Assembly (NCBI GenBank): GCA_001784585.1
Contig: MFRN01000023.1
Span: 1 to 32,358 of the forward strand
Direction: 5' to 3'
Length of the DNA: 32,358 nt
Origin: Candidatus Melainabacteria bacterium RIFCSPLOWO2_02_FULL_35_15
Lineage (GTDB): Bacteria > Cyanobacteriota > Vampirovibrionia > 2-02-FULL-35-15
Part shown: positions 1 to 32,358 of the stretch, piece by piece
Position numbering within the stretch: the first letter of the stretch is position 1
Layout: each line of letters begins with the position of its first letter
Notes under the pieces: model-generated
What the model saw: only the letters and a program-made list of their open reading frames with translations
Databases searched by the model: none
What the model was told of the DNA's origin: nothing
Position numbers and translations under genes: made by a program

Positions 1-95
1 TACAAAGGAGGGTTAAGAAAAAAGTTGATAAAGAAATGATTAAATAATTGATAATTATTAAGGATTGGTTATATTATTTTTTGTTTTGTACTTGT

Positions 96-127
96 TTGAA
101 ATCCATTGCTCATAGGCGTGATATATT
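96..127 (+). promoter_or_regulatory. Probable extended -10 promoter of purA
   Basis: TG-A-TATATT at 119-127 is an extended -10 box. A TTGAAA at 96-101 lies upstream, but its spacing of 20 nt is too long for a good -35, so the extended -10 probably carries the promoter. The 5' leader to the purA ATG would be about 25 nt. There is only a weak purine-rich ribosome site (GAAGAAA). Confidence 0.4.
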
Positions 128-155
128 AGATGGCTGAGGAAAAGAAGAAAATTAA

Positions 156-1495
<1,340 letters not shown>

Positions 1496-1496
<1 letters not shown>

Positions 1497-2797
1497 TGGA
1501 AAACAGAAAAAAAAATCTTGAATATGAACAATTAACCCTTCTAACCTCTGCCTTCTGTCCTCTGACTTCTAATATAAAATATAAAGCTCGTGATCACGCT
1601 GCAGTCCGCACACAGGAATATTTATTTAATCAGTTATTTCCTTATATTGGAAATAAGAGAAAATTGTTACCGTTAATTTTTGAGGCAATTTTAAAAACAG
1701 AAATTACAGAAGGTTTATTTGTAGATTTCTTCTCAGGAAGCGGTGTTGTCTCCCGTCTTGCAAAAAAAAACGGATTCAGAATTATTGCAAATGACTGGGA
1801 GCCGTACTCTTTTTTTTATAATCATGCCTATATAGAACAAAATAAATATCCTTTGTTTGAGGAACTTGGCGGGCTTGAAAGAGTTTATGCATGTTTAAAT
1901 TCTTTAGAAGGTGTACACGGTTATATAAGTGAAAATTATTGTCCCTGGGATGATAAAAACCCGGATATCAAAAGAGAAAGAATGTTTTTTACACATAAAA
2001 ACGGCATGAAAATAGATGCTATGCGGGAAAAAATATTTGAATGGGAAAAAACAGAGAAAATCAGCTTAAGTGAAAAATCAATTTTACTATCATCTTTTAT
2101 ATATAGTGTAAGCTATGTCAGTAATACAAGCGGTGTATTTAAAGGATTTCATAACGGCTGGGGTGGAAAAACAGGCACTGCGCTTTATCGTATTTTAAGT
2201 GATGTAAAACTAATTCCGCCGATTTTATTTGATAATAAATTAAAGAACCAGGTTTATCAAACTGACTCACAGATTCTTGCAGAGACATTGAACAAGAAGG
2301 TAAATATTACATATTTAGATCCGCCGTATAATCAGCATCCCTATGGAAGCAATTATCACATTTTAAATACAATAGCTCTTTGGGATAAGCCAGAGATTAA
2401 TAAATCGATCCTGGTAGATGGAAAGAAAAAAAATAAAAGTGCTATAAGAACGGACTGGAAAACTGAAAGAAGATCTGCTTATAATTATAAAAACAAAGCA
2501 ACGAATTCATTAGAGAAGCTAGTTAAAACTGTTGACTCTGATTATATTTTACTTAGTTACAGTACAGATGGTCACATGGATTTAAAAGATGTTTTGGATA
2601 TTATGGCTGGTAATGGGAAATTATCTATGGTGTCAAAGCCTTATAAACGTTATCGTGTAAGCACTCCACGCATGTCAGAAAAACCATATAATGTAGAAAC
2701 TGTTTTAATCCTGGATAAAAATAAAACAAGTTCAAAGGGGATTGTTAAAGAACTCTGGAATGAGTTTGTAGAACAGGACAGATGGTTAAGAAGTTAA
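1496..2797 (+). CDS. D12-class DNA adenine N6-methyltransferase
   Basis: This protein probably transfers a methyl group from S-adenosylmethionine to adenine N6 in DNA. The SAM-binding motif is DFFSGSGVVSRLAKK (about residues 78-92). It is preceded by PYIGNKRKLLPLI, typical of the MethyltransfD12 family, and followed by the catalytic LDPPY (about 274-278). The C-terminal part contains the LLSYSTDG segment of this family. No restriction endonuclease or specificity gene is nearby, so it looks like an orphan methylase; its target site cannot be read from sequence. The start overlaps the purA stop. The first 40 residues are not conserved-looking, and residues 13-26 are encoded by a degenerate heptanucleotide repeat array, so the ancestral start may lie further in. 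No internal ATG offers an alternative before the conserved core. Confidence 0.9.
1533..1574 (+). repeat. Degenerate heptanucleotide tandem repeat inside the methylase 5' end
   Basis: Six consecutive 7-mers read TAACCCT, TCTAACC, TCTGCCT, TCTGTCC, TCTGACT and TCTAATA. This is like the short tandemly repeated repetitive (STRR) sequences of cyanobacteria. Three units make 21 nt, so translation gives a 7-residue periodicity: LTLLTSA then FCPLTSN. Confidence 0.75.
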
Positions 2798-2848
2798 GAG
2801 AATTTTGTTAAAATGAATTTTATTTAATGTAACTTCACGGAAATCCCC

Positions 2849-2878
2849 TTGATTAAGGAGTTTAAATTTTGATATATA
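2849..2878 (+). promoter_or_regulatory. Probable sigma70-type promoter of the 71-residue gene
   Basis: TTGATT at 2849-2854 is followed, after 18 nt, by TATATA at 2873-2878. A transcript starting near 2885 would have a leader of about 30 nt containing AAAGGA before the ATG at 2915. Confidence 0.45.
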
Positions 2879-2914
2879 TGAAGTATAAGGATTTATTAAA
2901 GAAAGGATGTTTTT

Positions 2915-3130
2915 ATGAGTACAGATATAGGTTCAGTAGCTGCATCAACAGCAAGAAAAAAATATATTCCAATTTCAAAGCGGGCTTTTAAGGGATTGCG
3001 ATTTTTAGAAACACAGGGGCAAACAGGTGATATTGGGGCTCAACAGGTAGCAGTAACTGCAGAAAAACTTCAATATGGAGGAAATTATAGAGCAACCAGA
3101 AACTTCATACGAGATTATCTTCGTTTATAA
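2915..3130 (+). CDS. Small unknown protein, 71 residues
   Basis: I do not recognise this family. The product is basic, with a Ser/Ala-rich N-terminus (STDIGSVAASTARKK), a Gln/Gly-rich centre (ETQGQTGDIGAQQVA) and an Arg-rich helix-like end (NYRATRNFIRDYLRL). It has no membrane segment, signal peptide or cysteine. Its own promoter and an AAAGGA ribosome site support it being a real gene. Its stop codon directly abuts the stop of the convergent saccharopine dehydrogenase-like gene, with no base between them. The basic tail might suit nucleic-acid binding, but that is a guess. Confidence 0.6.
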   Translation: MSTDIGSVAASTARKKYIPISKRAFKGLRFLETQGQTGDIGAQQVAVTAEKLQYGGNYRATRNFIRDYLRL

Positions 3131-4210
3131 TTAATAGTTTATTCCTCTAATTATAATCTCTCTTTTTTCCAGCTCACTAATAAATAGATCTACAGGCACA
3201 CATTTCTCCTGAGGTAAAACGCCTTTATTTTTAATCTGTTCTCTTGCCTGCATTTGAGAAATTATAGAAGCAGGGAATGCAGTCATTCTCATCATGGATG
3301 TAAATGGTGGTTTTGTTTTATCTGCAATTGTTATTTCTTTTTTTTGACCAGTACCCTTAAAAACAATTTTTACAAGAGTTATATCTTCAGTACAAAGAGA
3401 GAGGTCTTTTTCAAAATATTCACAGGTAAACAGACCATTTCTTTGTAGTTCTTTAATTTCGTTACAATGTCCGGAATATCTGATGGTTTTATAATCAAGA
3501 TTTTTTAATTGATTTTTATATGTTTCAATTAATGTGGATGTCCCGCCTGATGTAGTGAATGCTTCTAAATTTTTAAATCCGGGAAATTGTATATCTTCAG
3601 TCTCTGTTAATGGTTCAATGGTTTCTATCTTTCCGTTTCGTAAAACACGTACCGGCTCTGCATATTCATTTATTAATCCGCCGACTGAAAATAATTTCTC
3701 ATATTTTAGTTTGTTTTTTGGATTTTGCGGCAGACCACCTACTCTGATGTTTACAGTATCTGCCCAGGGAAACTTTTCAATTCCCCACCTGACAAGTATT
3801 GCTACCATTCCTGGTGCCAGTCCGCAGTCTGGAATAACTGATATGCCTGCAGCTTCGGCCTCTTGTGACAGTTTTAACTGCTCATCTACTATTGAATTAT
3901 TTCCACCCAGATCACATAGATGTGTTTTTGTTTTAATAGCAGCTTTTGTAAACAGAACATTAAATCTGTAATGTATAGCTGCTACTGCAGCATCAACATT
4001 TTGAAAAAGATTTTCTATTTCAGGTTTATTTTTTGCGTCAAAGACCCTTGTTTCTAATTTACTGCTGTTTAAAAATTCTGCTGCTTTTTTTAATTCCTCC
4101 GAACTGTTATCAGCTAATATAACTTCAGTTGTATCATTTTGCTGTAACAGATCATAAGCTGTTGCCTTTCCCATTAAGCCAGCGCCAAGAACTGCGTAAG
4201 ATTTAAACAT
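3131..4210 (-). CDS. Saccharopine dehydrogenase-family / lysine dehydrogenase-like oxidoreductase
   Basis: This is an NAD(P)-dependent oxidoreductase of 359 residues. The Rossmann motif VLGAGLMGKATAYDL (about 7-21) binds the nucleotide. HLCDLGGN and PDCGLAPGM (about 127-136) are characteristic of the saccharopine dehydrogenase / lysine 6-dehydrogenase group, as is the later TSGGTSTL segment. The length fits single-domain enzymes acting on lysine or a related amino acid better than the bifunctional ones. The exact substrate cannot be assigned. It is the last gene of a minus-strand run and starts 3 nt after the ssb stop. That gene order has no obvious metabolic logic, so co-expression may simply reflect compaction. 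Confidence 0.85.
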   Translation of the reverse strand: MFKSYAVLGAGLMGKATAYDLLQQNDTTEVILADNSSEELKKAAEFLNSSKLETRVFDAKNKPEIENLFQNVDAAVAAIHYRFNVLFTKAAIKTKTHLCDLGGNNSIVDEQLKLSQEAEAAGISVIPDCGLAPGMVAILVRWGIEKFPWADTVNIRVGGLPQNPKNKLKYEKLFSVGGLINEYAEPVRVLRNGKIETIEPLTETEDIQFPGFKNLEAFTTSGGTSTLIETYKNQLKNLDYKTIRYSGHCNEIKELQRNGLFTCEYFEKDLSLCTEDITLVKIVFKGTGQKKEITIADKTKPPFTSMMRMTAFPASIISQMQAREQIKNKGVLPQEKCVPVDLFISELEKREIIIRGINY

Positions 4211-4213
4211 AAA

Positions 4214-4612
4214 TTAGATTATTGCAGCTTGTTGTGGCACAACTTCCGGGTTATTATCCTTTTTGCTTCCAAGTAGTCTTATATTGTCAGCTATTACCAT
4301 GGGCTTTATGTTTAGTTCACCGGTTTCTTTACTATTCCAGCTGTCCCATCTGACTTTACCTTCAATTCCAATTAAAGAACCCTTTTTTACATACTCGCCG
4401 GCTATCTCAGCAGATTTTCCCCAGATTTCAATGTCAAACCAGTCTGTCTGTCTATCTTTTACCGGGCGGTTTACTGCAAGCGTTAATCTGGTTACTACTG
4501 TTCCAGAGTCAAAATATCTCATTTCAGGATCTTTGCCAACATAACCAACTAAAACTATGTGATTTATGTCTACTGTAGTTTTGTTATTAAAGCTTATTTG
4601 ATTGTTTTCCAT
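4214..4612 (-). CDS. ssb: Single-stranded DNA-binding protein
   Basis: This is a 132-residue OB-fold protein. NHIVLVGYVGKDPEMRYFDSG opens the fold, followed by VTRLTLAVNRP, DWFDIEIWGKSAE and KKGSLIGIEGKVRWDSW, all standard SSB segments. It coats single-stranded DNA in replication and repair. The C-terminus ends in VVPQQAAII and lacks the acidic DDIPF-type tip that normally recruits partner proteins. The ORF is intact, so this is not an obvious truncation. A second, canonical SSB may exist elsewhere in the genome. It lies 4 nt after ubiB-like and 3 nt before the dehydrogenase, clearly within one operon. Confidence 0.93.
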   Translation of the reverse strand: MENNQISFNNKTTVDINHIVLVGYVGKDPEMRYFDSGTVVTRLTLAVNRPVKDRQTDWFDIEIWGKSAEIAGEYVKKGSLIGIEGKVRWDSWNSKETGELNIKPMVIADNIRLLGSKKDNNPEVVPQQAAII

Positions 4613-4616
4613 AAAA

Positions 4617-6323
4617 TTATTCTATCATCTTTTTATTGATAATGGACCATCCTACAATGCCAATTGAACCAATTAAAGAAGAGCTTAGCAGTATAAATCC
4701 AAAAATGTTAATTATGTAATTCTTATTTTGTATTAAATTTTCACCAAGTAAAGTAAAGCAAAGTAAAAATATAACCGTATAAGCAATCTTTAATTTTGAA
4801 TTAGTTCCTGTAACTTCTTTCTTAAGACAGTCAATTTCGTTTGTTCGTAAATCTATAATTTCTTGTTGCTTTTTATCATACGGGGCACTGCATTTCAGAG
4901 TTTCTGCACGTGAATGTTCAATATTTGTCACATACCTGGGAATATCTTTTATTACCTCTGAATATATTTTTATTTTTTCAACTAACTTGTTTTGCTTTGG
5001 AAAAACTGTCTTTAAATAATCCCACTTTGATCCTGACTGAATTAAATTACTTTTTAACCAGTTTTGAAGAAATGGTTTTGCTGCATTAATCAGGCTAAAA
5101 TCAGGATCCAGCGTTCTGCAAACACCTTCCAGAGCACCAGTCATCCTGAAAGTATAAGTAAACTTGCCTGGCAAAACAAAAGGCTTTTCTTTGATTATAT
5201 TGTTTATATCTTCTTCCAGCCCATTTAAATTTAAATTTGTTAATTTGCCGCCGTCATAATAATCATAAACAGCCTGCTCAATTATTTTTTTAATTGGCCC
5301 GATATCAGCGCCTGATTGTATTAATTTCAAATTTTTCAGTGAACTTAAAAGTGTATCAGTATCATTTTTTACTATGCTTAATAAAATGCTTGCCAGCTCA
5401 TTTCTAATGCTTTTATTTATTCTTCCAACCATTCCAAAGTCATAAAAAACAATTGTCATGTCATCTTTTACCACAATATTTCCCGGATGAGGATCTGCAT
5501 GGTAAAAACCATCTTCAAAAAATTGTTTAAAGTAAGCATTAACCAGAGTAACTGCAAGTTCTTTTGGATTTAGATTTTTTTGTTTTAATGATTCAAGATC
5601 AGTAATTTTTACACCTGGCACAAATTCAATGACAATAAGCTTTTTAGTGGTATATTGCCAGAAAATTCTTGGTATATATATTCTTTCTTCATATTTTAAG
5701 TTTTTTCTTAAGTGATCTGCATTTTTACCTTCCTGTATAAAATCAATTTCTTCAAAAAGAGTTTTTTCGATTTCATCTATAATTTGTATCCACTCCCTGC
5801 CCTTGCCCAGCTTTGTGTACCGTTCAAAGTAAACTGCAAGATATCTTAGGATTGAAAGATCTCTGTAAAAAACTGTATTTAAGTCTGGTCTTTGTACTTT
5901 AACTATTACTGAAAGTCCATTTAAAAGTTCTGCTTTATGTACCTGTCCGATACTTGCAGATGCTATAGACTCAGGATTAATTGATTTAAAAACTTTATCA
6001 ACTGGTTTTCTTAATTCAAATTCAATAGTTTTCTTTATATCCTCAAAAGGTAATAGTGGTAAAGAATCCTGCAGTTCAGTAAGTGCTTCAATATACTCTT
6101 TGGGAAGTAAATCAGTTCTGCTGGATAAGAACTGTCCGATTTTTATAAATGTAGGACCAAGTTCAATAAAAGCATTTTTAATATATTGTGGAGCATTAGA
6201 TTTGTGTTTTTTAATTTGTTTTATTAGTTTAAAAACCACACTGAAAATTTGTCTGAATCTTTTATCTCTTAAACAAGAATAAATCAGACGTATTGAGTTA
6301 TATTTTTCTGCTGTTTCAATCAA
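4617..6323 (-). CDS. ABC1/UbiB-family atypical kinase, membrane-anchored
   Basis: The 568-residue protein has all ABC1 marks. These are the KIGQ of the KxGQ motif (61-64), the alanine-rich nucleotide loop ASASIGQVHKAE (121-132), the FEEIDFIQEG segment, HADPHPGN (about 273-280) and the DFG metal motif soon after. Two hydrophobic segments near the C-terminus (after about residue 505) should anchor it in the inner membrane. Family members act in quinone or other prenyl-lipid metabolism; the substrate here is unknown. The start appears to be TTG at 6323, 4 nt after the stop of the phasin-like gene, and no internal ATG precedes the conserved core. This suggests reinitiation after the upstream gene. 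Confidence 0.92.
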   Translation of the reverse strand: MIETAEKYNSIRLIYSCLRDKRFRQIFSVVFKLIKQIKKHKSNAPQYIKNAFIELGPTFIKIGQFLSSRTDLLPKEYIEALTELQDSLPLLPFEDIKKTIEFELRKPVDKVFKSINPESIASASIGQVHKAELLNGLSVIVKVQRPDLNTVFYRDLSILRYLAVYFERYTKLGKGREWIQIIDEIEKTLFEEIDFIQEGKNADHLRKNLKYEERIYIPRIFWQYTTKKLIVIEFVPGVKITDLESLKQKNLNPKELAVTLVNAYFKQFFEDGFYHADPHPGNIVVKDDMTIVFYDFGMVGRINKSIRNELASILLSIVKNDTDTLLSSLKNLKLIQSGADIGPIKKIIEQAVYDYYDGGKLTNLNLNGLEEDINNIIKEKPFVLPGKFTYTFRMTGALEGVCRTLDPDFSLINAAKPFLQNWLKSNLIQSGSKWDYLKTVFPKQNKLVEKIKIYSEVIKDIPRYVTNIEHSRAETLKCSAPYDKKQQEIIDLRTNEIDCLKKEVTGTNSKLKIAYTVIFLLCFTLLGENLIQNKNYIINIFGFILLSSSLIGSIGIVGWSIINKKMIE

Positions 6324-6327
6324 AGTT

Positions 6328-6714
6328 TTATCGCTTTTGTAGTGACATCTGGGCTTTTAAATCAGCAACCTCAGCCCGCAAAGTAGCTATTTCAGCTCTA
6401 ATATCGTTTAACTCCATGGAGTCAAGCAATGAGTTATTTGTTAGTTCAGTAAGTTTGTCTTTTATGAAACCTTTTATTTGTAATTCATTTATTTGTGCTC
6501 TGTGAGTTATTTCGTTGATTAGCTGGAAAAGTTCTTCTTTTGCTTTTTCTTTTAATTTGGATTGAATAGTTTCATCCAGGGGTTTGTTTTGTACTTTGTC
6601 TCTGAAATTATTTACCTGAATTACCAGATCACATGCTTTTGATTCCAGCTTTTCTTTAATAACATCAACTGCTGCTTTTGCTGTAAGAATAACTTTTGCC
6701 AAGTCTTTTAACAT
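6328..6714 (-). CDS. Phasin-like coiled-coil protein
   Basis: The protein is small and almost entirely helical, with heptad-rich, charged sequence and a C-terminal coiled coil (LNDIRAEIATLRAEVADLKAQM). It resembles phasin/PhaF-like proteins commonly found beside UbiB-type kinases, but has no diagnostic motif. I place the start at ATG 6714 (MLKDLAKV), giving 128 residues. The in-frame TTG at 6738 would read through a hairpin (6728-6746), so it is unlikely. No Shine-Dalgarno is visible. The ATG instead follows a conserved hairpin plus TATTATAAAAAAC, the same arrangement as at the TetR gene. It is first in the operon with the ABC1 kinase, ssb and the dehydrogenase. Confidence 0.7.
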   Translation of the reverse strand: MLKDLAKVILTAKAAVDVIKEKLESKACDLVIQVNNFRDKVQNKPLDETIQSKLKEKAKEELFQLINEITHRAQINELQIKGFIKDKLTELTNNSLLDSMELNDIRAEIATLRAEVADLKAQMSLQKR

Positions 6715-6727
6715 GTTTTTTATAATA

Positions 6728-6746
6728 GCGCAAAACAAGTTTGCGC
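6728..6746 (-). repeat. CTTGT-loop hairpin A1 in front of the phasin-like gene
   Basis: Read on the minus strand this is GCGCAAA, loop CTTGT, then TTTGCGC (8 bp with the outer A-T pair), followed by ATTATAAAAAAC and the ATG. The loop is identical in the hairpins at 6758-6778, 11810-11830 and 21308-21328, while the stems differ. Confidence 0.8.
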
Positions 6747-6757
6747 TTCCTTTTATT

Positions 6758-6778
6758 AAGTTTAGACAAGCTAAACTT
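6758..6778 (-). repeat. CTTGT-loop hairpin A2, tandem to A1
   Basis: On the minus strand: AAGTTTAG, loop CTTGT, CTAAACTT, then AATAAAAGG. Its stem is unrelated to A1, but the loop and the A-rich 3' flank match. Confidence 0.75.
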
Positions 6779-6806
6779 TTTCTCTATTGCTACCTTTCGT
6801 TTGATC

Positions 6807-6834
6807 GGATTCACCGAATAAATCGGATGAATCC
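6807..6834 (-). repeat. GGATTCA/TGAATCC hairpin B1
   Basis: GGATTCA pairs with TGAATCC around CCGAATAAATCGGA, with an inner CCGA/TCGG stem. A near-identical copy lies at 11753-11780 on the other strand. In both places it precedes a CTTGT-loop hairpin and a start codon. Confidence 0.8.
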
Positions 6835-6849
6835 TTTATTCCCAAGAAA

Positions 6850-6879
6850 GCTTGCCGAATGAATCAGACAAAGCCTTTA
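6850..6879 (-). repeat. Degenerate B-type hairpin B2
   Basis: The central CCGAATGAATCAGA matches the loop region of B1 (CCGAATAAATCGGA), but the flanking arms are AAGCTTG and CAAAGCCTTT, unrelated to GGATTCA and imperfectly paired. An additional AAGCGA/TCGCTT hairpin follows at 6888-6909. Confidence 0.5.
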
Positions 6880-6929
6880 AGATGTGAAAGCGAAAGAACT
6901 CCGTCGCTTGATGTAAATTATCTCATATA

Positions 6930-7844
6930 ATGACAAAAGAGTTAAGACAAAGAGTAATGACAATGAAAAACAAAAATTTAATCTGGGTTTATCCGCCAAA
7001 TAATTGGATTTCAAATTTTAATAAGACATTTATTTACGGGTGGTGTAATCCAAAAGCGAAATTGTTTGTTTCCGTAGAGATGTTACGCGCAACGTCTCTA
7101 CGGCGGGTAAAAATCTTCCCAAATGGAAATTTTGCACAGACGGTAAAATTGCCAAATAAAAAAAATATTGTTAAATTAATTCAAATTGTAAATAAAAAGA
7201 AAAAAATATTATCCAGGCTTGTGATCTGCCATTTGTATCCCAAGTTACAAACAGCGAATCACAAACGACAAACAACACGTAGGGGCGTTGCATGCAACGC
7301 CCCTACCATTATTATTGATCCTGGTCACGGTGGAAAAGAACACGGGACCCATTCACCAAAAGGCATTCCTGAAAAACATTTCAATTTGCAGATTGCAAAA
7401 ATGTTGTACAAAAAATTATGCCGTAGGGGCGTTTCACGAAACGCCCAAAAGATCAAAGTTTACCTGACACGATCAATCGATAAATTTGTCTCATTAAAAC
7501 AGAGGGTAAATTTTGCAAAAAAGAAAAAATGTAACATTTTTATTTCAATTCACCACAATGCTCTGCCTGATAATGAAAATCCTCTGAAACACAAAGGTAT
7601 AAGCATTTATTACACACATGATTCCATAAAGCCACTTGTCAAGTCACTGTTAGAAAGTATTTCCAAAGAAACAAAACTGAAAAAGTATGGAATGTTTAAA
7701 AGAGATTTTGCTGTAACAAAACCTGATTTTTACCGTGGAATTTTAATAGAATGTGGGTTTTTAATACATCCGGAAGAAGGAGAATATATTACAAAAAGGA
7801 AAGTTCAGGAAAAAATCGTAAAGGGAATTGTAAAAGGGATTTAA
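6930..7844 (+). CDS. N-acetylmuramoyl-L-alanine amidase (Amidase_3) with in-frame repeat insertions
   Basis: This zinc hydrolase cleaves the amide bond between N-acetylmuramic acid and the stem peptide of peptidoglycan. The catalytic domain begins at IIIDPGHGGKEHG (zinc His at about 133). It continues with PEKHFNLQIAKML (zinc Glu about 147), SIHHNA (about 207) and ILIECGFL (catalytic Glu about 274). The N-terminal VYPPNNW module resembles the leading domain of cyanobacterial amidases. No signal peptide is visible, which is unusual for this family. Three palindromic elements (7072-7103, 7279-7306, 7423-7446) and a heptamer array (7245-7279) lie inside the frame without breaking it; they encode Arg-rich inserts such as RRGVACNAPT and RRGVSRNA. 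The start is uncertain: a TATAAT at 6926-6931 overlaps the first ATG, so ATG 6957 or 6963 is also possible. Confidence 0.88.
   Translation: MTKELRQRVMTMKNKNLIWVYPPNNWISNFNKTFIYGWCNPKAKLFVSVEMLRATSLRRVKIFPNGNFAQTVKLPNKKNIVKLIQIVNKKKKILSRLVICHLYPKLQTANHKRQTTRRGVACNAPTIIIDPGHGGKEHGTHSPKGIPEKHFNLQIAKMLYKKLCRRGVSRNAQKIKVYLTRSIDKFVSLKQRVNFAKKKKCNIFISIHHNALPDNENPLKHKGISIYYTHDSIKPLVKSLLESISKETKLKKYGMFKRDFAVTKPDFYRGILIECGFLIHPEEGEYITKRKVQEKIVKGIVKGI
7072..7103 (+). repeat. GTAGAGA-type palindrome inside the amidase gene
   Basis: CCGTAGAGA pairs with TCTCTACGG; the stem continues through a T-G pair and GTT/AAC to a 6-nt loop, ACGCGC. It is inserted in frame, encoding about SVEMLRATSLRR between the N-terminal module strands. 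Confidence 0.85.
7245..7279 (+). repeat. Heptanucleotide tandem repeat inside the amidase gene
   Basis: Five 7-mers: TTACAAA, CAGCGAA, TCACAAA, CGACAAA, CAACACG. They encode LQTANHKRQTT, in the linker before the catalytic domain, and abut the 7279-7306 palindrome directly. Confidence 0.65.
7279..7306 (+). repeat. Perfect 28-bp GTAGGGGCG palindrome inside the amidase gene
   Basis: GTAGGGGCGTTGCA is followed immediately by its exact reverse complement (14 + 14 nt). Translated in frame as RRGVACNAPT, just before the first catalytic motif. Confidence 0.9.
7423..7446 (+). repeat. Third, right-truncated GTAGGGGCG palindrome inside the amidase gene
   Basis: GGGCGTTTC and GAAACGCCC pair around AC. 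The left end keeps GTAG but the right CTAC is missing. It encodes RRGVSRNA between a helix and the IKVYLTR strand of the catalytic domain. Confidence 0.8.
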
Positions 7845-7845
7845 C

Positions 7846-8493
7846 CTATTTTTTAACGCTTGCCAGCCACTTTAATGCAGAATGTACAATTGTCTCGCTG
7901 TCTTTGTGGTTTCCACTTGGCTGAATTTGTGAAATTGCCTGATTGATTTCCTGATTTGAATAACCTAATGACTGTAAAACTGATCTGGCATCATTTAATG
8001 ACGGTTGTTCTGCATTTTGATTTGTTGATCCGTTACTCTTTAGATTATTGGAATATGCTATCGGTAAATATTTCCAGTTTTTTATTTTCTCTTTTAATTC
8101 CAGAATAATCCTGCTTGCAGTTTTTTCACCAATGCCCTGTGACTTTTTCAGGTGAGTTACATCTTCGTTTAAAATTGCATAAGTAATTTCACTTACAGTC
8201 AGATTATTTAAAAGAGTCAGGGCAGTCTTTGGCCCTATTCCTGAAACGCTGAAAAGTAAATTAAATAATTCTTTTTCAGTTAGGCCTGAGAAACCATATA
8301 ATGTCATTTGCTCTTCTTTGTGAACTAAAGTTGTATAGACTGTTGTGGTTTCACCTTTTCTACCCATAAGCTCAAGCGTGGATAAACTTGTGTGTATCTC
8401 ATAGCCAATTCCACTGACATCCAGGATAACTTTCTCAGAACCAACCGGTTCTGTTATTTTTTCTGTAATTATTCCTCTTATAAATTGGTACAT
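7846..8493 (-). CDS. ruvA: Holliday junction branch-migration protein RuvA
   Basis: RuvA (215 residues) binds Holliday junctions and loads the RuvB motor. The N-terminal OB domain begins MYQFIRGIITEK and includes VILDVSGIGYEIHTS. Two helix-hairpin-helix motifs follow, with FSVSGIGPKTALTLL (about 82-96) and KSQGIGEKTASRIILELK (about 117-134). After a Ser/Asn-rich linker comes the C-terminal RuvB-interacting domain (DARSVLQSLGYSNQEINQAI). The ATG at 8493 is the conserved start. The stop lies 1 nt from the convergent amidase stop. No ruvB or ruvC is in the window. Confidence 0.97.
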   Translation of the reverse strand: MYQFIRGIITEKITEPVGSEKVILDVSGIGYEIHTSLSTLELMGRKGETTTVYTTLVHKEEQMTLYGFSGLTEKELFNLLFSVSGIGPKTALTLLNNLTVSEITYAILNEDVTHLKKSQGIGEKTASRIILELKEKIKNWKYLPIAYSNNLKSNGSTNQNAEQPSLNDARSVLQSLGYSNQEINQAISQIQPSGNHKDSETIVHSALKWLASVKK

Positions 8494-8513
8494 GGCATTA
8501 TGATTGCTATAAT
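8485..8513 (+). promoter_or_regulatory. Strong promoter of trxA
   Basis: TTGGTA (8485-8490), a 17-nt spacer ending in TGC, and TATAAT (8508-8513) form an extended -10 sigma70 promoter. It begins inside the 5' end of the divergent ruvA gene. A start near 8520 gives a leader of about 65 nt. Confidence 0.65.
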
Positions 8514-8586
8514 AAAACCTACATCAATTAGAAGTTTAACAGGTGAGAGATTCTTAAGTTAGACATGAAAGGACTTTGTTAAATAA

Positions 8587-8910
8587 ATGTCAAATGTAGG
8601 TGATGTAACAGACGTAACTTTTGAGACAGAGGTCCTGAAATCTCCAATACCGGTTTTAGTAGACTTCTGGGCGCCCTGGTGTGGCCCGTGCAGAGCAGTA
8701 GCTCCTGTAGTTGATGAGATTGCAAATGAATATAAAGGAAGATTAAAAGTATTAAAGCTTAACACTGATGAGAATCCCAAAACAGCCCAATCTTACAGAA
8801 TTAGCGGTATTCCAAGCTTAATGGTTTTTAAAAACGGACAGCCCGTGGAACAAGTCGTAGGTGCAGTACCAAAATCCACGTTGTCTTCGGCTGTTGAAAA
8901 GCATGTTTAA
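8587..8910 (+). CDS. trxA: Thioredoxin
   Basis: A 107-residue thioredoxin with the active site [15 protein letters not shown] (about 29-43), the cis-proline loop [11 protein letters not shown] (about 75-85) and the KLNTDENP strand. It is a cytosolic disulfide reductant for ribonucleotide reductase and other enzymes. It lacks a signal peptide. It has its own strong promoter inside the ruvA 5' end and probably reads through into the membrane protein 5 nt downstream. AAAGGA stands about 12 nt before the ATG. Confidence 0.97.
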
Positions 8911-8915
8911 GACAA

Positions 8916-9914
8916 ATGAATACACAAGTCAAAGATTTAACAGATCATAAAACAAAAAAAAAACAAAAACTTAAAAACACATTTAGGATTTTAATTAGCT
9001 TAATAGCTTTTGTATGTTTAATAAAGTTCGGAAAAGTTGATTTACATACAGCATTTAAGTATTTAATAAAAGTTAATCCGGTTTATTTTATCCTGGCTTA
9101 TCTCAGTTATATGATAACTGTTTTAATTGCTGCTGTAAGATTTTATTTTTCATCTCATGCTCTTGGCTTCAATAAAAATTTTTTTCAATTATTACAATTA
9201 AACTTTGTAGGTGCTTTTTTTAATAATTTCTTACCTACTACTTTTGGCGGTGATGCTTTAAGAGGATACTATTTAAGACAAGGCTCTCATATTTCACTGG
9301 CTAAAGCAGCAGCATGTATTATTTATGAGCGTTATACAGGAATGATCGTATTGTTCTGGGCAGCTTCTCTGGCATTTATTCTGCAAAGTACAGGAATTAT
9401 AAACCAGTCTGCCTGGCAGGTTCCCCAACAGCTGATTTTGTTTACTCATATTGGTTCTATAATAACAATTTTTTTAATTCCTTTTTTACCACAGATAAGT
9501 AACTTGTTTTTTGGACATTCAAACTGGATTTATAAAAAGGTTATTGAACCTGTTGTTATTTACTGGCATGATTTAAAGCTCATGACAAGAGTACTTATAC
9601 TTTCATTATTACTCCAAATATTTGTACTTTCATGTCATTTTTTTATTGCAATGGCTTTAGGAATTAAAATCCCGTTCAGTTATTATTTAGTCTTTTATCC
9701 TTTAACTACAATTGCAGGCTTTATGATCCCCAGCTTAAACGGGCTCGGCATAAGAGAAGGTGCATATATTTATTTTTTAAGCAGGGTGAATATAAACAAT
9801 GAACAAGGTCTGGCATTTAGTGTTTGCTGGTTAATAATTTTACTTATCACCAGCGTTATTGGTGGTTTGGTTTACATGTTCGGGGATTTTAGGAAGCATA
9901 AACCGTTATCGTAG
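8916..9914 (+). CDS. LPG-synthase-type / UPF0104 integral membrane protein
   Basis: This 332-residue polytopic protein has about eight hydrophobic segments. It shows the family signatures FFNNFLPTTFGGDALRGYYL (about 99-118), AAACIIYERYTGM and the late MIPSLNGLGIREGAYIYF segment. These belong to the transmembrane domain shared by lysylphosphatidylglycerol synthases (MprF/AglD-like flippases). The soluble aminoacyltransferase domain of MprF is absent, so a lipid or glycolipid transport role is more likely than lysyl transfer. It follows trxA by 5 nt. Its stop codon TAG lies inside the GTAGAGA palindrome at 9910-9939, and its last 9 bp overlap the convergent ABC exporter. Confidence 0.85.
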   Translation: MNTQVKDLTDHKTKKKQKLKNTFRILISLIAFVCLIKFGKVDLHTAFKYLIKVNPVYFILAYLSYMITVLIAAVRFYFSSHALGFNKNFFQLLQLNFVGAFFNNFLPTTFGGDALRGYYLRQGSHISLAKAAACIIYERYTGMIVLFWAASLAFILQSTGIINQSAWQVPQQLILFTHIGSIITIFLIPFLPQISNLFFGHSNWIYKKVIEPVVIYWHDLKLMTRVLILSLLLQIFVLSCHFFIAMALGIKIPFSYYLVFYPLTTIAGFMIPSLNGLGIREGAYIYFLSRVNINNEQGLAFSVCWLIILLITSVIGGLVYMFGDFRKHKPLS

Positions 9915-11672
9915 AGATGTAGTTAGGCGCGTCTCTATGATTTCCCCATTCTCAACAGCAATAACTTTATCTGCATCATTAATAGTAGACTGTTTATGAG
10001 CAATGATAATTACAGTTCTGTTTTGTACCAGTTCGTTAATGGCTTCCTGAATATATCCTTCTGACTCATGATCCAGATGGCTTGTAGGCTCATCCAGAAT
10101 TAGTATAGGAGCATCTTTTAAAAATGCTCTTGCAAGTGCTATTCTCTGTCTCTGTCCGCCTGAAAGTTTTGTACCGTTTTCACCCACAATAGTTTCAAAA
10201 CCTTCATAAAACTTCTCTATAAATTCAAGCACATGGGCTTTTTTTGCTGCTTCCAGAATTTCAGCTTCAGTAGCATTTGGTTTTCCAAAAACGATATTTT
10301 CTTTTACTGAACAATTAAAAAGTACCTGTTCCTGTGTAACTAAAGCTATCTGAGACCTTAGAGAATGAATATCTATTGTTTTAATATCAATGCCATCAAT
10401 TTCAATATTTCCGTTTTGTGAATCATAAAAGCGCGGAATTAAACTTACAAGAGTAGTTTTTCCCACCCCGGATGGTCCAATTAATGCGACCTTTTCACCA
10501 GGATTTATTTCCAAATTTATATTTTTTAAAATTTCTCTTCCGTCAGAATAAGCAAAACAAACATTTTTGAAAATAATTTGTCCTTTCAGTCTTTTTACAT
10601 GTGAAATTACCTTTGGTTCTTTAAGAGCCGGTTTTTGATCCAAAATTTCAAATACTCTTTCAGATGCTCCCAGAGCTTGCTGAAGTGTAGACCATACGCG
10701 GCTTATACGTTTAATGGGTTCGTATAAAAGAACAGTGGTTAAAAAATAAGAAGAAAAATCTCCAAGTGTAATTTGATGAAGGATTACACTTTTCATTCCG
10801 CACCAGAAAACAAAAGCTACCCCGCATGCTCCGACAAGTGCTGTAATAGGTGAAATCATTGCTTCAATTGTTACTGTTTTTTTAAGAGTTGAAAAAAGTT
10901 TGGAATTTATGTTTTGAAATTGTTTATCTCTTACTGGTTCCAGATTATATGCCTGAGATAGTTTCAAATTTTGTAAGCTTTCCTGAACATATGCAGAAAT
11001 ATCTCCGATATTTTCCTGTCCTCGTCTGCTTAGCTTTCTTAGTCTTTTAGCCAGATTTATAATTGGAATAACAAAAAGCGGAATAACTATTCCTGCAATA
11101 AGTGTTAAATACCAGTTTACAGAAAGCAGCCATGCAAAAAGAAAAACAGCTTTGCTTGAGTCATTAAAGATCGTAGTAATGGTTTCTGCAACCCAGGATT
11201 GAACTGCAACAAGATCATTTGTAACTCTTGAAACATAAGTACCACTCATTTCTTTTGTAACCTGCGATAAAGATAATTTCTGAAGATGTTCATGCAATTT
11301 ATTTCTAATATCTCTTACAGTTGCAACGCCTACATATCGTATACAAAACTGGTACGAGAATCTTAAAATCCCGTCAATAAAATAAGCAACTACAATTAAA
11401 ACCGGAATTAAACCAAGTAGTTCTGTCGCATGAATACTCATACTTGGTGAACCAATAAGAGTTTTAAGCTGTTTTGGCAGAAGAAAAATTCTTCCCTGCT
11501 GGTTTGGCATGTTTAAGCCGTCAATTGCAATCTTTACAAGCCATGAAGGAAGCAGAGAGATAAATCCTCCAAAAACCATTGAAACAAATGCAATTGAAAA
11601 TAAAAACCAGTATTTTTTCCCAAAGAATAATAATCGGGATAATGTACTCATGAGATTAAGATTATATCGCAT
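9906..11672 (-). CDS. MsbA-like ABC exporter (membrane and ATPase fused)
   Basis: This 588-residue half-transporter should work as a homodimer. About six membrane helices are followed by an ATPase with Walker A GPSGVGKTT (about 398-406), the signature LSGGQRQRIALARAF (about 501-515) and Walker B ILILDEPTSHLD. It is of the MsbA/LmrA lipid- or drug-exporter type. Neighbouring lptB, lptF/G and lpxI make lipid A-core flipping the likeliest job, but substrate cannot be proven. The start may be ATG 11672 or, more likely, ATG 11651 (MSTLSRLLFFGKK), because TATAAT on the minus strand at 11661-11666 lies between them. The last codons (ETRLTTSLR) are encoded by the palindrome at 9910-9939, an evident late extension. 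Confidence 0.9.
   Translation of the reverse strand: MRYNLNLMSTLSRLLFFGKKYWFLFSIAFVSMVFGGFISLLPSWLVKIAIDGLNMPNQQGRIFLLPKQLKTLIGSPSMSIHATELLGLIPVLIVVAYFIDGILRFSYQFCIRYVGVATVRDIRNKLHEHLQKLSLSQVTKEMSGTYVSRVTNDLVAVQSWVAETITTIFNDSSKAVFLFAWLLSVNWYLTLIAGIVIPLFVIPIINLAKRLRKLSRRGQENIGDISAYVQESLQNLKLSQAYNLEPVRDKQFQNINSKLFSTLKKTVTIEAMISPITALVGACGVAFVFWCGMKSVILHQITLGDFSSYFLTTVLLYEPIKRISRVWSTLQQALGASERVFEILDQKPALKEPKVISHVKRLKGQIIFKNVCFAYSDGREILKNINLEINPGEKVALIGPSGVGKTTLVSLIPRFYDSQNGNIEIDGIDIKTIDIHSLRSQIALVTQEQVLFNCSVKENIVFGKPNATEAEILEAAKKAHVLEFIEKFYEGFETIVGENGTKLSGGQRQRIALARAFLKDAPILILDEPTSHLDHESEGYIQEAINELVQNRTVIIIAHKQSTINDADKVIAVENGEIIETRLTTSLR
9910..9939. repeat. GTAGAGA-type palindrome at the convergent 3' ends of two genes
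   Basis: CGTAGAGA at 9910-9917 and TCTCTATG at 9932-9939 form an imperfect inverted repeat related to 7072-7103. One strand supplies the TAG stop of the LPG-synthase-like gene; the other supplies the final residues of the ABC exporter. Confidence 0.75.
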
Positions 11673-11752
11673 TACAATTTTTATAAATACTTATATTGTG
11701 AGGCTAAAAAGGTTAATATTGTAGAGAAATTTCCTACGCTTTTTTAATTATA

Positions 11753-11780
11753 GGATTCATCAGATTTGTTCGGTGAATCC
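11753..11780 (+). repeat. GGATTCA/TGAATCC hairpin B in the tetR leader
   Basis: This second copy of hairpin B1 (6807-6834, opposite strand) differs by only two bases over about 32 nt, including the flanking GATC. It is 61 nt upstream of the TetR start codon. Confidence 0.8.
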
Positions 11781-11809
11781 GATCCGGTGAAAGAGATTGA
11801 CCGACGGAA

Positions 11810-11830
11810 GCCACCAACTTGTTTGGTGGC
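11810..11830 (+). repeat. CTTGT-loop hairpin A in the tetR leader
   Basis: GCCACCAA, loop CTTGT, TTGGTGGC: a perfect 8-bp stem. ATTATAAAAA and then the ATG follow immediately. The loop and 3' flank match 6728-6746, but the stem is unrelated. Confidence 0.85.
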
Positions 11831-11840
11831 ATTATAAAAA

Positions 11841-12464
11841 ATGCAAGAAACAAATTTACCCCAACGGCCGAAATCCGCAAAAGCCCAGAGAACAAGGCAA
11901 AAAATTTTAGAAGCTGCAAGAGCGGTCTTTGCTGAATATGGTTTTGCAAAAGCTACGGCTGAAGAAATATCTACAAAAGCAGGAGTTGGCTATGGCACTT
12001 TTTATCTTTATTTTGCAGATAAAAGACAGGCATTGCATACCATTCTGGCTGAAGTCGATGACAAGCTTTATCAGCTTGGACAGTCAGAAGGTGTTGAAAA
12101 ACCATGTCTTGGACTTGGAGCACTGGCACCGATTAAAGCTACTATCGGCGGATTTTTTGACAGCTTTAAAGCATATGCAGATGTTTTAAAAATCTGCCAT
12201 GAGCTTTCAGCGACTGATCCGGATTTTAAAAATCAGCATGACAAAGTAAGAGCACGTCTTGTAGACAGAATTAAAGAACATATTTTAAAAGGAATAGAAT
12301 TCGGGAATGCCAGAAATTTAGATCCTGAAATTACCTCGATGGCTATAGCCGGCATGGTAGAAACTATTGCAGTAGAGTGGTTTTTTAATAACAGAGAATG
12401 GAACAGAGAAAAAGTAATCAATACTGTAGCAAAGCTTTATTATGGAGCAGTGGTGAAGAGTTAA
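11841..12464 (+). CDS. TetR/AcrR-family transcriptional regulator
   Basis: This 207-residue regulator has an N-terminal helix-turn-helix. RTRQKILEAARAVFAEYGFAK starts it, and ISTKAGVGYGTFYLYFADKRQAL (about 44-66) is the recognition region typical of TetR. The C-terminal part is a variable ligand-binding and dimerisation domain; the ligand is unknown. It stands divergent to the MsbA-like exporter and convergent with fabI (1 nt between stops). Control of the exporter, or of fatty acid or lipid genes, is therefore plausible but unproven. There is no Shine-Dalgarno: the ATG sits directly behind the CTTGT hairpin and ATTATAAAAA. Confidence 0.93.
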   Translation: MQETNLPQRPKSAKAQRTRQKILEAARAVFAEYGFAKATAEEISTKAGVGYGTFYLYFADKRQALHTILAEVDDKLYQLGQSEGVEKPCLGLGALAPIKATIGGFFDSFKAYADVLKICHELSATDPDFKNQHDKVRARLVDRIKEHILKGIEFGNARNLDPEITSMAIAGMVETIAVEWFFNNREWNREKVINTVAKLYYGAVVKS

Positions 12465-12465
12465 C

Positions 12466-13248
12466 CTACATAGCCAGTGTATTATAACCACAGTCTACAT
12501 AGATTAATTCACCGGTTATTGCACGGGATAAATCACTGAATAAAAATACACATGTATCAGCTACTTCTTCTGCTGAAACATTTTTCTTTAGTGGTGCTAC
12601 AGATCTAAAATGCTCAAGCATTTTACTAAAATCATCAATACCGCTGGCAGAGAGAGTTTTAATAGGTCCTGGAGAAACTACATTTACACGAATATTTTTT
12701 GGACCCATGTCATAAGCTAAGTATCTGGCTGTACTTTCAAGAGCAGCTTTTGCTACACCCATTACGTTATAGTTTTTTACTACTCTTTCGCTCCCTAAAT
12801 AACTCAGCGCTACTATACTTCCGCCTTTTTCTTCCATAAGCGGTTTAAATACTTTAGACAGTGCTATTAAAGAATAACTGCTTACATCCTGAGCGAGATG
12901 ATAACCGTCCCGTGAAGTGTTTACAAACTCTCCGCCTAGTTCTTCACGCTTTGCAAATGCTACAGCATGTAAAAAGAAATCTATCTGACCGTATTGTTTT
13001 TTAATAGTTTCACCACAAGAAGATAATTCTTCATCTTTTGTTACATCCAAATTTACTGAAAATGGATCCAGATTTTCTTCTTTAAAAAGTTTTCCCAGAT
13101 TCCGTAAAACTCTTTCACCCTGATAAGTAAAACCAATTTCAGCACCTTCTCTCATGCAGGCCTTTGCAACTGCCCAAGCTATACTCCATTTATTTGCTAC
13201 GCCGATGATAATACCTTTTTTACCTTTTAACAAATTGTTTGATGACAT
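12466..13248 (-). CDS. fabI: Enoyl-[acyl-carrier-protein] reductase (NADH)
   Basis: FabI reduces trans-2-enoyl-ACP in the last step of each fatty acid elongation round. The nucleotide-binding segment IIIGVANKWSIAWAVAKA is the FabI-specific form. The active site is Tyr150, Tyr160 and Lys167 (YNVMGVAK, Y-x6-K) in the numbering used here, and VSPGPIKTLSASGI follows. I choose ATG 13248, giving 260 residues, the family's usual length, with AAAGGA about 10 nt upstream. The ORF extends to an ATG at 13299, but those 17 residues are Gln/Ser-rich and probably leader. A promoter-like TTAACA-16-TATTAT (13306-13333, minus strand) lies just upstream, so the leader would be about 50 nt. Confidence 0.96.
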   Translation of the reverse strand: MSSNNLLKGKKGIIIGVANKWSIAWAVAKACMREGAEIGFTYQGERVLRNLGKLFKEENLDPFSVNLDVTKDEELSSCGETIKKQYGQIDFFLHAVAFAKREELGGEFVNTSRDGYHLAQDVSSYSLIALSKVFKPLMEEKGGSIVALSYLGSERVVKNYNVMGVAKAALESTARYLAYDMGPKNIRVNVVSPGPIKTLSASGIDDFSKMLEHFRSVAPLKKNVSAEEVADTCVFLFSDLSRAITGELIYVDCGYNTLAM

Positions 13249-13305
13249 ACTTAGGTTTTCCTTTTGTATTGATTTTGGAATTGTTTGTGTTTGAGACATG
13301 GCAAT

Positions 13306-13333
13306 ATAATACCAAATTTACGATACATGTTAA
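13306..13333 (-). promoter_or_regulatory. Probable fabI promoter
   Basis: Read on the minus strand, TTAACA (13333-13328), 16 nt and TATTAT (13311-13306). A transcript would begin near 13299, giving a leader of about 50 nt with AAAGGA before ATG 13248. Confidence 0.5.
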
Positions 13334-13352
13334 ATTAATATGGTTATAACGC

Positions 13353-14081
13353 ATGACACTTAAAGCAAAAAACCTGACCAAATCATTTAACGGGAAGACA
13401 ATTGTAAATAATATTTCTATTGAAGTAAAGCCCGGGGAAATAGTCGGTCTTTTGGGTCCTAATGGAGCAGGCAAGACTACTTCGTTTGATATGGTTGTAG
13501 GACTTATAAAACCTGGGCATGGTGAGATTTATTTATTTGAAAAAAATATTACAAACTTTCCGGTTCATGAAAGAGCAAAAGCAGGAATTGGTTATCTTAC
13601 ACAGGAGCCGTCTGTGTTCAGGCATTTAAGTGTAGCTGATAATTTGAGACTGATTTGGGATGTATCGGAAAGCAGGGATCAGAAAAAAGAAAAAGAGAAA
13701 CTGGAAGAGCTGTTGACAGAATTTGATCTTTTGGATTTGAAAGATCACATTGCAATTAGTTTAAGCGGCGGTGAAAGGCGCAGAGTGGAAATAGCCAGAG
13801 TCTTAGCATGTGATCCAAAATTTATCCTGCTGGATGAACCATTTACCGGAATAGATCCAATTGCCATTCAGGAGATTCAAAAAATAATTTCAAATTTAAC
13901 CAGATTAAGAAACATAGGAATTTTGCTTACTGATCACAATCCACGAGCCACACTGGCAATAACTAACAGAGCGTATATTATTCAGGACGGAAAAATACTT
14001 TTAAGCGGACTGGCAAAAGAAATTGCAAAAGATCCAATCGCTCTAAAATACTATCTGGGGGAGGATTTTAAGCTTGATTAA
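13353..14081 (+). CDS. lptB: LPS export ABC ATPase
   Basis: LptB (242 residues) is the cytoplasmic ATPase of the LptB2FG complex, which extracts LPS from the inner membrane and drives it to the outer membrane. It has Walker A GPNGAGKTT (about 36-44), the Q-loop region GYLTQEPSVFRHLSV typical of LptB, the signature LSGGERRRVEIARVLA (about 137-152), Walker B ILLDEPFTGIDP, and the switch His in LLTDHN. The next gene overlaps by 8 nt and encodes its membrane partner, which strongly supports the Lpt assignment over a generic ABC ATPase. It starts 104 nt from the divergent fabI ATG. Confidence 0.95.
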   Translation: MTLKAKNLTKSFNGKTIVNNISIEVKPGEIVGLLGPNGAGKTTSFDMVVGLIKPGHGEIYLFEKNITNFPVHERAKAGIGYLTQEPSVFRHLSVADNLRLIWDVSESRDQKKEKEKLEELLTEFDLLDLKDHIAISLSGGERRRVEIARVLACDPKFILLDEPFTGIDPIAIQEIQKIISNLTRLRNIGILLTDHNPRATLAITNRAYIIQDGKILLSGLAKEIAKDPIALKYYLGEDFKLD

Positions 14082-15201
14082 TTTCAGATTAAATATTTTA
14101 GATAAATACATTATTAATGAGTTCTGGCTTCCGTTTATTTCAGGTTCAGCCATAATAACCGGTATTTGGCTCAGCGCAGATCAGCTTAGACAGGTTTTTA
14201 AATTAATAACTACATCAGATGCGCCACTTACAACAGCCGTAACTATTCTGGGCTTACATATGCCTGAGATTATAGTTATTACCATTCCTATCGGAGTCCT
14301 CTGGTCATCTTTCCTTGTTTTCAGCAGGTTAAATAATGACTCTGAAATAATCGCAATGAGAACAAGCGGGATAAGTTTAATAAAGATTCTAAGACCTGTT
14401 TTTATATTTGGTTTGTTTACCTCACTGGTTTCGTTTGCTCTTGGTGAACTAATAGTTCCGGTTTCTTCTCCACTTGCGCGAAAACTGGAAGTATATTCTA
14501 TTTATAAAAATCCTTTTCCAAACAGTCAGAAAAACTTTACTTATCTTGAAAAGAGCAGTAGTAAAAAATTAAGAAGAATTTTTTATGCGGCGTATTACAA
14601 TGCAGATAAAGATCTTTTAAAAAACATTGTCATTCTGGATTTTACAAGAGATGGTTTAACCCAGATTCATACTGCAAAACAAGCCCGCTGGTTACCGAAA
14701 AAAGGTGGATGGAGGTTATACAAAGGAACAAACCATTCTATTTCAACTGATAATTCTCTAAGCAGGGTTTCAAGCTTTGATGAGTTTTTTATTCCAAGTG
14801 GTTCTACGCCAGCAAAGCTAATCAGAGAAATCAGTAAGCCTGGTGAAATGAATTTTATAAGACTACGGAAATTTATTAATCTGCAAAAAAAATCAACTAT
14901 CCATACAGATGATTATAATGAAGCCAGAGTCACATTTCATGGCAAGTTTGCAAAACCGATTGCATGTCTTTTAATTGCATTAATTGGTGCGCCTTTGGGT
15001 ATACTTCCCAGGAGATCACATTCAGGCTGGAATTATATAATTCTTGCCTTTATAATTTTCCAGTTTTATATGAGTCAGTCTGTATGTAATTCACTGGCTG
15101 AGGCAGGCAAACTTACTCCGCTTTTTGCAGCATGGTTTCCAAATATTGTCTTATTCATAATTGCGTTAGTAGTTATTAGGCAGAAGGTAAGATTAGCGTA
15201 G
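14074..15201 (+). CDS. LptF/LptG-family LPS export permease
   Basis: This is a 375-residue permease of the YjgP/YjgQ family. N-terminal LDKYIINEFWLPF is followed by three membrane segments, with SRLNNDSEIIAMRTSGISLIK (about 90-110), the cytosolic coupling helix that contacts LptB. A periplasmic beta-jellyroll region spans about 135-285, and then come three C-terminal membrane segments. E. coli uses LptF plus LptG; only one permease is present here. A second may be elsewhere or this one may act as a homodimer, as proposed for single-gene cases in some lineages. It overlaps lptB by 8 nt, so the two are translationally coupled. Confidence 0.92.
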   Translation: MINFRLNILDKYIINEFWLPFISGSAIITGIWLSADQLRQVFKLITTSDAPLTTAVTILGLHMPEIIVITIPIGVLWSSFLVFSRLNNDSEIIAMRTSGISLIKILRPVFIFGLFTSLVSFALGELIVPVSSPLARKLEVYSIYKNPFPNSQKNFTYLEKSSSKKLRRIFYAAYYNADKDLLKNIVILDFTRDGLTQIHTAKQARWLPKKGGWRLYKGTNHSISTDNSLSRVSSFDEFFIPSGSTPAKLIREISKPGEMNFIRLRKFINLQKKSTIHTDDYNEARVTFHGKFAKPIACLLIALIGAPLGILPRRSHSGWNYIILAFIIFQFYMSQSVCNSLAEAGKLTPLFAAWFPNIVLFIIALVVIRQKVRLA

Positions 15202-15215
15202 TTTTTGTCCTGCGC

Positions 15216-15221
15216 TACAAT
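15216..15221 (+). promoter_or_regulatory. -10 box next to the mnmA start
   Basis: TACAAT lies 7 nt before ATG 15229, so transcription would begin at about the A of the ATG. The -35 (TTAGCG at 15193-15198, 17-nt spacing) is weak. Confidence 0.4.
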
Positions 15222-15228
15222 ATAAACC

Positions 15229-16446
15229 ATGCCGACAACCCTGGAAACATCACATACATATAAAAACTACTGGCCGCCGAAAGGCAGCAAAATTGCTGTG
15301 TGTATGAGTGGGGGTGTGGACAGCAGCACCAGTGCATTAATTTTAAAAGAAAAAGGATATGAAACCATTGGTTTAACAGGATGGCTGATTAAAGGCTCAG
15401 GGCGCTGTTGTGATAATGGAATGATAAATGCTCTAAAAGTCTGTGAACAAATAGGGGTTAATCATATCTCAAAAGATTTAAGAGTATTTTTTAAACAAGA
15501 AATTGTCGATCCGTTTATTAATTCATATCAAGCGGGCTCTACGCCTATTCCCTGTATTGCCTGCAATAACACTATTAAATGGGGGTTACTTATGCAGTAT
15601 GCATTTGATGAATTAAATTGTACACATATTGCTACAGGACATTATGCAAAATTAACTGTAGAGACTTGCTACAACAAGCCTCTTTATAAAATTGTCCGCC
15701 CGAAAGATTTAAAAAAAGATCAGACATTTATGCTCTGGGGACTAAACCAGGAAGTACTTTCCAGGACTGTGTTTCCGCTTGGAGATCTAATAAAAGAAGA
15801 AGTAAGAGAAATTGCAAAAGAAAGAAATCTTGTAGTAGCTGATAAAGAAGAAAGTCAGGATATTTGTTTTATATCAGACAAAGAAGGCACTCAGGGCTTC
15901 TTAGGAAAATACCTGGAATCAAAAGAAGGTTATATTATTGAAAATAAAACAGGAAATATTCTTGGCATTCATCAAGGCACACATAACTATACGATTGGGC
16001 AGAGAAAAGGCATTGGTATTGCATACAGTGAACCTTTATACGTAATTGATCTGGATGTGGAAAATAATATTATTTATGCTGGCACAAAGGATGAGCTGGA
16101 AGGATGTGAACTAATTGCAAAAAATGTGAATTGGATTGTACCTTCCCACGTCATTGCGAGGAGCAAAGCGACGAAGCCACGCCAAAGGCGGGCGAAGCAA
16201 TCTCCTAATGTGTCACAGAATGAGATTGCTTTGTCGGGCTCTGCCCTCCTCGCAATGACACCGAAACAAATCAGAGCAAAAATCCGCTATAATTCCAAAA
16301 CCTATCCAGCAATGGTTTCTATGCTTGATAATAACAAAGTAAAAGTAATCTTCCATGAACCTCAGTTAGCGGTTACTCCCGGGCAAGCATGTGTATTTTA
16401 TGATGAAACCGATCAGATTTTATTAGGTGGGGGATGGATTATTTAA
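15229..16446 (+). CDS. mnmA: tRNA-specific 2-thiouridylase MnmA with an in-frame repeat insertion
   Basis: MnmA thiolates U34 of tRNAs for Lys, Glu and Gln. The PP-loop MSGGVDSS is at about 26-33, the first catalytic Cys in STPIPCIACN, the tRNA-binding KDQTFML and the second Cys in SQDICFI. The GRCC plus CEQIG segment resembles cyanobacterial MnmA. The protein is 405 residues, about 38 longer than expected. The excess (about residues 307-345, KATKPRQRRAKQ and on) is encoded by a palindromic element at 16150-16259 that lies in a loop before the C-terminal beta-barrel. Removing it restores normal length and the junction to IRAKIRY. TACAAT ends 7 nt before the ATG, suggesting a leaderless message. 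Confidence 0.94.
   Translation: MPTTLETSHTYKNYWPPKGSKIAVCMSGGVDSSTSALILKEKGYETIGLTGWLIKGSGRCCDNGMINALKVCEQIGVNHISKDLRVFFKQEIVDPFINSYQAGSTPIPCIACNNTIKWGLLMQYAFDELNCTHIATGHYAKLTVETCYNKPLYKIVRPKDLKKDQTFMLWGLNQEVLSRTVFPLGDLIKEEVREIAKERNLVVADKEESQDICFISDKEGTQGFLGKYLESKEGYIIENKTGNILGIHQGTHNYTIGQRKGIGIAYSEPLYVIDLDVENNIIYAGTKDELEGCELIAKNVNWIVPSHVIARSKATKPRQRRAKQSPNVSQNEIALSGSALLAMTPKQIRAKIRYNSKTYPAMVSMLDNNKVKVIFHEPQLAVTPGQACVFYDETDQILLGGGWII
16150..16259 (+). repeat. 110-bp GTCATTGCGAGG palindromic element inside mnmA
   Basis: The terminal arms GTCATTGCGAGGAG (16150-16163) and CTCCTCGCAATGAC (16246-16259) are exact complements, as are the inner AAGCAATCTC (16195-16204) and GAGATTGCTT (16222-16231). 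The whole element is open in the mnmA frame. A half copy lies at 20788-20815. Confidence 0.88.
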
Positions 16447-16998
16447 CTAACGCAGAATCTTTGTAGAGTTATTTTTTATTTCAATTACTCTGGATGGCTT
16501 TAAAGACATTTCACCTTTTCTTGCTTTTACAAACAGCTTAACTTTTTTAATTAGTTCTCTTGGAAGCTTTTTGTCACTTTTACCAGAAATATTTGCACTT
16601 GTACTTGCTAAAACCTTTTTCGGACAATGTTTTAATAATGTTAATAGAAATTTGTTATTTGGTACCCTAATTCCAATTGTTTTAAAACCTTCATTTAAGT
16701 ATTCTGGAGTCTTTTTAGATGCTGACAGAACCAATGTTAAAGGTCCAGGCCATTGTCTAATCCACATTTGTAGGGAATGGTTGTAATCATTCCCTATAAC
16801 AAATTTTCTCAATGCCTGCCAATTGTAGCCAAGCAAAATCAAAGGTTTTTTTCTGTCTCTTTTTTTTAATTTGTAGATTTTTTCAACAGCAGATTTTGAA
16901 TCATATCTACAGACTAAGCCATAGACAGTATCAGTAGGAATTATTATCGGTTTATTAGATTTAATGAGCTCAATAGCTAATTTTAATGAGTTTTTCAC
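16447..16998 (-). CDS. Sua5/YciO/YrdC-family threonylcarbamoyl-AMP synthase
   Basis: This single-domain YrdC protein (183 residues) should make threonylcarbamoyl-AMP from Thr, bicarbonate and ATP for t6A37 tRNA modification. Landmarks are IIIPTDTVYGLVC (about 18-30), YKLKKRDRKKPLILLG (about 42-57), WPGPLTLVLSA (about 87-97), IGIRVPNNKFLL and STSANISGK (about 132-140). It lacks the C-terminal Sua5 domain. The start is GTG at 16998. An inverted repeat at 16770-16797 lies in frame just before WPGPLT and encodes about VIGNDYNHS, a likely insertion in a variable helix. It is head to head with dtd, only 27 nt away. A YciO paralogue of unknown function remains possible. Confidence 0.88.
   Translation of the reverse strand: MKNSLKLAIELIKSNKPIIIPTDTVYGLVCRYDSKSAVEKIYKLKKRDRKKPLILLGYNWQALRKFVIGNDYNHSLQMWIRQWPGPLTLVLSASKKTPEYLNEGFKTIGIRVPNNKFLLTLLKHCPKKVLASTSANISGKSDKKLPRELIKKVKLFVKARKGEMSLKPSRVIEIKNNSTKILR
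16770..16797. repeat. GTAGGGAATG inverted repeat inside the Sua5/YciO gene
   Basis: GTAGGGAATG and CATTCCCTAT pair (one G-T) around the 8-nt loop GTTGTAAT. It resembles the GTAGGGG family in design, is in frame, and sits in a poorly conserved part of the protein. Confidence 0.65.
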
Positions 16999-17004
16999 AG
17001 GTTA

Positions 17005-17017
17005 ATTATAATATAAT
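17005..17017. promoter_or_regulatory. Back-to-back -10 boxes between the Sua5/YciO gene and dtd
   Basis: The string ATTATAATATAAT holds TATAAT on the plus strand (17012-17017, 8 nt before ATG 17026). It also holds TATAAT on the minus strand (17010-17005, 6 nt before GTG 16998). It resembles a symmetrical bidirectional -10 and leaves no room for leaders. Confidence 0.55.
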
Positions 17018-17025
17018 GCTACTTG

Positions 17026-17466
17026 ATGATTACACTAATTCAGCGAGTAAAACATGCAAAAGTATCTGTCAAAAACCAGAGTATTGGTGAAATATGCAAT
17101 GGACTTCTTTTATACATTGGATTTGAAGAAAATGACAGCCCGGAAAAAATTCAGTGGTCAATAAACAAAATTATTAATCTTAGGATCTTTGCTGATAAAG
17201 AAGATAAAATGAATCTCTCATTGCTTGATACTGGCGGAGAAATTATGGCTATCTCAAACTTTACTCTACCTGCAGATTTAAATGAATCAGGCAGAAGACC
17301 GTCTTTTACAAAGTCAGCTAAACCGGATATTGCAGAAGGTTTATATAATCAGTTCATAGAAAACTGTAAAAAACAAAATATAAAAATCGCAAGTGGAAAA
17401 TTTGGTGCAATGATGGATATTGAATCTACAGCCGATGGCCCGGTTAATTTTATATTGAAATGTTGA
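17026..17466 (+). CDS. dtd: D-aminoacyl-tRNA deacylase
   Basis: DTD removes D-amino acids (and Gly from tRNA-Ala) mischarged onto tRNA. At 146 residues it has family length, and it opens with the typical MITLIQRVKHAKVSV. The two signature motifs are altered: SNFTLPAD replaces the usual SQFTL-x-A, and ADGPVNF replaces NxGPVT. The cross-subunit Gly-Pro is kept, as is GRRPSF. It is probably active, but the Q-to-N and T-to-N changes deserve notice. The start is ATG 17026; an adjacent TTG at 17023 is also in frame but lies closer to the -10. The TGA stop is the first triplet of the inverted repeat at 17464-17516. Confidence 0.92.
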   Translation: MITLIQRVKHAKVSVKNQSIGEICNGLLLYIGFEENDSPEKIQWSINKIINLRIFADKEDKMNLSLLDTGGEIMAISNFTLPADLNESGRRPSFTKSAKPDIAEGLYNQFIENCKKQNIKIASGKFGAMMDIESTADGPVNFILKC

Positions 17467-17516
17467 TATGTCATTGCAAAAAAGAGCTTTAGCCCTGATG
17501 AGGTAATAACATATCA
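17464..17516. repeat. Inverted repeat spanning the dtd/lpxI convergent ends
   Basis: TGATATGTCATTGC (17464-17477) and GTAATAACATATCA (17503-17516) pair with two mismatches. The outer TGA on each strand is the stop codon of dtd and of lpxI respectively. GTCATTGC recalls the element in mnmA. There is no T-tract. Confidence 0.65.
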
Positions 17517-18326
17517 GATGGCCACCAGACAAATATTTAATTTGTCTGCAAGATTAATTAATTGCTCTCTATCAGTGACAATTGTTTTATTTGCTTCAAA
17601 TGCTAAAATACCGCCACCATTGTTTGCTAAAGCCTGAATAGTCTTTTCACCAATCGCAGGTATATCAAAACGCTCATCCTGAGCAGGTTTTGAGACTTTT
17701 ATCACTACCACTTCACCTTTTGCCAACTTACACCCTCTCTTAATAGCTTCATCTGTTCCTTCTATTGCTTCAATAGCTAAAATCATTTTATTTTTAACCA
17801 CTACTGTTTGTCCGATATCAAGGCTTGCAATTTTCTTTGCTAGTTCAAAACCATACTCGATATCTACTCTTTCTTCAATGGTTGGCTTTCTCTTGCTTAA
17901 AATTTCTTTTTCTAAAAACAAATGTTTTAAAAATTTAGTCTGAGGAAGAATCTCAACATTATGTTTTTTTAACAAATTAACAATACTGTTATGAATAGAA
18001 TCATCATTCAGGTTTAAAAGCTTACTTAAAGTTTTAATTGCCAGCCAGTCCAGTTTGTAAATATTTTTCAGTAAATCAAGTTTTGGAACTTTTCCTATAA
18101 AAACCACCTGATGAATCATTTCAGATTTTATAAGCTCAAGCATCTTTGAAAGCTGACCAGGTGAAAACTTATAAGTCTTATCACAAAGGTCTTCAAGCCT
18201 GCTTTTTGCTTCGTCAGTAACTGCCAGTGCACATGTGGTAAAACCCTGCTTGCGGGCAGATTTTGCAAGAAGAGGTGGTAATTCACCGTTGCCGGCTACT
18301 ATAGCTAGTTTATTGTTTTGTGACAT
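17514..18326 (-). CDS. lpxI: UDP-2,3-diacylglucosamine diphosphatase LpxI
   Basis: LpxI (270 residues, DUF1009) hydrolyses UDP-2,3-diacylglucosamine to lipid X in lipid A synthesis, replacing LpxH in many bacteria. The N-terminal domain opens KLAIVAGNGELPPLLAKSA. The C-terminal catalytic domain shows IEERVDIEYGFELAKKIA, AIEAIEGTDEAIKRGC (about 184-199) and SKPAQDERFDIPAIGEKTI, all diagnostic. With MsbA-like, LptB and LptF/G proteins in the same window, it argues for a diderm envelope with lipid A. TATAAT on the minus strand (18342-18337) lies 10 nt before the ATG. The stop forms one edge of the inverted repeat shared with dtd. Confidence 0.94.
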   Translation of the reverse strand: MSQNNKLAIVAGNGELPPLLAKSARKQGFTTCALAVTDEAKSRLEDLCDKTYKFSPGQLSKMLELIKSEMIHQVVFIGKVPKLDLLKNIYKLDWLAIKTLSKLLNLNDDSIHNSIVNLLKKHNVEILPQTKFLKHLFLEKEILSKRKPTIEERVDIEYGFELAKKIASLDIGQTVVVKNKMILAIEAIEGTDEAIKRGCKLAKGEVVVIKVSKPAQDERFDIPAIGEKTIQALANNGGGILAFEANKTIVTDREQLINLADKLNICLVAI

Positions 18327-18336
18327 ACAAACATCT

Positions 18337-18342
18337 ATTATA
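18337..18342 (-). promoter_or_regulatory. -10 box of lpxI
   Basis: TATAAT on the minus strand ends 10 nt before the lpxI ATG at 18326, so the leader would be only 2-4 nt. I see no good -35. Confidence 0.4.
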
Positions 18343-18387
18343 ACCGCTATTGGGTGTGTAAACTAAACGCGGGGATATATGATGGAA

Positions 18388-18413
18388 TACCAGATTAAGG
18401 CACAGCTATTTTC
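18388..18413 (+). repeat. Left copy of the 26-bp direct repeat flanking the AbiE cassette
   Basis: It contains the core ATTAAGGCACAGCTATTTTC, preceded by TACCAG. On the minus strand it encodes the last residues KIAVP and the stop of the AbiEi-like gene. The right copy is at 19716-19741, with one mismatch. Confidence 0.9.
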
Positions 18414-18988
18414 AGGGCTTTTAACTTATCCAAAACATATCCTGGAAACTGTTTGGCAAATTTATAAAGTCTATCTTTGTTTATTTTTTTAGAGTTTATG
18501 TTGCCTAAATCTACCAATCTCTTATTCCTTGACAGTAAATATACAGTATCCAGTAATGCTTTTTCTGGTAAAGCCATGTAATATTTGTCAATCTTCTCAG
18601 AGCCAAAAAACAATTCTTTTTTTATCTTTGTGTATTCATATATATATGGCCCAGAATAAATAAATTTATGTCTTTTAGTAGTTGCTAAAGTTATAACCTG
18701 GGATATTTGTTCAATTATTCCATAATAATTCAGTGCATATTCAAATGAAATATAAGAAGGCTTTATAAGACTACAGGCATGATTTAAATAGTCTAATTTC
18801 TCAATATCAAAACAATAACACCCATTACTTAGAGGAAATATAAGTTCTTCTTTTGACCATCTGGAAAGGAGATTTTTAAGGCTTGATTTTTTATTATTAT
18901 AAAACTTTTTTAATTCCTGAATAGTAAAGTAAGTTTTTCCAAGACTTTCAAGCTTTTTTCTAAATGTATGATAATTATTTTTTTTCAT
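18395..18988 (-). CDS. AbiEi-like antitoxin / transcriptional regulator
   Basis: The product (about 197 residues from ATG 18988) has an N-terminal winged-helix-like region (YFTIQELKKFYNNKKSSLKN, then LSRWSKEELIFPLSNGCYCF) and a C-terminal domain with SYISFEYALNYYGII and PEKALLDTVYLLSRN. This matches AbiEi antitoxins of type IV toxin-antitoxin systems. AbiEi represses its own promoter and neutralises the AbiEii nucleotidyltransferase. Here the toxin gene comes first and overlaps the antitoxin start by 14 nt. The final LKIAVP is encoded by the left copy of the 26-bp direct repeat, so the native C-terminus may have been altered. A TTG at 18997 could extend it by three residues. Confidence 0.82.
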   Translation of the reverse strand: MKKNNYHTFRKKLESLGKTYFTIQELKKFYNNKKSSLKNLLSRWSKEELIFPLSNGCYCFDIEKLDYLNHACSLIKPSYISFEYALNYYGIIEQISQVITLATTKRHKFIYSGPYIYEYTKIKKELFFGSEKIDKYYMALPEKALLDTVYLLSRNKRLVDLGNINSKKINKDRLYKFAKQFPGYVLDKLKALKIAVP

Positions 18989-19664
18989 AATAAACAATAA
19001 TTCCAGGAATCATTCTCCAGAAACCTTTTGGAAGCCAGCGTTTAAGCTCATTTTCAAACTCTCTCTTATTAAAAGGAAACTCTTTTTTAGGTTTATGGCT
19101 TGAGTTATTCTTATTATTCATGAACCACAAATCAAACCAATCCCTGGGTTCGTTTCTATGTTTAATGGCTGTTAACTTATTGTCAATCAGGCTTTCTATG
19201 GTACTGGTTTTAATTATGGGATTTAAAATATTGCATGGAGAGCTTAACATTAAATATTCTGATTTTTGCCTGTGAGATTTCTTTGATATTTCTACCTTTA
19301 TTCTTATGGGATGCTTTAGTAAAGAATTTGAAATATGAATCAGTCCAAATAATGTGTTTCTTTCTTCAAATACTTCTTCAATGATTATCCCTTCATTATT
19401 TTTAGAAACATTTTTTAGTATATTTTCCAGCTCCATGGCATCTTTTATATATTGTTTTTTAAATACAAAATCCAAATCTTCGGAAAATCTTGGTCCATTA
19501 TAAGCTAGTCGAATTGCTGTACCACCATAAAAAATGACTCTATCAGAGAGAGCACTTTTAGATAAACTATCAAGAATTTCGATTTCAATACTTTCCCTGA
19601 TAATATTTAGAGCAGCAATTCCAATATTTTTAGATAATTTCTTAATTTCCAATAGATTCAACAT
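18975..19664 (-). CDS. AbiEii/AbiGii-family nucleotidyltransferase toxin
   Basis: AbiEii-type proteins are GTP-binding nucleotidyltransferases that arrest growth, often during phage infection; some relatives modify tRNA. The protein has the family hallmark FYGGTAIRLAYNGPRFSEDLDF (about 46-67), which includes the GG motif and the DxD metal pair in SEDLDF. Later come LIDNKLTAIKHRNEPRDWFDLWF (about 160-182), with the conserved K and D-x-x-D/W region. The start is ATG 19664 (GTG 19670 two codons upstream is also open), with TATAAT about 10 nt before it on the minus strand. All recognisable motifs are intact, so it should be functional. It is flanked with its antitoxin by direct repeats. Confidence 0.86.
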   Translation of the reverse strand: MLNLLEIKKLSKNIGIAALNIIRESIEIEILDSLSKSALSDRVIFYGGTAIRLAYNGPRFSEDLDFVFKKQYIKDAMELENILKNVSKNNEGIIIEEVFEERNTLFGLIHISNSLLKHPIRIKVEISKKSHRQKSEYLMLSSPCNILNPIIKTSTIESLIDNKLTAIKHRNEPRDWFDLWFMNNKNNSSHKPKKEFPFNKREFENELKRWLPKGFWRMIPGIIVYYEKK

Positions 19665-19715
19665 AGTCACTAATATTATACACTATCCTGCATCTAATTA
19701 AACATCAATTATAAT

Positions 19716-19741
19716 TACCAAATTAAGGCACAGCTATTTTC
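19716..19741 (+). repeat. Right copy of the 26-bp direct repeat flanking the AbiE cassette
   Basis: It has the same core, ATTAAGGCACAGCTATTTTC, preceded by TACCAA. On the minus strand it encodes the terminal KIAVP and stop of the di-heme peroxidase. The copies lie 1328 bp apart. Confidence 0.9.
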
Positions 19742-20742
19742 TGTCTCCCACTAAGCGACTTTAAAAATGCCAATAGATCCTTCTGCTCTTGTTCATTTAA
19801 ATTCAGCGGTTTCTTAAGCGGATCTTTGTATCCATCTTCTCCACCACCTGCATTATAAAAAGCAATTACTGCTTCAAGTGTTTCAAACTGTCCCTTGTGA
19901 AAATACGGGGCAGTGTTTGCTACTTCACGAAGCGTAGGTGTTTTAAATTTTCTGGTGTCTTTTCCTGTAATTGAAATGGCTGATCTGCCGACATCATCAG
20001 TAATTGGTAAACCAATATTATGAAAATCTCCATCGGTAAAATCAGATCCTTTATGACAGGCTATGCACATTGCTTTACCAAAGAAAAGATCCATTCCACG
20101 TTTTGCACTTTCTGAGAGAGCTTTTTTATCTCCTGTTATAAACCTGTCGTAGTCTGAATCCTTGGAAATCAGTGTTCTCTCATATGCTGCTATTGCACGG
20201 ATAAGATGAGAAGTGGAAACAGGTGTTTTACCAAATGCAGCTGCAAATTCTTTTACATACTGTGGATTATTATTTAATTTTGTCAAAACCCCGGCTATGG
20301 TTTCACCCATTTCTTTTGGATTTTTAATGGGTCCAAGTGCCTGCTCTTCCAGGCTCTGAGCCCTGCCATCCCAGAAAAGGAATTTTAGATTTGCTGTATT
20401 AAAAACCGTAGGTGTATTTCTGTCTCCTTTTTGACCATTTATACCTTCTGAAACCGGCTTATCATCACTAAAGCCATGATCCGGTTTATGACAGCTTGCA
20501 CAGCTAACCGTACCTGTTTTAGATAAAATCGGATCAAAGAAAAGTTTTTTGCCTAACTCAGCTTTTGGATCAACGATCATAACCGTTACATTTACAGGAA
20601 CAGATTTATTTATATCCTGATTGGCAGATGACATTCCGTCAATAAGAATTTTATCCTTATCTGTCATAATAATGGAAACAGCCTGACGGGCAAAAAAGAA
20701 AATGCTTAAAATTAAAAGAATTGTTAAAAAAGTATTTTTCAT
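19723..20742 (-). CDS. Di-heme cytochrome c peroxidase / MauG-family protein
   Basis: This 339-residue periplasmic protein has two CxxCH heme c sites, at 81-85 (CASCH) and 226-230 (CIACH). It also has the family segments LGKKLFFDPILSKTGTVSC, RNTPTVFN, FLFWDGRAQSLEEQA and FKTPTLREVANTAPYFHKG. It should reduce hydrogen peroxide using electrons from a small cytochrome or quinone pathway, or act as a MauG-like oxidase. The N-terminal MKNTFLTILLILSIFFFARQA is a signal peptide or anchor. The C-terminus ends GRQKIAVP; KIAVP comes from the 26-bp repeat and is not typical of the family. The first 41 nt overlap the 5' end of the nuclease gene on the other strand. Confidence 0.93.
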   Translation of the reverse strand: MKNTFLTILLILSIFFFARQAVSIIMTDKDKILIDGMSSANQDINKSVPVNVTVMIVDPKAELGKKLFFDPILSKTGTVSCASCHKPDHGFSDDKPVSEGINGQKGDRNTPTVFNTANLKFLFWDGRAQSLEEQALGPIKNPKEMGETIAGVLTKLNNNPQYVKEFAAAFGKTPVSTSHLIRAIAAYERTLISKDSDYDRFITGDKKALSESAKRGMDLFFGKAMCIACHKGSDFTDGDFHNIGLPITDDVGRSAISITGKDTRKFKTPTLREVANTAPYFHKGQFETLEAVIAFYNAGGGEDGYKDPLKKPLNLNEQEQKDLLAFLKSLSGRQKIAVP

Positions 20743-21277
20743 TCTCTTGGTTTTATTTTCTTTCTTGATCTTAGATTATAACAATTTGTCATTGCAAGGA
20801 GCGAATGCGACAAGGGAATTTTATACAAATAACTGTTCAATAGAAAGCAAACAATATGTGGTAACCAAAATATTTGATGGGGACACTATTCTATTGGGAA
20901 ATGGTGGGAAAATCCGCCTTCTGGGCATTGATGCTTTTGAACATGATCAGAATATTTATGGCATAAGAGGGAAGGACTTTTTATCAATGCTTCTTTTAAG
21001 TAAAAATGTTTGTATTGAAACTGATGTACAAAAAAATGATGTTTATGGGAGAATATTAGGATATGTGTTTGTGCATAGATCATTTATAAACGAAGAACTG
21101 CTTAAAAATGGCTATGCTATCTTATATGATTTCCCGCCAAACATAAAATATATTTCCAGACTTAAAAAAGCACAAATTTACGCCAGAGAAAACATGCTTG
21201 GAATCTGGAAAAGGCAAAATTTGATTTTAGAAACGCCGGCTCAATGGAGACATAAGCATCCGTTTAAGAAGAAGTAA
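20702..21277 (+). CDS. Secreted thermonuclease-like (SNase) nuclease
   Basis: This Staphylococcal-nuclease-fold protein has 191 residues. A basic N-terminus plus hydrophobic stretch (MLKIKRIVKKVFFILLVLFSFL) is a signal peptide. The nuclease domain shows DGDTILLGNGGKIRLLGIDAFE, with metal-binding and catalytic Asp, Arg and Glu. Position 41-equivalent reads A in DAFE instead of the usual DTPE. VYGRILGYVF carries the second Arg, and NEELLKNGYAILYDFPPN follows. It should cut DNA or RNA outside the cytoplasm with Ca2+. Residues about 30-38 (LQGANATR) come from a half copy of the GTCATTGC element at 20788-20815. The start overlaps the divergent peroxidase gene by 41 nt. Confidence 0.87.
   Translation: MLKIKRIVKKVFFILLVLFSFLILDYNNLSLQGANATREFYTNNCSIESKQYVVTKIFDGDTILLGNGGKIRLLGIDAFEHDQNIYGIRGKDFLSMLLLSKNVCIETDVQKNDVYGRILGYVFVHRSFINEELLKNGYAILYDFPPNIKYISRLKKAQIYARENMLGIWKRQNLILETPAQWRHKHPFKKK
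20788..20815 (+). repeat. Half copy of the GTCATTGC element in the nuclease gene
   Basis: GTCATTGCAAGGAGCGAATG and the following CGACAAGG match the left arm of the mnmA element (16150-16176) with three substitutions and one inserted base. It is in frame just after the signal peptide. Confidence 0.75.
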
Positions 21278-21307
21278 CTAAATCCTTCTGCTTTTCCTTT
21301 TTTTTAT

Positions 21308-21328
21308 AGCGCAAGACAAGCTTGCGCT
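21308..21328 (-). repeat. CTTGT-loop hairpin A, third locus
   Basis: On the minus strand: AGCGCAAG, loop CTTGT, CTTGCGCT, then ATAAAAAAAAGG. Against 6728-6746 it shows one compensatory change, a C-G pair in place of A-T next to the loop. No gene follows on that strand. Confidence 0.8.
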
Positions 21329-21371
21329 TCTTTCAGCCTATACGCAGCGACCTAAGTAATTTTACAAGTGA

Positions 21372-21391
21372 GGGTTGTCCTTCGACAACCC
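21372..21391. repeat. GGGTTGTC/GACAACCC hairpin
   Basis: Perfect 8-bp stem around CTTC. No T-tract follows, so it looks like another small palindromic repeat rather than a terminator. Confidence 0.6.
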
Positions 21392-21420
21392 GAACGCCAA
21401 TGAAGATCCGCCATAAAATA

Positions 21421-21451
21421 GCGACATAATATGCGTTAGCATTTATGTCGC
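21421..21451. repeat. GCGACATAA/TTATGTCGC hairpin
   Basis: A 9-bp outer stem, a one-base bulge and an inner ATGC/GCAT stem enclose the GTTA loop. It is strong and isolated; I know of no family for it. Confidence 0.65.
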
Positions 21452-21595
21452 GTTATATAGTTCTTCAGTACCACTGTTTTCAATGTATTGAACTGAATTT
21501 GGTGGGATATAAATTATTTGATTTGGGGAAACTTCTCTTACTTTATTTTCTATATGCATGAAGACTTGAATTTATTCTAACTCTTAATGATACCC

Positions 21596-21625
21596 TTTAC
21601 AGGCTTACTTAAAAACAGCTAAAAT
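21596..21625 (+). promoter_or_regulatory. Promoter of the UDP-sugar decarboxylase-like gene
   Basis: TTTACA (21596-21601), 18 nt and TAAAAT (21620-21625). ATG 21633 lies 7 nt further on, so the message should be leaderless; no Shine-Dalgarno is present. Confidence 0.6.
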
Positions 21626-21632
21626 AGTCATT

Positions 21633-22565
21633 ATGCGAATCGTAGTTACAGGCGGAGCAGGATTTATAGGCTCACATTTAGTAGAGAAATTTCTTTGGCT
21701 TGATCACGAAGTAGTAGTTATCGATAATTTGATTACAGGAAAATCTGAGAACTTAACTCTGCATAAAAATCTGACTTTTATAGAGCAAAATATTTGTAAG
21801 TATATTGAAATAGAAGGAAGAGTAGACTGGGTTATGCACTTTGCAAGCCCGGCTTCACCAGTTGATTTTAAAAAATTACCTATTCAAATTTTAAAAGCCG
21901 GCTCAAGTGGCACGATAAATGCTCTTGGTATTGCAAAAGCAAAAAAGGCAAAGTTTTTCCTTGCCAGCACTTCTGAAGTTTATGGCGATCCTCTGGAACA
22001 CCCTCAAAAAGAGACTTACGTAGGGAATGTAGATCCGATTTCTGAAAGATCTGTATATGACGAAGCAAAACGTTTTAGTGAAGCTACTACCATGGCATAT
22101 CATAGATTTCATAAGATCGACACCAGAATTATCCGGATTTTTAATACCTACGGTCCCAGAATGCGTCCTGAAGATGGAAGAGTAATTTCAAACTTTATAA
22201 GCCAGGCTCTTACGAGTAAACCCATCACTGTCTACGGTGATGGGAAACAAACAAGAAGTTTTCAGTATGTAACTGATTTAATTGAAGGGGTTGTTCGTTT
22301 AATGAATACAGATTTTTATGAGCCAATAAACCTTGGTAACCCAATTGAATACACTATTTTAGATCTGGCAAAAATTATTAAAAAACTTACAAATTCAAAC
22401 AGCGAAATTGTTTTCAAACCATTACCTGAAGCAGATCCAAAAAGAAGAAGACCTGATATAAGCAGAGCAAAGCAAATCTTAAAGTGGGAACCGGAAGTAT
22501 CACTGGAAGATGGCTTAAAAAGAATGATTGAATATTATAAACCATTGCTACAGTTACAAAAATGA
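21633..22565 (+). CDS. UDP-glucuronate decarboxylase-like extended SDR (UDP-xylose synthase type)
   Basis: This 310-residue NAD-dependent nucleotide-sugar enzyme has [10 protein letters not shown] (7-16) binding [23 protein letters not shown] and [14 protein letters not shown] are the UXS-type signatures. YDEAK (Tyr142, Lys146) is the catalytic pair. [18 protein letters not shown] and [15 protein letters not shown] complete the set. The family decarboxylates UDP-glucuronate to UDP-xylose, feeding surface glycans or LPS; a GDP- or dTDP-sugar dehydratase role is less likely. The message is predicted leaderless. The last bases overlap the next ATG (ATGA), coupling it to the aminopeptidase. Confidence 0.9.
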
Positions 22566-23392
22566 AAATATTAATCTCAGCAGATTTAGAAGGTGTAAAC
22601 GGTGTAGCTCATACCGATCAGATCTATCCTGAAGGGAAATATTATAAAGATACCGTAATCAGGTGGTCCAAAGAACTAAACGCAGTTGTAGAGGGTTTAA
22701 AAGAAGCAGGAGTAAGGGAAATTGTAATAAATGATTCACATAATCATTCCAGGAATTTGGATTCATCGCTTATTCCAGAAGCAAAAATAGTAACAGGCTG
22801 GCAGAGACCATATTCTATGGTGTCTGGAGTAGAGAAAGGATTTAGTGGCTGTTTTTTCACTGGCTATCATGGAATGGCAGGCTCAAAATCTACACTCAGT
22901 CATACATACAAACCAAGAATTATAAAAAGAGTAAGGTTGAATAAAAAACCTGTCGGTGAAACTGGTTTAAATGCAGCACTGGCAGGAGTTTTTAATGTAC
23001 CTGTTGTTTTTGTTTCCGGGGATAAAGAAACCTGTAATGAAGCAAAAAAATTACTTGGAGATCAAATTTTTACAGTGGAGACAAAAAAAAGTTTAAGCAG
23101 ATATTCGGTTATGTCTTATTCATTTGAAGAGGTTTTAAAAAATTTAAAATCCGTTTCCACAAAAGCTATAAAAGAAAAAAATAAGTGGAAGGTCTTGAAA
23201 ATTAAACCACCTTATACACTTGAAGTAGAGTTTTCATTGCCAAATCATGCAGATGCATGTGAATTAATTCCCGGAGTAAAAAGGATGAGTGATAATCAGG
23301 TAAGGTTTATACATAGAGATTTTCGAGTTGCCTTTAAGTGTTTTTTAGCTATGGGGGCACTGGCAGCATCCAGAGATGACGTTATTACATGA
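22562..23392 (+). CDS. M55-family D-aminopeptidase (DppA-like)
   Basis: This zinc aminopeptidase of 276 residues is of the DppA type, acting on D-Ala-containing peptides probably derived from cell wall. The zinc ligands line up with the Bacillus enzyme: Asp8 and Glu10 in SADLEG, His60 in NDSHNH, His103 in GYHGM, and Glu133 in GETGLNA. No signal peptide is seen, so it is likely cytosolic, working on imported muropeptides. It is translationally coupled to the preceding sugar gene. The amidase at 6930-7844 could in principle supply related peptides, but no operon links them. Confidence 0.92.
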
Positions 23393-23447
23393 TATTTACA
23401 CTTTAAATATGCTAAATTATTTAAGCTAAACATGAAGGAATTAAAAA

Positions 23448-23891
23448 ATGGCAGCACCAGCAAAAAAGAAAAAGAAATTACGTACACAAATTAAACTTCA
23501 AATTGAAGCAGGAAAAGCAAATCCAGCTCCGCCAATTGGACCGGCACTTGGTCAACATGGCTTAAACATAATGGCTTTTTGTAAAGAATATAATGAGAAG
23601 ACTAAAGATAAAGCTGGGCAAATTATCCCAGTAGTTATAAGTGTCTATGAAGACAGATCATTTGATTTTATTACAAAAACTCCGCCTGCTTCAGATATGA
23701 TTAAAAAGAAAATCAAAATTGAAAAGGGTTCAGGAGTTCCAAATCGGGAAAAGGTTGGAAAAATGACTATGAAGCAGGTAGAAGAAATTGCAAAGGATAA
23801 AATGCCAGATTTAAATGCTACTGATTTAGATGGTGCAATGAAAACTATTATGGGTACAGCCAGACAAATGGGAGTAACAGTAGAAGGTTAA
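23448..23891 (+). CDS. rplK: 50S ribosomal protein L11
   Basis: L11 (147 residues) binds 23S rRNA in the GTPase-associated region. The N-terminus [34 protein letters not shown] and the C-terminal rRNA-binding domain ([21 protein letters not shown], then [12 protein letters not shown]) are canonical. AAGGA stands about 9 nt before the ATG. secE and nusG, usual upstream neighbours, are absent; the D-aminopeptidase precedes it. Only a weak promoter-like TTTACA (23395-23400) is visible upstream. Confidence 0.98.
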
Positions 23892-23893
23892 TT

Positions 23894-23918
23894 GTAGGGG
23901 CAAATCAATATGTTTGCC
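23894..23918 (+). repeat. Degenerate GTAGGGGC palindrome in the rplK-rplA spacer
   Basis: GTAGGGGCAAA and a decayed TTTGCC right arm; the CCTAC end is lost. It sits between the rplK stop and the rplA ribosome site. Confidence 0.5.
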
Positions 23919-23924
23919 TAAATG

Positions 23925-23944
23925 AAGGAGGGTGGGAGATGTAA
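23925..23944 (+). promoter_or_regulatory. Perfect Shine-Dalgarno followed by an ATG-TAA start-stop
   Basis: AAGGAGG (23925-23931), 7 nt, then ATG (23939) directly followed by TAA. The ATG is in the rplA reading frame (15 nt before GTG 23954, 51 nt before ATG 23990), and a second in-frame TAA follows two codons later. Confidence 0.75.
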
Positions 23945-23953
23945 AGGTAATTC

Positions 23954-24715
23954 GTGAATTACCTTAAATCGTTTGAACCACAAAATGCAATGCAGGTAGT
24001 TACAAAAAAGAAAAAACAAATCAATGAACTTTTGGGAGAAACGAAATTATATAAACCAAAAGAGGCCATAGTAAAAATAAAAGAGATCTCCAGTAAGGTA
24101 AAAAGAAAGTTTGATGAGACAGTGGAATTAGCCATAAGGCTTGGAATTGATGCTAAGCAGAGCGATCAGCAGGTCAGAAGCTCTGTAGTGCTGCCAGGCG
24201 GAACAGGAAAGAAAATAAAAATTGCAGTAATTGCAAAGGGTGAAAAAGTAAAAGAAGCAGAAGCAGCCGGAGCAGATATCGTAGGTTCTGAAGATTTAAT
24301 AGCAAAAATAGAAAGTGGTTTTCTGGATTTTGAGAAATTAGTTGCTACGCCTGACATGATGGGTCAGATGGCAAAGCTTGGTAAAATCCTTGGCCCGAAA
24401 GGTCTCATGCCAAACCCAAAAGACGGAACAGTTTCAGCAGATCTTAAAAAAGCAATTGGTGAACTTAAAGCAGGAAAGGTTAGTTTTCGTGCTGAAAAAG
24501 ACAGTGGAATAGTTCATGCACCAATTGGTAAGCTTTCATTTGATGAAAATAAGCTTTTAGCTAATTTTTCTGCTGTAATGGACAGCATAAACAAAATAAG
24601 ACCAGCCAGTGCAAAAGGCACATATATAAGATCAGTTTATGTCAGCTCGACGATGGGTCCAGGATTAAAAATAGATCTTGGGTCGCTTGACGAGTTACAT
24701 GAACATCATAATTAA
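23954..24715 (+). CDS. rplA: 50S ribosomal protein L1
   Basis: L1 forms the mobile ribosomal stalk at the E site and in many bacteria represses its own operon. [29 protein letters not shown], the inserted domain with [20 protein letters not shown], and [21 protein letters not shown] plus [22 protein letters not shown] are canonical. The start is unclear. GTG 23954 (253 residues, weak AAAGG) and ATG 23990 (241 residues, no ribosome site) are both possible, and usual L1 proteins are about 230-240 residues. A perfect ribosome site instead serves an in-frame ATG-TAA at 23939. rplJ and rplL do not follow. Confidence 0.97.
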
Positions 24716-24721
24716 CTACAA

Positions 24722-24967
24722 ATGAGTAAAACATTAAAACTTTATATTGATACCTCTGTTTGGAATCATGTTCTTGAGAGCGAAAGAGACAATCATAAAA
24801 TCACCAATGATTTTTTTAGCCTTTCATCAGAGGATAATTATTTACTTGTAATATCAAACCTTGTTATATCTGAAGCTTCAACTATTAAAGGTGTTCACAA
24901 TATTAACTTTAAAGAAGGATACGGTATGATAGAGATAGTTTCACCAAATCAGTTTCTGGGTAAATAA
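24722..24967 (+). pseudogene. PIN-domain toxin with a large internal deletion
   Basis: The 81 residues begin like a VapC-type PIN ribonuclease: LYIDTSVWNHVLE contains the first acidic residue, and LLVISNLVISEAS is the next strand-helix. They then jump to KGVHNINFKEGYGMIEIVSPNQFLGK, which resembles the usual end of these proteins (INxREGY... I.SP). The middle of the fold, about 70-80 residues with the remaining metal-binding acids, is missing. The deletion preserved the frame. It starts 6 nt after rplA. It is very unlikely to be an active nuclease, but it might still bind its partner. Confidence 0.75.
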
Positions 24968-24982
24968 TACTCAGAAAGAAAT

Positions 24983-25165
24983 ATGAAAAAGAAAGAAAAA
25001 TTAGATGAGCTTCATAAAATAAGAAGCAAAAACTATGAGGAGACAAAAAATATGTCTCCAAAAGAGTATATTAATCACATAAATAAAAATGCCAGTAAAT
25101 TAAGCTCCTTAGTAAAAAAACTTGAGACTTATCATGCAAATCGTAATAAAAGAAAAGCTAGCTAG
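24983..25165 (+). CDS. Small PIN-associated antitoxin-like protein
   Basis: This 60-residue charged helical protein (MKKKEKLDELHKIRSKNYEE, then TKNMSPKEYINHINKNA) matches the small proteins usually encoded next to this PIN subfamily, presumed antitoxins. It follows the broken toxin by 15 nt. The C-terminus is Lys/Arg-rich (HANRNKRKAS). With the toxin decayed, the gene may be a relic or retained for regulation. Identification rests on context and a typical K-IR---YEETK-MS-EEY pattern. Confidence 0.65.
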   Translation: MKKKEKLDELHKIRSKNYEETKNMSPKEYINHINKNASKLSSLVKKLETYHANRNKRKAS

Positions 25166-25242
25166 GCTACTTGTCTAGTATACGGGGTACCTGCCAATAA
25201 CCCTATAATGCTAATATATCCTTTTAAGAACCTAAAAAAGTT

Positions 25243-25476
25243 ATGTCAAATCTCAATGAAGATATAGATTCAGAAGTAACTTCTGATCCGTGGCACAGAA
25301 AAGCTACTACTACAGCACGTTATGACTTGTGTAGCAAATGCCGATTTTTCTCGCCACAAAAACCTTATCAGCCCGGAGTAAGATGTATCTTCAATTTAAG
25401 ACCAGATGTAGTCTTTGAAGCTGACAGAGCTATTGGAAAATGTGATGTTTTTAAAGAAAAAGAGATTGACAATTAA
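25243..25476 (+). CDS. Small four-cysteine protein, probable metal-binding
   Basis: I do not recognise this 77-residue family. Four cysteines (30, 33, 48, 67) in a Cys-x2-Cys-x14-Cys-x18-Cys pattern suggest a zinc or iron-sulfur site: LCSKCRFFSPQKPYQPG, then RCIFNLRPDVVFEADRAIGKC. It is acidic at the N-terminus and lacks a signal peptide. TATAAT at 25204-25209 could be its promoter, with a leader of about 28 nt. The stop lies within a heptamer array. It resembles small ribbon proteins annotated only as hypothetical. Confidence 0.6.
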   Translation: MSNLNEDIDSEVTSDPWHRKATTTARYDLCSKCRFFSPQKPYQPGVRCIFNLRPDVVFEADRAIGKCDVFKEKEIDN

Positions 25477-25499
25477 CAACTGACAACTGATAATTATAA
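25465..25499 (+). repeat. Heptanucleotide tandem repeat before the TPR lipoprotein gene
   Basis: Five 7-mers: ATTGACA, ATTAACA, ACTGACA, ACTGATA, ATTATAA. It overlaps the stop of the four-cysteine gene and ends 2 nt before the next ATG. Confidence 0.8.
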
Positions 25500-25501
25500 A
25501 T

Positions 25502-26377
25502 ATGAAATTATCAATTAAAAATGCTTTTCTAACATTGGTAATTATTATTTTTTCATTCACCGGCTGTGCAAAAAAACCATGCCTGCAATGTGCCATGAAT
25601 CCTGAACAAATTAAAGAACAGGAATCAAACTGGCAAAACTTAAATTATAAAATGCTTGCTCTGTACAAACAAGGACAGTTAAAAGAAGCTATAAAGCTGG
25701 GAAAAGATTCCCTGAAATTTGCAAAGAAAATATTTGGTGATGATAGTTTAAAAGCAGCAACCTCTTTAAATAATCTGGGTGAATTGTACAGGCTTGATAA
25801 AAGATATGGCGATGCAGAATGGCATTATAAAAAAGCTCTTGCAATCAGGGAAAAACTACTTGGTAGAGAAAATCCTGAAGTAGCATTAACTTTAAATAAT
25901 CTGGCCAGTGTTTATTTTGCTAAAAACAGGCTTACTGATGCTCAGAACACCTATGAAACTGCTTTAAAAGTATTAGAAAAAAGTCCTAAAAAAGATGACC
26001 GCAGCTTAATAGCACTTGTGGGTAACCTGGCTGAATTATATAAAAATGAAGGTAAATTTTTAAATGCTGAAGCAGCGTATAAAAAATTACTTGTAATAAG
26101 AGAAAAAAGTACAGGAAAAAATGATTTAAATTATGCAAAAACACTAAATGATCTTGGTGCACTTTATTTTCTGGAAGGAAAATATGTACAGGCAGAACCG
26201 ATTTTTCAGAATACACTAACAATACTTGAGGGAAAACTTGGAAAAAATCATCCGGATCTTTCAGTAGTTCTGGAAAACATTGCAGAGGTTTATAAAAAAA
26301 CCGGTGATAATGTGAAAGCAAAAATCTTCGAGGAAAGAGTTAAGAATACTCGTACTGTAAACAATATCCCAGGCTAA
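25502..26377 (+). CDS. TPR-repeat lipoprotein
   Basis: The 291-residue protein begins with a lipoprotein signal peptide (NAFLTLVIIIFSFTGC, lipobox FTGC, lipidated Cys about 22). It continues with about five kinesin-light-chain-type tetratricopeptide repeats of roughly 42 residues, for example SLNNLGELYRLDKRYGDAEW and TLNNLASVYFAKNRLTDAQN. It should sit on the outer leaflet of the inner membrane or on the outer membrane as a protein-interaction scaffold. The partner is unknown. The heptamer array ends just upstream, so no ribosome site is visible. A second, inverted array lies downstream. Confidence 0.88.
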   Translation: MKLSIKNAFLTLVIIIFSFTGCAKKPCLQCAMNPEQIKEQESNWQNLNYKMLALYKQGQLKEAIKLGKDSLKFAKKIFGDDSLKAATSLNNLGELYRLDKRYGDAEWHYKKALAIREKLLGRENPEVALTLNNLASVYFAKNRLTDAQNTYETALKVLEKSPKKDDRSLIALVGNLAELYKNEGKFLNAEAAYKKLLVIREKSTGKNDLNYAKTLNDLGALYFLEGKYVQAEPIFQNTLTILEGKLGKNHPDLSVVLENIAEVYKKTGDNVKAKIFEERVKNTRTVNNIPG

Positions 26378-26399
26378 GGATTGTCTTTATCTTTCATTC

Positions 26400-26420
26400 A
26401 TTGTCAATTATCAATTGTTA
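26400..26420 (-). repeat. Inverted heptanucleotide repeat after the TPR lipoprotein gene
   Basis: ATTGTCA, ATTATCA and ATTGTTA are the reverse complements of the TGACAAT, TGATAAT and TAACAAT type of unit seen at 25465-25499. Confidence 0.7.
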
Positions 26421-26432
26421 GAATAGCCTCTT

Positions 26433-28418
26433 ATGGAAACCCGCGGACTGTGGTGGAACATTCATGATTTCCCTCATTATAGAGAAATCTTTTATACGTT
26501 ATTTTATATTTCTGTTTTGTTCTTTATTTATGGTTTTTATTTAAAGATTAAAAACTGGTCACGTGGCAAGCTGAAAAATAATTTTAATAATATTCCTAAC
26601 CGTCTTAAGAACATGTTTGAAAAAAGCTTTTTCCACAAGGGCTGGGAAAAGTATAAAGTTTTACGCCTTGCACACGGATTGGTTTTTTTTGGATTTTTTG
26701 CCCTGTGGATAGGAACTGATATTTTAACTGTGCAGGATAAAATGCCTGTTTATTTCTTTCGTGGACTGTTTTATAAAGTATATTCACTTGCAATGGATTT
26801 ATCAGGAATTTTAATGCTTTTTGGACTTTTAATTTTTACTTACATAAGATACATTCAAAAACCGAAAAGACTTGATAATTATCAAAATGACTGGTTTCAA
26901 CTGGTTTATCTGGCATTATTTGTAATAATCGGATTTTTAATCGAAGGGCTCAGACAATCTGCTACAAATCAAATTGAACCATATGCACCTCTTGGAGCAC
27001 TCATTGCAGGTGGTTTTCAGGGTTTATCATATGATATGCAAAAATCTATTCATCTGACTCTGTGGTGGCTTCATTCTCTTCAGACATTTTCTTTTATAGC
27101 ACTTATTCCTTTTACAAAGTTTAATCATATATTTATCGCTCCGGTAAATTTGTTTTTTGCTGATTCAGAACCAAAAGGTAAATTAACTACTCCGTTTAAT
27201 CTTGTGGAAATTCTGGAAATGGAAAATCCTCCTGAAGATTTTGCACAGAGTGTATCAGGAATAGAAGATTTTTCATGGAAAGATTTAATGGATCTTGATG
27301 CCTGCACTGCATGCGGCAGATGTCACGAAGTTTGCCCTGCTACAAACTCTGAAAAACCGCTGTCACCAAAGCAGGTAATTCTGGATTTAAAACAAATTAT
27401 GTACGGCAAGCCATTACAGAAATCTGTCGTTTCAGACCTGATATCCCCAGAAACCCTCTGGTCATGCACCTCCTGTAATGCTTGTGTGGAAAGTTGTCCG
27501 GTTGGCATTAATCAATTGTCGAAAATAATAGATCTGCGAAGAACTTTAATACATGAAAACAAAGCCCCGAATAATTTATTAAACACCCTGAAAAATATTC
27601 GCTCCAGATCAAATCCATGGGGACAACCGCCTGAAGACAGAGAAAAATGGACAGAAGGCTTAGATGTCCCAATGATCGATGCCACTGGTGAATTTGAATA
27701 TCTATACTGGATTGGTTGTGCCGGTGCTTATGACAGCAGAAATCAAAATATTTCAAAGACAATGGTTAAACTACTTAAGAAAGCTTCCGTTAAATTTGTT
27801 ATCTTAGGTAAAAAAGAAAAATGTACTGGTGACACAGCTCGTAGAGCCGGTGATGAAGGGCTTTTCCAGGAACTGGCAATTGAAAATATTGAAGTATTCA
27901 AAAGCAAAAATATAAAAAAAATAATTACCCATTGCCCACATTGTTTTAATACTTTTAAAAATGAATATCCTGAATTTGGTTTAAAAGATGTAGAGATTAT
28001 CCATCACACGGAAATTTTATGGGACCTGATTAAAGCCGGTAAACTTAACATGACAAAGGAAATTTCCGAAGAAATTACTTATCATGATTCCTGTTACTTA
28101 GGTCGCCACAACGGACAATACGACACTCCTAGAAATATTTTAAATAAAATTCCAGGCTTAAAATATACAGAAATGAAAAACTCACGTGAAAGAGGAACCT
28201 GCTGCGGCGGCGGCGGTGCACAGCTCTGGTATGAAGCCCCGGGGAAACAAATCAATGTAATGCGATTAAACGAAATCAAAGACTCTGGTGCAAAAGCTGC
28301 TGCTACTGCATGCCCTTTCTGTACCATAATGCTGGAAACTGCCCGGACACTGGATAAGAGCACAGAACCGCCAAAAGTACAGGACATAAGTGAACTGGTA
28401 GCAAGAGCAATACTATAA
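26433..28418 (+). CDS. Membrane-bound Fe-S oxidoreductase (HdrD/GlpC-like, fused to a NarI-like membrane domain)
   Basis: The 661-residue fusion has an N-terminal cytochrome-b-like domain with about five membrane helices, including likely heme His residues (RLAHGLVFFGFF, HLTLWWLHSLQTF). Two [4Fe-4S] motifs follow, CTACGRCHEVCP (about 291) and CTSCNACVESCP (about 345). Then come two CCG-type domains, the second with HDSCYLGRHNGQYDTPRN, CCGGGGAQLWYE (about 589) and ACPFC (about 626). Related proteins take electrons from ETF or a soluble dehydrogenase to the quinone pool. No etfAB gene is in the window, so the donor is unknown. The stop abuts that of the convergent ppsR gene. Confidence 0.92.
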   Translation: METRGLWWNIHDFPHYREIFYTLFYISVLFFIYGFYLKIKNWSRGKLKNNFNNIPNRLKNMFEKSFFHKGWEKYKVLRLAHGLVFFGFFALWIGTDILTVQDKMPVYFFRGLFYKVYSLAMDLSGILMLFGLLIFTYIRYIQKPKRLDNYQNDWFQLVYLALFVIIGFLIEGLRQSATNQIEPYAPLGALIAGGFQGLSYDMQKSIHLTLWWLHSLQTFSFIALIPFTKFNHIFIAPVNLFFADSEPKGKLTTPFNLVEILEMENPPEDFAQSVSGIEDFSWKDLMDLDACTACGRCHEVCPATNSEKPLSPKQVILDLKQIMYGKPLQKSVVSDLISPETLWSCTSCNACVESCPVGINQLSKIIDLRRTLIHENKAPNNLLNTLKNIRSRSNPWGQPPEDREKWTEGLDVPMIDATGEFEYLYWIGCAGAYDSRNQNISKTMVKLLKKASVKFVILGKKEKCTGDTARRAGDEGLFQELAIENIEVFKSKNIKKIITHCPHCFNTFKNEYPEFGLKDVEIIHHTEILWDLIKAGKLNMTKEISEEITYHDSCYLGRHNGQYDTPRNILNKIPGLKYTEMKNSRERGTCCGGGGAQLWYEAPGKQINVMRLNEIKDSGAKAAATACPFCTIMLETARTLDKSTEPPKVQDISELVARAIL

Positions 28419-29219
28419 TTATCTTCTCACTATCTCCAGCTTTGAAATTATCTCTACTGCAATATCTTCTACCGCCCTGTTTGTCATATTTACAACTTCA
28501 CATTTTAATTCACGGAATATTTTTTTTGAAGATTCGATTTCTTCTGTAATATTTTCAAGTTCAAAATAATCAGCGCTATATCCTGCAGAACTTGCTCTTG
28601 TAGTCCTGAATGACTGAAGTATTAACGGATCACAAATTAAACCTATTATTTTCTGCGGGTTAATTTGAAATATTTTTTTTTGCGGATTAACTCCTAAAAT
28701 TATCGGAACATTTGCAGCCTTTAAACCATAGTGCTGGGCTAAACACATACATGCGGGTGTTTTACCTGTACCCGAAACCCCTGCTAACACTACATCTGCG
28801 CTATCGATTCCATTTATATTCTGACCATCATCATACTGAATAGCATAATGAATAGCTTCCATTCTGTTAAAGTAAGTCCGATCAATTTGTAATCTTAAGC
28901 CGGGTTCATGTAAAGGTACTGAATGAAAAATATTTTCAAACTTATTTACCAGATCTCCTAAGACATCATGAACCGGAATAGAATGTTTTTTAGCCTGTTC
29001 TATTAAAGCTTCCCTGGTTTCAGGTAAAACCAGTGTATAAACTATGATCCCCGGCGGTTTAATAAGGCTTAAAAATAACTTTTTTATCTGGTCTGCAGAG
29101 CGAATCTTTGGCAGACGGCAAAGAGCAGCTTTATCCAGCCCAAACTGACTAAGTGCCGATTTAGCAACCAGCTCTGCGGTTTCCCCACTAGAGTCAGATA
29201 AGATATAAATTGTAAACAT
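28419..29219 (-). CDS. ppsR: Pyruvate,phosphate dikinase / PEP synthase regulatory protein
   Basis: This bifunctional kinase-phosphorylase (DUF299) inactivates PPDK or PEP synthase by ADP-dependent Thr phosphorylation and reactivates it by phosphorolysis. FTIYILSDSSGETAE opens the protein, and GVSGTGKTPACMCLAQHYG is the nucleotide loop. ANVPIILG and GLICDPLILQSFRTTRASSAGYSADY are characteristic. The loop usually reads GVSRT(S/G)KTP; here Arg is replaced by Gly. I take ATG 29219 (266 residues) as start. A TTG at 29243 overlaps a TATAAT box (29235-29240, minus strand) and is unlikely. No PPDK or PEP synthase gene is in view. The symbol follows the E. coli name. Confidence 0.92.
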   Translation of the reverse strand: MFTIYILSDSSGETAELVAKSALSQFGLDKAALCRLPKIRSADQIKKLFLSLIKPPGIIVYTLVLPETREALIEQAKKHSIPVHDVLGDLVNKFENIFHSVPLHEPGLRLQIDRTYFNRMEAIHYAIQYDDGQNINGIDSADVVLAGVSGTGKTPACMCLAQHYGLKAANVPIILGVNPQKKIFQINPQKIIGLICDPLILQSFRTTRASSAGYSADYFELENITEEIESSKKIFRELKCEVVNMTNRAVEDIAVEIISKLEIVRR

Positions 29220-29234
29220 TATAGTATTAAAAAG

Positions 29235-29240
29235 ATTATA
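29235..29240 (-). promoter_or_regulatory. -10 box of the PPDK regulatory protein gene
   Basis: TATAAT on the minus strand, 15 nt before ATG 29219. The leader would be about 8 nt. No clear -35. Confidence 0.4.
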
Positions 29241-29272
29241 CAACAGGAATAATATTTAGTGTGTTAAGGAAT

Positions 29273-29752
29273 TTATATAGCCTTTTTGTCTTTTGAATCT
29301 TTATGGTTATCACCAATATCATTTACAATAGCCCATTGTAATAATTGCCTTCTCCATTCAAGATCACTTTGGGCTTCAAGTATTAATTCTATTAAACCTT
29401 TAAAGTCAGAGAATTTAAGATCAATTGATACTCCAATTTCAAGATTAAGCTGTACCCTTTCATGATTTGGCGAACAAATTAAGCAAGCTACATGCTCCGG
29501 CCCGTGAAGTTCTATTAAAGTATTTTTATTTGCTGACTTTGGATTAATAGCCCAGTTAACATAGTCCATTACTTCCTTGGTTTCACTTGCAGAATATAAA
29601 AGCCAGGCAAGAGCCTGATATAAAGATGTATTTAAATACAGAACCATCTCTGATGATTTAAAGTCTACAGCCACAGCACCTTCTGACTTGCTTAAATAGA
29701 TTCCAGCATGGCAGTTAGTAAATGATATTTCTTCATGTGTATTTGTCTTCAT
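29273..29752 (-). CDS. Unknown soluble protein, 159 residues
   Basis: I do not recognise the family. The protein is acidic and soluble, with mixed strands and helices. Notable stretches are ISFTNCHAGIYLSKSEGAVAVDF, ELHGPEHVACLICSPNH (two Cys near a His) and a Trp-containing helix near the end (SDLEWRRQLLQWAIVNDIGDNH). GAGGT 6 nt before the ATG is a good ribosome site. It stands divergent from grpE and 53 nt upstream of the ppsR ATG on the same strand. No signal peptide or membrane segment is seen. It could be a small regulatory or binding protein; nothing firmer is justified. Confidence 0.65.
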   Translation of the reverse strand: MKTNTHEEISFTNCHAGIYLSKSEGAVAVDFKSSEMVLYLNTSLYQALAWLLYSASETKEVMDYVNWAINPKSANKNTLIELHGPEHVACLICSPNHERVQLNLEIGVSIDLKFSDFKGLIELILEAQSDLEWRRQLLQWAIVNDIGDNHKDSKDKKAI

Positions 29753-29782
29753 AATATACCTCGTCTATGCACTTTCAAGCAG

Positions 29783-29811
29783 TTGACTCATAGCCTACAG
29801 AATCCTATATA
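29783..29811 (+). promoter_or_regulatory. Sigma70-type promoter of grpE
   Basis: TTGACT (29783-29788), 17 nt, TATATA (29806-29811). A start near 29818 gives a leader of about 75 nt. No CIRCE (HrcA) inverted repeat is present, so heat-shock control by HrcA is not indicated. Confidence 0.65.
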
Positions 29812-29892
29812 AAGGTTATGAAAAGGTTTTGGATATACACAGGATAGTACTAAAATAAGTTAAAATTTAGGTAAATCACTAAGGACATACTC

Positions 29893-30492
29893 ATGAATAA
29901 AAAAAATGATGAAAAAAGGAATGAGAACATGACAGAAAATACAGAAGCTGTAGAGATATCCCCGGAAGTAAAACAGGAAGAACAAATTGCAGATAGTACC
30001 GTAAGCAAAACTATTTCTCAATCAACTGAAGATATTCAGGGGATCAAGGAAAAGCTAAGTAACTTAGAAAATCAGTACATCAGGCTAATGGCTGATTACC
30101 AAAACCTCCAGAAAAGAGCCTCACAGGAAAAAGAAGAACTTTATAAATATGCAGCTCAAAAAACACTTGAGGTTTTACTGCCTGCACTGGATACTTTTGA
30201 TTATGCAAGGGCCTCAGTAAAGCCTGACTCAAAAGCTGAAAAGATTATTGAAGATTTTACCCTGGTATTTGAAATGTTATTAAAGTGCCTGAAAGATATT
30301 GGATTAGAAACTATTGAAGAAACAGGTATCCCTTTTAATCCATTCCATCATGAACCGCTCCATCAAATTCCAACAAATGAACTCCCTGAACAGACAGTAG
30401 TACAGGTTTTAAAAAAAGGATATATGCTAAACAAAAAAGTAATCAGGCCTGCGCTGGTATCAGTATCTATAAAAGAAGAAATGAAAGGTTAA
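29893..30492 (+). CDS. grpE: GrpE nucleotide exchange factor
   Basis: GrpE releases ADP from DnaK. The 199-residue protein has a long acidic N-terminus, a coiled coil ([25 protein letters not shown]), the [11 protein letters not shown] segment, and the C-terminal beta domain with [16 protein letters not shown] and [23 protein letters not shown] 7 nt upstream supports the start at 29893. dnaK and dnaJ are not adjacent; instead cysC begins within the grpE stop codon (TAATG). Confidence 0.96.
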
Positions 30493-31079
30493 TGATAAAA
30501 TCAAGCGAAGAAGAGAAAAAAATGACATCCGGAATAATAAGCACAAGAATTCAGACAGGTTTTACATTATGGTTCACCGGCCTTTCAGGAGCAGGAAAAT
30601 CCACAATAGCTAACATTTTAGAAAAAAAAATTAAAGATCTTGGATTAAAAATCGAAATTCTTGATGGAGACATAGTAAGAACACACCTTAGTAAAGGATT
30701 AGGTTTTAGCAAAGAAGACAGGGATACAAATATAAGAAGAATAGGTTATGTAGCAAGTTTGCTTTCAAGAAACGGAGTAATTGTAATCACTGCTGCCATT
30801 TCTCCATACAGGAGTATAAGAGATGAAGTGAGAGAAATGCATGAAAATTTTATTGAAGTCTATGCAAAATGCCCGCTTGAAGTAGCAGAACAAAGGGACG
30901 TAAAAGGACTTTATAAAAAAGCAAGGGCAGGCGAAATCCCGCAGTTTACCGGAATATCAGATCCATACGAAGAACCTCACAGTCCTGAAATAATAGTTGA
31001 AACGAATAAAGAAACACCGGAAGGAAGTGCAGATAAAATTTTAAGATGGTTAAAAGAAAATGGTTTTATTGAGGGATGA
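30492..31079 (+). CDS. cysC: Adenylylsulfate (APS) kinase
   Basis: CysC phosphorylates APS to PAPS. It has 195 residues. P-loop [13 protein letters not shown] is at about 28-40, and [32 protein letters not shown] is the APS-binding stretch. AAISPYR and [26 protein letters not shown] follow. It overlaps grpE by 1 nt and is itself overlapped by the patatin gene. No cysDN or sat gene is in the window, so its role in sulfate assimilation or in sulfation of glycans and lipids is open. An alternative start at Met11 is possible. Confidence 0.94.
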
Positions 31080-32047
31080 AGAAATTTAATATTTTTATTA
31101 TTTTCCTGCTCATTGCTAATTGCTCGTCACCAATTACTGTTTTTGCCGGGAGTACTCCTGTTATACGTCCAAAAATTGGTTTAGCGCTTAGTGGCGGGGG
31201 GGCGCGTGGAGCAGCACATATTGGTGTGCTTAGAGTACTTGAAAGAGAAAATATTCCTGTTGATTATCTGGTAGGTACAAGTGCCGGGGCTTTCATAGCA
31301 GCACTTTATTCAGGCGGAGTCAGTCCGGACGAAATTGAAAAGTATGTTTTATCCGGTGCAATGCAAAAAGTTTATAAAACAAACTTTTCAATTTTTAGAG
31401 CTTTATTTATAAATTTGAATAAAGTAGCCCGTACACTTTTAGGTAAACCTTTTTATGCAGGCTTATATAATGATCATAGATTGCACTACTTTGTAGATCA
31501 GGCCATTGCAAAAAATGATGGTTCAATTGAACTTAATATCCCTTTGCATATAATTGCTGTAGACTTGATTACAGGTTTACCGGTAGTAATTAAATCAGGA
31601 GATGTCGGACTGGCTGTTCAGGCCAGCACTGCAATTCCTACTCTCAGGCAGCCAATACCAATTAACGATCAGCTTCTTGTAGATGGTGGTATTTTAAAAA
31701 ATATTCCTGTAGATGAAGCAAAAAAAATGGGCTCAGACCTGGTAATAGCGATAGACGTAGATGCAAAGCTGGAACAAAGGAGTCTAAGAGATTTCAGATC
31801 TTTTGAAGGAGTTATAACCAGAGTAATTAGCCTTGGACTAAAAGCACAATCAGAACATATTTTAGACAGAGCAGATATTGTTATCAGTCCAAATTTAGGA
31901 AGCATAGGCATTTTAGATTTAGATCCCAAAAGCCTTGCCAAAGCTATTAAATCAGGTGAAGAAGAAGCAGAAAAAATGCTTCCTAAGATAAAAAAGAAAT
32001 TTGAGCAAAAACATTCTTATCTCTCATTAAAGCCAACAAGTAAGTAG
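31076..32047 (+). CDS. Patatin-like phospholipase (RssA/NTE type), exported
   Basis: This 323-residue serine hydrolase has oxyanion-hole GGGARG (40-45), nucleophile Ser69 in GTSAG (67-71), and the catalytic Asp in [16 protein letters not shown] (about 203). It is a Ser-Asp dyad enzyme that cleaves acyl chains from phospholipids. An N-terminal signal peptide ([16 protein letters not shown], then TVFAG) predicts export. C23-type lipidation is not supported, because the residue before that Cys is Asn. It overlaps cysC by 4 nt (ATGA). The C-terminus is Lys-rich. Confidence 0.92.
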
Positions 32048-32085
32048 ACAAAGCTTAAAGAAAAGCTACCTAATAAGCCCTTACG

Positions 32086-32115
32086 TTAACATAACCTTAA
32101 ACACTAGTCTATATA
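32086..32115 (+). promoter_or_regulatory. Possible promoter of the last gene
   Basis: TTAACA (32086-32091), 18 nt, TATATA (32110-32115), about 20 nt before ATG 32135. Confidence 0.4.
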
Positions 32116-32134
32116 ACCTAAAAAAGGGGAATCA

Positions 32135-32358
32135 ATGTACATCCTAGATATAAATATAGGTAAAATATTCCAGGCTGCAATTGTTTTATTCCGGCAAAAA
32201 GAAAAAACACCCGGGCCCGGGTCTAATGGAACTCAAGATCCACCTGAAACCGATACAGTACAATTTTGTTCGCTTGAGGAACCTGCAATTAGAATCAGTG
32301 AGTCTCAAAGAAGAGTCATTGAGTCTGCAATACTTAGACTATTAGAAAATGAACACAA
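32135..32358 (+). CDS. Start of an unknown protein, cut by the window end
   Basis: The frame opens at ATG 32135 behind AGGGGA and stays open to the edge, giving at least 74 residues: MYILDINIGKIFQAAIVLF, then a Pro/Gly-rich linker (TPGPGSNGTQDPPET) and a helix (SESQRRVIESAILRLLENEH). The linker contains a GC-only palindrome, CCCGGGCCCGGG, at 32210-32221, out of character with the surrounding A+T-rich DNA. I do not recognise the family from this fragment. Confidence 0.6.
   Translation, partial: MYILDINIGKIFQAAIVLFRQKEKTPGPGSNGTQDPPETDTVQFCSLEEPAIRISESQRRVIESAILRLLENEH

Follow-up and report, generated by a model that had tools for sequence, protein, structure and literature searches.

Small palindromes are common in bacteria. 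Among the described systems closest to the element reported here is that of the REP and REPIN sequences together with the RAYT transposase (TnpA_REP), with which the element shares the character of a short interspersed palindrome, present in high copy number, located near genes, and probably handled as single-stranded hairpins. The GTAG and CGTC tags define the REP super-families, and the CGTC repeats are palindromes without a dedicated transposase (PMC3733652). Our element differs in carrying neither tag—in about 95 copies, TATA or TAAA mostly precede hairpin B, and GGA mostly hairpin A—as well as in its length of about 110 bp, its two unlike hairpins, its A-rich end, and the duplications found at some copies; furthermore, most genomes of the family have no gene of the matching Y1 type, and none of those genes is flanked by the hairpins of the element. 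The CGTC-tagged REPs and the Rickettsia palindromic elements (RPEs) likewise have no dedicated transposase and can lie against or inside coding sequence, but their sequence and tag are different, and in our element it is the A-rich end that points toward the gene edge. Other palindromic inserts, located inside open reading frames and translated in frame, resemble the RPEs and are present in mnmA (16160-16275; HVIARSKATK...EIALSGSALLAMT) and in an amidase-like frame (7073-7097, 7278-7302, and 7422-7446).

In the cyanobacteria, the sister lineage, the small dispersed repeats are of about 20 bp and often stand in tandem. Those repeats are possibly mobile (PMC2884548). The element resembles them in being small, possibly mobile, and without a transposase of its own, but departs from their short and often tandem form in being a 110-bp unit of two hairpins. 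The eukaryotic SINEs, for their part, are retroposons mobilized by LINEs, with an A-rich 3' end and target duplications of variable length. The element has in common with the SINEs the A-rich 3' end, an apparent 5' truncation, and, at a minority of its copies, duplications of variable length; in contrast, any RNA intermediate of the element is hypothetical, and a reverse transcriptase (PF00078) was found in none of the 11 genomes of the family. As to a MITE of a DDE transposase, the terminal inverted repeats were absent in the alignments that we read, the left end being approximately CGNANTTNCA..TATAGG and the right end TATAAAAA.

Like REP, REPIN, and RPE, the element is a short hairpin-forming repeat that is dispersed in the genome and codes for no protein. 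We assign a probability of roughly 0.7 to the reading that it is a lineage-restricted, non-autonomous mobile palindrome of about 110 bp that becomes the leader of the gene it adjoins. High copy number, restriction to one lineage, covariation, empty sites, edge placement, duplications, and the scarcity of shared sites all support mobility.

Anatomy, distribution, and covariation

The window—that is, the whole stretch of 32,358 nucleotides analyzed, from contig MFRN01000023.1 of Candidatus Melainabacteria bacterium RIFCSPLOWO2_02_FULL_35_15—contains two copies that lead into a start codon. The copies belong to one interspersed family of about 110 bp, consisting of hairpin B, a linker, hairpin A, and an A-rich end; in the 5' to 3' direction the parts are a left end (approximately CGNANTTNCA..TATA) that is weakly conserved among the copies, a hairpin B bulged by a single base, then GATC and some 20-25 nt of linker, hairpin A with the loop CTTGT, and the A-rich right end (A)TATAAAAA.

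The copy preceding the TetR-family gene (11841-12464, + strand) extends over 11753-11841 of the same strand. Its probable left end, weakly conserved and ending in ATTATA before GG, was placed at 11727-11752 by a comparison of left flanks, and it is about here that the sequence diverges from the empty site of the relative G001; the boundary is uncertain. Then follow hairpin B (11753-11780), whose outer stem is GGATTCA/TGAATCC and which is supported by folding; the GATC conserved in the copy alignments (11781-11784); the linker (11785-11809), ending in GACGGAA; hairpin A (11810-11830), with an 8-bp stem GCCACCAA/TTGGTGGC and the loop CTTGT; and the A-rich right end ATTATAAAAA (11831-11840), which abuts the ATG at 11841 and is missing at the empty orthologous sites. 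On the minus strand, the copy at 6834-6712 leads into the phasin-like gene (6328-6714) and comprises hairpin B (6807-6834, supported by folding and by a model match), the linker, two successive hairpins A at 6758-6778 (AAGTTTAG CTTGT CTAAACTT) and 6727-6747 (AGCGCAAA CTTGT TTTGCGCT), and the right end ATTATAAAAAAC (6715-6726) before the ATG at 6714-6712. The preliminary description had proposed the same composite order leading into each ATG, which order was borne out at both loci; in the phasin leader, that account had nevertheless missed the second hairpin A together with a degenerate second hairpin B farther upstream (6850-6875, minus strand, with a weak match to the hairpin-B model at 6852-6871). 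The folding energies of both window copies were well below those of shuffled sequences, as RNA and as DNA (z from -4.2 to -6.2).

What had been taken for a third copy, at 21308-21328 on the minus strand, is indeed a hairpin A, followed by TATAAAAAAAA and located in reverse orientation 3' of a + strand gene that ends at 21277; its 5' body, however, is not that of the composite. The same alternative body of about 90 nt upstream of hairpin A is shared by the window (21298-21345, minus strand) and the locus L035; and because hairpin A is joined to another body at these two places, 3' ends and bodies seem to have been exchanged between element families. Moreover, a second repeat family of about 165 nt is represented in this genome by some 12 near-identical copies (L205-L208, L212, and others; at G000 C43:84940, C34:9237, C4:92863, C10:28794, C40:12478, and elsewhere), which family has hairpin B with the loop TTTAT in common and another 3' part, ending in GGCGGTAGGCAAAAAC.

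For the genome-wide search we built covariance models from the copies—R1 for hairpin A, R2 for the composite, and R3 for hairpin B—and the counts obtained from such model searches are lower bounds. The genome under study, of 1.94 Mb and 98.95% completeness, yielded at least 37 copies with R2, and the ten other genomes of the family gave from 14 to 103 matches each at E values up to 0.1, so that all 11 family genomes were positive; among 106 further genomes of the class there was no match. The scan thus disposes of the alternative, considered at the outset, that no other copies existed. The named relatives within the family are groundwater Candidatus Melainabacteria, and in the genomes scanned the element is restricted to this one Melainabacteria family. 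A search of Rfam returned no match for the element, only tRNAs and one sub-threshold chance match, and viral contigs searched with the hairpin-B pattern gave none.

Both stems covary through strict Watson-Crick changes. In the first ten copies hairpin A, of 21 nt with an 8-bp stem, was paired in 80 of 80 pair cells, with two-sided changes at seven of the eight pairs; in 25 composite copies 97.9% of the cells paired, two-sided changes occurred in 16 of 19 pairs, and G-U appeared in three cells only. In a set of 95 copies drawn from the 11 genomes, 741 of the 760 pairs of hairpin A were Watson-Crick, two were G-T, and one was A-C; there were 24 different stem sequences, and the loop was CTTGT in all copies but one. 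These pair counts indicate that structure and loops are kept while the stem sequence is free; and the earlier statement that hairpin A retains only its loop and 3' flank must be abandoned, since the hairpin is always one of 21 nt with an 8-bp stem whose sequence varies and whose pairing is maintained. The same freedom of the stem sequence makes a site for a common protein, in the usual sense, unlikely. The hairpins would probably be read by an enzyme as folded single strands during mobilization, because pairing and loops are kept in spite of the free stem sequence and G-U pairs hardly occur. We also tried the type of mismatch as a criterion to separate selection on RNA from selection on DNA, and discarded it: eight G-T against two A-C are too few to decide.

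Empty sites and marks of insertion

The composite is absent at the TetR orthologues of six relatives (G001, G002, G003, G005, G006, and L100) and at the phasin orthologues of six (G001-G006). In two named relatives of greater distance (L101 and L102), different hairpin-B-like sequences take its place at the TetR gene. The phasin genes of the relatives have a -10 box at a distance of 6-7 nt upstream of the ATG, e.g., TGAGATAATTTACTTATG, which arrangement is of the leaderless type; the phasin gene of this genome has the same GATAATTTAC, followed by the inserted leader. Since -10-like hexamers likewise stand a few nucleotides 5' of the start codon in many genes of the window (fabI, mnmA, sua5, lpxI, an epimerase, and others), leaderless-type promoters and transcripts appear to be common in the family. 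The comparison with the orthologues, whose promoters are of the leaderless type, shows that both window copies separate the ATG from the -10 region, so that the element now constitutes the 5' leader of each gene. The proposal that a mobile palindrome supplies a translation start survives in part: mobility is supported by the empty sites, the tens of copies, the lineage restriction, and the excess near starts, and the sequence just upstream of the start does come from the element; the ATG itself, however, belongs to the gene.

Filled and empty sites could also be compared in other genomes at ruvA, ssb, and dus, and again at tRNA-Trp. Among 50 genes with a copy, only two gene clusters are shared between genomes, each by two of them. 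Against the mobile reading, occupancy in more than one genome at narH, rplN, dus, and ruvA would also fit a retained function. At narH the upstream reading frame appears to continue in frame through the element in two genera (L023 and L180), so that the protein encoded before narH may there owe an extended C terminus to the element.

When the left flank of each of 95 copies was compared with its own right flank, about 7 matched far above mismatched pairs, revealing target duplications of 14 to about 55 bp in a few copies; in most of the 95, both window copies included, the comparison detected none, which counts against the mobile reading. The flank scores exceeded nearly all mismatched pairs at L178, L172, L157 (with AAAAAGGAGAAACATATA on either side), L219, L176, and the L047 tandem. 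The latter locus (L047:2670-2996; G000 C13:40669-40995) holds three tandem copies, repeated every 117 nt or so, immediately 5' of a tRNA-Gly gene. The right-hand duplicate mostly begins 3-6 nt past hairpin A; and at L219, L172, and L178 the duplication repeats the 3' end of a gene, and its left copy leaves that gene whole. At some copies, then, target sequence is duplicated so that one intact gene edge survives, as seen at a few loci.

In the few copies that show them, the duplications vary in length and begin near the A-run, which invites comparison with retroposition: in a bacterial counterpart of the SINEs, a small structured RNA ending in A would be copied into DNA by some activity at nicked targets, at the edges of genes and of mature tRNAs. 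The A-rich 3' end of variable length is as expected, and so is the predominance of copies keeping only the 3' part (L017, L029, L038, L041, L042, and L043) over the one clear 3'-truncated copy, with the 5' part alone (L209), although such truncated copies are few and were counted by eye. The junctions found at the ends of mature tRNAs point in the same direction, including that in G007, where another hairpin-B-type element ends in TATAAAAA before tRNA-Trp, at exactly the nucleotide where the copy of this genome ends. We still hold this mechanism to be improbable: the stems contain almost no G-U, and the reverse transcriptase missing from the family is present in 11 of 29 other genomes. In favor of mobility as such, the tRNA-Trp gene of G008 (L293, C38, from position 1501) is followed by another type of A-tailed insert, 125 nt long, and then by a partial second copy of the tRNA that constitutes a 50-bp duplication with one mismatch.

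Placement at gene edges and mobilization

Placement was analyzed in 93 copies, 27 from this genome and 66 from relatives, the latter being the best-scoring matches and not a random sample. In that set, 49 copies (about 53%) had their end 0-25 nt upstream of an ATG that opens a reading frame, as against 8.6% of the intergenic positions and 13.4% of the intergenic A-runs; and within the narrower interval of 7-12 nt the observed proportion was 41% (in a 96-copy sample with the tandem members still included) compared to 2.1% of the intergenic positions and 4.5% of the A-runs. Copies scattered without relation to start codons, which outcome would have spoken against the preliminary description, were consequently not what we found. 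A further 17 of the 93 lay at tRNA edges, eight at 5' ends and nine, reversed, at 3' ends; in this genome the element abuts 5 of the 40 tRNA genes, with about 0.06 expected from the intergenic null. One reversed copy stands at the 3' end of the RNase P RNA, and four face terminator-like hairpins, while the reversed copies at stop codons (5 of 93 versus 8% expected) showed no excess. The mobile palindrome would spread within the genomes of this one family and settle with its A-rich end against gene edges, possibly through recognition of the hairpins or of the A-rich end: forward copies adjoin start codons or the 5' ends of tRNAs, and reversed copies adjoin terminators or the 3' ends of tRNAs and, in one case, of the RNase P RNA. 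In the purN-like gene of G003 (L152) the element ends inside the expected start region, and the nearby in-frame start is the TTG within the CTTGT loop.

Selection alone might produce such a pattern if the element inserted at any A-rich site and the survivors in a compact genome were those that left the gene edge intact, and the duplications preserving one intact gene end at L219, L172, and L178 agree with that idea; but the frequencies of intergenic A-runs given above fall far short of those observed, the tRNA edges are far over-represented, and several empty sites lack the A-run, all of which renders this explanation quite improbable. Insertion at transcription start sites, an appealing idea where genes are leaderless, was likewise rejected, because the tRNA-Trp copy adjoins the 5' end of the mature tRNA, which is probably some tens of nucleotides past the -10, and one ssb copy sits within an operon.

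The position 7-12 nt upstream of many start codons, the covarying hairpins, and the two genes with a copy in two genomes might also befit a cis-regulatory RNA, that is, a leader or attenuator common to a regulon. The target genes, however, are unrelated—rplN, rplJ, rpsJ, fabF, purB, narH, TetR, and tRNAs, the first six having been read by eye from their N-termini—and the element is missing at both window genes in relatives, is reversed behind tRNAs and terminators, has stems nearly without G-U, and finds no counterpart in Rfam; therefore, regulation, which had been suggested as a reason for the element, is very improbable as such, and any effect on translation would be secondary. The GGA before hairpin A would come to lie at the Shine-Dalgarno distance were the hairpin looped out, a ribosome site that is geometrically possible; yet selection of the GGA in that role was not detected, with no significant enrichment in the start-adjacent copies (35 of 49 versus 27 of 46 others, p = 0.2). 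As a main reading we also set aside a promoter borne by the element, with its -10 in TATAAA: this hexamer does not end in T, and the copies in reverse orientation look toward the 3' ends of tRNAs.

There remains the enzyme. The ends of IS200/IS605 elements generally form hairpins in which the loop is conserved and a base is bulged, and the two hairpins of the element, with their conserved loops, bulged base, and strictly Watson-Crick pairing, would suit a REP-like mobilization in which a Y1 transposase (HUH, IS200/RAYT) recognizes the hairpins in single-stranded form. Y1_Tnp is clearly present in this genome and in G008, and weakly in two others, adding up to 4 of the 11 family genomes; but G001, with no Y1, has 99 R2 matches, the hairpin models have no match beside the Y1 genes of the family, neither GTAG nor CGTC adjoins the stems, and some copies show target duplications, a mark that IS200/IS605 insertion is not known to leave. 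We accordingly regard this route as unlikely. It speaks against the mobile reading in general that, with PF00078 absent and Y1_Tnp so distributed, no mobilizing enzyme could be tied to the element.

About 70% of the sampled copies, with pairing kept and the stem sequence free, adjoin a start codon or a tRNA end at a distance of a few nucleotides, which precision asks for a targeting mechanism; we know of no palindrome family that offers such gene-edge targeting, nor of any mobile palindrome that would explain this placement. The 11 genomes, with their many copies and clear empty sites, make both the choice of target and the mobilization directly testable. The element also shows a route by which leaderless-type genes, including the essential rplN, rplJ, rpsJ, and fabF, can gain structured leaders.
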